Assembly: GCF_013085465.1 (NCBI RefSeq)
Contig: NZ_CP049838.1
Coordinates: forward strand, 2,728,001 to 2,792,000
Length of the DNA: 64,000 bases
Direction: 5' to 3'
DNA from: Streptomyces asoensis
Lineage (GTDB): Bacteria > Actinomycetota > Actinomycetes > Streptomycetales > Streptomycetaceae
Numbering within the stretch: the stretch's first letter is position 1; each line of letters starts with the position of its first letter. Below the pieces are notes generated by a model. The model saw only the letters and a list, made by a program, of their open reading frames with translations. It was not told the origin of the DNA and did no database searches. This document shows, piece after piece, positions 1-64,000 of this stretch. Both the position numbers and the translations under genes were made by a program.

Positions 1-1051
1 CGCCGCCCTGCAACGGCGTGGCCCGTCCCGGGACCACCGTCAGCGAGCTGACCACGACGGTCAGCGCGAGCAGCACCATATGGGTGGGGCCGAGGCCGAG
101 GACGAGCGGCCCGGAGAGCCAGATGGAGGCCAGGGCGACCGCGGGGATGGTGAGACCGATGCTGGCCATCGCGGAGCCGAGCGCGAGGTTGAGGCTGGTC
201 TGCACCCGGTCGCGGCGGGCGGAGCGCAGCGCGGCGATCGTCTCGGGGAGCAGCACGAGCAGCGCGATGATCACACCGACCACCGCCTGGGGCAGTCCGG
301 CGGCCTCCACTCCGGACTCGATCGTGGGCGAGACGCCCTTGGCGAGGCCCACCACACCGATCAGGGCCAGGCCGAGCAGCCCGAGGCTGATCCAGGCGGT
401 CCGGGACGTGGGGGCGCCGGCGTGGTCGTCTGCGGTGATCACGTCTCCCTGCCGGGTGACCGGCAGGAAGTAGTCGCGGTGCCGGATGGTCTGGGTCGCC
501 ACGAACAGGCCGTACAGAATCAGTGAGGACAGTGCGGCGAAGGTGAGCTGGACGGAGGAGAACTCCGGGCCCGGTTTGCTGGTGGTGAAGGTCGGCAGGA
601 CCAGACTGAGCGTGGCCAGGGTCGCGACGGTCGCCAGTGCCGCGCCGGTGCCCTCCGGGTTGAAGATCGCCGTGCCGTGGCGCAGCGAGGCGACCAGGAG
701 GCACAGGCCGACGATGCCGTTGCAGGTGATCATCACGGCCGCGAAGACCGTGTCCCTGGCCAGGGTCGAGCTCTTGTCCCCGCCGTCCGCCATCAGCGTG
801 ACGATCAGGGCGACCTCGATGATCGTCACGGCGACCGCGAGGACGAGGGATCCGAAGGGTTCACCGACCCGGTGGGCGACGACCTCCGCGTGGTGCACGG
901 CGGCCAGGACCGCTCCGGCGAGGACCAGCGTCACCACGGCGACGACCGCGCCGGGCAGGTCGCGTCCCCAGGTCAGGGCCAGCAGGACGACCGCGAGCGC
1001 CGGCACGAGCGCTGTCCACCGGGTCGTGACCGACCTGAGCCGAGCGATCAT
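1..1051 (-). CDS. Calcium/proton antiporter, ChaA-like (3' end beyond window)
   Basis: CaCA-superfamily cation/H+ antiporter in the cytoplasmic membrane. About 350 codons are visible from an ATG at 1051; the stop lies outside the window. The protein is almost entirely hydrophobic helices. The first alpha-repeat is recognisable as GEPFGSLVLAVAVTIIEVAL, and the second half contains a matching acidic membrane segment (VVGVIIALLVLLPETIAAL). The family exports Ca2+ or Na+ in exchange for protons. Transcribed in the same direction as terC but separated from it by a strong hairpin, so probably its own unit. Family assignment is firm; the ion carried is inferred. Confidence 0.9.
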   Translation of the reverse strand, partial: MIARLRSVTTRWTALVPALAVVLLALTWGRDLPGAVVAVVTLVLAGAVLAAVHHAEVVAHRVGEPFGSLVLAVAVTIIEVALIVTLMADGGDKSSTLARDTVFAAVMITCNGIVGLCLLVASLRHGTAIFNPEGTGAALATVATLATLSLVLPTFTTSKPGPEFSSVQLTFAALSSLILYGLFVATQTIRHRDYFLPVTRQGDVITADDHAGAPTSRTAWISLGLLGLALIGVVGLAKGVSPTIESGVEAAGLPQAVVGVIIALLVLLPETIAALRSARRDRVQTSLNLALGSAMASIGLTIPAVALASIWLSGPLVLGLGPTHMVLLALTVVVSSLTVVPGRATPLQGG

Positions 1052-1148
1052 GCAGCGATCGTCGCAGAGCCGTAGGGGCTCCGCATTCCGGCCCGTCCGG
1101 CCCGGAACACGCGCCCCTGGGTGGAAACGCGCAGCTCCCGACGAAGCA

Positions 1149-1189
1149 CCGGGAGCGGTGCTCGGCAATTCACCGCGCACCGCTCCCGG
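1149..1189 (-). terminator. Intrinsic terminator downstream of terC
   Basis: Perfect 13-bp inverted repeat (CCGGGAGCGGTGC and its complement) around a 15-nt loop, lying between the terC stop and the antiporter start. The T run after the stem is weak, as is usual for Streptomyces terminators. Confidence 0.75.
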
Positions 1190-1216
1190 GGGTGGTTGTT
1201 CCTACGTCCTCCGTGG

Positions 1217-2218
1217 TCAGGCCTCGATGCTGTCCTTCGGAGCGCCTTCGCTCTCCGTCCGCGCCGCCTCGGCCGCCGCCTGCTTCCTCGAAGCCCGCAG
1301 GCTGGTGATCGTGGTGACGATCAGGACGGAGCAGATGACGCCGAGCGAGACCGGGATGCTGATCTCGGGGACGTGGACCCCGGACTCGTGCAGGGCGTGC
1401 AGCACCAGCTTCACGCCGATGAAGCCGAGGATGACCGACAGGCCGTAGCTGAGGTGGACCAGCTTCCTCAGCAGGCCACCGATGAGGAAGTAGAGCTGTC
1501 GCAGCCCCATCAGGGCGAACGCGTTGGCGGTGAAGACGATGTACGGATCCTGCGTCAGGCCGAAGATCGCGGGGATCGAGTCGAGCGCGAAGAGCACGTC
1601 GGTGGTGCCGATCGCGAGCATCACGACCAGCATCGGGGTCATGACCCGCTTGCCGTTCTGCTCGATCCACAGCTTCGTGCCGTGATAGCGGTCGGCGACG
1701 CCGAACCGCTTCTCCACGGCCTTGAGCAGCTTGTTCTCCTCGAACTCCTCGTCCTCCTCGTCGGCACGGGCCTCCTGGATGAGCTTCCAGGCGGTCCAGA
1801 TCAGGAAGGCGCCGAAGAGGTAGAACACCCACGCGAAGCTGGCGAGGATCGCGGCGCCCGCGGCGATGAAGATCGCCCGCAGGACCAGGGCTATGAGGAC
1901 ACCGACGAGCAGGACCCGCTGCTGGTACTGCGACGGGACCGAGAACTTCGCCATGATCAGGACGAAGACGAAGAGGTTGTCGACACTGAGCGACTTCTCG
2001 GTGATGAAGCCCGCGAAGAACTCGCCGGCCGGCTCACCGCCGCTGAACACGAGCAGCCCGACTCCGAAGAGCCCGGCCAGCGCGATCCAGACGACGGTCC
2101 AGATCCCCGCTTCCTTGATCGACACGTCGTGCGGCTTGCGGCCGATGAAGAAGTCGACCGCGATGAGGGCGGCAAGGCCCACGATGGTGAGGCCCCATAG
2201 GGCCAGGGAAACATTCAC
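1217..2218 (-). CDS. TerC family integral membrane protein
   Basis: 333-aa TerC/Alx-type protein. The family includes tellurium-resistance and Mn2+-exporting membrane proteins. Seven or more hydrophobic segments are visible, with the acidic membrane motifs typical of TerC (residues FFAGFITEKSLSVDNLFVF, then FALDSIPAIFGLTQDPYIVF). The GTG at 2218 was chosen because GGAGG stands just before it and homology begins at NVSLALW; upstream in-frame codons would run through the riboswitch. A charged Glu/Asp-rich loop lies in the middle and the tail is hydrophilic. Because a Mn2+ aptamer precedes it, Mn2+ efflux is the most likely job, which is an inference from family and leader. Two TerD genes lie upstream on the same strand, giving a ter-like neighbourhood. 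Confidence 0.93.
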   Translation of the reverse strand: MNVSLALWGLTIVGLAALIAVDFFIGRKPHDVSIKEAGIWTVVWIALAGLFGVGLLVFSGGEPAGEFFAGFITEKSLSVDNLFVFVLIMAKFSVPSQYQQRVLLVGVLIALVLRAIFIAAGAAILASFAWVFYLFGAFLIWTAWKLIQEARADEEDEEFEENKLLKAVEKRFGVADRYHGTKLWIEQNGKRVMTPMLVVMLAIGTTDVLFALDSIPAIFGLTQDPYIVFTANAFALMGLRQLYFLIGGLLRKLVHLSYGLSVILGFIGVKLVLHALHESGVHVPEISIPVSLGVICSVLIVTTITSLRASRKQAAAEAARTESEGAPKDSIEA

Positions 2219-2267
2219 TGCGCCTCCGACAGTACGTAACGGCAGGTAATCAGCGTCGTCGCGCTGC

Positions 2268-2360
2268 CGGAGGTCTCTTCCACCCGGAATGGGCCGACGC
2301 CCCGGGATCAGGCCTGATCCGTATTGACGGGTACGCCGCAGCAGGGAGTACTCCCCTCCG
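2268..2360 (-). promoter_or_regulatory. yybP-ykoY (Mn2+) riboswitch aptamer in the terC leader
   Basis: On the minus strand the terC leader contains the hallmark loops of the yybP-ykoY aptamer in order: GGGGAGTA, then CGTCAATACGGATC, then AGACCTCCG. The closing P1 helix pairs CGGAGG (2355-2360) with CCTCCG (2268-2273). A palindrome, GGATCAGGCCTGATCC (2305-2320), forms an internal stem-loop. The class binds Mn2+ and commonly precedes TerC/MntP-type exporters. Between aptamer and GTG a further CGGCAG/CTGCCG hairpin lies close to the GGAGG ribosome site and is a plausible expression platform. The motif match is seen directly; Mn2+ control is family knowledge. Confidence 0.88.
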
Positions 2361-2443
2361 TGAGGAAAACAGTACCCCAACCACCAAGAAAAGGTAAAGC
2401 GCTTGGCAAAAGAAAGACCAAGTCCGCTGGTCAGAAGCCTTTA

Positions 2444-4456
2444 CTAGTACTTGGCGCGAGCCGCCGCGACCTGAGCGAGGACCTGCTGGAGCACCTGGCT
2501 GCCGGGCGGCACGAGACTCGGTTCATACGTCCACGCATGCCCCACCCAGGGGTCGGCGAGGTGGTCCTCGGGCACGGGCGTCAGCCGCAGCAGCGCACGC
2601 CACAGCGGGTCCAGCAACGGACCGTAACTGTCGGCATCCTCCCGGTCGGCGACCATCATCAGGTGGACGCCGACGCCGGGCCCCTCGTCCGCGAGGTAAC
2701 GCAGCTGGGTCACGGCACGGTCGTCGAAGCCGTGCGGGAAGTCATTGACGACCAGGAGCTGCTGGGCCGTGTCGAAGCCGGGCGGCAGCGAGTCGGCCAT
2801 GCCACCACGCACCGCCATCTGCACCAGGTCGACCCGCTCCGTGAGCCCGCCCAGGACCGCCGCGACACCTGCCGCACCGACCGCGGGCGGGGCCGCGAGC
2901 ACGCCGCTCCGCACCAGCGGCGCGAGTTCCCGGGCGCCCGAGCCGGCCGGATCGACGACGTGCACGGTGAACTCGTCCGCCGGATGCACCGCCAGCAGCC
3001 GGGCCGTGTGCGCCACGGCCGACTCCATGGCGAGGCGGCGCAGTTCGTGGGAGTCGGCGAACGACCCGTCGGACAAGCCCGACCGCCCGCTGTCGATCCA
3101 CAGACCGCGTTCGAGCGGGAGCCTGACCAGCATCGGGATGCGCAGCGGGTCGCTCTCGGGAAGGTGGAGGTCGCCCAGCCGCACGGCCATGGGCATCTCC
3201 ATGGGGACGCGGTAGGCGTGCCAGACGGGGTTGTCCCAGCGCGCGTACGCCGCGGGCAGCGCCGGCTCGACCACGTCGGCCTCGGCGCCGAGCTGGACGA
3301 GATCCCGGTCCAGGGCCTCCCGGGCCTGGTCGACGAGCTGGATGTGCTTGGCCTGGGCCGCCTCGCGGGCGGCGTCGCCCTGGCCGCCCATCCTGCTGCG
3401 CGGGTCGGACAGGACCTGGTCCAGCTCCTTCTCCATCCGCGTATCGGCGAAGTCGACGGCGCTGCGGTACGCGGCCGTGCTGCGGGCCAGGTCCTCGAAC
3501 ATGCCCCAGACCTGGTTGTAGAGCCGCTCCTCCATGGACCAGCCGGTCGCGTCACCCGCGACGGGCCGGGCGGGCCGGCCGGGCTGGGCCGGAGGCGCGG
3601 TGGGCGGAGGCGGGGGCGGAGCGGCGTTCTGCCGACGCGGGTGGCTGTAGTCGATCGAGCCACCGGTGGTGGGTGTCGTCGGCGTCGGCTGGGTGGCGTC
3701 GGGATCCGTCGGTGTGGTGCCCGCCGGGTAGCCCGTACCCGAGGGACCCTGAGGGTTCTGGGTCGCCCCGTACGGACCGGCGGCGCCCTGGGTGCCCTGC
3801 GCGCCGTACGGCGAGCCGCTCTGGTCCGGGCCGAGGGCGGACGCGGCCGCCTGCCGGGAGCGGTCGCCGTCGGCCGTACGCGGCGGCGCCTGCACCGAGC
3901 GGGCCAGGCCCTGGACCACGGCTTCGTTGATGCCGGCCGCGAGTCGGTGCGCCTGCGACAGACCCTGGTCGGTGAGGAGTTCGGCGAGGCCGCCCGCGTA
4001 GCCCTGGCCGACGGCGCGCACCTTCCAGGCGCCCTGACGCCGGTACAGCTCCAGCGCGACGACCGCCGACTCCGCCTCCAGGCCGGTGATGGTGTAGGTG
4101 GCGACCTCGGTGCCGTCGAGGCCGGTGACCGCGATGAAGGGGGCCGCGACCGAGCCGAAGCTGACCGGCCCGCCGACGCCCGCGGGCAGGGCGAGCAGCA
4201 CGCTGACCCGGTGCACGGCCGCCGACACGGCGTCCAGGTCCACCGCGAGACGGTGGTCGGCGGCCGCCTGCCGGGAGACCTCCAGGCCGGGCAGTGTGGG
4301 TACGCCGGGGTGGGCCACCCACTCGACGCCGGGGACCTTGCCGCTCTCGTCACCGAGTGTGGCAACCGCCATGACCGGCCGGCCGGCCGAGACCCGGATC
4401 TCGAGGCGGACCTGGGAGAGCGGGTGGTTCTGCCCCCGCACCAGCTCGGCCGTCAT
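2444..4456 (-). CDS. TerD-domain protein fused to a degenerate FtsK-like ATPase domain
   Basis: 670-aa cytoplasmic protein in three parts. Residues 1-190 are a TerD domain (calcium-binding fold of the tellurium/stress ter systems). Residues 205-300 are a Pro/Thr/Gly-rich disordered linker. Residues about 410-660 have the layout of an FtsK/SpoIIIE/HerA motor: LPLERGLWIDSGRSGLSDGS sits where the Walker A strand-loop should be, and QLLVVNDFPHGFDD followed by GPGVGVHLMMVADR sits where Walker B and the sensor strand should be. The P-loop lysine and the Walker B acidic residue are not evident, so it is probably a non-hydrolysing scaffold or nucleotide sensor. The FtsK likeness is my reading of the pattern, not a search result. 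It is 55 bp upstream-to-downstream linked with the next terD. Confidence 0.85.
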   Translation of the reverse strand: MTAELVRGQNHPLSQVRLEIRVSAGRPVMAVATLGDESGKVPGVEWVAHPGVPTLPGLEVSRQAAADHRLAVDLDAVSAAVHRVSVLLALPAGVGGPVSFGSVAAPFIAVTGLDGTEVATYTITGLEAESAVVALELYRRQGAWKVRAVGQGYAGGLAELLTDQGLSQAHRLAAGINEAVVQGLARSVQAPPRTADGDRSRQAAASALGPDQSGSPYGAQGTQGAAGPYGATQNPQGPSGTGYPAGTTPTDPDATQPTPTTPTTGGSIDYSHPRRQNAAPPPPPPTAPPAQPGRPARPVAGDATGWSMEERLYNQVWGMFEDLARSTAAYRSAVDFADTRMEKELDQVLSDPRSRMGGQGDAAREAAQAKHIQLVDQAREALDRDLVQLGAEADVVEPALPAAYARWDNPVWHAYRVPMEMPMAVRLGDLHLPESDPLRIPMLVRLPLERGLWIDSGRSGLSDGSFADSHELRRLAMESAVAHTARLLAVHPADEFTVHVVDPAGSGARELAPLVRSGVLAAPPAVGAAGVAAVLGGLTERVDLVQMAVRGGMADSLPPGFDTAQQLLVVNDFPHGFDDRAVTQLRYLADEGPGVGVHLMMVADREDADSYGPLLDPLWRALLRLTPVPEDHLADPWVGHAWTYEPSLVPPGSQVLQQVLAQVAAARAKY

Positions 4457-4511
4457 CGCCTGTCGTCCCCCTGCGTCGCGTGTGGTGTTGTCTTGGGTGC
4501 CGCTCTCCGCC

Positions 4512-5090
4512 CTAGAGCGCGGGCAGGATCGCGGGCATCAGGTCCTGGAAGGTACGGCCGTTGGCCGGCGCGCCGAGGGCCGTCATGTTCCAGCCGCCGC
4601 CCACCCGGTGCACCTTCGCCATGATCTGGGCCGTGTAGGCGCCGCCGCCCGCCAGCGTGTAGCGCGCGAGCTCCTGGCCGTTGGTCTCGTCGACCAGACG
4701 GCAGAAGGCGTTCTGCACTTCCTGGAACGTCTGGCCGGTGAAGGAGTTCACCGTGAAGATGATCTGGTCGATGTGGACCGGCACGCGCGCGAGGTCGACG
4801 AGGATCGCCTCGTCGTCGCCGCCCTGACCGACACCGCCGACGAGGTTGTCACCGGTGTGACGGACCGAGCCGTCGTCACTCACCAGGTGGCGGAAGAAGA
4901 CGACGTCGACCGGCTGCTTGTCGGCGAAGAGAACGGCGGAGGCGTCGAGGTCGATCTCCCGGGTCCGGGAGCCGAACAGGCCACGCCGCGGGGCCGCCTG
5001 CCAGCCGAGACCCATGCGCACCGCGGTCAGGCTGCCCCCGTCGTTCTTCTGAAGACTGATGGCCTGACCCTTGGTCATGTTGACGGTCAC
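4512..5090 (-). CDS. terD: TerD family protein
   Basis: 192-aa single-domain TerD protein. It starts at GTG 5090, preceded by GAGAGGGGAA; the protein begins VTVNMTKGQAISLQKNDGGS, the standard N terminus of the family. The double Asp motifs of the calcium sites are present as DASAVLFADKQPVDVVFF and the VRHTGDNLVGGVGQGGDDEA stretch. TerD proteins are Ca2+-binding stress proteins; in Streptomyces they affect development and membrane-associated stress responses. Downstream, after 55 bp and in the same direction, lies the TerD/FtsK-like fusion, so the two are probably co-transcribed. An in-frame extension upstream to 5210 is rejected because it lacks family similarity and a ribosome site. Confidence 0.93.
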   Translation of the reverse strand: MTVNMTKGQAISLQKNDGGSLTAVRMGLGWQAAPRRGLFGSRTREIDLDASAVLFADKQPVDVVFFRHLVSDDGSVRHTGDNLVGGVGQGGDDEAILVDLARVPVHIDQIIFTVNSFTGQTFQEVQNAFCRLVDETNGQELARYTLAGGGAYTAQIMAKVHRVGGGWNMTALGAPANGRTFQDLMPAILPAL

Positions 5091-5250
5091 GCGCTGATTC
5101 CCCTCTCGAGCTGTCCCCTGTTGCCGCGAGCCCGCGGTTGACGGAAACCCTACGCAAAGGCACTGACACTGCCGTACCCAGGCCCGCACTTTGTGTCGGT
5201 CTTGCAACACAGCCGGTGCGGGGCGAGGGCACAGCTGCCGCAGGGGTCCG

Positions 5251-7395
5251 TCAGGCCAGACCCGCCTCCCTCATCTGGCGCAGTTCCTTCTTCATTTCGG
5301 AGACCTCGTCGCGGATCCGGGCGGCGACCTCGAACTGGAGGTCGGCGGCGGCGGCCCGCATACGCTCCGTCATCTCCTCGATCTGCTCGGTGAGTTCGGC
5401 CGCGGGACGGTCCGTCGGCACCGTCTCCTTGGACTTGCCCTTGGCCGACCTGGACTTGGCGCCCTTGGCCGCCTTGTCGCCGAGGGAGGGCACAGGGGCC
5501 TTGGTGCCCCGCCCGTCCTTCTTCGCGCGGTAGCCCGAGCCGAGCAGCTGCTCCGTGTCGACCTCCTCGCGGGAGATCTGGGCGACGATGTCGTTGATCT
5601 TCTTGCGGAGCGGTTGCGGGTCGATGCCGTTCGCCGTGTTGTAGGCGACCTGCTTCTCCCGGCGGCGGTTGGTCTCCTCGATGGCCCGCTCCATGCCCGG
5701 GGTGATCTTGTCGGCGTACATGTGGACCTGACCGGAGACATTGCGCGCCGCGCGGCCGATGGTCTGGATCAGCGAGGTGCCGGAGCGCAGGAAGCCCTCC
5801 TTGTCGGCGTCGAGGATCGCCACCAGGGACACCTCGGGCAGGTCGAGCCCCTCCCGCAGGAGGTTGATGCCGACCAGGACGTCGAACTCGCCGGCGCGCA
5901 GCTCGCGCAGCAGCTCGATCCGGCGCAGCGTGTCGACGTCGCTGTGCAGGTAGCGCACCTGGATGCCGAGTTCCAGGAAGTAGTCCGTGAGGTCCTCGGC
6001 CATCTTCTTGGTGAGCGTGGTGACCAGGACGCGCTCGTCCTTCTCCACGCGCGTGCGGATCTCGTGCACCAGGTCGTCGATCTGGCCCTCGGTGGGCTTG
6101 ACCACGACCTCCGGGTCGATCAGGCCGGTGGGGCGGATGATCTGCTCGACGGTGCCGTCCCCGCGGGAGAGCTCGTACTTGCCGGGGGTCGCCGACAGGT
6201 AGACGGTCTGCCCGATGCGCTCCTGGAACTCCTCCCACTTCAGGGGGCGGTTGTCGAGGGCGGAGGGCAGCCGGAAGCCGTGGTCGACGAGGGTGCGCTT
6301 GCGGGAGGCGTCCCCCTCGTACATGGCGCCGATCTGCGGGACGGTGACATGGGACTCGTCGATGACGAGCAGGAAGTCGTCCGGGAAGTAGTCGAGCAGG
6401 GTGTTCGGCGGGGAGCCGGGCGAGCGCCCGTCGAAGTGCATCGAGTAGTTCTCGACACCGGAGCAGGAGCCGATCTGGCGGAGCATCTCCAGGTCGTACG
6501 TGGTGCGCATGCGCAGGCGCTGGGCCTCCAGGAGCTTGCCCTGCTTCTCCAGGTCGGCCAGGCGCTCGCCCAACTCCTTCTCGATGTCGTTGGCGGCCCG
6601 CTCCAGGCGCTCGGGGCCCGCCACGTAGTGCGTGGCCGGGAAGATGTACAGCTGCTGGTCGTCGCTGATGATCTCGCCGGTGAGCGGGTGCAGCGTGGAC
6701 AGGGCCTCGATCTCGTCGCCGAACATCTCGATGCGGACGGCGAGCTCCTCGTAGACCGGGAAGATCTCGATGGTGTCGCCGCGCACCCGGAAGGTGCCTC
6801 GGCTGAACGCCAGGTCGTTGCGCGTGTACTGGATGTCGACGAAGCGGCGCAGCAGCTGGTCCCGGTCGAGCTCGTCGCCGACGCGGAGCGGGACCATGCG
6901 GTCCACGTACTCCTGCGGGGTGCCGAGGCCGTAGATGCAGGAGACCGAGGCGACCACGACGACGTCACGGCGGGTGAGGAGCGAGTTGGTCGCGGAGTGC
7001 CGCAGGCGCTCGACCTCCTCGTTGATCGAGGAGTCCTTCTCGATGTAGGTGTCCGACTGCGGGACGTACGCCTCGGGCTGGTAGTAGTCGTAGTACGAGA
7101 CGAAGTACTCGACCGCGTTGTTCGGCAGCAGTTCGCGGAACTCGTTCGCCAGCTGGGCGGCCAGGGTCTTGTTCGGCGCCATCACCAGGGTGGGGCGCTG
7201 GAGCTTCTCGATCATCCACGCGGTGGTCGCGGACTTTCCGGTGCCGGTCGCGCCGAGCAGGACGACGTCCTTCTCACCTGCCTCGACGCGCTTGGCCAGC
7301 TCGGCGATGGCCGCCGGCTGGTCGCCACTGGGCTGGTAGGGGCTGACGACCTCGAAAGGCGCCACCGTGCGTTCGATGTGAGAAACGGGCCGCAT
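5251..7395 (-). CDS. uvrB: Excinuclease ABC subunit B
   Basis: 714-aa UvrB, the damage-verifying helicase-like subunit of nucleotide excision repair. Walker A is GATGTGKS (residues 48-55). The beta-hairpin that locks the damaged strand is visible as [17 protein letters not shown]-like VIDESHV motif, helicase motifs ([25 protein letters not shown]) and a C-terminal UVR domain ending [13 protein letters not shown] complete it. The ATG at 7395 is preceded within 8 bp by a damage-inducible promoter motif, so the mRNA is probably leaderless or nearly so. Ten in-frame codons upstream would overlap that promoter and are rejected. Confidence 0.98.
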
Positions 7396-7402
7396 GTCAT
7401 CC

Positions 7403-7425
7403 ACCGTACGGCCCCCCACTGACAA
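7403..7425 (-). promoter_or_regulatory. RecA-NDp (PafBC-type) DNA-damage promoter of uvrB
   Basis: TTGTCAGTG, 8 nt, TACGGT: an exact match to the RecA-independent damage promoter consensus TTGTCRGTG-N8-TANNNT described in actinobacteria and read by PafBC. It ends 7 bp before the uvrB ATG. Confidence 0.85.
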
Positions 7426-7480
7426 CGGGGTCCGATCAGGGGTTTCGCGGGGGCCGGCCCCGGGGTCCCGGGTACGGGAG

Positions 7481-8344
7481 TCAGCGGTTCTGCGGGGTCC
7501 GGAACTCCCGGTGCGTCACCTTCCGGCGGCTGCGGAGCCGGGAGCGGCGCGACGGGTGCGGGGCCGGCGGGTGCGCCGGGACGCCGGGTTTGTGCTCGGC
7601 GGGCGTCCAGTCGGGCTTGCCCATGACCATCAACGGGTCGAACATCACGACCACACCCGCGAGGCAGAGGAAGGCGAGCGGGCCGATCAGCATCGGCGCG
7701 AGGAGGGCGGCGGGAGAGTCGCCCGCGGTCGGGGCGCCCGTGTGCAGATGGACGCTCAGGGCGGCCATCCCGGTGTAGTGCATGCCGGTCACGGCCAGCC
7801 CCATGACCAGGCTGGCGCCCACGCTCCACAGGAAGCCCCTGACCTGTCCCGCGGCCCACAGGGCGGCGGTGGCGGCACCCATGGCGATGGCGACGGAGGT
7901 GGCGACGGTGAACGTGTTGTACTGCAAAGTTCCGTTGAAGCGCATTCCGGCCATGCCCAGGTAGTGCATCGACGCGATGCCCAGGCCGGTGATGGTGCCC
8001 CCGGTGAACAGCGCCGTTCCGGTCGCGCCCCGGTAGCCGACTATGAAGATCCCCACGCCCACCATGACGATGGCGACGCCCAGGCTCGCGTACGTCATCG
8101 GCTTGTCGTAGTGGATCGGGGCGCCGTCGACCGTGAAGCCGATCATCGCGATGAAGTGCATGGTCCAGATGCCGGAGCCGATCGCCGCCGAGCCGAGGGC
8201 GAGCCATCCCGGGCGCCAGGACTGGGCGACGAGCAGGGCTCTGGTGGTGCAGCGCAGACCGAGAGCACCGCCGAGGCAGGCCATGAGGTAGGCCACCAGC
8301 GGTGTGACGAGTCCGTAGCTGAAACCGTCGACCGTGCCTTGCAT
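7481..8344 (-). CDS. MHYT-domain integral membrane sensor
   Basis: 287-aa membrane protein with seven predicted helices. The MHYT signature recurs as [18 protein letters not shown] and MHYTGMAAL, each at the outer end of a helix; these Met/His residues are thought to bind copper or sense O2, CO or NO. In most bacteria MHYT is fused to GGDEF/EAL domains, but here the protein ends in a short basic tail (RSRLRSRRK), so any output domain is missing or supplied in trans. ATG 8344 ([11 protein letters not shown]) was chosen because the 69 codons upstream in frame are low-complexity and unlike the family. Monocistronic. Confidence 0.88.
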
Positions 8345-8618
8345 GCGCGGTTGCCCTTCGCCCTGTTTGCTTGATCTTCCTGAAACTCGCCCCTCTCCAG
8401 GACCGCTGAGCGCGGTCAAGGCTGAGAGAGAGTATGACCCCCACCGGAATGGTCGAACGATTTTCCGGCAAAGAAACACGCCCTTGTCGCACATGTGCGG
8501 CACCAGTGAGCGGCCTCCGAAGTCTCCTTTCATTCTGTGGTCATCCTGCACACCCCCGCTGTCGACCCTCTGCTGTCACTGTTGAGCTGTATGTGATGGC
8601 CCGACGCGAGGAGTACGC

Positions 8619-9491
8619 ATGCACGCGCGCGTAGTTGCCGCCACGACCACCGCCGTCCTGGGCACCGTCGCCCTCCTGCTCCCCGTTCACGACGCCCGGG
8701 CGGGCAGCGCTTTCCGGCCGTCGGTGATCGCCCACCGGGGAGCCTCCGCCCACGCCCCCGAGAACACCCTGGACGCCGTCGACGAGGCGGCCTCGCTGGG
8801 CATCCTGTGGGTGGAGAACGACGTCCAGCGCACCAGGGACGGCGAGCTCGTGGTGATCCACGACGACAGTCTCCGCCGCACGACCGACGCCGAGGAGGTC
8901 TTTCCCGGCCGGGCCCCGTGGAAGGTGCGGGACTTCACGGCGGCCGAGATAGCCCTGCTCGACGCGGGGAGCTGGTTCGGCGCCGCCTACACGGGCGTGC
9001 GTGTGCCGACGCTCAAGGAGTACGTCGACCGGGTCGAGCATCACCACCAGAAGCTGCTCCTGGAGGTCAAGAACCCCGAGCTGTATCCGGGGATCGAGCA
9101 GCAGACCCTGAAGCTGCTGAGCAACGAGGGCTGGCTGGACCGCCGGCACCTCACGAACCGGCTGATCGTGCAGAGTTTCAGCGCCGACAGCCTGCGGACC
9201 GTCCACGAACTGAAGCCGGGGGTGCGGACCGGTCTGCTCGGGATGCCGGCCCTCGCGGACCTGCCCCGGTACACGGGCTTCGCCGACCTGATCAACCCGT
9301 CGTACGCCGCCCTCTCCCCCGCGTACGTCTCCGCCGTGCACGCGCTCACCGGACCGCACGGCAAGCCGATGAAGGTCTTCGTCTGGACCGTCGACGACCC
9401 CGCGACCGCCGAGGCCGTCGCGGGGTACGACGTCGACGGCGTGATCACCAACAAGCCCGACGTGGTGCGGCGGGCCCTGTACGGGTACTGA
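8619..9491 (+). CDS. Secreted glycerophosphodiester phosphodiesterase
   Basis: 290-aa GDPD-family enzyme that hydrolyses glycerophosphodiesters to glycerol-3-phosphate and an alcohol. A signal peptide covers about residues 1-28 (hydrophobic VVAATTTAVLGTVALLL, then ARA cleavage site), so the enzyme acts outside the membrane. Catalytic motifs are visible: IAHRGASAHAPENT (active-site His and Arg), then ENDVQRTRDGELVVIHDD with the metal-binding Glu/Asp and the second catalytic His, and LLEVKNP. A barrel-closing motif KVFVWTVDD and a final strand VDGVITNKPD follow. GAGGAG precedes the ATG. Likely role: phosphate/glycerol scavenging from lipid or teichoic-acid debris. Confidence 0.95.
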   Translation: MHARVVAATTTAVLGTVALLLPVHDARAGSAFRPSVIAHRGASAHAPENTLDAVDEAASLGILWVENDVQRTRDGELVVIHDDSLRRTTDAEEVFPGRAPWKVRDFTAAEIALLDAGSWFGAAYTGVRVPTLKEYVDRVEHHHQKLLLEVKNPELYPGIEQQTLKLLSNEGWLDRRHLTNRLIVQSFSADSLRTVHELKPGVRTGLLGMPALADLPRYTGFADLINPSYAALSPAYVSAVHALTGPHGKPMKVFVWTVDDPATAEAVAGYDVDGVITNKPDVVRRALYGY

Positions 9492-9547
9492 CGCCCGGCG
9501 GCCCCGGGGCGCGGTGCGGGAGCGGGCCGTGCCGCCGCCCAGGGGCG

Positions 9548-9570
9548 TTGTCAGTGGCCGGCCGTACGGT
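9548..9570 (+). promoter_or_regulatory. RecA-NDp (PafBC-type) DNA-damage promoter of ogt
   Basis: TTGTCAGTG, 8 nt, TACGGT, identical in both boxes to the uvrB promoter and ending 6 bp before the ATG at 9577. Exact consensus match for the RecA-independent damage promoter. Confidence 0.85.
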
Positions 9571-9576
9571 GGGCGC

Positions 9577-10131
9577 ATGGACAGCAATGGGCAGGACGAG
9601 CAGCGGGTCGTGTGGACCGTCGTCGGTACCGACATCGGTCCGCTGTTGCTGGCCGCGACGGGTGAGGGCCTGCTCAACGTCGTGTTCCACGCCACCGACG
9701 CGGTACGCGACCAGGCGCTCGGCCGGCTCGCGGCCCGACTGGGCACGGAGCCCGTCGAGGCGCCCGACTCCCCGCTGCTGGCCGAGGCGATACGCCAGGT
9801 GGAGGCCTACTTCGCCGGTGAGCGGCGGGCCTTCGAGCTGCCGCTGGACTGGTCGCTGATCTCGGGCTTCAACCGCCAGGTGCTCCGCGAACTGGCGTCC
9901 GGCGTCCCGTACGGGAAGGTCGTCGGCTACGGCGATCTCGCCAGGCGGGTGGGACAGCCGCTGGCGGCGCAGGCGGTCGGGGTGGCGATGGGCGCCAATC
10001 CGCTGCCGGTCGTCGTGCCCTGCCACCGGGTGGTGGAGAGCGACGGCGGCATCGGCGGGTTCGGGGGCGGTCTGGAGACCAAGCGGAAGCTGCTCGCGCT
10101 GGAAGGGGTACTACCCGAGCCGCTGTTCTGA
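9577..10131 (+). CDS. ogt: Methylated-DNA--[protein]-cysteine S-methyltransferase
   Basis: 184-aa O6-alkylguanine-DNA alkyltransferase that removes alkyl groups from O6-guanine onto its own cysteine. The active-site motif VVVPCHRVVESDG is intact, preceded by the DNA-binding helix region (GVPYGKVVGYGDLARRVGQP) and the AVGVAMGANP helix. There is no Ada-type regulatory domain, so it is the Ogt form. The start is set by the promoter: TACGGT ends at 9570, so ATG 9577 is nearly leaderless, and the longer in-frame ORF from 9514 would run across the promoter. The next gene follows in the same direction after 68 bp. Confidence 0.95.
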   Translation: MDSNGQDEQRVVWTVVGTDIGPLLLAATGEGLLNVVFHATDAVRDQALGRLAARLGTEPVEAPDSPLLAEAIRQVEAYFAGERRAFELPLDWSLISGFNRQVLRELASGVPYGKVVGYGDLARRVGQPLAAQAVGVAMGANPLPVVVPCHRVVESDGGIGGFGGGLETKRKLLALEGVLPEPLF

Positions 10132-10199
10132 GGGGACACTGCGCCGGTGACCACATCTCCCGGTCGTCGCCACGGCCGCGCGACGGTCCGGCGCGGGCC

Positions 10200-11519
10200 G
10201 TGACCGCCGTCGAGCGCGCCGCCGCCGCGCCCGTCGACGCCGCTCTCCTGCCCACGCTGCGGCGCCGCACGACCGCGGTGCTGGTCGCGAGCCAGATCCT
10301 CGGCGGGCTCGGCGTCGCCACCGGCATCGCGCTGTCCGCTGTACTGGCCCGGCAGGTCAGCGGCACCGAGGCGCTGTCCGGGCTCGCGCCCACCGCCACC
10401 GTCGCCGGTACGGCCGTGCTGTCGATGCCGATGGCCGCGCTGATGACCGCGCGCGGGCGTCGGCCGGGGCTGGTACTGGCCTATCTGGTGGGCGCCCTGG
10501 GCGCCTGTGTCGTCGTGGTGGCGGCGCGGGGCGGGAACTACCCGCTGCTGCTGTGCGGCATGGCCGCTTTCGGCGCGGCGTCCTCGGCGAACCTCCAGGC
10601 GCGGTTCGCCGCCGCCGACCTGGCCGAGCCGCAGCGGCGTGCCCGGGCCATCTCGAACGTGGTGTGGGCGACCACCATCGGCGCGGTCCTGGGCCCGAAC
10701 ATCGCCGCGCCGGCCGGCCGGAGCGTCGCCGGACTCGGGATACCCGCGGCGGCGGGCCCCTTCCTGTGGGCGGCCGGGATCTTCGTCATGGCCGCGGTCC
10801 TGGTGGCCGTGCTGCTGCGCCCCGACCCGCTGCTGACGGCCCGCGCGCTCGCGCCGCAGGAGGATCGGTCCCCGGAGGCCCGTTCCCTGCATGCCGGTCT
10901 GGCGGCCGTCGCCGCCTCGCCCCGCGCGCGGCTCGCGCTCGTGACGGTGGCCGTGTCGCACACGGCGATGGTCTCGGTCATGTCGATGACCCCGCTCGAC
11001 CTCACCCACCACGGCGCGAGCATCGATCTGATCGGGCTGGTCATCAGCGGGCACATCGCGGGCATGTACGCGTTCGCGCCGCTGATGGGACGGCTGGCGG
11101 ACCGGGTGGGGCGGCTCTCGGTGGCGGGACTCGCGGCCGGGCTGCTGGCCGTCGCGATGTTCCTGGCGGGGACGGCGGGCGACAGCCACGGACAGACCGC
11201 CGCCGGGCTCTTCGTGCTCGGGCTGGGCTGGTCGGCCGGGCTCGTGTCGGGTTCCGCGCTGCTGACGGACTCGGTGCCGCAGTCCGCGCGTGCCGCCGCC
11301 CAGGGGATCTCCGACCTCACCATGAACACCTCGGCGGGGTTCGGCGGAGCGATCGCCGGGCTGATCGTCGCGCAGGCGAGCTACGCGTGGCTCAATGTCG
11401 CCGCGGCGAGTCTGCTCGTCCCGCTGGCCGCCCTGGTGCTGTTCACCCGGACCCGTAACAGGAACGGGGACAGGACCAGGACGGCAGCGGACAGCCCGCC
11501 GGGCGTACAACAGTCCTAG
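10200..11519 (+). CDS. MFS transporter
   Basis: 439-aa major facilitator superfamily protein with about 12 hydrophobic helices. The motif A loop between helices 2 and 3 is degenerate (ALMTARGRRPGLVLAY); a second-half copy is clearer (GRLADRVGRLSVAG). Arrangement and length fit a drug or metabolite exporter, but the substrate cannot be read from sequence. Start GTG 10200 is the first in-frame start after ogt; no strong ribosome site is visible, so the start is uncertain by a few codons. Lies 68 bp after ogt on the same strand and might share its damage-inducible promoter. Confidence 0.85.
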   Translation: MTAVERAAAAPVDAALLPTLRRRTTAVLVASQILGGLGVATGIALSAVLARQVSGTEALSGLAPTATVAGTAVLSMPMAALMTARGRRPGLVLAYLVGALGACVVVVAARGGNYPLLLCGMAAFGAASSANLQARFAAADLAEPQRRARAISNVVWATTIGAVLGPNIAAPAGRSVAGLGIPAAAGPFLWAAGIFVMAAVLVAVLLRPDPLLTARALAPQEDRSPEARSLHAGLAAVAASPRARLALVTVAVSHTAMVSVMSMTPLDLTHHGASIDLIGLVISGHIAGMYAFAPLMGRLADRVGRLSVAGLAAGLLAVAMFLAGTAGDSHGQTAAGLFVLGLGWSAGLVSGSALLTDSVPQSARAAAQGISDLTMNTSAGFGGAIAGLIVAQASYAWLNVAAASLLVPLAALVLFTRTRNRNGDRTRTAADSPPGVQQS

Positions 11520-11569
11520 CAACACCGGCCGTCGGCACCACAGTGGTAAATACGTCGGCCGTAGCCAGG

Positions 11570-11998
11570 TCAGTCGTAGTGCCGTGCCTCGATGACGTTG
11601 CCGTCCGGGTCGCGGAAGTAGAAGCTGCGCGTGGCCTCGCCGCGGGCGCCGAAGGAGCCCTGCGAGACGTCCGACACGGGGACGGCGCGCTCCTCCAGGC
11701 GGGCGAGCAGCGTGTCGAAGTCGCCCTGCGGCAGGGCGAGGCAGACATGGTTCACGGGGTGCCCCGCGCTCTCGGCGGCGCCGGGGAGCATCTTCATCCG
11801 CTCGGCCATCGACAACGGCATGAGGTCGAGGAGGGCCTCCTCGTTGACGCGTACGGAGGGAAACGGTTCCTCGCCTGCGGCGAACTCGGGGAGCCGTACG
11901 GGCTCCAGGCCGACGGCCTTCTCGTAGAAGTCGGCGGCGGCGACCGGGTCGCGTACCCACAGGACGACGTGGTCGAGACGTGTCATGTTGTCCGTCAT
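11570..11998 (-). CDS. VOC/glyoxalase superfamily protein
   Basis: 142-aa vicinal-oxygen-chelate fold protein. It opens with the typical beta strand LDHVVLWVRDPVAAADFYEK (residues 7-26) and closes with TRSFYFRDPDGNVIEARHYD, carrying the metal-ligand Glu of the second beta-alpha-beta module; HVCLALPQGDF contributes the other His. The family covers glyoxalases, dioxygenases and resistance proteins, so the substrate is unknown. Start could be ATG 11998 (used) or ATG 11986; neither has a convincing ribosome site. Converges with the MFS gene and diverges from psuG. Confidence 0.88.
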   Translation of the reverse strand: MTDNMTRLDHVVLWVRDPVAAADFYEKAVGLEPVRLPEFAAGEEPFPSVRVNEEALLDLMPLSMAERMKMLPGAAESAGHPVNHVCLALPQGDFDTLLARLEERAVPVSDVSQGSFGARGEATRSFYFRDPDGNVIEARHYD

Positions 11999-12098
11999 AC
12001 GTCCCAGGCTGGTGTCCTGCCCCACAGGCCGCAAGGGTTTGACCGGGCGCGCCGCCCGCCAGAGATGAGGGGGAGACCGACGGACAGGAGGCGGGCGC

Positions 12099-13007
12099 GT
12101 GGTGCTGGTGGTGTCGGAAGAGGTGCGGGACGCGGTCGACGCGCGTCGACCCGTGGTGGCCCTGGAGTCCACGATCATCTCGCACGGGCTGCCCCGCCCG
12201 CGCAACCTCCAGGTGGCGCTGGAACTGGAGGCGGTCGTACGCGCGGAGGGCGCCGTACCGGCGACGATCGCCGTGCTGGACGGGCGGCCCCATGTGGGCC
12301 TGGACAAGGAGCAGTTGGAGCGCGTCGCCAACGAGGACGGCTTCCGCAAGCTGGGCCATCGCGACCTGCCGCTCGCCGTGGCCTCGGGGGCGAGCGGGGC
12401 GACCACCGTCTCGGCCACGGCGCTCCTGGCGGCGCTCGCGGGGGTGCGGGTGTTCGCGACGGGCGGGCTCGGCGGGGTGCACCGGGAGTGGACGGTCACC
12501 CAGGACGAGTCGGCCGACCTGGGCCTGCTGGCGAGCACCCGGATCACGGTGGTGTGCGCGGGCGTGAAGTCGATTCTGGACGTGCCGGCGACCCTCCAGC
12601 GGCTGGAGACGCTGGGCGTCGCAGTCGCCGGGTACGGCACCGAGCGCTTCCCGGGGTTCTACCTCTCCGACTCGGGGCATCCCGTGGACTGGACGGTGCG
12701 GACCCCGGGGCAGGTGGCCGACGTGATGCGGGCTCAGGACGCGCTCGGCGTTCCGGAGTCCGCGCTGATCGTCGCCAATCCGGTTCCCGAGGAGGAGCAG
12801 CTGGATCCCGAGCTGCACGCGCGTGTGCTCGCCGACGCGCTGCACGCGTGCGAGGAGGCCGGCGTCACCGGCCAGGGCGTCACGCCGTTCCTGCTCGACT
12901 ACCTGGTCCGGCACACCGACGGCGCGTCCCTGAGCGCCAATCTGGCGGCGGTGCGCGGCAATGTGCGGCTGGCGGCACGGATCGCGACGGCGTGGGCCGA
13001 GGCATGA
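12099..13007 (+). CDS. psuG: Pseudouridine-5'-phosphate glycosidase
   Basis: 302-aa PsuG/IndA-family enzyme. It cleaves the C-C glycosidic bond of pseudouridine 5'-phosphate to uracil and ribose 5-phosphate. Diagnostic stretches: PVVALESTIISHGLP near the N terminus, GASGATTVSATALLA, FATGGLGGVHRE (phosphate/ribose pocket), CAGVKSILDVPATLQRLET and TPFLLDYLVRHTDGASL. Full length, starting at GTG 12099. Its TGA overlaps the ATG of the kinase gene, so translation is coupled and the two enzymes form the two-step pseudouridine salvage route, with the kinase acting first. Confidence 0.95.
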   Translation: MVLVVSEEVRDAVDARRPVVALESTIISHGLPRPRNLQVALELEAVVRAEGAVPATIAVLDGRPHVGLDKEQLERVANEDGFRKLGHRDLPLAVASGASGATTVSATALLAALAGVRVFATGGLGGVHREWTVTQDESADLGLLASTRITVVCAGVKSILDVPATLQRLETLGVAVAGYGTERFPGFYLSDSGHPVDWTVRTPGQVADVMRAQDALGVPESALIVANPVPEEEQLDPELHARVLADALHACEEAGVTGQGVTPFLLDYLVRHTDGASLSANLAAVRGNVRLAARIATAWAEA

Positions 13008-14401
13008 CCGCCCGACCGGACGGGACGGACGGCGGTCAAGGCGACCCCGGCGAGCCGATCCGGGATGCGGGATCGGGGGCGGGGCGGGGCTCGGGCTCGG
13101 GCTCGGGCTCGGGATCAGGATCGAGCTCAGGATCGCGCTCAGGCCCAGGATCAGGCTCAGGATCGAGCTCAGGCTCAGGCCCAGGCCCAGGATCGAGCTC
13201 AGGCTCAGGCCCAGGCCCAGGATCGAGCTCAGGCCCAGGCCCAGGCCAGGGATCGAGCTCAGGCCCAGGCCCAGGCCAGGGATCGAGCTCGGGCTCGGGC
13301 TCGGGATCAGGCCCAGGATCGAGCTCGGGCTCAGGATCGAGCTCGGGCTCAGGATCGAGCTCGGGCTCAGGATCGAGCTCGGGCTCAGGATCGGGATCGG
13401 GCTCGGGATCGGGATCGAGCTTCGAGCCCGGCGGAAGGGCACCCGCGGGCGGTGGCTCGGGAAGTGGGGCGCTGCTGGTCGTCGGAGACGTCGTGACGGA
13501 CGTCGTCGCCCGGCATCGGGGTCCACTCGCCTCGGGCACGGACACGGCCTCCGTGATCCGGACCCTGCCGGGCGGGGCGGGCGCCAACGTGGCGTGCTGG
13601 GCGGCGCACTGGGGGTGCGCGGACGTGCGGCTCCTCGGCCGGGTGGGCGCGGAGTCGGCGGCCTGGCACGAACGGGAGCTGACCGCCTGCGGGGTGCGGC
13701 CGCGGCTCGTCGTCGACCCGCAGGCGACCACGGGGACGGTGATCTGCCTGGTCGACACCGGTGCCGCGGCCGAGCGGACGTTCCTCACCGACAGCGGCGC
13801 GTCCCTGCGGCTCGACCCCGGCGACTGGTCGGACGCTCTCCTGGACGGGGTCGGCCGGCTGCACCTGTCGGGCTACCTGCTGTTCTCGGAGTCCGGGCGC
13901 GCGCTGGTGGGCACGGCGTCGGCGGCGGCACGCGCGCGTGGGGTGCCGGTGAGTCTCGATCCGGCGTCGGCGGGCTTCCTGGTGGACCTGGGCGTCGACC
14001 GCTTCCTGTCCCTCGTCGAGGGAGTGGACGTGCTGCTGCCCAGCCGTGCCGAGGCCTGTCTGCTGACCGGGCTGCTCGACGGGGCGGGCGCGGCGGCCGC
14101 GCTGAGCCGCCTGGTCCCGCTGGTGGTGTCCAAGGAGGGTGCCGACGGCGCGCTGGTGGCCCGTGACGGCACTGTGCTCGTCCGCGTCCCCGCCGCTCCG
14201 GCGACGCCCCTGGACACCACGGGCGCCGGCGACGCCTTCACCGGAGCCTTCCTCGCCGCGCTGCTCGCGGGCGCCGATGCGGGGGCCGCGGCGACCGAGG
14301 GGTGCCGGGCGGGGGCCCGGGCGGTGGAACGCGTGGGCGGCAGACCCCCCGCGCGGCGCGACGGCGCGGAGTCGACGACGTACCGTGCCCACGCCGGCTG
14401 A
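13004..14401 (+). CDS. PfkB-family kinase (pseudouridine kinase-like) with long Gly/Ser/Pro repeat
   Basis: 465-aa protein. The PfkB/ribokinase domain starts near residue 150 ([15 protein letters not shown]), carries [12 protein letters not shown] for sugar binding and ends with the anion hole and catalytic Asp in [19 protein letters not shown] (about residue 405). The ATGA overlap with psuG makes pseudouridine phosphorylation the likely activity. The odd part is residues about 22-145: a nearly pure Gly/Ser/Pro tract encoded by tandem DNA repeats, adding more than 100 residues to a family that is normally around 310-330. The tract is in frame and should be a flexible, unstructured N-terminal tail. 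An alternative start inside the repeat cannot be excluded, but no better ribosome site was seen. Confidence 0.88.
13075..13415 (+). repeat. Tandem repeat inside the kinase gene (Gly-Ser-Pro tract)
   Basis: Mixture of nested units built from the hexamers GGCTCG, GGCTCA, GGATCG and GGCCCA. Two 30-bp units of the type ending GGCCCAGGCCA (about 13220-13280), two related 30-bp units (about 13155-13215) and at least four 18-bp units GGATCGAGCTCGGGCTCA (about 13310-13390) can be read. Every unit is a multiple of 3, so the reading frame survives expansion or contraction. Confidence 0.93.
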
Positions 14402-14473
14402 GGGCACCACGCCGGGCGGACTCCCACCGCCGGCGGGCCCACGCCCGTTCTACCGCTCACATCTCCTACCCGC

Positions 14474-15277
14474 TCACGCCTTCTGGTCCTTGCGTCCCCA
14501 AGCCGAGATCAGCGGCGCCGTGGCCAGGTCCATGTCTCCGGAGGCGACGTTCGCCAGGTGCCGGTCGATGTCCTCGTCGGTCGCGAGGCCCGCTCCGACG
14601 AGTTCGCCGCGGATCTGGCGGACCGTCGCGGACTCCAGGGCCGCGCAGGCGGGTGAGGTGACGGGGAAGTAGGCGTCGGCCTCGACCCGGCGCAGCCCGG
14701 CCTCGCGGAGCAGACGCGGGAGCTTACGACCGTAGGAGAGGTCGGCGCCCCGGCCGGCCAGGAGCTTGCGGAAGCCGTGCCGCAAGCGGTTCGCCAGCTG
14801 CTGTTCGGGGCCGTGTTCGTCGGGGCAGAGCAGGGGCTGGAGGGCCGGGTCGGCGTCCTCGATCAGGAGCCGTCCGCCCGGTCGCAGCGCCTTGACCATC
14901 GATCGCAACGCCCGCTCCCGGTCCGGCACATGGACCAGCACGAGCCGGGCGTGCACCAGGTCGAAGCCCTCCATCGGCGGCTCCTCGGCGCCGAGGTCGT
15001 GGACGCGCACCTCGACCGGTGGGCGGGCGACCGACGTCAGCCGGGAGGTGTCGATGTCGGTCGCGAGGACCTTGCCCGTCGGACCGACCTTCTTCGCCAG
15101 CCAGGACACCACGGAGGTACCGCCGGCGCCGGCCTCCCAGCAGCGCCAGCCGGGGCCTACCTCGAACGCCTCGAAGTGACGGAGCGTCGTGGCGTCGAAG
15201 AGGGCGGCGAAGGCGTCGAAGCGTTCCCCCGCCTCGGGCTGCCGGTTGTCGAGGAGGTACCCGTCGGATCGCGTCAT
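14474..15277 (-). CDS. SAM-dependent class I methyltransferase
   Basis: 267-aa Rossmann-fold methyltransferase. The SAM site motif I is WEAGAGGTSVVSWLA (residues about 49-63), followed by VLATDID (acidic ribose-binding residue) and FDLVHARLVLVHVPDRERAL, and the post-motif LRPGGRLLIEDADPALQPL. The layout resembles ubiquinone/menaquinone-type or antibiotic O-/N-methyltransferases, but the acceptor is unknown. ATG 15277 was chosen where the conserved N terminus (SDGYLLDN) begins. Divergent from corA with about 280 bp between them; convergent with the kinase gene. Confidence 0.88.
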   Translation of the reverse strand: MTRSDGYLLDNRQPEAGERFDAFAALFDATTLRHFEAFEVGPGWRCWEAGAGGTSVVSWLAKKVGPTGKVLATDIDTSRLTSVARPPVEVRVHDLGAEEPPMEGFDLVHARLVLVHVPDRERALRSMVKALRPGGRLLIEDADPALQPLLCPDEHGPEQQLANRLRHGFRKLLAGRGADLSYGRKLPRLLREAGLRRVEADAYFPVTSPACAALESATVRQIRGELVGAGLATDEDIDRHLANVASGDMDLATAPLISAWGRKDQKA

Positions 15278-15558
15278 GCGGCGATCATCCCAGTTGTCCC
15301 GCTCGCCGGAGGTCGTCGACGCGGCCGGGCCGGGCGTAGGGGACGGCCCGGCCCGGATGCGGTCGGCGACGCCGTGAACCCGTGCCGCAACGGGCGGCCA
15401 CGGTCTCGCGAACGGTCCGCGGTATCCGTCGTCCACAGGCGGGAACAAAGCGGAAGCGGCCCTTTCCACAGGCTTACCCTCGGCCTACGCGGGCCTGGCA
15501 GACTGGCGCGCCAGGACGCGGGAGCGCGGCCCGCGGAGATATACGCAAGGAGACCCAG

Positions 15559-16686
15559 ATGACCATGGCGGGGAATCTGCGGAAGGTCACCGGCCTCGGA
15601 AGGGTCGGCGGCCTGCGCAGGGTGGCGCGGCTGGCCCGGCGACGGCCGCGGGTCGACCTGAGTCACCCGGCGCGGTCCCCGCTGGGTTCCTCGGTGGTGA
15701 ACTGTGTGACGTACCGGGACGGCGTGCGGGCCCCGCGCGGCGGCGATCTGGTCGACACGGTGGAACGTGTGCGCAAGCACGGTCACGGTTTCGTCTGGCT
15801 CGGCCTGCACGAGCCGACGAACGACGAGTTCGCAGGGATCGCCGAGCTCTTCGACCTGCATCCGCTGGCCGTCGAGGACGCCGTCGAGGCCCATCAGCGG
15901 CCGAAGGTCGAGCGGTACGGGGAGACCTTGTTCGCGGTGTTCAAGACCGTCTGCTACGTCGAGCACGAGGAGCTCACGGCGACCAGCGAGGTGGTCAACA
16001 CCGGCGAGATCATGGTGTTCGTCGGCCGGGACTTCGTGATCACGGTGCGCCACGGCCGGCACGGATCGCTGGGCCCGCTGCGCGAGGAGCTGGAGTCCGA
16101 CACCACTCAGCTGGCCAAGGGGCCGTCGGCGGTGCTGCACGCGATCGCGGACCATGTGGTGGACGACTACCTCAATGTCATCGACTCCGTGCAGGAGGAC
16201 ATCGACCAGGTCGAGACGGATGTCTTCGCGGCGAACGGCGCACGGGCGGATCCGGGTCGCATCTACCAGCTCAAGCGTGAACTCCTCGAGCTGAAGCGGG
16301 CGGTGGTGCCGCTCGGTCGTCCGCTCCTGGACCTCTCGGACCGGCCGGTCCGGGTGATCGATCCGGAGATACAGGCCTACTTCCGGGACGTCTCCGACCA
16401 CCTGCTGCGCGCCACGGAGCAGATCGCCGCCTTCGACGAGCTGCTCAACTCGATCCTTCAGGCGCATCTGGCGCAGGTCACGGTCGCGCAGAACGAGGAC
16501 ATGCGGAAGATCACGGCCTGGGCCGCGGTGATCGCCGTGCCGACGATGGTGTGCGGGGTGTACGGCATGAACTTCGACCACATGCCGGAGCTGCACTGGA
16601 GGTTCGGCTATCCCCTGGTCCTCGGCGTGATCTCTGTCGCCTGCTGGGTCCTGTACCGCGGCTTCCGGCGCAACGGCTGGCTCTGA
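15559..16686 (+). CDS. corA: CorA-type magnesium/divalent cation transporter
   Basis: 375-aa CorA family channel. The large N-terminal cytoplasmic domain ends in a long helix, followed by two transmembrane helices at the C terminus: ITAWAAVIAVPTMVCGVYGMNF and PLVLGVISVACWVLYRGF. The signature YGMNF and the loop FDHMPELHW are intact. A strong ribosome site, AAGGAGA, precedes ATG 15559. The N terminus has an extra basic stretch (RRVARLARRRPRV). Expected to form a pentamer importing Mg2+, and possibly Co2+ or Ni2+. Confidence 0.95.
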   Translation: MTMAGNLRKVTGLGRVGGLRRVARLARRRPRVDLSHPARSPLGSSVVNCVTYRDGVRAPRGGDLVDTVERVRKHGHGFVWLGLHEPTNDEFAGIAELFDLHPLAVEDAVEAHQRPKVERYGETLFAVFKTVCYVEHEELTATSEVVNTGEIMVFVGRDFVITVRHGRHGSLGPLREELESDTTQLAKGPSAVLHAIADHVVDDYLNVIDSVQEDIDQVETDVFAANGARADPGRIYQLKRELLELKRAVVPLGRPLLDLSDRPVRVIDPEIQAYFRDVSDHLLRATEQIAAFDELLNSILQAHLAQVTVAQNEDMRKITAWAAVIAVPTMVCGVYGMNFDHMPELHWRFGYPLVLGVISVACWVLYRGFRRNGWL

Positions 16687-16765
16687 ACGACCGCTCCGGT
16701 CCGGGCAACCGCCACCACCGCCGCCACGGCCGCCAGTACGGTCACCGCTGTCAGTGCCGGTCGGG

Positions 16766-17185
16766 TCAGGACCTCGCGTAGACGGTCTCGGCCCAGGTGG
16801 CGATCTGCTCCTCGGGCAGGTGCCGGGCGAGGTCGGCCTCACTGATCATGCCCACCAGGCGCTTGTTCTCGATGACGGGCAACCGGCGGATCCGGTGTTC
16901 CTGCATCTCGTGGAGCACCTCGCCGACGTCGGCGCCCGCGTCGATCCAGCGCGGTGTGCCCTGGGCCATCTCGCCGGCGGTGACCTTGGCGGGGTCGTGC
17001 CCCATGGCCACGCAGCCGACGACGATGTCCCGGTCGGTGAGGATCCCGCAGAGCCGCTCGTTCTCGTCGCTGATGGGCAGCGCGCCGACGTTCAGTTCGC
17101 GCATCAGCTGGGCGGCGCGGTCGAGGGTCTCGTGGGCGGGGATCCACTGGGCGCCCCGGTGCATGATGTCTCCGGCGGTGGTCAT
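16766..17185 (-). CDS. Tandem CBS-domain protein
   Basis: 139-aa stand-alone Bateman module. The first CBS repeat begins TTAGDIMHRGAQWIPAHETL and contains ALPISDENERLCGILTDRDI; the second contains LPVIENKRLVGMISEADLA. CBS pairs bind adenine nucleotides and regulate partners; single-module proteins of this kind in actinobacteria are often stress- or dormancy-linked. ATG 17185 follows GGAGGTACC. A tail ending ATWAETVYARS follows the second repeat. Partner unknown. It converges with corA. Confidence 0.92.
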   Translation of the reverse strand: MTTAGDIMHRGAQWIPAHETLDRAAQLMRELNVGALPISDENERLCGILTDRDIVVGCVAMGHDPAKVTAGEMAQGTPRWIDAGADVGEVLHEMQEHRIRRLPVIENKRLVGMISEADLARHLPEEQIATWAETVYARS

Positions 17186-17307
17186 GCGGTACCTCCCGGT
17201 GCCGGACGGCCGGCGCGGCGCGGGGAGGGGCACCGCTAGTCCCGGCGCCCTACATTCTTGCCGCGCCACCCGGCGCCCGCACCCGGAGCACGTTCGCCGG
17301 CGTGGGA

Positions 17308-17940
17308 TCAGCCGCCCCAGGCCGGATGGCGGGGGTCGTCCGCGCGGACGAGGACGTCGGCCGCGTCGGCCGGATCGGTCTCCTGGACGTATCGCTCGAA
17401 GGCGGGCAGCGTCCAGTGGTCGGCTTCGGGGGTGCGCCGGCGCAGGGCCGGCGGGGAGAGGAGGACGTGGACGGTCAGGTCGAAGGGGAACCAGTGCCGC
17501 AGCAGAAAGGGGCCGTGCAGCAGCAGGAAGCCGCCGGGAGCGAGCGGGACATAGGGGCTACGGGTGGCGCGGTCGGTGACAGGGTCCCGGAGATCGGGCA
17601 GGATCCGTCCGTCGCCGCCGGGTTCGAGGGGATCGAACACCTCGCGCCACAGGGCGCCGGTGTCGAACCAGCCGTCGTAGTAGGCGTCCACATCGTGATG
17701 GCCGTACTCCAGGCGGAGGGAGGCGGGGCGCAGGAAGCCGTGCGTGTCCACGACCCGGGAGGGGTGGCCGCGGGTGCGCAGGGCCTCGGCGACCCGCTCG
17801 GCGAGGTCTCCGGGACGGGCTGCCGGGGCGCCGTCGAAGGCGATGCGTGGCCAACGGATGCCGTCGGCGGGCTTCAGGTCGAGCAGCCGCTCGGCGAGGA
17901 GGTCGCCGAGCCGTTCCCAGGTGATCGCTTCGAGTCGCAC
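17308..17940 (-). CDS. Uridine kinase-like protein lacking a canonical P-loop
   Basis: 210-aa protein with the overall order of actinobacterial uridine kinase-like proteins: GDLLAERLLD, IAFDG at the first strand, FLRPASLRLEYGHHDVDAYY (substrate region), YVPLAPGGFLLLHGPFLLRH and the C-terminal ETDPADAADVLVRADDPRHP. Where a P-loop kinase has GxxxxGK[ST], this protein reads GAPAARPGDLAERVA, without the Lys and Ser/Thr. Relatives I recall share GPPAARPGE, so the change is probably a subfamily trait and not a local lesion. Enzymatic activity is uncertain. Conventional genes lie on both sides. Confidence 0.75.
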   Translation of the reverse strand: MRLEAITWERLGDLLAERLLDLKPADGIRWPRIAFDGAPAARPGDLAERVAEALRTRGHPSRVVDTHGFLRPASLRLEYGHHDVDAYYDGWFDTGALWREVFDPLEPGGDGRILPDLRDPVTDRATRSPYVPLAPGGFLLLHGPFLLRHWFPFDLTVHVLLSPPALRRRTPEADHWTLPAFERYVQETDPADAADVLVRADDPRHPAWGG

Positions 17941-18071
17941 ACGGCCATGATGCGTCAGGCGCCGGTCCGGCCGCCTCGCCCTGGTGCGACCTGAGCCCGT
18001 CCGCGACCGTCCGTCCGCCCACGGGCCGGTGACCAGGTGCTGCCGCGTCCACCAGGGGGCATGAAGGCCCT

Positions 18072-18785
18072 ATGGCAGCCGTATCCCTCACCGTTCCCGC
18101 GCCCCGCACCGGGTTTCTCGTCGTCCAGCCGCTCCGGCGGAAGTACTGCGCCGGGTGCCGTCGTGGGCCGCTGCCGATGCTGGTCCTGGAGGACGCCGCG
18201 CCGCGCTGCCTCGACTGCGCCGATCTCGGGCACCTGGTGTTCCTGCCGCGCGGTGACACGGCACTGACCCGCAGGTCGCGGGAGGAGAGCGGGCTGTCGG
18301 CGGTGGTGGTCCGGTTCAACCGGCGCAAGGGGCGTTACGAGCGCCAGGGCGTCCTGGTCGAGGAGGCGGCGCTCACCCGGGCCGAGGAGCGGTGCCTGGC
18401 GGACGCCGAGGCACGGCGGCGGCGCCGGACCCGGGACGCGCGGCACCGGGCGGCACAGGACGAGCGCTTCGCGGAGACGTTCGCGGCGGAGATCCTGCGG
18501 CTGCTCCCCGGCTGCCCGGCAGGCCGGGCGCGCGGGATCGCCGCGCACGCCTCCCTGCGGGGCAGTGGCCGGGTGGGACGCAGCGCCGCCGGGCGGGCGC
18601 TGTCCGAGGGGGCCGTCGTCTCCGCCGTCGTGGCGTCCGTACGGCATCTGGACACGCCGTACGACCGGCTGCTGATGAGCGGCGTGCCCCGGCACGAGGC
18701 ACGTCGGCGGATCGCGGCGGACATGGAGGCCCGGATACGGACGTGGCGGGAGGGAGGCGACGGGACGGACGAGACGGTTCCGTAG
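18072..18785 (+). CDS. DUF2293 domain-containing protein
   Basis: 237-aa cytoplasmic protein. The N-terminal part has a four-cysteine zinc-finger-like motif (CAGC at 26-29 and CLDC at 46-49), a middle Arg-rich helix (EARRRRRTRDARHRAAQDE), and a C-terminal DUF2293 helical domain (AAHASLRGSGRVGRSAAGRA ... VRHLDTPYDRLLMSG). The basic composition suggests RNA or DNA contact. No known function. ATG 18072 directly fits the conserved start. Confidence 0.82.
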   Translation: MAAVSLTVPAPRTGFLVVQPLRRKYCAGCRRGPLPMLVLEDAAPRCLDCADLGHLVFLPRGDTALTRRSREESGLSAVVVRFNRRKGRYERQGVLVEEAALTRAEERCLADAEARRRRRTRDARHRAAQDERFAETFAAEILRLLPGCPAGRARGIAAHASLRGSGRVGRSAAGRALSEGAVVSAVVASVRHLDTPYDRLLMSGVPRHEARRRIAADMEARIRTWREGGDGTDETVP

Positions 18786-18937
18786 CGCGGACGGCAACAG
18801 CCTGGCCGGCCTGGTGGACGTCCGCACATGTCGCCGCGCGTTTCGGCCATGGTGACCGATCATGAACGGGATTTCACTTGAGGTGAGGCACGGACCCGGG
18901 GAAGATCTCCGCACCAAGGGTGGGAGTTGACGTTGTC

Positions 18938-19417
18938 ATGATCGATGGACCCTATGAGGTGCTCGCGGTGGTGGGCACGCTGACCACGGGGCTGATGGCC
19001 GGGGTCTTCTGCGCCTTCTCGGTCCTGGTGATGCGGGGACTCGCCGCGCTGCCGCCCGCCCAGGGCGTCGCGGCGATGAACGCGATCAACTCCTCCGCGC
19101 TGACACCGGCGTTCATGGTCCTGTTCCTCGGTGCGGCGGCGGTGTGCGCGGTGATCGCCGTGGTGACCTTCGTGCTGTGGCCGGACGACGGGACGGTCCA
19201 CCTGCTGCTGGGCAGCGCGCTGTACCTGTGCGGCGCGTTCGGGGTGACCGTGACGGGCAACGTGCCGCGCAACGAGGTACTGGCGAAGCTGGAACCGGGC
19301 TCGCCGGAGGCCGTCACGTACTGGCCGACCTACCTGCGTGAGTGGACGCGGTGGAACCACCTGCGCGCGGTCGCGTCCGCGGCCTCGGCGGTCGTGTACG
19401 TCCTGGCCCTGGTCTGA
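18938..19417 (+). CDS. DUF1772 (anthrone oxygenase-like) membrane protein
   Basis: 159-aa integral membrane protein with four hydrophobic helices and the DUF1772 pattern: GLMAGVFCAFSVLVMRGLAA at the start, VTVTGNVPRNEVLAKL in the third helix/loop, and TRWNHLRAVASAASAVVYVL at the C terminus. The conserved Asn/Arg and WNHLR residues are present. Some family members are cofactor-free oxygenases; for this one the function is unknown. ATG 18938 was preferred over GTG 18920 because GGGAG sits between them, though its spacing is long. Confidence 0.85.
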   Translation: MIDGPYEVLAVVGTLTTGLMAGVFCAFSVLVMRGLAALPPAQGVAAMNAINSSALTPAFMVLFLGAAAVCAVIAVVTFVLWPDDGTVHLLLGSALYLCGAFGVTVTGNVPRNEVLAKLEPGSPEAVTYWPTYLREWTRWNHLRAVASAASAVVYVLALV

Positions 19418-19568
19418 CCGGACACGGACACCCTGCGGGGCACCGGACGCCCACCGCGGAAAGCGCTGTCCGCCACTCTGCATGGGTGGCCGACGCGACG
19501 TATCGTGGCCGAAAGAGTGCCGCCCGATGACGCTCGGCCTGTCGTACGCGTACGCGAGGAAGACGCCC

Positions 19569-21056
19569 ATGGCCGATCCCAAGGGATTCATGACCACACC
19601 CCGCGAGGACTGGCCCCGGCGGCCGGTCGAGGAGCGGGTGCGGGACTGGGACGAGGTGTACGTCCCCGGGGCGCTGCTGCCCATCGTCAGCAAGCAGGCG
19701 GACCGCTGCATGGACTGCGGCGTCCCGTTCTGTCACGAGGCCTGTCCGCTCGGCAACCTGATCCCCGAGTGGAACGACCTGGTGTCCCGGGAGGACTGGC
19801 GGGCGGCGAGCGACCGGCTGCACGCGACGAACAACTTCCCCGAGTTCACCGGCCGGTTGTGCCCTGCTCCGTGCGAGGCCGGGTGCGTCCTCGCCATCAA
19901 CCAGCCGGCCGTCACCATCAAGAACGTCGAGGCCGCCATCGCCGACCGGGCCTGGGCGGACGGTCTCACGCCGCCGCGACCGCCGGACCGGCTGTCCGGC
20001 AAGACGGTCGCGGTGATCGGTTCCGGGCCCACCGGGCTGGCCGCGGCACAGCAGTTGACCCGGGCCGGGCACACCGTCGCCGTCTACGAGAAGGACGACC
20101 GGATCGGCGGACTGATGCGGTACGGGATCCCCTCCTTCAAGATGGAGAAGCACCACCTGGAGCGGCGGATCGAGCAGATGCGGGCCGAGGGCACGAAGTT
20201 CCGCACCTCGACCACCATCGGGCGGGACGTCATGGCCGCGGATCTGCGGGTCCGCTACGACGCCGTGGTGATCGCCACCGGGGCGACCGAATGGCGGGAA
20301 CTGCACGTTCCGGGGCGGGAGTTGACCGGCATACAGCAGGCGATGGAGTATCTGCCGCTGGCCAACCGGGTGGGCGAGGGCGACCTGGAGTCGTCCCCGA
20401 TGTCCGCCGCCGGAAAGCACGTCGTCATCGTCGGCGGTGGCGACACGGGCGCCGACTGTCTGGGCACGGCGGTGCGCGAGGGCGCCGCGTCCGTGACCCA
20501 GCTGGACATCTACGCGCAGCCCGGTCCTGAACGCGACGAGGACACCGACCCCTGGCCGACGTATCCGAAGATCTACCGGCTCTCGGCGGCGCACGAGGAG
20601 GCGCGCGATCTGGAGTCCGCTCCGGCGGCGGACGCGGACGCGCGGCTGTTCGCGGCGTCCACGCTCCGCTTCACCGGCGACGAAACCGGGCACGTACGGT
20701 CGCTGCACCTCGTCGAGGTCGACGCGCGGCGCAGGCCGGTGGAGGGCACCGCGCGGGCGCTCCCCGCCGACCTCGTGCTGCTGGCCCTCGGCTTCTCCGG
20801 GCCCGACCGGGAGGACGGGCTCGTCGAGCAGCTGGGGCTGACGCTGGAGCCGCGGGGCACGATCGCGCGGGACGCCGACTTCGCGACGAACGTGCCCGGC
20901 GTGTTCGCCGCGGGGGACGCGGCGCGCGGGCAGTCGCTGATCGTGTGGGCCATCGCGGAGGGGCGGGCGGTGGCGTCGGCCGTCGACCGCCATCTGACGG
21001 GGAGTTCACGGCTGCCGTCGCCGATCGGCCCGTACGACCGTCCGATGAGCAGCTAG
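19569..21056 (+). CDS. gltD: Glutamate synthase small subunit-like NADPH oxidoreductase
   Basis: 495-aa GltD-family flavoprotein. N-terminal cysteine cluster DRCMDCGVPFCHEACPLGN for two [4Fe-4S] clusters, FAD site VAVIGSGPTGLAAAQQL, NADPH site VVIVGGGDTGADCLGTA and the C-terminal FAD closure NVPGVFAAGDAARGQSLIVW. In a complete glutamate synthase this subunit passes NADPH electrons to GltB, but no gltB lies here. It is thus a stand-alone paralogue that may serve another partner or a GltB encoded elsewhere. ATG 19569 is preceded by AGGAAG and starts the typical MADPKGFM. Confidence 0.92.
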   Translation: MADPKGFMTTPREDWPRRPVEERVRDWDEVYVPGALLPIVSKQADRCMDCGVPFCHEACPLGNLIPEWNDLVSREDWRAASDRLHATNNFPEFTGRLCPAPCEAGCVLAINQPAVTIKNVEAAIADRAWADGLTPPRPPDRLSGKTVAVIGSGPTGLAAAQQLTRAGHTVAVYEKDDRIGGLMRYGIPSFKMEKHHLERRIEQMRAEGTKFRTSTTIGRDVMAADLRVRYDAVVIATGATEWRELHVPGRELTGIQQAMEYLPLANRVGEGDLESSPMSAAGKHVVIVGGGDTGADCLGTAVREGAASVTQLDIYAQPGPERDEDTDPWPTYPKIYRLSAAHEEARDLESAPAADADARLFAASTLRFTGDETGHVRSLHLVEVDARRRPVEGTARALPADLVLLALGFSGPDREDGLVEQLGLTLEPRGTIARDADFATNVPGVFAAGDAARGQSLIVWAIAEGRAVASAVDRHLTGSSRLPSPIGPYDRPMSS

Positions 21057-21130
21057 GCCGGGACGTCCAGGACAGGGCACCGGACAGGGCACGAACGTGG
21101 CGTCGGGACAGCACGCGGGGCCGGATCGTT

Positions 21131-21628
21131 TCAGCGGCGCTCGTCCGTCCCGGCCACCTTCCCCGTCGCCAGGGCCACCCTGTTCCAGGTGTTGATCGTG
21201 CAGATCAGGGCCAGCACCTGCGCCAGCTCCTGCTCGTCGAAGCGGGCGGCGGCCTCGGCGTAGACGTCGTCCGGGACGCCGCCGTCGGCCACCAGTGTGA
21301 CGGCCTCCGTCAGGGCCAGGGCCGCCTGCTCCTTCTCGGTGAAGAAGTGGCGGGCCTCGCGCCAGACGGCGACCATGTGCAGCCGCTCCTCGCTCTCGCC
21401 GGCCTTGCGGGCGTCGCCCGTGTGCATGTGAAGGCAGTACGCGCAGTGGTTGAGGTGCGAGGCGCGGATCTGGATCAGTTCGACGAGGGCCGGGTCGAGG
21501 CCCTCGCGGGCGGCGGCGTCGAAGCCGATCAGGGCGCGGAACGCCTTGCCGGCGGTCTTCCCGAAGTCGAGGCGGGACCGTCCTGCCACCGCTGCCGCCC
21601 CATCCGTACCCGTCGTGTTCGTTGTCAT
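21131..21628 (-). CDS. Carboxymuconolactone decarboxylase/AhpD-like protein
   Basis: 165-aa all-helical CMD/AhpD family protein. The redox motif is HLNHCAYCLHMH, giving the Cys-X2-Cys and the downstream His used for peroxidase-type chemistry, preceded by the LVELIQIRASH helix. GAGGG precedes ATG 21628. Divergently transcribed from a MocR regulator with only 47 bp between the start codons, so that regulator probably controls it. Likely role: peroxide or aldehyde detoxification, by family. Confidence 0.92.
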   Translation of the reverse strand: MTTNTTGTDGAAAVAGRSRLDFGKTAGKAFRALIGFDAAAREGLDPALVELIQIRASHLNHCAYCLHMHTGDARKAGESEERLHMVAVWREARHFFTEKEQAALALTEAVTLVADGGVPDDVYAEAAARFDEQELAQVLALICTINTWNRVALATGKVAGTDERR

Positions 21629-21637
21629 GTCCCTCAA

Positions 21638-21665
21638 CCTACGGGTCGGAAAGGACCCCTGTAGG
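21638..21665. promoter_or_regulatory. Divergent promoter/operator between the AhpD-like gene and the MocR gene
   Basis: Imperfect inverted repeat: CCTACGGGTC, 6 nt, then GACCCCTGTAGG. It fills most of the 47-bp space between the two start codons. A -10-like TAGGGT at 21662-21667 lies 8 bp before the MocR ATG. Plausible MocR operator; not proven. Confidence 0.5.
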
Positions 21666-21675
21666 GTGCATTTTC

Positions 21676-23133
21676 ATGGTGGATTCGTGGGTCAATTCCG
21701 CGGAGCGGATCGGCGCCGACCTGCATGTGGAGCTGGCCGGTCCGGGCGGTCGGCGGGCCGCCCTGATCCGGGCGCTGCGCGAGGCCGTGCGCGGCGGACG
21801 CCTGCCTCCCGGCACCCGGCTGCCGCCGTACCGTTCACTCGCCGCCGACCTCGGCGTCGCCCGCAACACGGTGGCCGACGCGTACGCCGAGCTCGTCGCG
21901 GAGGGCTGGCTGACCGCCCGGCAGGGATCCGGTACGCGGGTCGCCGACCGGACCGAACCCCTGCGGCCCGTACAGCGCACGCCCGTCAAGGCACCGCCCC
22001 GCGCGCGTGGCCCCCGGCACGACCTGCGGCAGGGCACCCCGGACGCGTCGTCGTTCCCGCGCGCGGCCTGGCTGACCTCCTACCGGCGGGCCGTCCAGCA
22101 GGCACCCAACGAGGTGTTCGGTCCCGGTGACCCGGCCGGCCGCCGGGAACTGCGGGAGGCCCTCACCGAGTACCTGGCACGCGCGCGTGGCGTGCGCACC
22201 GAGCCCGAGCGCATCGTGATCTGCTCGGGCTTCGCCCATGCGCTGCGGCTCCTGTTCGGCCCGGGCAGCGGGCTCCCGCGCGGTCCGCTGGCCGTGGAGG
22301 CGTACGGCCTGGACTTCCACCGGGGGCTGCTGGCGGCGGCGGGCGTGCGGACGACTCCGCTGCCCCTGGACGCGGACGGGGCGCGCGTGGAGCGGCTGGA
22401 TCGCGAGCGGGCGGTGCTGCTCACTCCCGCGCACCAGTTCCCGACCGGTGGTCCCCTGCACGCGAGCCGCCGGACCGCCGTGATCGACTGGGCACGCGCG
22501 CGTGGCGGGGTTCTCCTCGAGGACGACTACGACGGGGAGTTCCGCTACGACCGCAAGCCCGTCGGCGCCGTTCAGGGGCTCGATCCCGAGCGGGTGATCT
22601 ACCTCGGCTCGGTCAGCAAGAGCCTGTCGCCCGCGCTGCGGCTGGGCTGGATGGTGCTGCCCGAGCGGTACGTCGACGGTGTCCTCGCGGCCAAGGGCGA
22701 GCGGGAGGCCTGGGCGAGTGTCCTGGATCAGCTGAGTCTGGCCGACCTCATCGTGTCCGGGGCGTACGACCGTCATGTACGGCGCATGCGGCAGCGTTAC
22801 CGCGGTCGCCGGGACCGGCTGGTCGAGGCGCTCACCGCGCAGGCGCCGCATGTCGAGGTCACCGGCGTCGCGGCCGGTCTCCACGCGGTGCTGCGGCTGC
22901 CGCCCGGCACCGAGCGGTCCGCGCTCAAGGCGGCCGCCTGGCAGGGCGTGGCGCTGGACGGCCTGGCCTCCTTCCGGCATCCGGCGACCGACATGACGCC
23001 GGAGGACGGGCTCGTCGTCGGCTACGCGACGCCGCCGGAGCACGCCTACGCGGCGGCGCTGGACGCGCTGTGCCGGATCCTGCCGCCGCCGAACGGGCGG
23101 CGGCGCCCCGCCCTCGAATGGGGCGCGCCGTAG
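21676..23133 (+). CDS. MocR-type (GntR/aminotransferase) transcriptional regulator
   Basis: 485-aa PdxR/MocR protein. The N-terminal winged helix-turn-helix (LIRALREAVRGGRLPPGTRL ... NTVADAYAELVAEGWL, residues about 30-90) is joined to a fold-type I aminotransferase domain. The PLP lysine is in the motif YLGSVSKSLSPALRLGWM and the Asp that contacts the pyridine ring is in LLEDDYDGEFRYDRK. Such proteins use PLP or an amino-acid adduct as effector and often control vitamin B6 or a divergent gene. ATG 21676 sits very close to a -10-like box, so the mRNA may be almost leaderless. Confidence 0.93.
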   Translation: MVDSWVNSAERIGADLHVELAGPGGRRAALIRALREAVRGGRLPPGTRLPPYRSLAADLGVARNTVADAYAELVAEGWLTARQGSGTRVADRTEPLRPVQRTPVKAPPRARGPRHDLRQGTPDASSFPRAAWLTSYRRAVQQAPNEVFGPGDPAGRRELREALTEYLARARGVRTEPERIVICSGFAHALRLLFGPGSGLPRGPLAVEAYGLDFHRGLLAAAGVRTTPLPLDADGARVERLDRERAVLLTPAHQFPTGGPLHASRRTAVIDWARARGGVLLEDDYDGEFRYDRKPVGAVQGLDPERVIYLGSVSKSLSPALRLGWMVLPERYVDGVLAAKGEREAWASVLDQLSLADLIVSGAYDRHVRRMRQRYRGRRDRLVEALTAQAPHVEVTGVAAGLHAVLRLPPGTERSALKAAAWQGVALDGLASFRHPATDMTPEDGLVVGYATPPEHAYAAALDALCRILPPPNGRRRPALEWGAP

Positions 23134-23182
23134 GGCGTCCCACGGACGTCCCACGGCGCGCATGCCCCCGGATACGGCGGCC

Positions 23183-24026
23183 TCAGAGCTTGCGGGCCAC
23201 CGCCCCGTACCCCGGGATCACGCCGTCGTCCTGTCCCGGCACCGGTTCACCGAGCTCGGGGTGCCACTCGGGCACCACCGCGACGCCGGGTTCGACCAGG
23301 TCGAGCCCGTCGAAGAAGCGGGTGAACTCCTCGCGGGACCGCAGGGCGAGGGTGACGCCCGCCGCCTTCAGCTTCGCCGTGGCCGCCGCCGACTCCTCCG
23401 GGGAGAAGTCCGCGGTGGCGTGGGTCATCATCAGGTAGCTGCCGGAGGGCAGTGCGGCGAGCAGCCGGTCCACCAGCTCGTGCGCGCCGTCCTCGTCGGA
23501 GACGAAGTGCAGCAGCGCGACCAGTGACAGCGCCACCGGCCGGCTGAGGTCCAGGATCTTCCGGGCCCCCTCGATGATGGCGTCCGGATCACGGACGTCC
23601 GCCTGGAGGTACTCCGTGACGCCCTCCGACGTGCTGCGCAGCAGGGCGGCCGCGTGGGCCAGGACGATCGGGTCGTTGTCGCAGTAGACCACCCGGGCGT
23701 CCGGCGCGATCTGCTGAGCGACCTGGTGCAGGTTGGGCTCGGTCGGGATGCCCGTGCCGACGTCCAGGAACTGCCGTACGCCGTTCCTGGCCAGCCAGCG
23801 GGTGGAGCGGTGCATGAAGGCCCGGTTGACTCGTGCCATCACCGGCACGCGCGGGTCGAGGGCGAGCATCTGCCGGCCCTCCCCCACTGCCTTAAGGGCG
23901 TGGGCGGTACCCCCACTCGTCGACGGGGTAGTTGTCCTTCCCGCCGAGGTACCAGTCGTACATCCGTGCGGGATGGGGCTTGCTGGTGTCGATCTCGACG
24001 GCTCCGGTGGGGTCCTGCCCGGTCAT
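23183..24026 (-). pseudogene. S-adenosyl methyltransferase family (DUF574) gene with frameshift
   Basis: The N-terminal part translates from ATG 24026 as MTGQDPTGAVEIDTSKPHPA and then RMYDWYLGGKDNYPVDE, the usual start of this Streptomyces family, but it runs into TAA at 23892. The rest, from about 23887 (GRQMLALDPRVPVMARVNRA ... FLDVGTGIPTEPNLHQVA ... VVYCDNDPIVL), is in another frame offset by one. Between them is an extra palindromic segment of about 34-37 nt (around 23880-23917). Re-initiation at GTG 23887 could still give a 234-aa protein lacking the first helix pair. So either a pseudogene or a truncated enzyme. Confidence 0.85.
23881..23917. repeat. Small palindromic insertion within the methyltransferase gene
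   Basis: Two perfect copies of CCCCCACT (23881-23888 and 23910-23917) stand 29 nt apart. Between them lies an imperfect palindrome centred on TTAA at 23892-23895 (CCCAC .. CC-TTAA-GG .. GTGGG) and a GGTACC site. The net change is +1 relative to the reading frame. It resembles short palindromic repeats that I recall in Streptomyces intergenic DNA; its copy number was not checked. Confidence 0.65.
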
Positions 24027-24100
24027 GAGGCACTCCGTAAGCATGTGACGGGAATGGTGTTCAAGTCAGTACCAAATTAAGGAAGTTGAGCAAAGCAAGG

Positions 24101-24152
24101 GCGGGTGGGCGAAGACGGGCGGGCGAAGACGGGTGGGCGAAGACGGGTGGGG
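24101..24152. repeat. Short tandem repeat, about 14 bp unit
   Basis: Three and a half copies of a unit like GGGTGGGCGAAGAC in the 160-bp gap between the DUF397 stop and the broken methyltransferase start. No gene is seen here. Confidence 0.85.
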
Positions 24153-24186
24153 GGTGAGCTGAGCAAGAAGTGCCAGGCAGGTCCGT

Positions 24187-24462
24187 TCAGGACAGCAGGA
24201 AGTCCGCCTCCCCCGCCTTGGCTCCCTCGATGAAGGCCGTCATCTCGTCGGAGGTGTAGATCAGCGCCGGTCCGTCGGGATCGGTGGACTGCCGGACGGC
24301 GATCCGGCCGTCGGCGAGCTTCATCGCTTCCAGGCAGTTGCCTCCGTTGCCGCCGCTCCACGGCTTGTGCCAGCCCTCGCTGCCCAGCTCCCGGGCGGGC
24401 ATGCCGTTGTAGATCCGCTGAGCGCGGACCCTCGGCCTGGACTGGGTCCTGATGTGATTCAT
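24187..24462 (-). CDS. DUF397 domain-containing protein
   Basis: 91-aa small protein. The DUF397 core is clear: GWHKPWSGGNGGNCLEAMKL, then DGRIAVRQSTDPDGPALIY and FIEGAKAGEADFLL. The N terminus is longer and more basic than usual (residues 1-25, RTQSRPRVRAQR). It directly abuts the upstream regulator: the regulator TGA is followed by this ATG. In Streptomyces these proteins pair with DUF5753 XRE regulators and probably act as antagonists or co-factors, as in WhiJ/AbaA-type modules. Confidence 0.92.
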   Translation of the reverse strand: MNHIRTQSRPRVRAQRIYNGMPARELGSEGWHKPWSGGNGGNCLEAMKLADGRIAVRQSTDPDGPALIYTSDEMTAFIEGAKAGEADFLLS

Positions 24463-25323
24463 TCACAACTCCTTGCGGAGATCCCGGAGGATCTCCTTCG
24501 TGCGATGTGCAGTAGCGGCCTGCGCCGCCATGCGGTCCATGACCTCGAGGTGGGTCGCCACCTCGGTGCGGGCGTCGAGATAGACGGCGCCGGTCAGGTA
24601 CTCGCTGTAGACCATGTCCGGAAGCTCCGGCATGGCGAATCGGAACAGCACGAAGGGCCCGTACGTGCCCGGATGCGGCCCGTTCTCGAACGGGGCGACC
24701 TGCAACGTCACATTGGGCAGCTTCGCGACCTCGAGCAGGGTGTCGATCTGCGCGCGCATCACCTCCGGGCCGCCGACCGGGCGACGCAGCACCGTCTCGT
24801 CCATCACGACCCACAGTCGGGGGGCGTCCTGACGAGTGAGCAGGTCCTGGCGTTGTATGCGCAGGTCGACGAGGCGCTCGATGTCCTCCGGGCGGGTCTG
24901 GCCGATGGCGCCGGACCTCAGGACACCGCGCGCGTAGTCCTTGGTCTGGAGCAGGCCGGGCACGAAGTGGGGCTCGTACTGGCGGATCAGGGCGGCGGCG
25001 CCCTCGAGGCTGACGTGCATCGAGAACCAGCCGGGCAGGACGTCGTGGAACCGCTGCCACCAGCCCGGCTTGTTCGCGTCCTCGGCGAGCTGGACGAAGC
25101 CCTCGGCCTCCTCGTCGGTGACCCCGTAGGCCTTCAGCAGCAGCTGGAGGTACGGAATCTTGAGGCTGACCTCGGCCATCTCCATACGACGGACCGTGGC
25201 GGGCGCGACACGCAGGATGCGGGCGGCTTCCTCGCGCTTGAGCCCGGCGCGTTCCCGCAGGTCCAGCAGGCGCCGACCGAGGACTACCTGTCCGACCGTC
25301 GGCGCGGACCGCGGTTCGCTCAC
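24463..25323 (-). CDS. XRE-family regulator with DUF5753 domain (WhiJ/AbaA type)
   Basis: 286-aa DNA-binding protein. An N-terminal helix-turn-helix (residues about 10-65, LGRRLLDLRERAGLKREEAA then ATVRRMEMAEVSLKIPYLQ) is followed by a DUF5753 domain (FHDVLPGWFSMHVSLEGAAA ... HFVPGLLQTKDYARGVL ... PFENGPHPGTYGPFVLFRF). GTG 25323 follows GGAGGTGGAGC, a strong ribosome site. Divergent from the ATP-binding gene across 266 bp that contain two inverted repeats. Three-part clusters of this type influence sporulation or antibiotic timing. Confidence 0.93.
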   Translation of the reverse strand: MSEPRSAPTVGQVVLGRRLLDLRERAGLKREEAARILRVAPATVRRMEMAEVSLKIPYLQLLLKAYGVTDEEAEGFVQLAEDANKPGWWQRFHDVLPGWFSMHVSLEGAAALIRQYEPHFVPGLLQTKDYARGVLRSGAIGQTRPEDIERLVDLRIQRQDLLTRQDAPRLWVVMDETVLRRPVGGPEVMRAQIDTLLEVAKLPNVTLQVAPFENGPHPGTYGPFVLFRFAMPELPDMVYSEYLTGAVYLDARTEVATHLEVMDRMAAQAATAHRTKEILRDLRKEL

Positions 25324-25537
25324 GCTCCACCTCCACGAAGAGCCCGGCCGGTCACGCGGAGGCCGCACGAGCCCCGACCCGGCCGGTCACGAAAAGAATC
25401 CCGACAGCCCTACGGCGCCGCTCGAAGATCAATTCGAAGGTCTGTACGAATCCGTACGGATCTTCACCGATCCCAATTGGCGCCGTTCAACGTGCTGTTG
25501 CGAGCAGTGTGCCACGGCCCCCCACCGCGTCACACAG

Positions 25538-25558
25538 CACTCTGCATTTTTCAGAGTG
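25538..25558. promoter_or_regulatory. Inverted repeat, perfect 7-bp arms
   Basis: CACTCTG, 7-nt T-rich spacer, CAGAGTG, in the otherwise GC-rich divergent region between the XRE regulator and the ATP-binding gene. The second arm overlaps the next repeat. Candidate operator for the XRE regulator. Confidence 0.6.
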
Positions 25559-25577
25559 ACACTTGCCAAGTGTTCAC
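25556..25577. promoter_or_regulatory. Second inverted repeat next to the start of the ATP-binding gene
   Basis: GTGACACTTG followed by CCAAGTGTTCAC: a near-perfect palindrome with a single-base bulge, ending 12 bp before GTG 25590. With the repeat at 25538 it forms a side-by-side pair of sites, suggesting cooperative binding. Confidence 0.55.
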
Positions 25578-25589
25578 GGCGGGGAGATA

Positions 25590-26543
25590 GTGGCAAGCGT
25601 GATTCCGTCCGCGCCCTTAGGAACAGACGCCGCCGCAGGCCGCCCCCAGGGTCTCGGTGCCAGCGCGGGAGCAGGCCCAGACCAGGCCGCTGCCGAGCGC
25701 CGGTTCCGATTCGAACTGGCCGCCCATCCGGGTTCCCCCGCCCAGGCCAGACGCCTGACGAGGGCCCGGCTGACCGGCTGGTCGGTGTGCGAGGACACCT
25801 GCGACACCGCCGCCCTGGTCATATCCGAGCTGGTCACCAACGCCATCGTGCACACCGCGAGCGACGTCGTCGTCTGCGAGCTGCACGACGGCGACGACCT
25901 GGTCCGCATAGCCGTGCGCGACGAGGGGTGCGCGCCGGGTGAGCCCCATCCCTCCCCGCAGCGCCCCGAGGAGGAGCACGGGAGGGGACTGCTCCTCGTC
26001 GAAGCCCTCTGTCACGCCTGGGGCGCCCATGAGCACGGGCCCGGCCTGCTGGTCTGGGCCGACCTGACCCGCAAGGCCGACGCTCTCCGCGATCCCGCCG
26101 AGCCCTGCAACAGCCTGGACACGGCCGAGCCGCACCACGCCGACCTGGGCGAGCTGCTCGACACGCTGGACGAGTTCCACGACGGTCCCGCCCAGCCGCA
26201 CACCGGTCCGGCCGGGCCCCGCAACGACCTCGGCTGGGGCTCCCGCCCGAAGCCCGGACCGTCCGACGGCCCGGGCGACGAGGACGAGCAGGCCGAGCAG
26301 TGGTACCGCGCCATGGCCGGCCGGGCCGCCGGCCGGCCCCACCCCGTGCCGCCGGCCGTACCCGCCGCGACCTCCGCCAAGCCCGCACCCGCCGCCGACG
26401 GTCCGGCCCCCCGCGTTGCGCCGCAGTGGCACCGCGCCGCCGGCGGCCACGGCGGGTACGAGGGCGGCCGCGACGGACGACCGGCCGGCCACTCCGCCGG
26501 ACCCCTCCCGCTCGAGCACGGGCGCGAGCGGGGAAGGGCATGA
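25590..26543 (+). CDS. ATP-binding regulatory protein (HATPase/anti-sigma-like)
   Basis: 317-aa protein with a GHKL-type ATPase domain at residues about 35-165: ALVISELVTNAIVHT (N box), VRIAVRDEGCAP (G1 box), GRGLLLVEALCHAWG (G2 box). This is the SpoIIAB/RsbW-like form common in Streptomyces. The C-terminal half is a Pro/Ala/Gly/His-rich disordered region. GTG 25590 was chosen over TTG 25563 because GGGGAG precedes it at good distance. Its stop overlaps the next start (ATGA). With the divergent regulator and DUF397 it forms the third member of a WhiJ/AbaA-type cluster. Confidence 0.88.
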   Translation: MASVIPSAPLGTDAAAGRPQGLGASAGAGPDQAAAERRFRFELAAHPGSPAQARRLTRARLTGWSVCEDTCDTAALVISELVTNAIVHTASDVVVCELHDGDDLVRIAVRDEGCAPGEPHPSPQRPEEEHGRGLLLVEALCHAWGAHEHGPGLLVWADLTRKADALRDPAEPCNSLDTAEPHHADLGELLDTLDEFHDGPAQPHTGPAGPRNDLGWGSRPKPGPSDGPGDEDEQAEQWYRAMAGRAAGRPHPVPPAVPAATSAKPAPAADGPAPRVAPQWHRAAGGHGGYEGGRDGRPAGHSAGPLPLEHGRERGRA

Positions 26544-26986
26544 GCGCGGTCTACGGTCGGGCTCCGCTGCTGACCCTCGACACACTCGTCCGCCTCCAGC
26601 GCGGGCCGGGCGGTGCGCACACCCCCGAGCCGCCGCGCCGGCTGGCCGTGCCCGACGGCATGACGGCCCCGCTGGGCTGCGACGCCGTCTCCGTCCCCGC
26701 CCGCCTCGGCCCGCTGCTCATGCCGCGCCTGCCGCGCGTGGGGTGCGTCTACGCCGACGAGGCGCGCTGGTGGTGGCTGGTGCCCTCCGACTCCGACTAC
26801 GCCCTGGAGTGGCCCGCCCCCGCGCACTACGCCACAGGCGCCCTCCTGCCGGACTCACCGCACGTCCCCGGCCTCGTCCACCGGCCGGACGGCACGCTTC
26901 CGTACACCCCGCCGATCCCCCTCTACCTGGCCCTGTGCCGCCTCACGGGCACGACGCCCACCTGGTCACGGGCGATCAGCGCCTAG
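26540..26986 (+). CDS. Hypothetical protein translationally coupled to the ATP-binding protein
   Basis: 148-aa protein with no motif that I recognise. Visible features: no signal peptide or membrane helix, a conserved-looking core GCVYADEARWWWLVPSDSDY with four aromatic residues, and a Pro-rich second half (PGLVHRPDGTLPYTPPIPLY). The ATG overlaps the preceding TGA, so both proteins are probably made in step. A partner or modulator of the ATP-binding protein is the simplest guess. Confidence 0.8.
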   Translation: MSAVYGRAPLLTLDTLVRLQRGPGGAHTPEPPRRLAVPDGMTAPLGCDAVSVPARLGPLLMPRLPRVGCVYADEARWWWLVPSDSDYALEWPAPAHYATGALLPDSPHVPGLVHRPDGTLPYTPPIPLYLALCRLTGTTPTWSRAISA

Positions 26987-27100
26987 GCCGCGTCTGACAA
27001 TTCCCGCCGGGCCTCCGCGAGCCGGTCCCGGAGCCGTCCCGGCGCACGCCCGCGCGTCCCGGCTCTCCCGCCCCGCGCCCTGCCCTCACCCGTCTCGTCC

Positions 27101-27130
27101 CGCGATAGTGGCCCTTCGTCGACTATCGCG
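27101..27130. promoter_or_regulatory. Inverted repeat in front of the ABC exporter gene
   Basis: CGCGATAGT, 12 nt, ACTATCGCG: perfect 9-bp arms ending 17 bp before GTG 27148. This is the usual position and shape of a repressor operator. The cognate regulator is not evident nearby. Confidence 0.6.
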
Positions 27131-27147
27131 ATCGGGGGAGGCCGACG

Positions 27148-29139
27148 GTGGGAGAGGCACGAGAGGCGGGCACGGCACAGGAGGCGGGGAAGGCACGGAA
27201 ACCGCCGGGTCCCGACGAGCGTGACGTGTCCGAGTCGGAACGGCTCCTCTTCGGCGGCCCGCTCCGCTACGACATGGGCTGGAACCAGCACCGGGACGCC
27301 TTTCTGGAGCTGAACTTCCGCGCCATGGTCACCCGGCTGCCGTCCCTCCTGCGCACCAGCCTCCGGCTGGCCCGGCAGGCCGACCCGAAAGCCGCCCGGA
27401 TCGTGCTGTCCGCCGAGATCGCCCGGGGCGTGGCGCAGGCGATCGGTCTGCTCGCGATGAACACCGTGCTGGGCCGGCTCATCACCGGCGGCCCGATCGA
27501 GGACCGACTGCGCGGCGCCGCCCCCGCACTGGCCGCCATGGCCGTCGTCCTCCTGATCGGGGCGCTGCTGCGGGCCGCGTCGACGTATGCCACCGGGCGG
27601 CTCGAGCCCAAGGTGGAGCGGGTGGCGACCGAGCTGTACCTGGAGCGGGCGGCCGCGGTCGAGCTCGCCGCGATCGAGGACCACGCCTTCCACAAGCTGC
27701 TGGACACCGCGCAGTACGGGGCCCGGTCCAGCCGTTACATGATCAGTCACGGCACGCGCGTGGTGAACGCGATGATCTCGCTGGCCGCGTCGGCCGGGGT
27801 CCTCACCGTGCTGCACCCGCTCCTGCTGCCGCTGCTGGTCACGATGACGCTGCCGAGCGCCTGGAGCGCCCTGACCAACGCCCGGCGCCGCTACGAGTCG
27901 TTCCACACCTGGGTGCAGCACGCGCGCGCGGGTCACCTGATCGCCGGTCTCCTCACCGAGCCGGCGGCCGCGCCCGAGATCCGCGTCCACGGCGTCGGCC
28001 CCTTCCTGCTGCGCCACTTCCGCGCGATGTCGGAGACGGCGGAGGCGGAGCAGGCCCGGCTGGCCCGGCTCGCGGCCCGCACCGGACTGTTCGCGGCGAC
28101 CTGGACGGGCCTCGCGACGCTGGCGACGTACGCCACGCTGGGCGGGCTGCTGCTCACCGGGACGATGGCGCTGGCGGTGGCGGGCACGGCCGTGATCGCG
28201 ATCCGCAGCGGCTCCGCGAGCCTGAACACCCTCGTCCTGGAGGTCAACCAGCTGCACGAGGAGGCCCTGTTCGTGGGCGACCTCCAGCGCCTCTACGTGG
28301 AGGCGGCCGAACGGGCGATCCCGGTGGGCGGCGCGGCCCTGCCGGAGGAGCCACGGGAGATCCGTTTCGAGAACGTCACGTTCGGCTATCCGGGCGAGTC
28401 GGCGCGTCCCGCCCTCGACGACGTCAGCCTCTCGCTCCCCCTCGGCCGGATCGTCGCGCTCGTCGGCGAGAACGGCTCCGGCAAGACGACCCTGGTGAAG
28501 CTGCTGGCGGGGCTGTACAGGCCGGACCGGGGGCGGATCCTGTGGGACGACGTGGACGCGGCGGACGCGGACCGGCACCAGCTGGCCGAGCGCATCGCGA
28601 TGGTGGCGCAGGACTTCAAGCGGTGGCCGTTCACGGCCCGGGTCAACGTCGCGATCGGCCGTTCCGCCGCGCCGCTCACCGAGGAACGGCTGGCCGCGTC
28701 GATCGCGGAGGCGGGCGCCCAGGAAGTGGTCGAGGACCTGCCGCGCGGTCTGGACACCCTGCTGGCCCGGCACTTCAGCGGCGGTCACGAGCTGTCCGGC
28801 GGCCAGTGGCAGCGGCTCGGCATCGCCCGGGCGGCGTACCGGCGCGGGCGCATCCTGATCGTGGACGAGCCGACGGCGGCCCTGGACGCCCGGGCCGAGC
28901 TGGAGGTCTTCGAGAAGATCCGCGCGCTGGCCGACAGCGGCCAGACGGTCGTGCTGATCACCCATCGGCTGGCGTCGGTCCGGCACGCGGACCTGGTGCA
29001 CGTCCTGGACCAGGGCCGGCTGGTGGAGTCCGGAACCCCGGACGAGCTGCTGGCGGGCGGTGGCGTCTACGCCGAGCTGTACACGCTTCAGGCCGAGCAG
29101 TTCACGGCGCAGGTGCCCGCCCCGTCACAGGCGGGCTGA
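27148..29139 (+). CDS. ABC transporter, fused membrane and ATPase domains (exporter type)
   Basis: 663-aa half-transporter. Residues about 60-370 hold the transmembrane domain, including the hydrophobic stretches APALAAMAVVLLIGALLRAA and VLHPLLLPLLVTMTLP; residues about 395-650 hold the nucleotide-binding domain. Walker A is GENGSGKTT, Q-loop VAQDFKRWPF, signature ELSGGQWQRLGIARA, Walker B RILIVDEPTAALD and H-loop ITHRLASV: all intact. It would act as a homodimer. The long N-terminal tail (residues 1-55) is unusual. Substrate unknown. GGGGGAGG precedes GTG 27148, and a perfect inverted repeat overlaps the promoter. Confidence 0.92.
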   Translation: MGEAREAGTAQEAGKARKPPGPDERDVSESERLLFGGPLRYDMGWNQHRDAFLELNFRAMVTRLPSLLRTSLRLARQADPKAARIVLSAEIARGVAQAIGLLAMNTVLGRLITGGPIEDRLRGAAPALAAMAVVLLIGALLRAASTYATGRLEPKVERVATELYLERAAAVELAAIEDHAFHKLLDTAQYGARSSRYMISHGTRVVNAMISLAASAGVLTVLHPLLLPLLVTMTLPSAWSALTNARRRYESFHTWVQHARAGHLIAGLLTEPAAAPEIRVHGVGPFLLRHFRAMSETAEAEQARLARLAARTGLFAATWTGLATLATYATLGGLLLTGTMALAVAGTAVIAIRSGSASLNTLVLEVNQLHEEALFVGDLQRLYVEAAERAIPVGGAALPEEPREIRFENVTFGYPGESARPALDDVSLSLPLGRIVALVGENGSGKTTLVKLLAGLYRPDRGRILWDDVDAADADRHQLAERIAMVAQDFKRWPFTARVNVAIGRSAAPLTEERLAASIAEAGAQEVVEDLPRGLDTLLARHFSGGHELSGGQWQRLGIARAAYRRGRILIVDEPTAALDARAELEVFEKIRALADSGQTVVLITHRLASVRHADLVHVLDQGRLVESGTPDELLAGGGVYAELYTLQAEQFTAQVPAPSQAG

Positions 29140-29143
29140 CGGC

Positions 29144-29320
29144 TCACCGCGCGCTGTCGCCGCCCCGGACGACCACCAGGAACGTGTCCGTGGCGAGGTC
29201 CATGACGACCTCGGCGGCCAGCCCCTCCATGCGTCGCGCCTGCGCGAACTCCTCCGCCGGCCACGAGCCCCGCGGCCCACCCGCGGGAAAGCGCTCGAGC
29301 ACGGTCCGCCCGTTCACCAT
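29144..29320 (-). CDS. Small hypothetical protein
   Basis: 58-aa protein starting MVNGRTVLERFPAGGP and ending FLVVVRGGDSAR. A strong ribosome site, GGAGGTGCGAG, sits directly before ATG 29320, and all codons are GC-rich at the third position, so it looks real. No signal peptide or helix long enough to span a membrane. Function unknown. Converges with the ABC gene, with 4 bp between the stops. Confidence 0.7.
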   Translation of the reverse strand: MVNGRTVLERFPAGGPRGSWPAEEFAQARRMEGLAAEVVMDLATDTFLVVVRGGDSAR

Positions 29321-29474
29321 CTCGCACCTCCGTTCAGCGTCGTACTTGTAGGAGTTAACGCTCTTGGGAGGTCGAAGGCCTCGGCCGGTTGCGGGACTGA
29401 GACGTAGTTGACACGCGTTCAACGCAGAGTGTGAGAATCCGGTCACCTTACGAACATCTCGGGCACGCTCCGTG

Positions 29475-30206
29475 TCAGGACTCGTACTCGTCGTGGTAAC
29501 GCGCCCGCGCATCGCTCGGCGGCCCCAGCGCCGTCAGGTCCAGGAAGCTCATCGCCGGGCCGAGCCGGTCGAGCTCGCGGTCGAACACCGAGTAGGTGTG
29601 GAAGACCCGGTCGCCCTCCCGGAGGAAGCAGCTGACCCCGGGCCGCTCGGCGAAGCCGCCGGGCTGCCCCACCGTCGCTTCGAAGTCGCCGTTGAAGTCG
29701 TCGTCGTACGAGGAGTACCAGGGCACCGTCCAGCCCATGCGCGCCTTGAACGGCAGGATCCTCGTGAACGGCGCCCTGCACACCACGGCGAACGAGGTGC
29801 CGTACGCGTTCAGGTGCGCGAGACGACCGACCTGGTCGAGGAAGGCCGCGACGCGTCTGCCGTGGCTGCGGTCGAGGAGCGCGGGTATCCGCCGCCCCAG
29901 CTCGCGCACGACCTCCGGTACGTCGATCGTCAACAGCTCGCGGTCGCGCATCAGGACACGTCCGTCGACGATCGTGGTGCGCACGCGCTCGCAGGCGGGC
30001 GGCCCGGCCGCCTCGGCGGTGCTCGTGACCTCGTCCACGGCCCCGTCCCGGACCACGATCGCGGCGTCCTCCCGGAACGTGGCGCGTTCTTCCGCGTCGT
30101 GCGTGAGGACGGTGCAGCCGGTGATGACGAGATCGGCGGTACGGAAAGGCTCCGAGGACTCCGAGGACTCCGAGGACTCCGAGGAGGGCGGCGGAGAAGG
30201 CGTCAT
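29475..30206 (-). CDS. Chimeric remnant: ends of an amidohydrolase joined to the C-terminal part of a DUF899 protein
   Basis: 243 aa in one open frame, but built of parts. Residues 1-20 are a Ser/Glu repeat (SSESSESSESSE, from four copies of TCCGAGGAC). Residues 24-70 are the first strands of an ATZ/TRZ amidohydrolase (ADLVITGCTVLTHDAEERAT). Residues 72-115 are its C-terminal strands and helix (VRTTIVDGRVLMRDRELLTI); the roughly 350-residue catalytic barrel with all metal ligands is absent. Residues 118-243 are the C-terminal half of a DUF899 thioredoxin-like protein (RMGWTVPWYSSYDDDFNGDF ... REGDRVFHTYSVFDRELDRL), without its N-terminal half. Probably a decayed fusion; expression is possible because the frame is open. 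Confidence 0.8.
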   Translation of the reverse strand: MTPSPPPSSESSESSESSEPFRTADLVITGCTVLTHDAEERATFREDAAIVVRDGAVDEVTSTAEAAGPPACERVRTTIVDGRVLMRDRELLTIDVPEVVRELGRRIPALLDRSHGRRVAAFLDQVGRLAHLNAYGTSFAVVCRAPFTRILPFKARMGWTVPWYSSYDDDFNGDFEATVGQPGGFAERPGVSCFLREGDRVFHTYSVFDRELDRLGPAMSFLDLTALGPPSDARARYHDEYES

Positions 30207-30330
30207 CGCGTCAACGTACGACGGTGTCGTGCCCGCGGGTGAGCCGTGGCGCGCATCTTGTCCCGAACCTGTCGCCGGCCGCCGCGGACGGGCACCCTGG
30301 CGCCACGACACCTCCTGGAGGGAGCCCGGC

Positions 30331-31293
30331 ATGCTCCTCGGCACCTGGAACCTCGAGAACCTGTACCGGCCCGGAGGACCGTTCGGCCCGAAGGACAAGG
30401 CCGCCTACGAGGCGAAGCTCGCCGCGCTCGCCGCCGTCGTCACCGCGCTCGACCCGGGCGTGCTCGGCGTCCAGGAGGTCGGGGAGCCCGAGGCGCTGGC
30501 GGACCTGCTGGAGACGGTGGGCGGCACCTGGCACGCGGCGCTGTCCGCGCATCCCGACAGCCGGGGCATCCGGGTCGGCGTGATCAGCCGTACGCCTCTG
30601 GAGGTACTGGCCGACACGCGCGCGTACCCGGCCGGACTGCGGCCCGTGCAGGCCGACGACTCGGGGGCCACCTCGGACGGGTCGGGCCGCGGCTTCCTCG
30701 CGGTGGAGACGGTCACGCCCTCCGGGCCGCTGCGGGTGGCGGTGGCCCATCTGAAGTCGAAGCTGCTGTCGTACCCGGGTGATCGTTTCTTCCCGCGCGA
30801 CGAGGGCGAACGGGCCCGCTACGGCGCCTACGCCCTCTACCGTCGGGCGGCCGAGGCGACGGCGCTGCGCGCCCTGGCCGACGTTCTCCTGGCCGGGGAC
30901 GGCCGCGAGCGGGACGTGGCGGTGCTGGGCGACCTGAACGACGAGGTCCAGGCGGCGACCACGCAGATCCTGCTCGGCCCGCCCGGCTCGGAGCTCGGCA
31001 CCCGCGGGTTCGAGACGCCCGACCAGGGCGACGCGGCCCGCCTGTGGGACGTGGCCCCGCTGATCCCCGCCGACCGCCGCTACTCGCGGATCAACTCCGG
31101 TCGCCGCGAGCTGATCGACCACGTACTGACGAGCCACCGCCTGGTCCACCGGCTGACGTCGGCGGGCACGGGTGCGGATGCGGGGCCGGGGTCGCAGGAG
31201 GAGTTGCGGCTCCCGTCGGTGGGGCTCGATCCGGCGGCACGCAGGAACGAACCGGGGTCGGACCACGCGCCGGTGTGGGTGCGGATCGACTGA
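30331..31293 (+). CDS. Endonuclease/exonuclease/phosphatase family protein
   Basis: 320-aa EEP-fold enzyme. Motifs in order: GTWNLENLY (Asn ligand), LGVQEVG (catalytic Glu that binds the metal), VAVAHLKSKLLSYPGDRFFP, VLGDLNDE (Asp/Asn pair) and the closing GSDHAPVWVRID (catalytic Asp-His). No signal peptide. Could cleave nucleic acid or a phosphodiester-containing small molecule; substrate unknown. GGAGGG precedes ATG 30331. Divergent from the chimeric gene with 124 bp between starts. Confidence 0.9.
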   Translation: MLLGTWNLENLYRPGGPFGPKDKAAYEAKLAALAAVVTALDPGVLGVQEVGEPEALADLLETVGGTWHAALSAHPDSRGIRVGVISRTPLEVLADTRAYPAGLRPVQADDSGATSDGSGRGFLAVETVTPSGPLRVAVAHLKSKLLSYPGDRFFPRDEGERARYGAYALYRRAAEATALRALADVLLAGDGRERDVAVLGDLNDEVQAATTQILLGPPGSELGTRGFETPDQGDAARLWDVAPLIPADRRYSRINSGRRELIDHVLTSHRLVHRLTSAGTGADAGPGSQEELRLPSVGLDPAARRNEPGSDHAPVWVRID

Positions 31294-31341
31294 CAGGCGG
31301 GCAGGACAGGGCAGGACAGGAAGGGGCAGGGCAGGGAGGGG

Positions 31342-33231
31342 CTACCCGGCCACCGGCAGATCCGGCACGGGCGCCCGCAGCCCCACCCGGTCCCGTCCCG
31401 CCGCGAGTTCGTCGAGGAGTTCGGCGAGCCGCTCCCGGTGCCGTGCGGTGAGCCGTCCGGTGTCGTCGAGGTGGACGGCGCAGGCGGTGGTCGTGTCGAC
31501 GAGCCGTTCGAGTACGGCGGCGACCTCGTCGGTGCCCTCCGTGTGCCGGGCGACGGCGGGCAGTTCGTGGGCCGCGAGGGCGATGGCGGTGCGGGCCTCG
31601 GCGAGGGCGCGGTAGGCCTCGCGGCGCAGGGTCCAGCGGGCGGCGCGGTCGTCGGAGCCGTCGAGTACATGGGTGAGGTAGGCGTGCGCGGCGGCCGCGG
31701 CGACGGCGAGCCGGGCGCGTACCTGACCGCCGCGCTCCCCCGGCATCGGCAGATGCCCGACGATCAGCACGATCGCGCAGGCCAGCAGGGTTTCCGTGAT
31801 CCGGCTGACGGAGGCCTGGGGCTCTCCGCCGACCATCACCAGGGACAGCACGAGGACGGTGACGACGGCCGTCTGGGCGGCGAAGTGCCGGGTGGACACG
31901 GGGATGAGCGCTCCGCACAGGGCGACCAGCGCCACGAGCCCCTCCGGCCGGGGCAGCACGGCGGCGAAGCCGGCGAAGAGCAGCGCCCCGAGCACGGTCC
32001 CGGCGGCCCGGCACAGCACCCGGGACACCAGGGGCCCGAGGTCGGGCTTGACCAGGAAGACGGCCGTGGCGGGCAGCCAGTACCAGTGCGTGTGCCGGCC
32101 GTACCACTGCGAGTGGTAGAGGGCCTGCGCGACGGCGGCGCTGGCCCCGAAGGAGAGGGCGACCCGCAGCCCGTACTCGCGGCCCCCCGCGCCGAACCCG
32201 GTGCGCAGCAGGTCCCGGACGCCGCGCCGGCGGGCGTGCAGGTCACCGCCGCCGCCCTGGTCGAAGGCGTCGGCGGCGTGCAGCAGGGCGTCGTCGAGGG
32301 CGCGCAGCGCGGGGGCGGACCGGGAGGGCGCGGGCAGCGGCCCGGTGTGGGTGTTCTCGCGGACCGCGGCGGCGAGCCGTCGGGGCCCGGCCGAGGCCCG
32401 TTCGGAGAGGCGTTCCGCGGCCCAGGCGAGGGCGGTCGCGGCCTCGGCGAGGGGCAGCGCGGCCGCGTACTGGGCGTGCAGCCGCCGTTCGGAGGCGGAG
32501 CTGGCGTAGCGCCGGAGCCGGGGCCCGGCGAGGGCGTCCTGGGCGTGGTCGAGGGCTGCGGTGAGCGCGGCGCGGCGGGCGGTGGCGTGCTCGGTCCCCG
32601 TGGCGTCGAGCAGCTCCGCGACGGCGTCGTACACGCGGGCCACCGCGTCCCGTTCACCGTCGAACCGGAAGTCGCCGGTCATCGCGCCGGGCGTGGGCAG
32701 GACGAGCCGCAGCGCGAGCAGCCATCCGGCGCCGGCGAGGAAGGCGAGGGCGCGCGTCCACCCGGCGTCCGCTGCCGGCATCCCGGCCCCGATCGCCGAG
32801 GCGACGAGCAGCTGCGTCCCGGCGCCGGACGCGACGGGCCCGACGGCGCTCATCCCGCCGGCGAGGAGCCCGAGCCCGGTGAGGACGGCCGTCAGCGCGA
32901 CGGCCCCGACGTGATCCCCGACGTAGGTCCCGACGAGCAGCCCACCCGCACCCACGAGCGCGGGCGCCCCGAGCCGCTTCACGGCGGTCCGCCTGCTGCC
33001 GGGCCGGTCGTTGATCCCGGCGAGCATCGCCGCGATGGCCGCGACCACCCCGAGTGAGATCCGGCCCAGGAGGACGGACGCGAGGAGCAGCGGCCCGGCG
33101 GCCAGCGCCCCCCGCGTGACCGCGCTCCAGGGGACGGGTCCGCGCTGGGCGCGCAGGGCGTGGGCGAGCCAGGGCGGAAGAGCGGCGAGCGGACGGAATG
33201 CGCGAGCGGGAATGTGCGGGCGCGGGGACAC
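31342..33231 (-). CDS. FUSC family inner-membrane protein
   Basis: 629-aa protein with two membrane blocks. The first (residues about 35-160) has alternating helices such as LLASVLLGRISLGVVAAIAA; the second (about 380-510) is the FUSC/YccS-type block with YWLPATAVFLVKPDLGPLVS and AAGTVLGALLFAGFAAVLP. Two large cytoplasmic helical regions, rich in Ala/Arg, separate and follow them. The family includes efflux components for aromatic acids and antimicrobials. GTG 33231 was chosen because GGAGCTCC precedes it; the upstream in-frame ORF would run across the RNA element and terminator. An independent unit with about 190 bp of leader space. Confidence 0.88.
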   Translation of the reverse strand: MSPRPHIPARAFRPLAALPPWLAHALRAQRGPVPWSAVTRGALAAGPLLLASVLLGRISLGVVAAIAAMLAGINDRPGSRRTAVKRLGAPALVGAGGLLVGTYVGDHVGAVALTAVLTGLGLLAGGMSAVGPVASGAGTQLLVASAIGAGMPAADAGWTRALAFLAGAGWLLALRLVLPTPGAMTGDFRFDGERDAVARVYDAVAELLDATGTEHATARRAALTAALDHAQDALAGPRLRRYASSASERRLHAQYAAALPLAEAATALAWAAERLSERASAGPRRLAAAVRENTHTGPLPAPSRSAPALRALDDALLHAADAFDQGGGGDLHARRRGVRDLLRTGFGAGGREYGLRVALSFGASAAVAQALYHSQWYGRHTHWYWLPATAVFLVKPDLGPLVSRVLCRAAGTVLGALLFAGFAAVLPRPEGLVALVALCGALIPVSTRHFAAQTAVVTVLVLSLVMVGGEPQASVSRITETLLACAIVLIVGHLPMPGERGGQVRARLAVAAAAAHAYLTHVLDGSDDRAARWTLRREAYRALAEARTAIALAAHELPAVARHTEGTDEVAAVLERLVDTTTACAVHLDDTGRLTARHRERLAELLDELAAGRDRVGLRAPVPDLPVAG

Positions 33232-33421
33232 GGAGCTCCTGTCGGGGCGAGGGCGGGGGTGTGCCTTCGGGCGACGGTGGCCGGGGCTTGTCAGCTGTGA
33301 GCTGTGGTGTCCACGGTACGGGGCGGTCTTGGAGAGGTGGGGGCGGTTACGTTTCAGCGAGGTGACGGCCGGCCCGAATCCCGCGTTCTTTATGAACGCA
33401 AGGCCGGAAACGGGAGCGGGA
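33232..33421. other. Gap between FUSC start and the RNA terminator
   Basis: Part of a 532-bp gene-free stretch (33232-33763). It holds the presumed FUSC promoter and a perfect short hairpin GCGTTC-TTTAT-GAACGC at 33383-33399. No coding signal was seen. Confidence 0.6.
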
Positions 33422-33444
33422 CCGGGGGCGTAGCCTGCCCCCGG
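33422..33444 (-). terminator. Terminator downstream of the tRNA-like RNA
   Basis: CCGGGGGC, 7-nt loop, GCCCCCGG: a perfect 8-bp stem that can be extended by three G-C pairs after one mismatch. On the minus strand it follows the RNA element by about 40 nt and is followed by a C/T-rich run. It separates the RNA from FUSC. Confidence 0.7.
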
Positions 33445-33484
33445 CCCCTGTGGAGCCACCCATGTCACACGCCGGCGCACTTGA

Positions 33485-33592
33485 GGACCCAGGTCAGTCG
33501 TGATGTCGTCGCGTCCTGCCTTTGGACCACCGCGCATCGAGCTGCGCGGGCCGGACTTGAACCGGCATTTCGACGTCCGGGGGCCTGGGCCC
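33485..33592 (-). ncRNA. Circularly permuted tRNA-like RNA (novel candidate)
   Basis: Read on the minus strand, all tRNA helices are present but the two halves are swapped. First: anticodon-stem strand CGTCG (33571-33575), 4-nt variable loop AAAT, T stem GCCGG/CCGGC with loop TTCAAGT (33550-33566), acceptor strand CCGCGCA (33543-33549). Then a 6-nt loop (33537-33542). Then acceptor strand TGCGCGG (33530-33536), TG, D stem GTCC/GGAC with loop AAAGGCA (33513-33527), G, anticodon-stem strand CGACG (33507-33511). Acceptor 7/7, D 4/4, anticodon 5/5 and T 5/5 pairs form, and the invariant T8, A14, G18G19, A21 and TTCRANY are met. No CCA is encoded. The flanks GGGCCCAGGCC (33582-33592) and GACCTGGGTCC (33485-33495) can extend the anticodon arm. 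Hairpins on both sides suggest a separate transcript. Function unknown. Confidence 0.75.
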
Positions 33593-33730
33593 GGTCGCTC
33601 CGGCGATCGGCGGCGAATGCTGAGTCTGGAGCGAGAGTCTGAGATTCATCGCGATCCGTCCCTGAATTGCTCGGCGGGTACGGTTCGCTCGTCACGACAA
33701 GCTTCAGCTTCAGCTTGCGCTCCTCGCGCA

Positions 33731-33752
33731 CCCCGGTCACTGAGGACCGGGG
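33731..33752 (-). terminator. Terminator after the DUF7873-like gene
   Basis: CCCCGGTC, 6-nt loop, GACCGGGG: perfect 8-bp stem, starting 11 bp after the stop of the gene at 33764. It isolates the RNA element from upstream transcription. Confidence 0.75.
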
Positions 33753-33763
33753 AGTCTCGAAGG

Positions 33764-34495
33764 CTACCCGAACAGATAGCCGAACACGGCGTCACCGACC
33801 CGCTGGTCGACGACGTCGGCGCCGTTCGCCTCCTCCCGGGCGAACTTCACCGCCTGCTGGACCTTCTCCAGGCGCGCCAGGAGTTCGTTGACCCGGCGGG
33901 CGGGAAGGGCCCCCGAGAACTTCACGGTCGTCCAGTAACCGACCGGCACGTCCTCGTAGTACACCTCGACCTGCGCCGGGTGCTTGTCGGTCGCCTCCGC
34001 CTTCACATGGTTGCGCGGCACCTTCTTGGTGCGCAGCGTCCGTACCGGCTCGGTCTTCCACGCGTCGGTGGACGGGTCCTGCGCCCAGGACTCGGAGGCG
34101 TCGAGCACGGGCAGCCTGCGCACGAAGGCGCTCAGATCGACGAGCTGCTTCTCGAGGAAGAGCAGGTAGGACACCGGTACTTCGGCGACGAGAACACGGC
34201 CGTCGACCTTCACATCGGCGCGGGCGGTGCAGTTGGCCCAGTCCTTCGTGGCGGTCACGTCGAACAGCCGGGTCAGCGTGGCCGCGGTCTCCCGCAGCAC
34301 GTCCTCGGCCTTCACCTGCACCCGTGTCGACTCGGGCGGCAGCTGCTCGCCCTCCTCGTCCTTGGGCTGGTAGCTCCGCGAGATACCGGCCAGCAGCGCG
34401 GGCTTCTGGAGTCCGTGCTGAGCCGTGCTCAGGTCCTGGTGGGCCTTGGACTTGATGCCCTTCTCGACTGCGATGATCTGATTGAGTTTCGCCAC
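33764..34495 (-). CDS. Conserved hypothetical protein (DUF7873-like)
   Basis: 243-aa soluble protein. It starts VAKLNQIIAVEKGIKSKAHQ at GTG 34495 and continues through a helical N-terminal part to a beta-rich core (VDGRVLVAEVPVSYLLFLEK, VEVYYEDVPVGYWTTVKFSG) and a C-terminal helix with EELLxRLEKVQQAVKFAREEAN-like heptads. It is widespread in actinobacteria as far as I recall, but has no assigned function. The family name is from memory and could be wrong; coding is not in doubt given the even third-position GC and the terminator just after it. Confidence 0.82.
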   Translation of the reverse strand: MAKLNQIIAVEKGIKSKAHQDLSTAQHGLQKPALLAGISRSYQPKDEEGEQLPPESTRVQVKAEDVLRETAATLTRLFDVTATKDWANCTARADVKVDGRVLVAEVPVSYLLFLEKQLVDLSAFVRRLPVLDASESWAQDPSTDAWKTEPVRTLRTKKVPRNHVKAEATDKHPAQVEVYYEDVPVGYWTTVKFSGALPARRVNELLARLEKVQQAVKFAREEANGADVVDQRVGDAVFGYLFG

Positions 34496-34536
34496 GACGA
34501 GGACGGTAGCGGCTCCGACGGCATCACCCCAAAGGG

Positions 34537-35316
34537 TTATTGACCGAAGAGACGGCCGGCCCTTCCCAACGCCTCCCCCAGTTCGCCGGGACCGGACCCG
34601 CGGAGTTCCGCGACGATGCCGTCGACACCCCGCAGTCCGGCCCGCTCCAGCAACCGCTTCTCGTTCGTCACCCACTCCCCCCGCGCCGCGAGCACGCCGT
34701 GGCCCGCCTGTACGGCGGCGGTGACGAGGGCGCCGGCGACCTCCGCGAGACGGCCTGCCGGGGCATGGTTGGCCAGGGCGTAGTCGAGGGTGGCGCGGGC
34801 CGTCCCGTGCCAGCGCTCGGCCGCCGTCCGGCGCAACCTGTCCGGATACCTTTCCGGGCGCGGGAGTTCACCGCTGAGCACCTGGTTGATCGCCAGCTCG
34901 GCGACCACGAGATAGCTCGGGATCCCCGCGAGATGGAACAGCAACGGCTCCACCCGGAACCGCCCCTCGGCCGCCTCCGCCCACTCGTGTTCGACGACGT
35001 CGAGATCCCGGTAGTGCACGTCGACCCGCCGCCCCTCGATCGTCAGCCAGGCACCCCCGTTGAACACCCCGCCACCCCAGCCGCCGACCTCCGACACCTC
35101 CCCCTCCCAGCCGAGCGCCCGCAGGCCGGCCGGATCGAAGGAACCCCGGTAGTAGACGGCCAGGTCCCAGTCGCTGTCGGGACGGTGGGTGCCCTGGGCA
35201 CGGGAACCGCCGAGGGCGACTGCGCGGACGTGAGGGAGACCGGCGAGGCGGAGAGTCACGTCGCCGAGGAAGTCCCGGTCGTCACCGCAGAGGGAAAGGG
35301 CGGAGGCGGGGGTCAT
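34537..35316 (-). CDS. Nucleotidyltransferase-domain protein
   Basis: 259-aa minimal nucleotidyltransferase (Pol beta superfamily). Active-site motif GGSRAQGTHRPDSDWDLAVY at residues about 36-55 gives the GS and the DxD metal ligands; the third Asp is in RRVDVHYRDLD. A helical C-terminal half (ERWHGTARATLDYALANHAP) resembles aminoglycoside adenylyltransferase-like and DUF4037-type proteins. Nucleotide and acceptor are unknown. ATG 35316 was chosen where the domain begins; the longer ORF has no ribosome site. Ends 41 bp before the start of the next gene on this strand. Confidence 0.87.
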   Translation of the reverse strand: MTPASALSLCGDDRDFLGDVTLRLAGLPHVRAVALGGSRAQGTHRPDSDWDLAVYYRGSFDPAGLRALGWEGEVSEVGGWGGGVFNGGAWLTIEGRRVDVHYRDLDVVEHEWAEAAEGRFRVEPLLFHLAGIPSYLVVAELAINQVLSGELPRPERYPDRLRRTAAERWHGTARATLDYALANHAPAGRLAEVAGALVTAAVQAGHGVLAARGEWVTNEKRLLERAGLRGVDGIVAELRGSGPGELGEALGRAGRLFGQ

Positions 35317-35329
35317 GAGCGAATTCCGA

Positions 35330-35713
35330 TCAGCAGTCCCACACGTTCCGGTGACGGTGGCGGGTCGGCGGGTGATCCAGGTCCTCGGCCGCGGAGAGCA
35401 GCGCGCCCGACGGGGCGGCGCGGAGCTCATTGCGGGCGGTCGAGCGGAACACGGACAGCGCGGCACGCGCACGGGACTCGTACGGGCCGTCGATCCGCGC
35501 GTTCAGGGACCGGGGAAAGGTGTAGGAGCGGAACGCGCACACCAGCGGGACGGGTACCGGCCGACGCCGCTCGCGCCGCGCCCGGGCCAGCTCCCGTGCG
35601 CTGTAACGGAGTTCGCCGAGACGGTGGCCGGTGCTCCAGCCCCAGCGCTGGGACGGTCGGTCATCAGGCCGGACGCGGTGCCGCAGACGGACGTGGTGGA
35701 CGGTACGGGACAT
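35330..35713 (-). CDS. Hypothetical basic protein
   Basis: 127-aa protein rich in Arg and His (MSRTVHHVRLRHRVRPDDRP). The middle has GHRLGELRYSARELARARRE, a probable helix, and the end PPTRHRHRNVWDC. A ribosome site, GGAGGTC, precedes ATG 35713. No membrane segment. Stop lies 13 bp before the nucleotidyltransferase start, so the two are likely one operon. I recall similar small basic proteins in other Streptomyces, without function. Confidence 0.75.
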   Translation of the reverse strand: MSRTVHHVRLRHRVRPDDRPSQRWGWSTGHRLGELRYSARELARARRERRRPVPVPLVCAFRSYTFPRSLNARIDGPYESRARAALSVFRSTARNELRAAPSGALLSAAEDLDHPPTRHRHRNVWDC

Positions 35714-35892
35714 GGCAGACCTCCGCGGGCCCGCCGGAACTTCCGGCGAGGCCCCTAAGAAGTCCGCCGCCGTGAATCGGCCCAGGTGCTTGCTCCGCAT
35801 GGCCAGCAGCGTGGCGAGTACGGCCCGGGGTTGTCCAACGGATATCCGCCGCACGGCGATTGTCAGTGGGGCGCGCTTCAATGGGAGGTGTC

Positions 35893-36180
35893 GTGACAGA
35901 GCGTCACAGCCGGAGTGCGGCGGGGGAGCGGGCCTTGGTGAGGTACAGGGAGGACGGGCGGCAGTACGTGTCGCTGGCCGGACTGCGGATGCGGGGGTGG
36001 ACGGGCCCGCTGGTGCTCCGGCTGCTCGGGCCGCCGGACCGGCTCGGCATCGATCCCCGCGCGCGGGCCGCGCCGCAGCTGCGCCTCTACCGCGTCGAGC
36101 GGGTCGAAGCGGCCGAGCGCAGCGAGGAGTTCCTGACACAGTGCGCCCCACGGATACGCGGACCCGAGGAATCCCCCTGA
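35893..36180 (+). CDS. Hypothetical protein
   Basis: 95-aa protein. GTG 35893 follows GGGAGGTGTC. The sequence contains DGRQYVSLAGLRMRGWTGPL, a beta-like block reminiscent of small SymE-type or AbrB-like toxin/DNA-binding folds, but the match is too weak to name. The end is charged (RVERVEAAERSEEFL). Divergent from the basic protein. Function unknown. Confidence 0.68.
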   Translation: MTERHSRSAAGERALVRYREDGRQYVSLAGLRMRGWTGPLVLRLLGPPDRLGIDPRARAAPQLRLYRVERVEAAERSEEFLTQCAPRIRGPEESP

Positions 36181-36217
36181 TCCGCGGCCCCGCCGTCCCG
36201 GGAGTCCCGCCGCCCGG

Positions 36218-36940
36218 CTACTCGGCCCCCCACACCCTCCGTTTCGGCACCGGCTTCGCGAAACTCCCCGCCCGGCTGGTCGTCAGGCCCAGCCCGACCA
36301 GCCCCTCGGCCAGCTTCACCGCCGCGCCCACCCCGTCGACGACCGGAAGGCCCAGCTTGTCCCCCACCATCCGCTCCAGCCCCGTCATCCCCGCACACCC
36401 CAGGACCAGCACCTCGGCCCCCGCAGCCCGGATCTGCTCGGCGGCCGCCAGAAAGGCCGCCTCGGTGCGGTCGCGGTCGCCCAGATCGAGGACGCCGAGC
36501 CCGGTGCCGACGACGGCGGCGCAGTTGCGGCCCACCCCGGCGAGCTCCAGGCTGTCCTCGATCTGGCCGCAGGACCGCTCCAGCGTGGTCACGACCCCGT
36601 ACCGGCGCCCCAGCAGACACGCCAGATGCGCCGCGGCCTCGGTGATGTCGACGACGGGCACGTCCACCAACTCCCGTACGCCCTCCCGTCCGTGCTCACC
36701 GAAGCCGGCCATGACGACGGCGTCGTAGGGCGCCCCGTCGTAGGTCCGCAGCGCGTCCATGACCGCCGCCGCGGAGAGAAAGCTGTCGAGCCAGCCCTCC
36801 GCCGACTCGGGCCCCCAGCCGGGGGTCAGTCCGGTCACGGTGGTGCCCGGGCCTGCCGCGGCCCGGGCACCTCGCACGATCTCCTCGGTCATCTCCTGCG
36901 TGGTGTTGCAGTTGGTGACGACGATCCGCACGTTCCGCAC
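36218..36940 (-). CDS. Asp/Glu/hydantoin racemase family protein
   Basis: 240-aa HyuE-type racemase. The two catalytic cysteines are expected in VVTNCNT (residues about 7-13, with the alternative Ser/Gly of the family replaced further on) and in VLVLGCAGMTGLERMV (near residue 180). Family members racemise hydantoins, allantoin, Asp or Glu without cofactor. It lies 5 bp after an NCS1 permease gene of the type that carries allantoin, hydantoins or nucleobases, so this pair points to hydantoin/allantoin use. GTG 36940 follows GAGGAGC; a second in-frame GTG 9 bp later is possible. Confidence 0.87.
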   Translation of the reverse strand: MRNVRIVVTNCNTTQEMTEEIVRGARAAAGPGTTVTGLTPGWGPESAEGWLDSFLSAAAVMDALRTYDGAPYDAVVMAGFGEHGREGVRELVDVPVVDITEAAAHLACLLGRRYGVVTTLERSCGQIEDSLELAGVGRNCAAVVGTGLGVLDLGDRDRTEAAFLAAAEQIRAAGAEVLVLGCAGMTGLERMVGDKLGLPVVDGVGAAVKLAEGLVGLGLTTSRAGSFAKPVPKRRVWGAE

Positions 36941-36945
36941 GCTCC

Positions 36946-38424
36946 TCAGACCTCCACGGGCTTCTCGGCGGCGACCACGGAACCGGCGGTCCGCTCACTG
37001 CGGCACAGCAGCACGTACAGTCCGGCCCCCAGGGCCGTCCCGATGAACCAGGAGTACGGCGCCACATCGCTGAAGGTCTTCACCAGCGCGAGCACCGCCG
37101 CGACCGCCGCGGAGGGGAGGAACGCCCACAGCGCCTTGGGGTTGACGCCCTTGCGGTAGTAGTAGCGGGAGCCGGGGGTGGCGTCGAACAGCTCGTTCAC
37201 GTCGACGCGGCCGCGCTTGACCCAGTAGTAGTCCACCATGATCACGCCGAACAGTGGGCCGAGGAAGGCGCCGAGGCCGCCGAGGAAGTAGTTGACGACC
37301 GTGGGGTTGGAGAACAGGTTCCACGGGGTGACCACGAGCGCCGCGACCGTGCTGATCATGCCGCCGACCTTGAAGGTGATCTTCTGCGGCCAGACGTTGG
37401 CGAGGTCGTACGCCGGCGACACGAAGTTGGCGACGATGTTGACGCCCATGGTGGCGACGGCGAAGGTGAGCGCGCCCAGGACGAGCACCCAGGTGTTGCC
37501 GACCTTCGCGACCAGCTCCGCCGGGTCGGTGATGGCCTCGCCGAACACCTCGAGCGAGCCGGCGGTGACGATCACGGAGACGACCACGAAAGCCGTCGAG
37601 TTGAGGGGCAGCCCCCAGAAGTTGCCGCGGCGGACCGTCCGGTAGTCGGGCGCGAAGCGGGAGAAGTCGCAGAAGTTCAGCATCAGCGTGCCGTACGTGG
37701 CGAGGATCAGGCCGATCGCGCCGAACCACTGCCGCCACTGCTCCCCCACGGAGACCGGGTGCGGGGTGGAGGTGAGCGAGATGGTCCAGCCCGCCTTGGA
37801 CAGCACCCACACCGCCAGCGCGATCATCACGAGCCAGATCGCCGGGCCGCAGAAGTCCTGGAACTTGCGCACGGACTCCATGCCCTGGCTGATGATCATC
37901 GCCTGGACCAGCCAGAGGGACACGAAGGAGAGCCAGCCCAGCGCGTCGAGGCCCAGGAAGGAGCTGTGGGTCCAGGACTCCAGGCCCGGCCAGGCCGCCA
38001 GCAGCATCACATTGACGGCGACGGAGGCGAGGTAGGTCTGGATGCCGTACCACATGATGGCGATCACGGCGCGGATCAGGGCCGGGATGTTGGCGCCCCA
38101 GACACCGAAGCTGATGCGGCTGACCACCGGGAAGGGCACACCGTGGCGCTGGCCGATCCGGCCCATCCAGTTCATGCCGACGTAGATGAGCACGAAGCCG
38201 ACGAGGAGGGACGTGAAGATCTGCCACACGTTCATACCGAGGACCAGCAGTCCGGCGGCGAAGGTGTAGTTGCCGAGGTTGTGGACGTCCGACATCCACA
38301 TGGCGAAGAGGTCGAAGACCTTCCAGTTCCGCTTCTCGGCGGGCGCGAGATCTTCGTTGGTGAGCCGGGGGTCGGGGACGAACGCTGGTGCGCCGGTGGC
38401 TTCGGCGCTGTCGGCGAGGGACAC
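36946..38424 (-). CDS. NCS1-family nucleobase/allantoin/hydantoin permease
   Basis: 492-aa transporter with about 12 membrane helices. Family features: LTNEDLAPAEKRNWKVFDLF and MWMSDVHNLGNYTFAAGLL at the start, RISFGVWGANIPALIRAVIA in helix 3 and NFCDFSRFAPDYRTVRRG in the middle. It is a Na+- or H+-coupled importer of nucleobase-like compounds. GTG 38424 follows GGAGG. Its 5' region contains a perfect palindrome shared with the divergent GntR gene, and the racemase follows after 5 bp, so regulator, permease and racemase form one system. Confidence 0.93.
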   Translation of the reverse strand: MSLADSAEATGAPAFVPDPRLTNEDLAPAEKRNWKVFDLFAMWMSDVHNLGNYTFAAGLLVLGMNVWQIFTSLLVGFVLIYVGMNWMGRIGQRHGVPFPVVSRISFGVWGANIPALIRAVIAIMWYGIQTYLASVAVNVMLLAAWPGLESWTHSSFLGLDALGWLSFVSLWLVQAMIISQGMESVRKFQDFCGPAIWLVMIALAVWVLSKAGWTISLTSTPHPVSVGEQWRQWFGAIGLILATYGTLMLNFCDFSRFAPDYRTVRRGNFWGLPLNSTAFVVVSVIVTAGSLEVFGEAITDPAELVAKVGNTWVLVLGALTFAVATMGVNIVANFVSPAYDLANVWPQKITFKVGGMISTVAALVVTPWNLFSNPTVVNYFLGGLGAFLGPLFGVIMVDYYWVKRGRVDVNELFDATPGSRYYYRKGVNPKALWAFLPSAAVAAVLALVKTFSDVAPYSWFIGTALGAGLYVLLCRSERTAGSVVAAEKPVEV

Positions 38425-38470
38425 GGGGCCTCCATGGGCAAGGGGACGGAGGAGGACTACTGACCGGACC

Positions 38471-38486
38471 GTTTGGTATACCAAAC
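38471..38486. promoter_or_regulatory. GntR/FadR-type operator
   Basis: GTTTGGTATACCAAAC, a perfect 16-bp palindrome whose centre TGGTATACCA fits the FadR-subfamily rule TNGTNNNACNA. It lies 47 bp before the permease GTG and 92 bp before the GntR ATG. Confidence 0.85.
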
Positions 38487-38577
38487 TGCGGACATGGTCC
38501 CGTCGTCAAGCGTTCTGACCGATGTCCGTCCCGTTACGGCTCCGTAAAAGCCCCCTCGCATCGGCGAAGATGGGCCC

Positions 38578-39276
38578 ATGACGAAGATCGAACCCCTCGG
38601 AGCGGTGCGCGAGCGCGTCCTGGGGTCCCTGCGGCAGGAGATCATCGCCGGCAGGCTGCGTCCCGGAGACCGGCTCGTCGAGCGCGAGCTGGCCGACCGG
38701 TTCGGCGTCTCCAGGGTCCCGGTCCGAGAGGCCATCCGGGCACTCGTCGCCGAGGGCTTCGTCCTGTTCGAGACCCCACGCCGGACGGTCGTAAGGCCCC
38801 TGAGCCCCACCGATGTGAAGGAACTCTTCGAGCTGCGCGAGGCGTTGGAGGTGTACGCGGCCGGACTGGCCGCCGCCCGGGCCACCCCGGAGGACCTCGC
38901 GGAACTACGGGAACTCCTGGCGAGCGCGGCGCGCGCCACCGACGCCGGGGACGCCGAGGCGATCACCGACATCAACACCCACTTCCACGACCGGCTCCTC
39001 GCGATGGCCGGCAACACCCTGTTGATCTCGGTCATGGAACCGGTCGCAGGCCGCCTCCAGTGGCTCACCCGGCGCAACGAGGAATGGCCCCAACTCCTCA
39101 CCGAACACCAGGACCTCTACGACGCCATCGCCTCCGGCGACCCGGCCCGCGCCCGCGCCCACGCCCTGGACCACGTACAGGCCAACTACCGCTCCACGGT
39201 CCGGCACCTGTTCGGGGAAACGAACTCTCCGGAAGCGCCACCCCTCCCCGATCACGCTCCGCCTAGAATCCCCTGA
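38578..39276 (+). CDS. GntR family regulator, FadR/FCD type
   Basis: 232-aa repressor. N-terminal winged helix (residues about 10-75: LRPGDRLVERELADRFGVSR, then VPVREAIRALVAEGFVLFE) and a C-terminal FCD effector domain (residues 85-215) with the metal-binding His/Asp residues in DINTHFHDRLLAMAGN and the terminal HALDHVQANY. It probably senses a purine-breakdown or hydantoin-type ligand and represses the divergent permease-racemase operon through the palindrome at 38471. Confidence 0.93.
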   Translation: MTKIEPLGAVRERVLGSLRQEIIAGRLRPGDRLVERELADRFGVSRVPVREAIRALVAEGFVLFETPRRTVVRPLSPTDVKELFELREALEVYAAGLAAARATPEDLAELRELLASAARATDAGDAEAITDINTHFHDRLLAMAGNTLLISVMEPVAGRLQWLTRRNEEWPQLLTEHQDLYDAIASGDPARARAHALDHVQANYRSTVRHLFGETNSPEAPPLPDHAPPRIP

Positions 39277-39333
39277 CCCTTCGGACAGGTGCCCGAAGGC
39301 GCACTCGCAGCGAACGGGACGGGGAGAACGACC

Positions 39334-40791
39334 ATGGTGAGCAGACGCAGACTGCTGAGCGGAGCCGCACTCGTGGGGGCGGGCGCGGTGACCGGCGTAC
39401 TCGGCGCCGCCGGAAGCGCGGCCGCCGACGCCTCACTGGACACCCCGTTCACACCGGTCGCCGCACCCCATCTCGCCCAGGCCGAGCAGATGGTCCGGTA
39501 TCAGCGCCTTCTGGCAGCCGGCTACCTGCCCACCGGCCTCACCGGACACTGGCCACTGGACGGCTCCGGCGCCGACCGCTCCGGCCGCGACCACCCCGTC
39601 TCCCCCGGCACCGGCGCGAGCTGGACCACCCTGCGGGCGGGCGGCGAACTGACCCTGGACGCGGCCTACGCCGCCACGGCCTCCGTGCTCGACACCACCA
39701 CCCCGTTCACGGTCTCCGCCTGGGTACGCCTCGCGGACGACGCCACCCTGACCACCATGTACACGGCGGTCAGCCAGGACGGCACCGGGTGCAGCCGCTT
39801 CCTGCTCCAGTACGACGACACCGCCGGCGCCTGGGCGTTCAAGGTGCGCGCCGAGGACCAGAGCGTCAAGATCTCCGCCCTCGCCACCACCGCCCCCGTG
39901 CCGGGCAAGTGGACCCACCTGACCGGAGTGTGGGACGGCACCCGCGTCCACCTGTACGTGAACGGCGTGCCGGAAGGCACCGCCGACGCCACCCTCTCCT
40001 GGGCCGCCACCCAGGGCTTCAACATAGGCCGGGCCCGCTGGAACGGCGCCTACGTGAACCACTTCAAGGGCTCTGTCGACGATGTGCGCGCCTACGGCCG
40101 CGCCCTGAGCGCCGACGAGATCTCCCTGATCAGCGGCCGCACGGCCCGCCTGAACAACGTCTACCTGATCGGCTCCCCGTCGACCGTCACCTGGGGCACA
40201 CCCGACGACCTGTCGAGCTGGATCGCCCGGGCCCGCTGCTCGTCCTTCGTCACCTGGGTGCTGAAACACACCTACGGATGGGCCACCGACGCCTACTTCA
40301 CCCAGTACTTCGAGGACCGCGTCCCCGAGGCCGCCGACTACCGCCAGGCCTTCGCCGACGGCACCGCAGGCCCGCGCTTCCAGCAGATCCGCAAGGTCGC
40401 CGACCTCCGGCCGGGCGATCTGATCGCGGTGGACTACAGCGGTCAGGTCGAGGGCAACACCGGCCACATCGTCATGGTCCGCGAGGTCAAGGGCGTCTTC
40501 AGCGGGGTCGCCGACTTCACCGGCGAGACCCAGTACGCCGTCGAGGTCGTCGACTGCACGGCCGAGCCGCACGGCGTGTACGCCCTGACCAACTACCCCA
40601 AGTATCCCGACACCCGCATGGTCAGCCTTGCGGCGGAGGAGCAGTTCGAGGGCGTCGGCATCGGCCACATGATGTTCTACGCCTCCAGCACCACCGGGGA
40701 ATTCTCCCGCTACCGCTGGAGCGTCAACACCGCCCGGGACAAGGCCTACCCGGTCGCGTCCCGACCGGTCACCGCGGCACGCATCGTCTGA
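39334..40791 (+). CDS. Tat-exported protein with LamG-like domain and cysteine-peptidase-like domain
   Basis: 485-aa extracellular protein. The N terminus is a twin-arginine signal (SRRRLLSGAALVGAGA) cleaved near AAA-D. Residues about 65-265 form a concanavalin/LamG jelly roll (LTGHWPLDGSGADRSGRDHP ... FTVSAWVRLADDATLTTMY ... WTHLTGVWDGTRVHLYVNGV). Residues about 290-480 carry ARCSSFVTWVLKHTYGW (candidate nucleophile Cys), LRPGDLIAVDYSG and NTGHIVMVREV (candidate His), the CHAP/NlpC layout. This suggests a carbohydrate-binding cell-wall hydrolase; substrate unknown. GGGGAG precedes ATG 39334. Confidence 0.82.
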   Translation: MVSRRRLLSGAALVGAGAVTGVLGAAGSAAADASLDTPFTPVAAPHLAQAEQMVRYQRLLAAGYLPTGLTGHWPLDGSGADRSGRDHPVSPGTGASWTTLRAGGELTLDAAYAATASVLDTTTPFTVSAWVRLADDATLTTMYTAVSQDGTGCSRFLLQYDDTAGAWAFKVRAEDQSVKISALATTAPVPGKWTHLTGVWDGTRVHLYVNGVPEGTADATLSWAATQGFNIGRARWNGAYVNHFKGSVDDVRAYGRALSADEISLISGRTARLNNVYLIGSPSTVTWGTPDDLSSWIARARCSSFVTWVLKHTYGWATDAYFTQYFEDRVPEAADYRQAFADGTAGPRFQQIRKVADLRPGDLIAVDYSGQVEGNTGHIVMVREVKGVFSGVADFTGETQYAVEVVDCTAEPHGVYALTNYPKYPDTRMVSLAAEEQFEGVGIGHMMFYASSTTGEFSRYRWSVNTARDKAYPVASRPVTAARIV

Positions 40792-40798
40792 CCGGCGC

Positions 40799-41644
40799 TC
40801 ATCGCAGCCCCGCTGCCCCCGCGGCCGTGCGCAGCACATCGCGCAGCATCTCGGGGGTGAGCCGGCCGGTGAAGGTGTTGCGCTGACTGACGTGGAAGCA
40901 GCCGAAGACATCGAGGCCATCGGCGCCGCCCGGGCCACCCGGGCCGCCCTGGCCGCCCGGCCGATCCGGCCCGTCGAGCTGCACCCGGGTCCCGTGCCCG
41001 AAGGCGGGCCGCGGCCGGGGCACGGTCCAGCCCGCCTCGGCGAACGCGGGCAGCGCGGCCTGCCAACCGAAAGCGCCGAGTACGACGACCGCGCGCAAGG
41101 TCGGCCGCAGCAGCCTCAGCTCCTGCACGAGCCATGGCCGGCAGGTGTCCCGCTCCCCCGGGGTGGGCTTGTTGGCGGGCGGCGCACAGTGCACGGGCGA
41201 GGTGATCCGCACGCCGTACAGCTCCAGCCCGTCGTCCACTGACACGGCGGTGGGCTGCGACGCCAGCCCCACGTCGTACAACGCCTGGTACAGCACATCG
41301 CCGGAACGGTCCCCGGTGAACATCCGCCCCGTACGGTTCCCACCATGCGCGGCCGGGGCCAGCCCGACGATCAGCAGCCGGGCGTCCGACGGGCCGAAAC
41401 CGGGTACGGGCCGACCCCAGTACGTCCAGTCCGCGAAGGCCGCCCGCTTGGTACGAGCCACCTCCTCACGCCAGTCCACCAACCGAGGACACGCCCGACA
41501 GCCCCCGACCCGCCGGTCGAGCACGACCAGGGCGGAGGCGGAGGCTGCGGAGCCGGAGGGGGAGGCTGAGGAGGGGGAGGCTGAGGAGGGGGAGGTCGCG
41601 GAGGGGGAGGTCGCGGAGTCGGAAGGGGCCTTGGAGGCGTCCAT
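40799..41644 (-). CDS. Uracil-DNA glycosylase, family 5 (UdgB-like)
   Basis: 281-aa base-excision repair enzyme. Fe-S cysteines begin with RRVGGCRACPRLVDWREEVA; active-site motif LIVGLAPAAHGGNRTGRMFTGDRSG; second motif GCFHVSQRNTFTG near the C terminus. These are the family 5 (UDGb) signatures, which act on uracil and deaminated purines. The N-terminal 40 residues are a Ser/Ala/Pro repeat (SPSATSPSSASPSSASPS) from tandem GA-rich DNA. Gly-rich insert GGQGGPGGPGG lies before motif 2. GGAGAC precedes ATG 41644. Confidence 0.93.
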   Translation of the reverse strand: MDASKAPSDSATSPSATSPSSASPSSASPSGSAASASALVVLDRRVGGCRACPRLVDWREEVARTKRAAFADWTYWGRPVPGFGPSDARLLIVGLAPAAHGGNRTGRMFTGDRSGDVLYQALYDVGLASQPTAVSVDDGLELYGVRITSPVHCAPPANKPTPGERDTCRPWLVQELRLLRPTLRAVVVLGAFGWQAALPAFAEAGWTVPRPRPAFGHGTRVQLDGPDRPGGQGGPGGPGGADGLDVFGCFHVSQRNTFTGRLTPEMLRDVLRTAAGAAGLR

Positions 41645-41772
41645 GTCTCCACCGTAAGACCGCGCCGGACGGATCCGAGCCGGATGGGTCCGAAGGGGCT
41701 GGGAGCTGGGGTCCCCTTGCCGGGGCTGGGGCCCCCTCCCCCCTCCCCCCCTCCCCTCCCCTCCCCGACTCG

Positions 41773-42213
41773 TCACGCCCCTCGCCGCGCCAACCGCAGC
41801 AGCTCCACGTTCGACTCCCGTCGCTTCCAGGCTATGAGCGCCAGGGGTACGAGCAGGATGAGCGGCGTCGCCGCGTTCTGGCCGTCGAAGACGACGACCT
41901 GGACGACGAACGCGCCCACCATCAGCGCCCCCAGCGCCACCGCCGCCACGGACTGGAGCACCGGAATGAGCAGGGCGACCGCACCGGCGAGTTCCAAGGC
42001 GCCGATGGTGTACATGCCCCCGCTGCCCCAGCCCATCTCGTCGAAGGCGTCGGCGGCCGACGGGTGCGCGATCAGCTTCGGCAGCGCGCTGACGATGCCG
42101 TAGAAGAGCGCGAGGAGCACCTGCAAGCCTCGCAGGGCGATCCGGGCGCGGCGGCCTCGGGTGCTCGCGGCAGCGGAAGTGGTGGCGGCGAGGGAAGCCG
42201 TGGTCTCGGACAT
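41773..42213 (-). CDS. DoxX family membrane protein
   Basis: 146-aa protein with four hydrophobic helices. The DoxX pattern is visible: LQVLLALFYGIVSALPKLIA, GALELAGAVALLIPVLQSVA, GALMVGAFVVQVVVFDG. It may act in quinone or thiosulfate oxidation or in redox defence, by family, but actinobacterial copies are largely uncharacterised. GGAGACC precedes ATG 42213. The basic tail is KRRESNVELLRLARRG. Confidence 0.9.
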   Translation of the reverse strand: MSETTASLAATTSAAASTRGRRARIALRGLQVLLALFYGIVSALPKLIAHPSAADAFDEMGWGSGGMYTIGALELAGAVALLIPVLQSVAAVALGALMVGAFVVQVVVFDGQNAATPLILLVPLALIAWKRRESNVELLRLARRGA

Positions 42214-42400
42214 GAAGGTCTCCTGCGGTGAGCGGTCCGTCGTGCTGTCGGAGAGGTAGACCGACCTCCGTCAGCGAACTCATCGCAATCCGCCGGGCCT
42301 TCTCACGCCACCGCTCTATCCGTCCCTGCCGCCCCGCCGCCCCTTCCCGCTCCCTCCCGCTCCCTCCCGTCTTCTCCGGCCGCTGCCGTCCCTCCCCTCT

Positions 42401-43096
42401 CTACTCCGTCACCGGCACCGCCCTCACCCACATCCGGTCCTCCGTCAGATAGCGCTCCACCCTCAGACCCGCCTCCGCCAGGGCCTCCTCGAACTGGTCC
42501 TTGGTCAGTGGCCGGGACCGGAAGGTCTGGGTCCACACCGCGTCCGGGAAGTCGTACTCCGCGCGGACGGAGTGGACGCCGTCCCCGACGGGCTCGTCCG
42601 AGACGATCCGGATCGTGAAGCCGCTCGGGTCGACGCGCTCGCGCGGCACGTTCGAGTGGTAGTCCTCTCCTTCCCGTTGGATCAGCACGCAGCCGCCCTT
42701 CGCGACGTGCCGTGCGCAGGCCCGCAACATCCTTCGCCGTAACTCGACGTCGCCGTTGTGCACGAGGAACGACGCGAGCATCACCACGTCGAACGTCTCT
42801 GCCAGGGCGAGGTCCTCGATGGGGCTGCATATCGTGCGGGCCCCGCGGACGCGCTCCAGCATCTCGGCGGACTCGTCCACCGCCGTGACCGTGAACCCGC
42901 GCTCCAGCAGGGCGTGGGTCACTCGGCCGACCCCGCTGCCCAGCTCGAGGATGTGCGCGCCCGCCGGCACCGCCTCGGCGATGACTTCCGGCTCGTTCCC
43001 CACCGGCAGGCGCGAGTAGAGCTCGACCGCGCAGCCGTCCGGGGTGATCGCACCGGGACCGGTTCCCTTGTATCCGTCTCGCATTTCCAGCTTCAT
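42401..43096 (-). CDS. SAM-dependent class I methyltransferase
   Basis: 231-aa enzyme with motif I HILELGSGVGRVTHALLERG, motif II VTAVDESAEML, TFDVVMLASFLVHNGD and a C-terminal beta sheet (RAEYDFPDAVWTQTFRSRPL, EALAEAGLRVERYL). It starts at ATG 43096 without a strong ribosome site. The N-terminal half resembles small-molecule methyltransferases; acceptor unknown. Downstream is a 187-bp gap before DoxX with nothing recognisable. Confidence 0.88.
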   Translation of the reverse strand: MKLEMRDGYKGTGPGAITPDGCAVELYSRLPVGNEPEVIAEAVPAGAHILELGSGVGRVTHALLERGFTVTAVDESAEMLERVRGARTICSPIEDLALAETFDVVMLASFLVHNGDVELRRRMLRACARHVAKGGCVLIQREGEDYHSNVPRERVDPSGFTIRIVSDEPVGDGVHSVRAEYDFPDAVWTQTFRSRPLTKDQFEEALAEAGLRVERYLTEDRMWVRAVPVTE

Positions 43097-43249
43097 GCCC
43101 GTTCAACGGCTCGTCCCCGTGCGGCCGTTCCCCATCTTCACCGGTTCACCCGTTCGAGGGATGACCACTCTGTTCGAGCGGTGTCGGAGGCGAGAACACC
43201 GGCCCTCTGGAGAACGTCCGGACCGGGGAGTACGTTGCAGGGAGGAGCG

Positions 43250-43525
43250 GTGATCGGGATGCGTACGGGCAGTGAGCCGGTGACAGCGCGCAGTGCGCTG
43301 CGGATGCGTCTGTGGCTGACCCTGTGGGGCCTGGCCTGGGCGATCTTCGGGACGGCCGCGTTCGCTCTCGTGGGGCGTCCGGGGTGGGCGGCCGCGTGCG
43401 GGGTGCTGTGGCTGGTGATCACGGTCGATCTGACGATGATCCTCAGGCATCGGCGGCAGGGCCCCCACTATCAGCCGGGCCGCGACATCCCGCCGTACCG
43501 GCCTCCCGAGCACCGCCACCCTTGA
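43250..43525 (+). CDS. DUF6343 family small membrane protein
   Basis: 91-aa protein. GTG 43250 follows GGGAGGAGCG. The conserved opening MRTGSEPVTARSALRMRLW is followed by two transmembrane helices (LWGLAWAIFGTAAFALVG, AAACGVLWLVITVDLTMIL) and a conserved cytoplasmic tail HRRQGPHYQPGRDIPPYRP. Function unknown, widespread in Streptomyces. The family number is from memory. A GC-rich tandem repeat follows the stop. Confidence 0.82.
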   Translation: MIGMRTGSEPVTARSALRMRLWLTLWGLAWAIFGTAAFALVGRPGWAAACGVLWLVITVDLTMILRHRRQGPHYQPGRDIPPYRPPEHRHP

Positions 43526-43527
43526 GG

Positions 43528-43675
43528 CCCACAGGCCCACAGGCCCGGAAGCCCAGAGGTCCAGCGGCACGGAGGTCCAGCGGCACGGAGGTCCAGCGGC
43601 CCGGAGGTCCAGCGGCCCGGAAGCCCGGAAGGTCACAGGTCCAGCGGCACGGAGGTCCAGCGGCCTCGAGGCCGG
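43528..43675. repeat. Minisatellite-like tandem repeat, about 15-16 bp
   Basis: Six or more copies of GGAGGTCCAGCGGCAC with variants ending GGCCC, mixed with CCCACAGG units, fill the gap between the DUF6343 and TPR stops. No gene; it may block read-through between the converging genes. Confidence 0.88.
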
Positions 43676-43681
43676 CCGTTC

Positions 43682-44062
43682 TCAGCTTTCGAAGCGTGCC
43701 GCTTTGAGGTACTGCGGGTTCGGGTCCAGTGCCGCGGCCAGCCGGAAGTGCCGCTTGGCCTGGTCGCCCCGGCCCTGCCGCTCATAGGTACGGCCGAGCG
43801 CGAAGTGCGCGAAGGCGTTGTCCGGTTCGCGCTCCAGGACGATGGTGAACTCCAGCTCGGCAGGCCGTAGTTGGGCGGCGGCGAAGAAGGCACGCGCGCG
43901 CAGCAGCCGGGCGGCGGTGTTCTCGGGGTGCGCGGCGATGACTCCGTCGAGCAACTTCACCGCGCCCCGCGGGTCCCGTGCGGCGAGCAGATGCTCCGCG
44001 GCACGGAAGTCGATGACGTGTGTCTCCGGAGTACGTCCGGTCGAACCGCTGGTATCGGGCAC
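43682..44062 (-). CDS. Tetratricopeptide-repeat protein
   Basis: 126-aa helical protein with about three TPR units: EHLLAARDPRGAVKLLDGVI, then ENTAARLLRARAFFAAAQLR and DNAFAHFALGRTYERQGRGD, closing with AKRHFRLAAALDPNPQYLKA. GTG 44062 follows AAGGGAAGG. A scaffold or partner role is likely. Ends next to coaE: its start is 51 bp after the coaE stop on the same strand, so the two may be co-transcribed. Confidence 0.9.
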   Translation of the reverse strand: MPDTSGSTGRTPETHVIDFRAAEHLLAARDPRGAVKLLDGVIAAHPENTAARLLRARAFFAAAQLRPAELEFTIVLEREPDNAFAHFALGRTYERQGRGDQAKRHFRLAAALDPNPQYLKAARFES

Positions 44063-44112
44063 GGAAAAATCCTTCCCTTGCTCAATGGGTTCAACGCGCG
44101 GAGCGAGGGCCG

Positions 44113-44733
44113 CTATTCCGGAGAGGTCCCGTGCGGCGCGTGCGCTCTGCGCGTGAGGTCGGCCCATACGTCCTTCACTCGCCGGTGGAGTTCCGCGAGC
44201 GGTACGTCGTTGTCGATCACGATGTCCGCGATGTCCCGGCGCTTGTCGCGGGTCGCCTGGGCGGCCATCCGCGCGCGTGCGTCCTCCTCCGTCATGCCGC
44301 GGAGCCGGACGAGCCGGTCGAGCTGGGTCTCGGGGGCCGCGTCGACGACGACCACGACGTCGTACAGGGGGCCGAGGGCGTTCTCGGTGAGGAGGGGGAC
44401 GTCGTGGACGACGACGGCGTCCTCGGGGGCGGCCGCCTCGAGTTCGCGGGAGCGGGCGCCGACCAGGGGATGCACGATCGAGTTGAGGACTGCCAGTTTC
44501 GCGGGGTCGGCGAAGACGACCGAGCCCAGGCGGGGGCGGTCGAGGCTGCCGTCCGGGGCGAGGACGTCCGCGCCGAACGCGTCCACGACCGCCGCGAGTC
44601 CCGGGGTGCCCGGCGCGACGACCTCGCGTGCGATGCGGTCCGCGTCGATCAGTACGGCCCCGCACTCGACGAGCAGCCGTGACACCTCGCTCTTGCCGGC
44701 GCCGATCCCGCCGGTCAGGCCCACTTTCAGCAT
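44113..44733 (-). CDS. coaE: Dephospho-CoA kinase
   Basis: 206-aa CoaE, the last step of CoA synthesis (ATP phosphorylates the 3'-OH of dephospho-CoA). P-loop [18 protein letters not shown] at the N terminus, [16 protein letters not shown] (CoA-binding), [18 protein letters not shown], and the lid [20 protein letters not shown], ending with [10 protein letters not shown]. Length matches the single-domain bacterial enzyme without the mycobacterial UPF0157 tail. ATG 44733. Essential housekeeping gene. Confidence 0.97.
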
Positions 44734-44843
44734 GAGCGGAAGCTTAGGGCCTGTCGGTGACGATGCACCCGACAGGCCCCTGTGTGCTGCTCCTTCGGCT
44801 TGCGCAGCCGGAATGCCCAGTTGGAACGCTCGGCTGGGAGCGT

Positions 44844-45782
44844 TCAGCCTTCGCCCTCGCGCTCGGCGAGGAATCGCTCGAACTCCTGCCCGATCTCGTC
44901 CGCCGACGGGATGTCGACGGGCTCGGCGAGCATGTTGCCGCGGGTCTCGGCGCCGGCGGCGGCGTCGTACTGGTGCTCCAGGCCCTGGACGAGGGAGGTG
45001 AGTTCCTCGTCCCCCTCCTGGATCTGGCGGTCGATCTCGGTCTGCGTCCGGTGGGCGTCCGTGCGCAGGGCGTGCGCGATGCCCGGCAGGACCAGGCCGG
45101 TGGCCGCCGTGATCGCTTCCAGGACGGTCAGGGCCGCGTCCGGGTACGCCGAGCGGGCGATGTAGTGGGGGACGTGCGCGGCGACGCCCAGGATGTCGTG
45201 TCCGGCTTCCATGAGGCGGTACTCGACGAGCGCCTCGGCGCTGCCGGGGACCTGGGCCTCGTCGAAGGGGCTGCGGTGGCCCGGCATGAGGTCCGTGCGG
45301 TTGCCGTGCGGGGTGAGGCCCACGGGGCGGGTGTGCGGGACTCCCATGGGGATGCCGTGGAAGTTCACCGAGAGCCGGACGCCGAGCCGCTCCACGATCT
45401 GCTTGACGGCGACGGCGAAGCGTTCCCATTCCACGTCCGGTTCGGGTCCGGACAGGAGCAGGAAGGGTGCACCGGTGGTGTCCTGTACCAGCCGCACCTC
45501 GATGGTCGGCTCCTCGTACTCGGTCCACCGGTCGCGCTTGAAGGTCAGCAGCGGGCGGCGGGCGCGGTAGTCGACCAGCCGGTCGTGGTCGAAGCGGGCG
45601 ACGACTTGGTGGGGCAGCGAGTCGAGGAGCCGGTCGACGATCTGGTCGCCGGTCTCGCCCGCGTCGATGTATCCGTCGAAGTGGTAGAGCATGACAAGTC
45701 CGGCCGACTCCTGGGCCAGCGCCATGTCGACGACTGCCAGGCCCTTCGGCTCCCATGCGTACAAACCCTGCGGATCAAGCAC
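44844..45782 (-). CDS. PAC2 family protein
   Basis: 312-aa soluble protein of the PAC2/proteasome-assembly-chaperone fold found in actinobacteria. Recognisable blocks: [80 protein letters not shown] and [20 protein letters not shown]. The acidic C-terminal tail is [18 protein letters not shown]. Streptomyces have a 20S proteasome, but a chaperone role here is unproven. GTG 45782 was chosen because homology begins at LDPQGLY. Confidence 0.9.
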
Positions 45783-45993
45783 TTGGACCGCTCCCCTCGT
45801 GTTCCTACTGTCCAACGCGCTCCGGACCGTGGGCATTCCCGGTCCACGCGCCTTGATCGAATGACTCCGGCCGGCTTCTCACGGGTGGTGGGAGGAGCGG
45901 GTGAGGGGAGCGAGTGAGGCCGGGTCGAGGGCGCGCGCGAGGGTGGTCACAGGTGGTCACGGGGTGAACGGCGATCCCGCGTCCGGGCAGCAC

Positions 45994-46027
45994 CGAGGGC
46001 CCGCACCTCGAAAGGTGCGGGCCCTCG
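45994..46027 (-). terminator. Strong terminator after rpsA
   Basis: Perfect 15-bp stem (CGAGGGCCCGCACCT and its complement) around a CGAA tetraloop, 46 bp after the rpsA stop. The GNRA-like CGAA loop gives high stability. Confidence 0.88.
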
Positions 46028-46073
46028 ACACACTGCTAAACCTCAGCGGCTGGGGTTACCCCGCCGGGGGAGT

Positions 46074-47582
46074 TCAGCTCTGGCCGCCGGCCAGCTTCTC
46101 GCGCAGAGCGGCGAGCGCCTCGTCCGAGGCCAGCGCGCCGGACGTGTCGGCACCCTCGGAGGAGTAGGAGCCACCGCCACTGCCACCGGACGCGGCCGGA
46201 GCCGCACCCGCGGTGTCGCCACCCTCGGCAGCGGCCTTCTCGTCCGCCTCGCGGGACTTGATGACCTGAGCCTGGTGCTGCTCGAAGCGCGTCTGCGCCT
46301 CGGCGTACTGGTTCTCCCAGACCTCACGCTGCGACTCGAAGCCCTCGAGCCAGTCGTTGGTCTCGGGGTCGAAGCCCTCGGGGTAGATGTAGTTGCCCTG
46401 GTCGTCGTACGACGCGGCCATGCCGTACAGGGTCGGGTCGAACTCGACCGAGGCCGGGTCGGCACCGAAGGACTCGTTGGCCTGCTTCAGCGAGAGGCTG
46501 ATGCGGCGGCGCTCGAGGTCGATGTCGATGACCTTGACGAAGATCTCGTCGTTGACCTGGACGACCTGCTCCGGGATCTCCACGTGGCGCTCGGCCAGCT
46601 CGGAGATGTGGACCAGACCCTCGATGCCCTCGTCGACGCGCACGAACGCACCGAACGGAACGAGCTTCGTGACCTTACCGGGAACAACCTGCCCGATCTG
46701 GTGCGTGCGGGCGAACTGCTGCCACGGGTCTTCCTGGGTCGCCTTCAGCGACAGGGAGACGCGCTCGCGGTCCATGTCGACGTCGAGGACCTCGACGGTG
46801 ACTTCCTGGCCGACCTCGACAACCTCGGAGGGGTGGTCGATGTGCTTCCAGGAGAGCTCGGAGACGTGAACCAGACCGTCGACGCCACCCAGGTCCACGA
46901 ACGCACCGAAGTTGACGATCGAGGAGACGACGCCGGAGCGGACCTGACCCTTCTGGAGGGTCGTGAGGAACGTCTGGCGGACCTCGGACTGGGTCTGCTC
47001 GAGCCAGGCACGGCGGGACAGGACCACGTTGTTGCGGTTCTTGTCCAGCTCGATGATCTTGGCCTCGAGCTCCTTGCCCACGTAAGGCTGGAGGTCGCGA
47101 ACGCGGCGCATCTCGACGAGAGAGGCCGGCAGGAAGCCACGGAGGCCGATGTCGAGGATGAGACCACCCTTGACGACCTCGATGACGGTACCGGTGACGA
47201 TCCCGTCTTCTTCCTTGATCTTCTCGATGGTGCCCCAGGCACGCTCGTACTGGGCGCGCTTCTTCGAGAGGATCAGGCGGCCTTCCTTGTCCTCCTTCTG
47301 GAGAACAAGGGCCTCGATCTCGTCACCGACGGCGACGACCTCGTTGGGGTCGACGTCGTGCTTGATGGAGAGCTCGCGGCTCGGGATAACGCCTTCGGTC
47401 TTGTAACCGATGTCGAGCAGGACCTCGTCCCGGTCGACCTTCACGATGACGCCGTCGACGATGTCGCCGTCGTTGAAGTACTTGATCGTCTCGTCGATCG
47501 CGGCGAGGAAGGCTTCCTCGTTACCGATGTCGTTGACCGCTACCTGCGGCGTGGTAGAGGTGGTCTCGGTGCTGCTCGTCAT
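46074..47582 (-). CDS. rpsA: 30S ribosomal protein S1
   Basis: 502-aa S1 with four S1 (OB-fold) domains: GDIVDGVIVKVDRDEVLLDI, GIVTGTVIEVVKGGLILDIG, GQVRSGVVSSIVNFGAFVDL with VDGLVHVSELSW, and GQVVPGKVTKLVPFGAFVRV with IEGLVHISELAERH. The Gram-positive-type S1 lacks the two extra E. coli domains, and the C terminus is a Gly/Ser/Ala-rich low-complexity tail with a short final helix. ATG 47582. It binds mRNA at the ribosome and helps translate weakly led messages. A vegetative promoter lies about 200 bp upstream and a strong terminator follows. Confidence 0.98.
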   Translation of the reverse strand: MTSSTETTSTTPQVAVNDIGNEEAFLAAIDETIKYFNDGDIVDGVIVKVDRDEVLLDIGYKTEGVIPSRELSIKHDVDPNEVVAVGDEIEALVLQKEDKEGRLILSKKRAQYERAWGTIEKIKEEDGIVTGTVIEVVKGGLILDIGLRGFLPASLVEMRRVRDLQPYVGKELEAKIIELDKNRNNVVLSRRAWLEQTQSEVRQTFLTTLQKGQVRSGVVSSIVNFGAFVDLGGVDGLVHVSELSWKHIDHPSEVVEVGQEVTVEVLDVDMDRERVSLSLKATQEDPWQQFARTHQIGQVVPGKVTKLVPFGAFVRVDEGIEGLVHISELAERHVEIPEQVVQVNDEIFVKVIDIDLERRRISLSLKQANESFGADPASVEFDPTLYGMAASYDDQGNYIYPEGFDPETNDWLEGFESQREVWENQYAEAQTRFEQHQAQVIKSREADEKAAAEGGDTAGAAPAASGGSGGGSYSSEGADTSGALASDEALAALREKLAGGQS

Positions 47583-47781
47583 GTGGGAAAGGGCTCCGGT
47601 ACGGACAGTGAGTCGTAGGTACTGCTACGCCGGGAGCCCGTGATCGCTCTGAAGAAGCCGGACAGCTTAGGAAGCACCTCACCGGATGACCGGTGATGGC
47701 ACCTCGAGAACCGAGGGGACAACAACAGATGCGAGCGCAGCCTGCTACGTCTGAGGTGCGCAGGCCCGCAGCGCAACTTGT

Positions 47782-47810
47782 AGCATACGGGGGCAGCCGG
47801 GCAGGGTCAA
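47782..47810 (-). promoter_or_regulatory. Vegetative (HrdB-type) promoter of rpsA
   Basis: TTGACC, 17 bp, TATGCT on the minus strand: near-consensus -35 and -10. The predicted start near 47775 gives a leader of about 190 nt. It overlaps the first annotated codon of the divergent methyltransferase. Confidence 0.85.
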
Positions 47811-48784
47811 TGCGCGAAGGCGCACACCCGGGGCGGATCGCCGCATACCCGGCACACAACCTTTCTCCTGAGGTCACGCAGGCCGCAGGAAGCCTCACCG
47901 GTGACACCTCGGGTGACACCGCAGGGCGGGTTGCACGGAAGAGTACGACGAGGGAGCCGATCATCCAAGAGCCTGAATCGTCCGAGCCGGCCTTCGAGCC
48001 GGAAGCCACCCGACGTGACGCCGACGTCACCGAGAGCTCCCGGGCCAACCGGGGCTGGTGGGACCGCAACGCGGACGAATACCAGATCGAGCACGGCACC
48101 TTCCTCGGCGACGACCGCTTCGTGTGGGGTCCCGAGGGCCTGGACGAGGTGGAGGCGGAGCTGCTCGGGCCGCCGGAGGAACTGAAGGGCAAGTCGGTCC
48201 TGGAGATCGGCGCCGGCGCGGCGCAGTGCGCGCGCTGGCTGACCGCGCAGGGCGCGCGTCCGGTCGCCCTGGACCTCTCGCACCGCCAGCTCCAGCACGC
48301 GCTGCGCATCGGTGGCTCGTTCCCGCTGGTGTGCGCCGACGCGGGCGCGCTGCCCTTCGCGGACGCGTCCTTCGACCTGGCCTGCTCGGCGTACGGGGCG
48401 CTGCCCTTCGTCGCCGACCCGGTGCTGGTCCTGAAGGAGGTGCGGCGGGTGCTGCGGCCCGGGGGCCGTTTCGTGTTCTCGGTGACCCACCCGATCCGCT
48501 GGGCGTTCCCGGACGAGCCCGGCCCGGAGGGGCTGACCGTGTCCTCGTCCTATTTCGACCGCACTCCTTATGTCGAGCAGGACGACCAGGGCCGCGCGGT
48601 GTACGTGGAGCACCACCGGACGCTGGGTGACCGGGTCCGCGACATCGTGGCGGGCGGTTTCCGGCTGGTGGACCTGGTCGAGCCGGAGTGGCCTGCCTGG
48701 AACTCCTCGGAGTGGGGCGGCTGGTCCCCGCTGCGCGGGAACCTGATTCCGGGTACGGCCGTCTTCGTCTGCGAGCGGGACTGA
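47810..48784 (+). CDS. SAM-dependent class I methyltransferase
   Basis: 324 aa from ATG 47810, or less. The conserved part begins at about residue 80: ANRGWWDRNADEYQIEHGTF, then motif I VLEIGAGAAQCARWLTAQGA, ALDLSHRQLQHAL, FDLACSAYGALPFVADP and GGRFVFSVTHPIRWAFPDEP; the last resembles the YcgJ/UbiE-like family. Between ATG 47810 and this core there is no other ATG, GTG or TTG in frame, so either the long N terminus is translated or a rare start (for example ATC) is used. ATG 47810 sits in the -35 box of the rpsA promoter. Ends before a strong terminator. Confidence 0.85.
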   Translation: MREGAHPGRIAAYPAHNLSPEVTQAAGSLTGDTSGDTAGRVARKSTTREPIIQEPESSEPAFEPEATRRDADVTESSRANRGWWDRNADEYQIEHGTFLGDDRFVWGPEGLDEVEAELLGPPEELKGKSVLEIGAGAAQCARWLTAQGARPVALDLSHRQLQHALRIGGSFPLVCADAGALPFADASFDLACSAYGALPFVADPVLVLKEVRRVLRPGGRFVFSVTHPIRWAFPDEPGPEGLTVSSSYFDRTPYVEQDDQGRAVYVEHHRTLGDRVRDIVAGGFRLVDLVEPEWPAWNSSEWGGWSPLRGNLIPGTAVFVCERD

Positions 48785-48818
48785 CCGGTTCCGTTCCCGC
48801 CCGCTCCGCCCTCGTCCT

Positions 48819-48854
48819 AACACCCTGCACGCGCACGCGCGCGTGCAGGGTGTT
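48819..48854 (+). terminator. Strong terminator after the methyltransferase gene
   Basis: Perfect 16-bp stem (AACACCCTGCACGCGC and its complement) around an ACGC loop, followed by TT. It ends only 25 bp before the hrpB start. Confidence 0.92.
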
Positions 48855-48879
48855 TTCGGCGGCGTACGACACTAGGGGC

Positions 48880-51420
48880 GTGATCCCCCGTTACGACGCC
48901 CTGGACGCGCTGCCCGTGCGGTCCGCCCTGCCCGCCCTGAACGACGCCCTGGACGGGCACGGCACGGCCGTCCTCGCCGCGCCGCCCGGTACGGGCAAGA
49001 CGACGCTGGTGCCGCTCGCGCTGGCCGGGCTGCTGGGCGAGGGGCCGGCGCGGCGGGTGCTCGTGGCCGAGCCGCGGCGGATCGCGGCACGGGCGGCGGC
49101 CCGGCGGATGGCGTGGCTGCTGGGTGAGCGGCCCGGGGAGAGCGTGGGCCACACCGTGCGCGGGGAGCGGGTCGTCGGGCGGCACACGCGCGTGGAGGTC
49201 GTCACGACCGGTGTGCTGCTCCAGCGTCTTCAGCGCGACCAGGAGCTGTCGGGCGTCGATGTGGTGGTGCTGGACGAGTGTCACGAGCGGCACCTCGACG
49301 CGGACACCTCGGCCGCCTTCCTGTGGGACGTGCGCGAGACGCTGCGGCCCGAGCTGCGGCTGGTGGCGGCCTCGGCGACGACGGACACGGCCGGCTGGTC
49401 GCGGCTGCTGGGCGGGGCGCCGGTGGTGGAGGCCCGTGGTTCCGTCTTCGGCGTCGAGGTGGTCTGGGCGCCTCCGGCCCGTCCCGTGCGGCCGCCGCAC
49501 GGTATGCGGGTGGATCCCGCGTTGCTGGCACACGTCGCGTCGGTGGTGCGGCGGGCGTTGGCCGAGCGGTCGGGGGACGTGCTGTGCTTCCTGCCGGGCG
49601 TCGGGGAGATCGCGCGGGTCGCGGGGCTCCTGGGCGAGCCGGCCGGGGTGGATGTGCTCCAGGTGCACGGGCGGGCGCCGGCGGCCGTGCAGGACGCGGT
49701 GCTGGCTCCCGGACAGCGGCGCCGGGTGGTCCTGGCGACCTCCGTAGCGGAGTCCTCGCTGACGGTGCCGGGGGTGCGGGTGGTCGTCGACTCGGGGCTG
49801 GCGCGGGAGCCGCGGGTGGATCACGCGCGCGGGCTGAGCGCGCTCGCGACGGTGCGTGCCTCGCAGGCGGCGGGCCGGCAGCGGGCGGGGCGGGCCGGGC
49901 GGGAGGCGCCGGGTGCGGTGTACCGGTGCTGGGCGGAGGCGGAGGATGCCCGTCTGCCGTCGTTCCCGGCCCCGGAGATCAGGGTGGCCGACCTGACGGC
50001 GTTCGCCCTTCAGGCGGCGTGCTGGGGGGATCCGGACGCTTCCGGGCTGGCGTTGCTGGATCCGCCGCCGGGTGGGGCGATGGCGGCGGCGAGGTCTCTG
50101 CTGACGGCGATCGGGGCGGTGGACTCCAGCGGTCGGGCCACCGCGCGGGGGTTGCGGCTGGCGCGGCTGGGTCTGCACCCCAGGTTGGGCCGGGCTCTGC
50201 TGGACGGGGCCGCGTCGGTGGGGGTGGAGCGGGCCGTCGAGGTGGTGGCGCTGTTGAGCGAGGAGGCTCCGCGGGAGTACGGCGACGATCTGGCGGCCGC
50301 TCTGCGGTCCGCCCGGCGCGGGGGTGACGCCTACGGTGCGCGGTGGCGGGCGGAGGTGCGCCGGCTGCGGGCCGTCGTCGAGGACTCGGCGCCGACCGGG
50401 CCCGCCGGCGCCGGAGGGAAAGGGAACAGGAGCGGAGATGCTGCCGGTTCGGACGCCCGCGCCGGGCTGGTCGTCGCCCTGGCCTTCCCGGAGCGGCTCG
50501 CCAGGGCCGATGGGGGTTCCTACCTCATGGTCTCCGGCACCCGGGCCGAGGTCCGCGAGGGCACCGATCTGCGTGGGGCCTCCTGGCTCGCCGTGGCCGT
50601 CGCCGACCGGCCGGTGGGGAAGGGGCACGCGCGTGTGCAGCTCGCGGCGGTGGTGGACGAGGAGGTCGCCCGGTTCGCGGCCGGCGCGCTGCTCGGCGAG
50701 GGGGACGAGGTCCACTGGGCCGACGGGGATGTCGTGGCGCGCCGGGTGGAGCGCTTGGGGGCCGTGGAGCTGGCGGTGCGTCCGCTCCGGGACGCCGACG
50801 CCGGGCTCGTACGCGGTGCGCTGGTCGAGGGGTTGGAGAAGGACGGGCTGCGGTTGCTGCGGTGGTCGCCCGAGGCGGACGTCCTGCGGCAGCGGCTGGC
50901 GTTCCTGCGGTGGCATCTGGGGGAGCCGTGGCCCGACGTCTCCGACGCGTCGCTGCACGCGCGTGTGGACGAGTGGCTGGAGCCCGAGCTGAGCCGGGCC
51001 CGGCGGCGGAGCGATCTCGGGCGGATCGCTGCCGGGGAGGCGCTCGGGCGGCTGTTGCCCTGGGCCTCCGGCGAGGCGGCCCGGCTGGAGGAGTTGGCGC
51101 CGGAGCGGATCGCCGTGCCGAGCGGGTCCAGGATCCGGATCGACTATGCCGACCCTGAGCGGCCGGTCCTCGCGGTGAAGTTGCAGGAGATGTTCGGGCT
51201 CCAGGAGTCGCCGCGGGTCGCCGGGGTGCCGTTGCTGGTGCATCTGCTGTCGCCCGCCGGGCGGCCCGCGGCCGTCACCGCCGACCTCGCCTCCTTCTGG
51301 AAGGACGGCTACAAGGGGGTGCGGGCGGAGTTGCGCGGCCGGTATCCGAAGCATCCCTGGCCCGAGGATCCGGCCGGTGCCGAGCCGACCCGGTTCACCA
51401 ACGCGCGGCTCAGGCGGTGA
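48880..51420 (+). CDS. hrpB: ATP-dependent helicase HrpB
   Basis: 846-aa DEAH-type RNA helicase. Motif I AAPPGTGKTTLVPLAL (residues about 34-50), motif II VVVLDECHERHLDAD with DECH in place of DEAH, motif III SATTD, helicase C motifs (FLPGVGEIARV, VVLATSVAESSLTVPGVRVV, GRQRAGRAGREAPGAVYRCW) and the HrpB-specific C-terminal domain ending in YPKHPWPEDPAGAEPTRFTN. Role in RNA metabolism unproven. GTG 48880 follows AGGGGC; upstream in-frame codons run through the terminator. Its 3' end overlaps the convergent DUF3068 gene by 11 bp. Confidence 0.93.
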   Translation: MIPRYDALDALPVRSALPALNDALDGHGTAVLAAPPGTGKTTLVPLALAGLLGEGPARRVLVAEPRRIAARAAARRMAWLLGERPGESVGHTVRGERVVGRHTRVEVVTTGVLLQRLQRDQELSGVDVVVLDECHERHLDADTSAAFLWDVRETLRPELRLVAASATTDTAGWSRLLGGAPVVEARGSVFGVEVVWAPPARPVRPPHGMRVDPALLAHVASVVRRALAERSGDVLCFLPGVGEIARVAGLLGEPAGVDVLQVHGRAPAAVQDAVLAPGQRRRVVLATSVAESSLTVPGVRVVVDSGLAREPRVDHARGLSALATVRASQAAGRQRAGRAGREAPGAVYRCWAEAEDARLPSFPAPEIRVADLTAFALQAACWGDPDASGLALLDPPPGGAMAAARSLLTAIGAVDSSGRATARGLRLARLGLHPRLGRALLDGAASVGVERAVEVVALLSEEAPREYGDDLAAALRSARRGGDAYGARWRAEVRRLRAVVEDSAPTGPAGAGGKGNRSGDAAGSDARAGLVVALAFPERLARADGGSYLMVSGTRAEVREGTDLRGASWLAVAVADRPVGKGHARVQLAAVVDEEVARFAAGALLGEGDEVHWADGDVVARRVERLGAVELAVRPLRDADAGLVRGALVEGLEKDGLRLLRWSPEADVLRQRLAFLRWHLGEPWPDVSDASLHARVDEWLEPELSRARRRSDLGRIAAGEALGRLLPWASGEAARLEELAPERIAVPSGSRIRIDYADPERPVLAVKLQEMFGLQESPRVAGVPLLVHLLSPAGRPAAVTADLASFWKDGYKGVRAELRGRYPKHPWPEDPAGAEPTRFTNARLRR

Positions 51421-52402
51421 CGGGCTGCGGAGCGGCGGGCTCGGCGGCGGTGGGTTCGTCCGGGCGGCGGGCGCGGGCCTCCAGGTAGAGGGAGAGGGAC
51501 ATCAGGAGGGCGCCGAGCAGGAGGAAGCCCCAGGGCAGGTAGGCGGTGAGCAGCAGGACCAGGGTGCGGTTGGACTTGATCACGGACACCGTGTGCTCGA
51601 TGTAGTCCTCGCGCATCTTCACGTGCCCGGCGAAGGCGGTGACCTTCGCCCGGCCGCCGAGCAGGGTGCCGCCGCGGAGTTCCTCCTTGTGGATCTCCTC
51701 GCCGTAGACGGGCGCGCCGGTGACGGGTTCGACCCAGAACTTGCGGACCGTGGTGTACCAGCGGGTGGTGCCGGTCTTGGCGATGTCCTGCGGAGTGATG
51801 CCCTTGACCGGCATCGTCCTGGGCATGGCGACCTTGGTCCAGGGGACGGTCTGCTCGAAGTAGTAGACCTCCAGGCCGCGGAAGTTCTGGGTGCCCTTGT
51901 AGTGGATGGGGGCCGTGGTGCGGGTCTGCGCGTCGAAGTACTCGTAGTCCCGTTTCTCCGTCAGGAACGGCCACTTGAACTCGATGCCCTCGCGGCGCAC
52001 CGGGTCGCCGTCGACCATCTCGCCGGTGGCGTGCACGGGTTCCTGGGTGTGGGCGTCGAAGATGTACCGCTCGGGGACCTTGGAGACCATCTTGCCGTCG
52101 GGCCCCTGGACGTAGGACAGGCCGTCCCAGACGACGACGTCCCGGCCGGCTGTCTTCTCGATCTTTTCGGAGGCCTCCACGTCGCCCTTGAGGGTCTGCA
52201 CGATGGTGACCTTGGGGACGGTGCGGGCGACCAGGCCGTCGTAGTCGAGGAGGGTGGCGTTCTTCGCCTCCAGGACCATGGTCTGGTACTCGTTCGCCGG
52301 GATCTTGGCCAGGTGCGGGAAGGCGTACCAGCGCAGCAGGGGGGAGAGCGCCGCGAAGAACACGGCGAGGGCGAGCAGGATCAGGCTGGCCTTGCGGCGC
52401 AT
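51410..52402 (-). CDS. DUF3068 domain-containing membrane protein
   Basis: 330-aa protein with an N-terminal membrane helix (SLILLALAVFFAALSPLLRW), a large extracellular beta-rich domain (residues about 35-280, with WPFLTEKRDYEYFDAQTRTT and YYFEQTVPWTKVAMPRTMPV) and a second membrane helix near the C terminus (LTAYLPWGFLLLGALLMSLS) plus a cytoplasmic Pro-rich tail. DUF3068 resembles PorA-type proteins of actinobacteria; function in Streptomyces is unknown. ATG 52402. A small SPW_0924 gene lies 40 bp upstream on the same strand. Confidence 0.9.
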   Translation of the reverse strand: MRRKASLILLALAVFFAALSPLLRWYAFPHLAKIPANEYQTMVLEAKNATLLDYDGLVARTVPKVTIVQTLKGDVEASEKIEKTAGRDVVVWDGLSYVQGPDGKMVSKVPERYIFDAHTQEPVHATGEMVDGDPVRREGIEFKWPFLTEKRDYEYFDAQTRTTAPIHYKGTQNFRGLEVYYFEQTVPWTKVAMPRTMPVKGITPQDIAKTGTTRWYTTVRKFWVEPVTGAPVYGEEIHKEELRGGTLLGGRAKVTAFAGHVKMREDYIEHTVSVIKSNRTLVLLLTAYLPWGFLLLGALLMSLSLYLEARARRPDEPTAAEPAAPQPVTA

Positions 52403-52442
52403 CTCGGCCTCCTTCGCGGGCGGAACCCGGCGGGCGGGGCGG

Positions 52443-52577
52443 TCAGGGGTGTGCGGGGACCGTCGTCAGCAGTGGCTTCGGGGAGGTCTTGCCGGCCGGT
52501 GTGCCCAGCGCGGCGAGTGTGAGGACCAGGGCGAGCGCGACGGCGAGACCGGTCGCGGCGGCGATCAGGGCACGCAT
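52443..52577 (-). CDS. SPW_0924 family small membrane protein
   Basis: 44-aa peptide: MRALIAAATGLAVALALVLT forms a single hydrophobic helix, then LAALGTPAGKTSPKPLLTTV. A strong GGGAGGACC stands before ATG 52577. The family name is recalled from Streptomyces annotation; function unknown. Likely anchored to the membrane or secreted. Co-oriented with DUF3068, with 40 bp between them. Confidence 0.8.
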   Translation of the reverse strand: MRALIAAATGLAVALALVLTLAALGTPAGKTSPKPLLTTVPAHP

Positions 52578-52653
52578 ACGGTCCTCCCGGAGCTGACGGG
52601 ACGTCAGATCGGGCACGGTAGCAACGGGCGGGCGAGATGAGAACACGTCGCAC

Positions 52654-52695
52654 ACGACGGCGGCGCCCCTGTGGAGAGAGGGGCGCCGCCGTCGT
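52654..52695 (-). terminator. Strong terminator after the lytic transglycosylase gene
   Basis: Perfect 17-bp stem (arms include CGACGGCGGCGCCCCT) with an 8-nt loop, 50 bp after the transglycosylase stop and before the SPW_0924 gene. Confidence 0.9.
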
Positions 52696-52744
52696 CGTTC
52701 GGGAGGAGGTCGGAGAGGAGTGCGGAGCAGGGTCCGCGGCAGGG

Positions 52745-54481
52745 TCACGAGCCGGTGGTCGTCGACTCCGACTCGCTGGGCGTGGGGCTGGGCGTCGAGG
52801 TCTCGGCGGCCGTGACGGTGAGTTCGACCGTCAGGGTCGCTCCGCCCGTGGTGGTGATGCGGAGCAGATAGGTGCCGGCGGTGTCGTCCGCGTACAGCTT
52901 GGGCAGCTCCAGCAGGCCGTTCGCGTCCGTCTGGAGGTCCAGGGTGCGGACGGGGTTGCCGGCGGCGTCCTTGAAGTAGGGGCCCTTGTCGTTCGTGGTC
53001 GCGTCGTCGGCAGACTTGATCAGGGTGGCGGTGGCCGCGACCTTGTCCGCCACGGCGCCCTTGTAGGTGGCCTTCACCTCGACCTGGTCGGCGAACTCGC
53101 CGCCTGCGGTGCAGGTCAGCGCGGTGGCGCTGGTGCGGGCGAGGGTGTCGGCGGCGCGGGCGGTGACGGTGGCCTTGTAGTCGAGGGCGGAGAGCGTGCG
53201 ACCGAGGACCGTGGCGCGGACGGTGAAGCCGCCGGTCTTCTCGCCCGCCACGAGGGCGGGCGCGAGGGCGACGCCGTTGGCGCCGGTGGAGATCGTGGCG
53301 ACGCTCTCGCCGCCCGTGAACGTCGCGTCGGTGTCGCCGACGATGGTGAAGCGGATCCGGACCTTGGCGACGGCCTTGCCGGCCGCCGTCTCCGCGCGGG
53401 TGCTGATGCGTTCCGTGAATGTGTCGCCCGCCATGGCGGTGAGGCTCGCCGTGCCCGCGTCCTCGAGGTGACCGACCGTCTCGGTCGGCGTCGGGGTCGG
53501 GGTCGGCGTCGGGGTGCTGGGCGTCGACGGGGTGTTGGGCGTGCTGGGTTTCGACGGCTTGCTCGGCGTACTCGGCGTGCTGGGCGTGCTGGGCGTCGAC
53601 GGGGTGGACGGCGAGGCGGGCGTGGAGCCGGTGCCGTCGTCGCTGCGGTTGTCCGGCACGGTGCCGGTGCCGTCGGCGATCTCGTGCGTGCCCTTGCGGT
53701 AGTACTCCAGCCACGACAGGACGGTGTTCAGGTAGTCCGTCGAGTTGTTGTAGCTGAGGATCGCGCTGCGCATCCCGGACGTGGCCGACATGTCCCAGTC
53801 GTAACGGCACAGGTAGTGGCCGGCGGCGAGCGCGGCGTCGTAGATGTTGTTGGGGTCCTTCTTGCCGTCGGCGTTGCCGTCGCGGCCCGCCCACGCCCAG
53901 GTGGACGGGATGAACTGCATGGGGCCCACGGCACGGTCGTAGGTGCTGTCGCCGTCGTACGCGCCGTTGTCGGTGTCGCTGATGTTCGCGAAGCCGACGC
54001 CGTTGAGGACCGGGCCGAGGATCGGCGAGACGGTGGTGCCGTCGGCGGTCACGTTGCCGCCGCGGGCCTGGCCCGACTCGACCTTGCCGATGGCGGCCAG
54101 GAGTTGCCAGGGCAGGTTGCAGCCGGGCTTGGACTGCGCCAGCTCCGCCTCGGCCTTCTTGTAGGCGTCCAGGACGGTCGCCGGGATGCCCGCCTCCGTG
54201 GTGCCGGTGGCGGCCGGGGTGGTGGAGGAGCTCTCGCTCGGCGCGGGGAGCGGGCTGTTCAGCGGCGGCAGGTCCGTGTAGTACGGCGAGTTGCCGGTGG
54301 CGCTGTCACCGATGCCGCTGCCGTCGTCGGCGGCGGACGGGGTGTCGGCGGCGGTCTGTCTGCCGTGGCCGTCGGCCGTGACGTCCGGTGCCTGGGACGC
54401 GGCCAGAGCCGCCACCGCCAGTGCGGCCACGGTCGTGTTGACCGCTCCCTTGCGCAGCCTCGTGCCGAAATGCGCCGACAT
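52745..54481 (-). CDS. Secreted lytic transglycosylase with Ser-Thr-Pro linker and Ig-like C-terminal repeats
   Basis: 578-aa exported protein. Signal peptide residues 1-35 (NTTVAALAVAALAASQAPDV). The SLT domain (residues about 100-265) has the catalytic Glu in LLAAIGKVESGQARGG, GPMQFIPSTWAWAG and the Asn/Tyr-rich AGHYLCRYDWDMSA and SYNNSTDYLNTVLSWL. A linker of STP repeats (residues about 280-325) follows, then three or so beta-sandwich repeats (GDTFTERISTRAETAAGKAV ... AATATLIKSADDATTND) ending in a Ser/Thr/Glu tail. It would cleave peptidoglycan in growth or sporulation. ATG 54481 follows GGGAGGG. Confidence 0.92.
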   Translation of the reverse strand: MSAHFGTRLRKGAVNTTVAALAVAALAASQAPDVTADGHGRQTAADTPSAADDGSGIGDSATGNSPYYTDLPPLNSPLPAPSESSSTTPAATGTTEAGIPATVLDAYKKAEAELAQSKPGCNLPWQLLAAIGKVESGQARGGNVTADGTTVSPILGPVLNGVGFANISDTDNGAYDGDSTYDRAVGPMQFIPSTWAWAGRDGNADGKKDPNNIYDAALAAGHYLCRYDWDMSATSGMRSAILSYNNSTDYLNTVLSWLEYYRKGTHEIADGTGTVPDNRSDDGTGSTPASPSTPSTPSTPSTPSTPSKPSKPSTPNTPSTPSTPTPTPTPTPTETVGHLEDAGTASLTAMAGDTFTERISTRAETAAGKAVAKVRIRFTIVGDTDATFTGGESVATISTGANGVALAPALVAGEKTGGFTVRATVLGRTLSALDYKATVTARAADTLARTSATALTCTAGGEFADQVEVKATYKGAVADKVAATATLIKSADDATTNDKGPYFKDAAGNPVRTLDLQTDANGLLELPKLYADDTAGTYLLRITTTGGATLTVELTVTAAETSTPSPTPSESESTTTGS

Positions 54482-54836
54482 GAAGTGAAACCCTCCCGTG
54501 GACGCGGTACGCCCGTCTTCGCCTGCACCCTGCTGTTGCGGCTGTTGCCACTGTTGTGGCCGTTGCCGCTACTGCCGCCGTCACCGGTGTGACGATCAAC
54601 CCGCCCCGAGGGTTGCACTCATGGGCGGTTTGCCCTGCTCTGTTCTTCCGTATCGACGCGCCCTCGGGCACACCGACCCAGGCGACCCTACGACAACTTC
54701 TTTTGCACCGGCACCCGTTCGGGTGCCGTTTTCACCAGCCGGCCATGTGCCGTTGGCCGGGAACCGTGCCCCGCATACTGGACGTCGTAGATCACCGGGC
54801 CGCCCGGCCCGTCAACATCCGCCCCGGGGAGCCCCG
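54482..54836. other. 355-bp divergent gap: leader of the transglycosylase and promoter of the DUF4184 gene
   Basis: No gene is seen. It contains a run of 9-bp units rich in TGTTGCGGC/TGTTGCCAC (about 54530-54575) in the transglycosylase leader, a long minus-strand leader with several possible stems, and a hairpin at 54709. I compared it with the c-di-AMP (ydaO) riboswitch that precedes some Streptomyces cell-wall hydrolases and did not find its conserved blocks. Confidence 0.6.
54709..54728 (+). terminator. Hairpin followed by TTTT, plus-strand terminator shape
   Basis: CGGCACCC, loop GTTC, GGGTGCCG, then TTTT (54729-54732). It would terminate plus-strand transcripts, but no plus-strand gene ends here, which hints at an unseen antisense or small RNA, or at a structural element of the minus-strand leader. 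Confidence 0.6.
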
Positions 54837-55748
54837 TTGCCGTTCACGCTGAGTCACGCGGCGGCCGTGCTGCCCGCCGTGCGCGCCGACGGCACCGGCC
54901 GCGGGTCCCTCGTCCCGGGCGCCCTGGTGGCGGGTTCCCTTGCTCCCGACATGACCTACTACGCGGCGAGCGTCGTCTCCGGGGCCATGGAGTTCGGCGA
55001 CGTCACGCACTCCCTGCCCGGTGTGTTCACGGTGGACGTGCTCGTCGCCTGGGTGCTGGTGGGGCTCTGGCTGCTGGTGCGCGAGCCGCTGGTGGCGCTG
55101 CTGCCGCGGTCCCGGCAGGGCCGCACGGCCGCGCTGACCCGCTGCGGGGTGCCACGCGCGCGTGTACGGCCGTCCACCGCCCTGTGGTGGTACGTCTCCG
55201 CGGCGCTCGGCGCGCTGACCCATGTGGTGTGGGACGCGTTCACGCACCTCGACCGCTGGGGCATGCGGCTGTTCCCCGTCCTCGGCGAGGACATCGCCGG
55301 CTCGCCTCTGTACTGGTACCTCCAGTACGGGGGTTCGGCCGTGGCCGCGGTCGTGCTCGCCGCGTTCGTGACGCACGCGCTGCGCCGGGCGCCGGCCGGC
55401 GAGCCGGTGGGGGTCGCGGTGCTGTCGGTGCGGGACCGATGGTGGGCGGGTGCCGTGATCGGCGGTTGCGCGCTGGTCGCGGCGGTGCGGCGGGCGATGC
55501 GGTGGTGGGAGTACTGGGGGGCGCGCGAGGCGAAGCCGTGGGAGCTCGTCCCGACGCTGTGCTTCGGGGCGGGCGCGGGGCTGGTGCTGGGGGTGCTGCT
55601 CTACGCGGTCGGCGTGCGGCTGTGGCGTCCGGCCCGCCCGGCTCATCCGGCTCATCCGGCCGCGCTGGATGCCCGCGCCGGGCAGCCGGAAGCGGGAGCG
55701 GGAGCCGACGGGGTCAGTGTGCGGCGGAGTCGCCCGGGCGTTCGGTGA
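54837..55748 (+). CDS. DUF4184 family membrane protein
   Basis: 303-aa integral membrane protein with about six helices. The family opening is LPFTLSHAAAVLPAVRADGT, followed by GALVAGSLAPDMTYYA, VTHSLPGVFTVDVLVAWVLV, LGALTHVVWDAFTHLDRWG. His residues in SHA, THS, LTHVVWDAFTH suggest a metal site of the YdjM/phospholipase C-like fold. TTG 54837 was chosen because GGGGAGCC precedes it and homology starts at PFTLSH. Its 3' end overlaps the convergent repeat protein by 35 bp. Confidence 0.87.
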   Translation: MPFTLSHAAAVLPAVRADGTGRGSLVPGALVAGSLAPDMTYYAASVVSGAMEFGDVTHSLPGVFTVDVLVAWVLVGLWLLVREPLVALLPRSRQGRTAALTRCGVPRARVRPSTALWWYVSAALGALTHVVWDAFTHLDRWGMRLFPVLGEDIAGSPLYWYLQYGGSAVAAVVLAAFVTHALRRAPAGEPVGVAVLSVRDRWWAGAVIGGCALVAAVRRAMRWWEYWGAREAKPWELVPTLCFGAGAGLVLGVLLYAVGVRLWRPARPAHPAHPAALDARAGQPEAGAGADGVSVRRSRPGVR

Positions 55749-56343
55749 GAGGGGTCGCCGTCGCGACGAAGAGGGGGATGCGCCGGACGGTACGGGGTCC
55801 GCGGAGGCGGTCGAGAACGCCGAGGGCCAGGGCCAGGTGACCGCGTACCGCATCGCCCCACAGGCGCAGCCGGCCGTCGTCCCGGGGAACGAACCCGGCG
55901 AGAAACCGGGCCAGGACCCGGTGCAGAACCCGAGCCGGGACCCGGGCCAGGAACCAGGCCAGGACCCAGGCCAGGAACCAGGCCAGGACCCAGGCCAGAA
56001 CCCGGGCCGGGGACCGGGCCGGGAACCAGGTCAGGGACCGGGCCGGGAACCAGGTCAGGGACCGGGCCGGGAACCAGGTCAGGGACCGGGCCGGGAACCA
56101 GGTCAGGGACCGGGCCGGGAACCAGGTCAGGGACCGGGTGGCAGCCGGACCGCGTTGCCGTGCGGCGGCCGCACGCAGGGCCGTGCCGGGGGCCCACGGG
56201 ATGCGGGGGGTGGCGGCGCCGGGGGCGAGGGCGGGGCGCGGCCGCGTCCGGGAAGCCGCGCCGGGCCCGGACCGCGTGTCCGCGGCCGCCGTGGCGTGAA
56301 CGCGTGCGTGGGCCTTCCTGCGGTGGAGCATGCGTATACCCAT
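55714..56343 (-). CDS. Hypothetical protein with in-frame RSLTWFPA repeats
   Basis: 209 aa from ATG 56343 (MGIRMLHRRKAHARVHATAA). A basic Ala/Arg-rich N-terminal part, then five exact copies of RSLTWFPA (24-bp units, 56011-56130), then RVLAWVLAWFLAWVLAWFLA from related units, then a conventional end (RLRLWGDAVRGHLALALGVL ... LTERPGDSAAH). Strand choice rests on codon use: the minus frame has G or C at all eight third positions of the repeat, the plus frame only four. The repeat region is amphipathic to hydrophobic and might lie on a membrane. No function known. Confidence 0.68.
   Translation of the reverse strand: MGIRMLHRRKAHARVHATAAADTRSGPGAASRTRPRPALAPGAATPRIPWAPGTALRAAAARQRGPAATRSLTWFPARSLTWFPARSLTWFPARSLTWFPARSLTWFPARSPARVLAWVLAWFLAWVLAWFLARVPARVLHRVLARFLAGFVPRDDGRLRLWGDAVRGHLALALGVLDRLRGPRTVRRIPLFVATATPLTERPGDSAAH
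55910..56138. repeat. Tandem repeat, 24-bp units
   Basis: Two blocks: about three copies of a 24-bp unit made of GGAACCAGGCCAGGACCCAG-type sequence (about 55935-56000), and five perfect 24-bp copies beginning GGACCGGGCCGGGAACCAGG (56011-56130). Both blocks keep frame on the minus strand. Confidence 0.92.
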
Positions 56344-56561
56344 GGCGGCATCCTGGTGGCCCGGACCCGGCCGGGGCCTGTTCTCGGGGGCCACGCGGGT
56401 GAGGGCCCTTCGGGGGAGGTACCGGCGGTGACCGAGCCCCTCGCGACGGCACCGGCGCCCACGGCACCTGCTCACACCAGGCATGCGAAGGGGCCCTGCC
56501 GGTGCCGGCAGAGCCCCTTCCAGCTGTTCCGGGTCGCGGCCTGCCGCTCCCCCGCCGGAGG

Positions 56562-59285
56562 CTAGTGCGCCGCCGACTCCCAGTCCGCGCCCGCGCCGAC
56601 CGACACGTCCAGCGGGGCCCTGAGCTGGACGGCGCCGGCCATCTCACGGCGGACCAGCTCCTCGACCGCCGCCCGCTCGCCGGGGGCGATCTCCAGGACG
56701 ATTTCGTCGTGGACCTGGAGCAGCATGCGGGACTTGAGGTCCGCCGCGCGCAGGGCCGCGTCCACCTTGAGCATGGCGATCTTGACGATGTCCGCCGCCG
56801 TGCCCTGGATCGGCGCGTTGAGGGCCATGCGCTCGGCCGCCTCGCGGCGCTGACGGTTGTCGCTGTTGAGGTCGGGCAGATAGCGGCGGCGGCCGAAGAG
56901 CGTCGCCGTGTAGCCGGTCGCCCGTGCCTCGTCGACCGCGCGGCGCAGATAGTCCCGTACGCCGCCGAAGCGCTCGAAGTAGGCGTCCATCAGGCCACGG
57001 GCCTCACCCGCGTCGATGTTCAGCTGCTGGGACAGGCCGAACGCCGACAGGCCGTACGCGAGGCCGTAGGACATCGCCTTGATCTTGCGCCGCATCTCCG
57101 CGTCCACCGCGCCGGGCTCGACGGCGAACACCTGGGAGGCGGCCGTGGTGTGCAGGTCCTCGCCGGAGGTGAACGCCTCGATGAGGCCCGCGTCCTCCGA
57201 CAGGTGGGCCATCACGCGCAGTTCGATCTGGCTGTAGTCGGCGGTCATCAGGGACTCGAAGCCCTCGCCGACGACGAAGCCGCGGCGGATCGCCCGGCCC
57301 TCGTCGGTGCGGACGGGGATGTTCTGGAGGTTCGGGTCGGTGGAGGACAGCCGGCCGGTCGCGGCGACCGTCTGGTTGAACGTGGTGTGGATGCGGCCGT
57401 CCGCGGCGATCGTCTTGATCAGGCCCTCGACGGTGACTCGCAGCTTCGCCTGTTCGCGGTGGCGGAGCATGATGACCGGCAGTTCGTTGTCCGTCTGGCC
57501 GGCGAGCCAGGCCAGGGCGTCGGCGTCGGTGGTGTAGCCGGTCTTGGTCTTCTTCGTCTTCGGCAGGCCCAGTTCGCCGAAGAGGACCTCCTGGAGCTGC
57601 TTGGGCGAGCCCAGGTTGAACTCGTGCCCGGCCGCCGCGTGCGCCTCCTTCACGGCCTGCTGGACGGCTCCCGCGAACATCTGCTCCATGGCCTCCAGGT
57701 GGGCGCGGTCGGCGGCGATGCCGTGCCGCTCCAGGCGGGCCAGGAGGGCGGAGGTCGGCAGCTCCATGTCGCGCAGCAGGTCGGCCGCGCCGACCTCCTC
57801 CAGCCGGCCGCGGAACGCCTCGCCGAGGTCGACGATCGTGCGGGCCTGCACCATGAGTGCCTCGGCCTCGGCGCCGTCGTCCGCGCCGAAGGCGAGCTGG
57901 CCGTCGGCCGCGGCGGCCGGGGCCAGCTCACGGCCCAGGTACTCCAGGGACAGCGCGTCCAGGTCGAAGGAGCGGCGGCCCGGCTTGACCAGGTAGGCGG
58001 CGAGCGCCGTGTCCATCCCGACGCCGGCGACGGACCAGCCGTGCTCGGCGAAGACACGCATGGCGCCCTTGGCGTTGTGCAGGACCTTGGGGTGGTCCTC
58101 GGCGGCGATCCAGGTCGCCCACGCGTTCTCGTCGGCCTCGTCGAGCTCCGCCGGGTCGAACCAGGCGGCCGCTCCCCCGGCGGCGGCGAGCGCGATCTCG
58201 GCGACCGAGCCGGCGCCCAGCGCCCAGGCGCCGACGGTGGCGACGCCGAGGGTGTCGGTGCCGTGCTCCGCGAGCCAGCCGGCCAGCTCGCCGGTGCCCA
58301 GCACCGTGCCGTCCAGCTCCACCCCGCCGGTGATCACCGGCGTGGCCTCGGCCTCCTCGCCGCCGGGGTCGACGGCGAACAGCCGCTCACGCAGGGACGG
58401 GTTCCTGATCTCCAGGGTGTCCAGGATCATCACGACGGCCGTGCGGTCGTACTGGGCGCGCTCCAGCTCGACGACCGTCTTCGGCAGCTCGACGGTACGG
58501 ACCATCTCGGTGAGGCGACGGTTGAGCTTGACGGCCTCCAGGTGGTCGCGCAGGTTCTGCCCGGCCTTGCCCTTGACCTCCTCGACGCGCTCGACGAGCT
58601 CGGCGAACGAACCGAACTGGTTGATCCACTTCGCGGCCGTCTTCTCACCGACCCCGGGGATGCCCGGCAGGTTGTCGGACGGGTCGCCGCGCAGCGCCGC
58701 GAAGTCGGGGTACTGGGCGGGCGTCAACCCGTACTTCTCGACGACCTTCTCCGGTGTGAACCGGGTCAGCTCCGAGACGCCCTTCGTCGGATACAGCACC
58801 GTGGTGTGCTCGGAGACCAGCTGGAAGGAGTCACGGTCGCCGGTGACGATCAGCACCTCGAAGCCCTCGGCCTCGGCCTGGGTGGCGAGGGTGGCGATGA
58901 CGTCGTCCGCCTCGAAGCCGTCCACCGCGAACCGGGACACGTGCATCGCGTCGAGCAGCTCGCCGATCAGCTCGACCTGGCCCTTGAACTCGTCCGGCGT
59001 CTTGGAGCGGTTCGCCTTGTACTCGGTGAACTCCTCGGAGCGCCAGGTCTTGCGGGACACGTCGAACGCGACCGCGAAGTGCGTGGGCGCCTCGTCACGC
59101 AGGGTGTTGGCCAGCATCGACGCGAAGCCGTAGATCGCGTTCGTCGGCTGGCCCGTCGCGGTGGTGAAGTTCTCCGCGGGCAGCGCGAAGAACGCGCGGT
59201 AGGCCAGCGAGTGCCCGTCCATGAGCATCAGGCGGGGCCGGCTGCCGGCGGGGGTGTCGGTCTTCTTCGCTGCTGTCTCTGCCAC
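56562..59285 (-). CDS. polA: DNA polymerase I
   Basis: 907-aa PolA. Residues 1-300: 5' nuclease domain with MLMDGHSLAYRAFFALP, YKANRSKTPDEFK and the helix-hairpin-helix GIPGVGEKTAAKWI. Residues about 320-500: a 3'-5' exonuclease fold that has lost its acidic residues (HNAKGAMRVF where HN.K.D is expected; no DxE motif), as in other actinobacteria. Residues about 520-907: polymerase with motif A TADYSQIELRVMAHLS, motif B MRRKIKAMSYGLAYGLS and motif C LLQVHDEIVLEIAPG. GTG 59285 follows GGGGGC and a damage-promoter-like motif. Confidence 0.97.
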   Translation of the reverse strand: MAETAAKKTDTPAGSRPRLMLMDGHSLAYRAFFALPAENFTTATGQPTNAIYGFASMLANTLRDEAPTHFAVAFDVSRKTWRSEEFTEYKANRSKTPDEFKGQVELIGELLDAMHVSRFAVDGFEADDVIATLATQAEAEGFEVLIVTGDRDSFQLVSEHTTVLYPTKGVSELTRFTPEKVVEKYGLTPAQYPDFAALRGDPSDNLPGIPGVGEKTAAKWINQFGSFAELVERVEEVKGKAGQNLRDHLEAVKLNRRLTEMVRTVELPKTVVELERAQYDRTAVVMILDTLEIRNPSLRERLFAVDPGGEEAEATPVITGGVELDGTVLGTGELAGWLAEHGTDTLGVATVGAWALGAGSVAEIALAAAGGAAAWFDPAELDEADENAWATWIAAEDHPKVLHNAKGAMRVFAEHGWSVAGVGMDTALAAYLVKPGRRSFDLDALSLEYLGRELAPAAAADGQLAFGADDGAEAEALMVQARTIVDLGEAFRGRLEEVGAADLLRDMELPTSALLARLERHGIAADRAHLEAMEQMFAGAVQQAVKEAHAAAGHEFNLGSPKQLQEVLFGELGLPKTKKTKTGYTTDADALAWLAGQTDNELPVIMLRHREQAKLRVTVEGLIKTIAADGRIHTTFNQTVAATGRLSSTDPNLQNIPVRTDEGRAIRRGFVVGEGFESLMTADYSQIELRVMAHLSEDAGLIEAFTSGEDLHTTAASQVFAVEPGAVDAEMRRKIKAMSYGLAYGLSAFGLSQQLNIDAGEARGLMDAYFERFGGVRDYLRRAVDEARATGYTATLFGRRRYLPDLNSDNRQRREAAERMALNAPIQGTAADIVKIAMLKVDAALRAADLKSRMLLQVHDEIVLEIAPGERAAVEELVRREMAGAVQLRAPLDVSVGAGADWESAAH

Positions 59286-59292
59286 GCCCCCG

Positions 59293-59315
59293 ATCCTGCC
59301 ACGCCCCACTGACAC
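59293..59315 (-). promoter_or_regulatory. RecA-NDp-like promoter of polA (imperfect)
   Basis: GTGTCAGTG, 8 nt, CAGGAT on the minus strand. It differs from TTGTCRGTG-N8-TANNNT by one base in each box. Its distance to the start (7 bp) matches the uvrB and ogt cases. Confidence 0.5.
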
Positions 59316-59473
59316 TCGGTCCCGGCCGCCACGGTTCACGGGGTTCCGCGGCCGCCCGCCGTCCGCCGCAAGCTGTGCTCCCGCCCGCCGACCGGCCCGC
59401 GCGTCCACACTGTCGGCGCCTCGTGCGAGGATCCATGCGGTGTGTGGCGCAGGCGAGCGAAGGAGAGCGCGCG

Positions 59474-61768
<2,295 letters not shown>

Positions 61769-61818
61769 GCGTTTGCTTAAGTCACGCCGGACTGTGATCG
61801 ACGAACGGAGCCAGGCCC

Positions 61819-62307
61819 ATGGGCGAGCAGCAGCATGTGAAGTTCCCGCAAGAGGTCATCGACGAGTACGCGGCCCTCGGCATCGACATCCTGGCCCTGT
61901 TCTCCGCCGGACACCTCGGCACCCGGATGGGCGTGGAGATCGTCGAGGCCTCCGCGGACCGGGTCGTCGGCACCATGCCGGTCGAGGGCAACACCCAGCC
62001 CTACGGCCTGCTGCACGGCGGCGCCTCCGCGGTCCTCGCCGAGACCCTCGGCTCGGTCGGCTCCATGCTGCACGGCGGCAGCACCAAGATCGCCGTCGGT
62101 GTCGACCTGAACTGCACCCACCACCGCGGAGTCCGCTCCGGCCTGGTCACCGGCGTGGCCACACCCGTGCACCAGGGGCGCTCCACGGCGACGTACGAGA
62201 TCGTGATCAGCGACCAGGAGGGGCGGCGCGTGTGCACCGCCCGGCTCACCTGTCTGCTGCGGGACGTACGGGCCGGCGACGGGGCGCAGGCGCGCACCGC
62301 GAGCTGA
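61819..62307 (+). CDS. PaaI-type hotdog thioesterase
   Basis: 162-aa hotdog-fold acyl-CoA thioesterase. Core: FSAGHLGTRMGVEIVEASAD, then NTQPYGLLHGGASAVLAETL with the catalytic Asn/His-Gly-Gly and the Glu of the central helix, and DLNCTHHRGVRSGLVTGVAT. This is the DHNA-CoA/PaaI subgroup layout, so menaquinone or aromatic-CoA turnover is possible. GGAGCC precedes ATG 61819. It follows the oxidoreductase by 50 bp and may be co-transcribed with it. Confidence 0.92.
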   Translation: MGEQQHVKFPQEVIDEYAALGIDILALFSAGHLGTRMGVEIVEASADRVVGTMPVEGNTQPYGLLHGGASAVLAETLGSVGSMLHGGSTKIAVGVDLNCTHHRGVRSGLVTGVATPVHQGRSTATYEIVISDQEGRRVCTARLTCLLRDVRAGDGAQARTAS

Positions 62308-62387
62308 CGGCACCGGCACCGGCGCGCCGGAGAGTCACGCGCGCGCGGCCGTTGCCCACCGCCACCGCGGCGGCCTAGCGTCGGGGC

Positions 62388-62807
62388 ATGACCACGGGAG
62401 GAGCCCCACGGGCGGGGGCGGCGGGGCGGCTGCTCGGACCGGTGTTACCGGCGGCCTTGTTGACGGGCCTGCTGACGGTCGGCTGCGGAGCCTCCGGGAG
62501 CGCCGGCGCGAACGGCACCCCGTCCCCACCCCCGTCCCCGTCCACCACCTCGCCCGAGGAGCTGTGCACCCGCATCGTCGCCCACTGGTCGCGCCAGGTC
62601 CTCGACAGCACCACCTACGGGGACTACCAGTCGATGGGGCTGTCCAACGGACAGTACGAGATCCTGCGGACCGTCGTGGACGCCGCGCGGGCCGCGAAGA
62701 AACGCCAAGGGGCCGACGCGGCGGACGAGTTGATCGACCGCGAGGCGGCCGGGGGCTGCGCGGACCGGTACCGCTCCGGCGGCCCGACCGAAGGTCCCTG
62801 GCGGTGA
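62388..62807 (+). CDS. Putative lipoprotein with a TTA codon
   Basis: 139-aa exported protein. Hydrophobic segment LLGPVLPAALLTGLLTVGCG ends in a lipobox-like LTVGC, so Cys33 is probably lipidated. A Pro/Ser-rich spacer ([16 protein letters not shown]) and a helical domain (CTRIVAHWSRQVLDSTTYGD ... ADELIDREAAGGCADRYRSG) follow. Codon 20 (62445-62447) is TTA, the rare leucine codon read only by the bldA tRNA. Its stop overlaps the next start (GTGA). Confidence 0.83.
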   Translation: MTTGGAPRAGAAGRLLGPVLPAALLTGLLTVGCGASGSAGANGTPSPPPSPSTTSPEELCTRIVAHWSRQVLDSTTYGDYQSMGLSNGQYEILRTVVDAARAAKKRQGADAADELIDREAAGGCADRYRSGGPTEGPWR

Positions 62808-63496
62808 GCGGCGTCGGCCCCGTGGAGCCCGGCGAGGGCACCCACGCGTGGGAGGCCCCCGACGCCGGCCGCACCACCGAAGCCGCCCACACCCCCGGCC
62901 CCGCCGACGCCCTCGACGCGGACGCCCCAACTCCCGCCGCCCGCCTGCTCCGTAGGCTCGCCCGCCTCCATGCCGCCCACCGCCGGGCCGTGTCGGCCGC
63001 CCTCGCCGCGGCGGTCCTCCTCGCGGGCGGCGGCTACCTCTACGCGACCCGGCCGCACGACGCCGAACCGGCGGCCCCCGCACCGCCGTTCCCGTCCCAG
63101 GTGGTGGACGTCAGCTACCTCGGCGAGGTCGCCGTACCGCCCGGCACCCGCCCTCGCACGTTCGCCTTCGAAGTGCTGCTCGGCGTGGAGTCAGGCCCGC
63201 CGGTCACCGTGACGCGACTGTCCCAGCCGTACACCGGGCTTTCCCTGACCTCGACCCCCCGGGCCCCCTTCGGGACAAAAGCGGGTTCCGTCCGCAAGGT
63301 CGTCATCACCATGCATGTATCGGAATGCGGAAAAGTGCCGAAGAACGTCGGACTCCCTTTCGTGGACGTAACTCTACGTAATGCGCGCGCAATACAAGTC
63401 CACAGTTTCATCCTCGGCACTCGCTATGCGCACGACCTCTCCGAGGCCCTACAAGTCGCCTGTAGCAACGAATCGCGTCATCACCAAAACGCCTGA
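62804..63496 (+). CDS. Hypothetical single-pass membrane protein
   Basis: 230-aa protein. Cytoplasmic N-terminal part of about 60 residues, acidic and Pro/Ala-rich (EPGEGTHAWEAPDAGRTTEA), a membrane helix (AVSAALAAAVLLAGGGYLYA, residues about 63-83) and an extracellular beta-like domain with two cysteines (MHVSECGKVPKNVG, EALQVACSNESRHH) that could bridge. It overlaps the lipoprotein stop by GTGA. The last 85 codons use many A/T-ending codons, unlike the rest of the window. Function unknown; probably works with the lipoprotein. Confidence 0.78.
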   Translation: MSGVGPVEPGEGTHAWEAPDAGRTTEAAHTPGPADALDADAPTPAARLLRRLARLHAAHRRAVSAALAAAVLLAGGGYLYATRPHDAEPAAPAPPFPSQVVDVSYLGEVAVPPGTRPRTFAFEVLLGVESGPPVTVTRLSQPYTGLSLTSTPRAPFGTKAGSVRKVVITMHVSECGKVPKNVGLPFVDVTLRNARAIQVHSFILGTRYAHDLSEALQVACSNESRHHQNA

Positions 63497-63767
63497 GACG
63501 CCTGAACATACCCGGGATCGTCCTGCACGTTCTCACCATGCGGACAGGGCGAATCGGCCTGAATTCAGCTGTTCCACCCACCAAGTACCGCTCTGCATTA
63601 CCTCGTGTCATAACAAGAGCGTCACAGCATCGGTCAGACCCTCCTCCCCGTCAGCTTCACCCGCTTAGAGTCACGCCCAGTCACCGCGCGGCTGGAATAC
63701 CCCTTCGGCCCAGCGCTCGACTCGGCCTCTTCCAGGGGGGAGGGCCGCCCAGGGAAAGGACTGGAAC

Positions 63768-64000
63768 GTGCGTCAACGTTCGCTCATCGCCATTACCGCC
63801 GCGCTGTCCGCAGGAGCACTCACCCTCACCGCTTGCGGTTCGCGCGACAGCGACGACAAGGGCTCCGACAGCGGTGGCACCACCGTCACCATCGGTATCG
63901 ACGCCCCGCTGACCGGCGACCTGTCCGCGCTGGGCCTCGGCATCAAGAACTCCGTCGACCTCGCCGCCAAGACGGCCAACAAGCAGAAGTACGTCGACGG
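63768..64000 (+). CDS. Branched-chain amino-acid ABC transporter substrate-binding lipoprotein (5' part)
   Basis: 78 codons visible; the gene runs past the window. Signal peptide VRQRSLIAITAALSAGALTL ends in the lipobox LTACGS, so Cys23 is lipidated. The mature start TTVTIGIDAPLTGDLSALGL and the NSVDLAAKTANKQKY helix are typical of LivJ/K-type periplasmic-binding-fold proteins. GTG 63768 follows AAAGGAC. Family members bind Leu/Ile/Val or other small ligands and feed a LivHMGF permease, which would lie to the right. Confidence 0.88.
   Translation, partial: MRQRSLIAITAALSAGALTLTACGSRDSDDKGSDSGGTTVTIGIDAPLTGDLSALGLGIKNSVDLAAKTANKQKYVD

Follow-up and report, generated by a model that had tools for sequence, protein, structure and literature searches.

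Permuted tRNA genes of algae and archaea encode the 3' half before the 5' half and yield tRNAs with an anticodon, and in permuted two-piece tmRNA the halves of the tRNA-like domain are swapped around a segment that intervenes between them. Among Y RNAs, the crystal structure of YrlA (Rfam RF02553; PDB 6CU1) superposes on tRNA with a circular permutation (excerpt of PMC11472068). The basal stem of YrlA holds Ro60 (Rsr) and its tRNA-like part binds PNPase (excerpt of PMC8394870). Phage Ro60 (TROVE) is likewise thought to pair with a tRNA-like RNA (excerpt of PMC7824862).

On the minus strand of the window (the whole stretch of 64,000 nucleotides of Streptomyces asoensis DNA that was analysed), a tRNA-like core with swapped halves stands next to a gene of the DUF7873 family. 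The preliminary description of this DNA took nothing like it to be known, which is too strong given that YrlA has the same layout (excerpt of PMC11472068). The element is read here, with slightly more confidence than doubt, as the permuted-tRNA module of a predicted noncoding RNA conserved beside DUF7873 in Streptomyces, related actinobacteria and phages, and likely as a Y-RNA-like scaffold independent of Ro60. Among the identities suggested earlier, that of a regulatory mimic comes nearest. On this reading the large DUF7873 family would gain a likely RNA partner and hence a testable job, and tRNA mimicry by circular permutation is suggested to occur beyond Ro60 and in phages of actinobacteria, proteobacteria and cyanobacteria.

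The permuted tRNA core and its conservation

Read directly, positions 33575-33507 of the minus strand hold a complete tRNA core in circularly permuted order (Table 1). All 21 of 21 cloverleaf pairs form, and T8, A14, G18, G19, A21 and TTCAAGT are all present, as the preliminary description had stated. The window element has no anticodon loop on direct reading, since the anticodon-stem strands continue towards the long P2 helix on both sides. The order of halves is that of permuted tRNA genes, but the lack of an anticodon loop sets the window RNA apart from them and leaves the earlier suggestion of a split-then-ligated tRNA unsupported. The core is enclosed by a two-part flank helix (P2; 33605-33584 with 33493-33470) with an internal loop between the parts. 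The upper part, GGGCCCAGG/CCTGGGTCC (33592-33584 with 33493-33485), corresponds to the flank pairing already described, and the lower helix beyond the internal loop (33605-33600 with 33475-33470) makes the element larger than 33485-33592. Terminators had been placed on both sides of the element; scanning for the consensus revealed none that has a T run, and downstream stands a strong 12-pair hairpin that lacks one. ARAGORN called no tRNA in the window and an Rfam scan of it returned nothing at gathering score, so the window RNA is missed by both. Folding of the single sequence gives the same core with a z-score of only -2.17 (7 of 200 shuffles equally stable), which is modest enough that the case for the structure rests on comparison.

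Table 1. Features of the window at the DUF7873 locus, in 5' to 3' order along the minus strand
Feature	Position	Strand	Basis
DUF7873 gene, 243 aa; GTG start 34495, stop 33766-33764	33764-34495	minus	PF25283, E 1e-117 on ORF 33764-34675
Possible -10 element TAGCCT (TANNNT), overlapping the DUF7873 stop; predicted RNA promoter	33761-33766	minus	TANNNT enrichment
5' G+C-rich hairpin CCCCGGTC...GACCGGGG	33731-33752	minus	Direct reading; similar hairpins by eye in Streptomyces relatives
P1 strand a GGAGCGCAAGCTGAAGCTGAAGCTTGTCGTGA, 5' side of module 1	33692-33723	minus	Fold prediction joins its GGAGCG to CGCTCC in strand b
Plain 11-pair hairpin replacing the first permuted tRNA unit	33651-33688	minus	Predicted fold
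P1 strand b and conserved linker CTCAGACTCTCGCTCCAGACTCAGCATT	33616-33643	minus	Conserved in aligned relatives
P2 lower helix, 5' strand CGCCGG	33600-33605	minus	100% of cells paired in 28 relatives; double changes at 4/6 pairs
P2 internal loop, 5' side; AGCGACC in the window, ATCGACC in many	33593-33599	minus	Chromosomal and phage conservation
P2 upper helix, 5' strand GGGCCCAGG	33584-33592	minus	94% of cells paired; double changes at 6/9 pairs
Anticodon stem, 3' strand CGTCG	33575-33571	minus	Direct reading; pairs in 36-42/43 viral sequences; 55.7% of cells paired in MAFFT alignment A4
T arm: stem GCCGG/CCGGC, loop TTCAAGT	33566-33550	minus	100% of cells paired; T54, T55, C56, A58 invariant in 28/28
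Acceptor 3' strand CCGCGCA	33549-33543	minus	Acceptor stem: 100% of cells paired, double changes at 6/7 pairs
Acceptor loop, six bases, GCTCGA	33542-33537	minus	Closes the acceptor stem
Acceptor 5' strand TGCGCGG	33536-33530	minus	Pairs with CCGCGCA
T8, G9 and D arm GTCC-AAAGGCA-GGAC	33529-33513 (D arm 33527-33513)	minus	97.3% of cells paired; T8, G10, G18, G19, A21 invariant in 28/28
Anticodon stem, 5' strand CGACG	33511-33507	minus	Same evidence as the 3' strand above
P2 upper helix, 3' strand CCTGGGTCC	33485-33493	minus	Covariation as for the 5' strand
P2 internal loop, 3' side; TCAAGTGCG in the window, TTAAACG in most aligned viral loci	33476-33484	minus	Alignments
P2 lower helix, 3' strand CCGGCG	33470-33475	minus	Covariation in 28 relatives
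12-pair G+C-rich hairpin without T run, predicted transcript end	33418-33448	minus	Fold -29.8 kcal/mol, z -4.46

A BLAST query of 201 bases, which made no use of pairing, matched 34 of 61 genomes, some of the matches being short and partial. Twenty-eight relatives found by BLAST were aligned with MAFFT, again without reference to structure (alignment A4), with two loci that lack an end anchor (L026 and L027) left out. In these relatives, 92.1% of cells pair, against at most 47% for slid structures, and changes on both sides that keep the pair occupy 163 cells, against 54 in shuffles and at most 28 in slid structures. Double changes occur at 22 of the 36 pairs of the named structure, a value as high in none of 500 shuffles. 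Four of five covariation measures beat all 500 shuffles, whereas the fifth, which concerns further pair types, is as high in 232 of them. Applied to the 28 relatives, RNAalifold recovers both flank helices unaided, together with the stems of the acceptor, T and D arms, though not the anticodon stem, and double changes fall at 21 of the 33 pairs of its structure. T8, G10, G18, G19, A21, T54, T55, C56 and A58 are invariant in all 28.

The preliminary description expected compensatory changes in every stem and in the flank helix. The flank helix has them, as do the stems of the acceptor, T and D arms. The anticodon stem is poorly aligned in A4, where 55.7% of its cells pair, and its compensation is clear only in a viral set chosen by a detector that itself requires pairing (the stem pairs in 36-42 of 43 sequences). 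The low value in A4 is probably due to misaligned spacers around the stem. The strict layout detector (score above 18.5, both strands counted) gave one match in 825,568 bases of Streptomyces flanks and one in 932,300 bases of shuffled downstream sequence. This rate, about one background match per 0.8-0.9 Mb, and the strong covariation agree with the earlier judgement that a chance match is very unlikely.

Comparison of relatives therefore supports the window element as a permuted tRNA-like RNA under selection. Tandem tRNA genes do produce the same order of halves, as in the tandem Asn-tRNA genes of L211 (G000 3407000-3407700), but the probability that the element is a relic of such genes or a chance fold is negligible in view of the covariation, the background rate of the detector and the conservation of the flanks in phages and hosts. 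The relic, one of the earlier suggestions, is contradicted by the conservation of the element and was rejected on the covariation in the 28 relatives.

DUF7873 and the RNA in chromosomes and phages

The gap that contains the RNA had been described as otherwise empty; it is the 3' side of the DUF7873 gene, which lies directly upstream of the RNA on the same strand. A Pfam search of the DUF7873 ORF at E 0.001 gave PF25283 as the only match, with no TROVE or vWA domain, and a comparison of DUF7873 with defence models gave no match. The AlphaFold2 model of the protein is confident (mean pLDDT 92.5), the protein alignment used for it omitting L090 (which has a stop), L108, L121, L123, L126, L128 and eight phage-collection rows. 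A comparison of the fold with the PDB and viral models, together with a sequence search, gave no informative match, which is not evidence of a new fold; a low-scoring viral structure match is the uncultured phage protein A0A7M1RW91 (TM 0.46/0.60, E 0.07). Fourteen basic positions are lysine or arginine in at least 85% of 44 DUF7873 sequences, a pattern compatible with RNA binding. The family is large (of the 7,999 best candidates that were scored, 7,219 are homologues) and occurs in 7 of 396 genomes of a phylum-wide sample (all in the window's genus) and in 73 of 50,697 phage records. In the open-access literature (PMC), no paper mentions DUF7873 and none joins Y RNA, Streptomyces and tRNA-like. 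Upstream of DUF7873, the window also holds a nucleotidyltransferase-like gene (34537-35472, minus strand) that weakly matches the PADLOC candidate defence model PDC-S09 (E 9.7e-7).

A covariance model, R1, was built from 28 chromosomal copies of the RNA, with no viral sequence included. Across 61 genomes, DUF7873 and R1 (at least 60 bits) mark the identical 32 genomes, with 33 places for either. Of the RNA places, 28 had been used to train R1 and five had not. All 32 genomes belong to the window's genus or to one other family of its order. One of the genomes, G038, has two DUF7873 genes (places 3313871 and 6402497), each with its own copy of the RNA. The next-best R1 matches in the genomes score 51.8 bits and lie over the part of the model that tandem tRNA genes match.

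At a distance of no more than 2 kb from DUF7873, the RNA was found in 75 of 80 viral contigs (the 80 best among 324 relatives), in 80 of 80 chromosomal contigs and at 12 of 13 phage loci that were fetched, some of these phage loci being closely related to each other. In viral loci the R1 cut-off was set at 53 bits because tandem tRNA genes score up to 48.5-51.8 bits with this model. Sixty-five of the 80 viral contigs reach it and 10 more were recognized by the structural detector; L093 (46.5 bits) was counted only through the latter. The RNA was not found in five viral contigs (L065, L066, L111, L106 and L124), of which L106 and L124 end within about 130 nt of the DUF7873 gene. Every chromosomal contig (79 titled Streptomyces, and some from the same genomes as among the 61) has at least one unit downstream. 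Phage loci with at least one permuted unit are from phages of Arthrobacter, Gordonia (3), Rhodococcus, Pseudanabaena, Klebsiella (2), Vibrio and Rhizobium (3). R1 scores of the distant phages fall below the tandem-tRNA control, so those loci are called solely by the detector. The Microcoleus phage locus (L047) has no permuted unit, and a HEARO RNA (129 bits, L047:3450-3659) occupies the gap after DUF7873 instead. Of the 80 viral loci, 36 have ordinary tRNA genes no further than about 2 kb away.

The second module mostly starts about 0.1-0.3 kb past DUF7873 on the same strand, an arrangement also expected of a cis-acting 3' UTR element that controls or stabilizes the DUF7873 mRNA. However, L110 has the RNA upstream of the gene and L123 carries it on the other strand, which favours a trans-acting RNA, and as far as sequence comparison goes it is established that the tie to DUF7873 survives both placements. 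In addition, a -10-like TANNNT is enriched at the DUF7873 stop: in the interval -3..+34 around the stop, 47 of 79 chromosomal loci have it, compared with 17 of 390 background windows, as do 30 of 75 viral loci, compared with 80 of 367 background windows. These observations make the 3' UTR explanation very improbable. A sigma-70 scan found no full promoter for the RNA.

A fixed larger operon around DUF7873 was considered and is not supported, as chromosomal neighbours vary between clades. The commonest flanking family of the chromosomal loci has homologues in 26 other loci of the 80.

Two-module anatomy and the acceptor end

The full form of the RNA consists of two permuted-tRNA modules. Module 1 comprises strand a, permuted unit 1 (with a D arm that is usually GCCC...AGGC) and strand b; module 2 comprises the ATCGACC loop, permuted unit 2, the CTTAAACG loop and a closing helix. 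Among 88 viral and phage loci, 46 contain a pair of units 110-300 nt apart and 77 at least one unit scoring over 18. The flanks of each module pair better with their own partners than with those of other loci, with 21.0 pairs for cognate against 12.8 for swapped strands in P1 of the viral loci (p 1e-5) and 20.5 against 12.5 for the flanks of P2 (p 2e-8), a difference that holds for both modules though not for every locus. In Streptomyces, 76 loci have both anchors (4 of 80 without an anchor were left out); unit 1 keeps its T arm in 46 of them and lacks it in 30, and in 29 of these 30 the short insert found there folds with at least six pairs. The window copy is of this type and keeps a single tRNA mimic, module 1 being a plain hairpin. 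Loss of this T arm while the flank strands stay indicates that the flanks likely have a function of their own.

The acceptor end was compared in 45 viral and phage loci with unit pairs (L064 left out), which give 43 distinct pairs. Among first units, 21 of 43 have CCA at precisely tRNA positions 74-76, whereas other places in these loops have it in 3 of 327 cases; among second units the figures are 16 of 43 and 23 of 821. C74 is present in 39 of 43 units of either kind. These encoded ends hint that phage versions may be opened at the acceptor end and would suit a multi-piece, chargeable tRNA-like RNA, in which the acceptor loops are cut, the CCA ends exposed and amino acids loaded, as in two-piece tmRNA. 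Such a function is nevertheless rather unlikely. The six-base acceptor loop of the window has no CCA, and acceptor-stem pairs vary freely in the viral set with no constant identity pair, which argues against a fixed amino acid identity. The swapped tRNA-like halves are shared with two-piece tmRNA, but no tag frame was seen by eye in the DUF7873 RNA and no conserved start-to-stop frame in its flanks; the tmRNA family had no match in the window at Rfam gathering score, and beta_tmRNA gave weak partial matches only (24.8-25.1 bits, in L048 and L049).

A YTNANN pattern with a period of six, readable as Lys/Arg codons in alternation with Leu codons, runs through strands a and b of L062, L067, L118, L129 and others, from unrelated phages. 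A peptide tag in the flanks with this KLKL-like pattern was rejected as a candidate, since pairing between a and b explains the pattern at least partly and no conserved start or stop was seen by eye.

Comparison with Y RNA and the proposed role

The DUF7873 RNA shares with YrlA a permuted tRNA core that has a D arm, a T arm and a closed acceptor stem and sits on a long basal stem, and relatives of the window RNA at four loci align over the full length of RF02553 with 30.9-38.7 bits. It could accordingly be a common Y RNA of YrlA type, with Ro60 (Rsr) and PNPase as its partners and a gene that lies away from rsr, although this is quite improbable. The window has no match to RF02553 at the gathering score (69 bits) or up to E 5, and the matches listed at the loci of this RNA in relatives do not exceed 38.7 bits, a weak criterion in that Ro-linked RNAs also miss this score (best of L210, L212 and L213, 40.7-58.4 bits). 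A sub-threshold YrlA score in turn says little, because the tandem Asn-tRNA genes of L211 reach 36.9-41.3 bits with the YrlA model (48.5 with R1). R1 gives the Ro-linked RNAs only 33-37.5 bits, in five matches of which one spans the whole model.

The window's genome does contain a TROVE/rsr gene, about 116 kb away, and DUF7873 and TROVE are associated over the 61 genomes (p 0.01). However, the rsr gene has its own YrlA-like RNA beside it (L210), nine of the 32 genomes with the RNA have no TROVE match, and within the order (52 genomes) the two genes are independent (p 0.24). Given the separate RNA at rsr and the nine genomes lacking TROVE, the DUF7873 RNA is not classed as YrlA. It also differs from YrlA in adjoining DUF7873 rather than rsr, in having two modules in its full form and often an encoded CCA in phages, in scoring below the Rfam gathering threshold and in its flank internal loops (ATCGACC / CTTAAACG), which by eye are unlike the RF02553 consensus. 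Phage Ro60 systems are similar in combining a protein with a tRNA-like RNA, but DUF7873, at 243 residues, has no TROVE or vWA match.

Another explanation is that the RNA acts as a decoy or shield against tRNA-damaging toxins and nucleases, a phage counter-defence that some hosts have kept. The spread among phages, the ordinary tRNA genes near many viral loci and the nucleotidyltransferase gene next to DUF7873, with its weak match to PDC-S09 (E 9.7e-7), are in line with such a role. Against it, the RNA lacks the anticodon loop that would bait anticodon nucleases, 32 of the 61 sampled genomes (from the window's genus or one other family of the order) have kept the pair, and DUF7873 itself matches no defence model. 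A decoy is therefore rather doubtful.

Comparison of sequences establishes that the RNA is conserved and covaries, that its tRNA core keeps the elbow bases, that it is tied to DUF7873, that its full form has two modules and that it occurs without Ro60. For the Y-RNA-like scaffold favoured here, it is proposed by analogy that the DUF7873 RNA would work as a Y RNA does, with a protein on its stem and a tRNA-shaped end for a tRNA-recognizing protein. The RNA would be transcribed from its own promoter and bound by the DUF7873 protein at the conserved helices of its flanks, where P1, P2 and the internal loops of both are the putative binding sites. The tRNA-shaped end would then engage a tRNA-recognizing protein, with the tRNA elbow as the part probably read by this target. 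A bolder version holds that DUF7873 and its RNA form a second, Ro60-independent class of tRNA-mimic RNP in phages and actinobacteria, in which the phage RNA would be cut at both acceptor loops into a three-piece, two-acceptor, CCA-ended and chargeable molecule entering the translation machinery; this is distinctly unlikely.

DUF7873 and TROVE are both present in Deinobacterium chartae, which served as a control genome. In the 80 chromosomal loci (L130-L209), ARAGORN reports 34 tRNAs within the 700 bases that follow the gene; of the 12 calls shown, most place a tRNA-Phe(gaa) on the 5' part of the RNA and are probably false. In Klebsiella phage FBKp24, an annotated tRNA-Sup-TTA (L217:2818-2897) lies mostly between two permuted units and is likely the RNA misread. 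In Gordonia phage Phendrix, an unannotated stretch (L043:572-1100) matches tmRNA (RF00023; 89 bits, E 2.4e-33) and appears to be a tmRNA gene.
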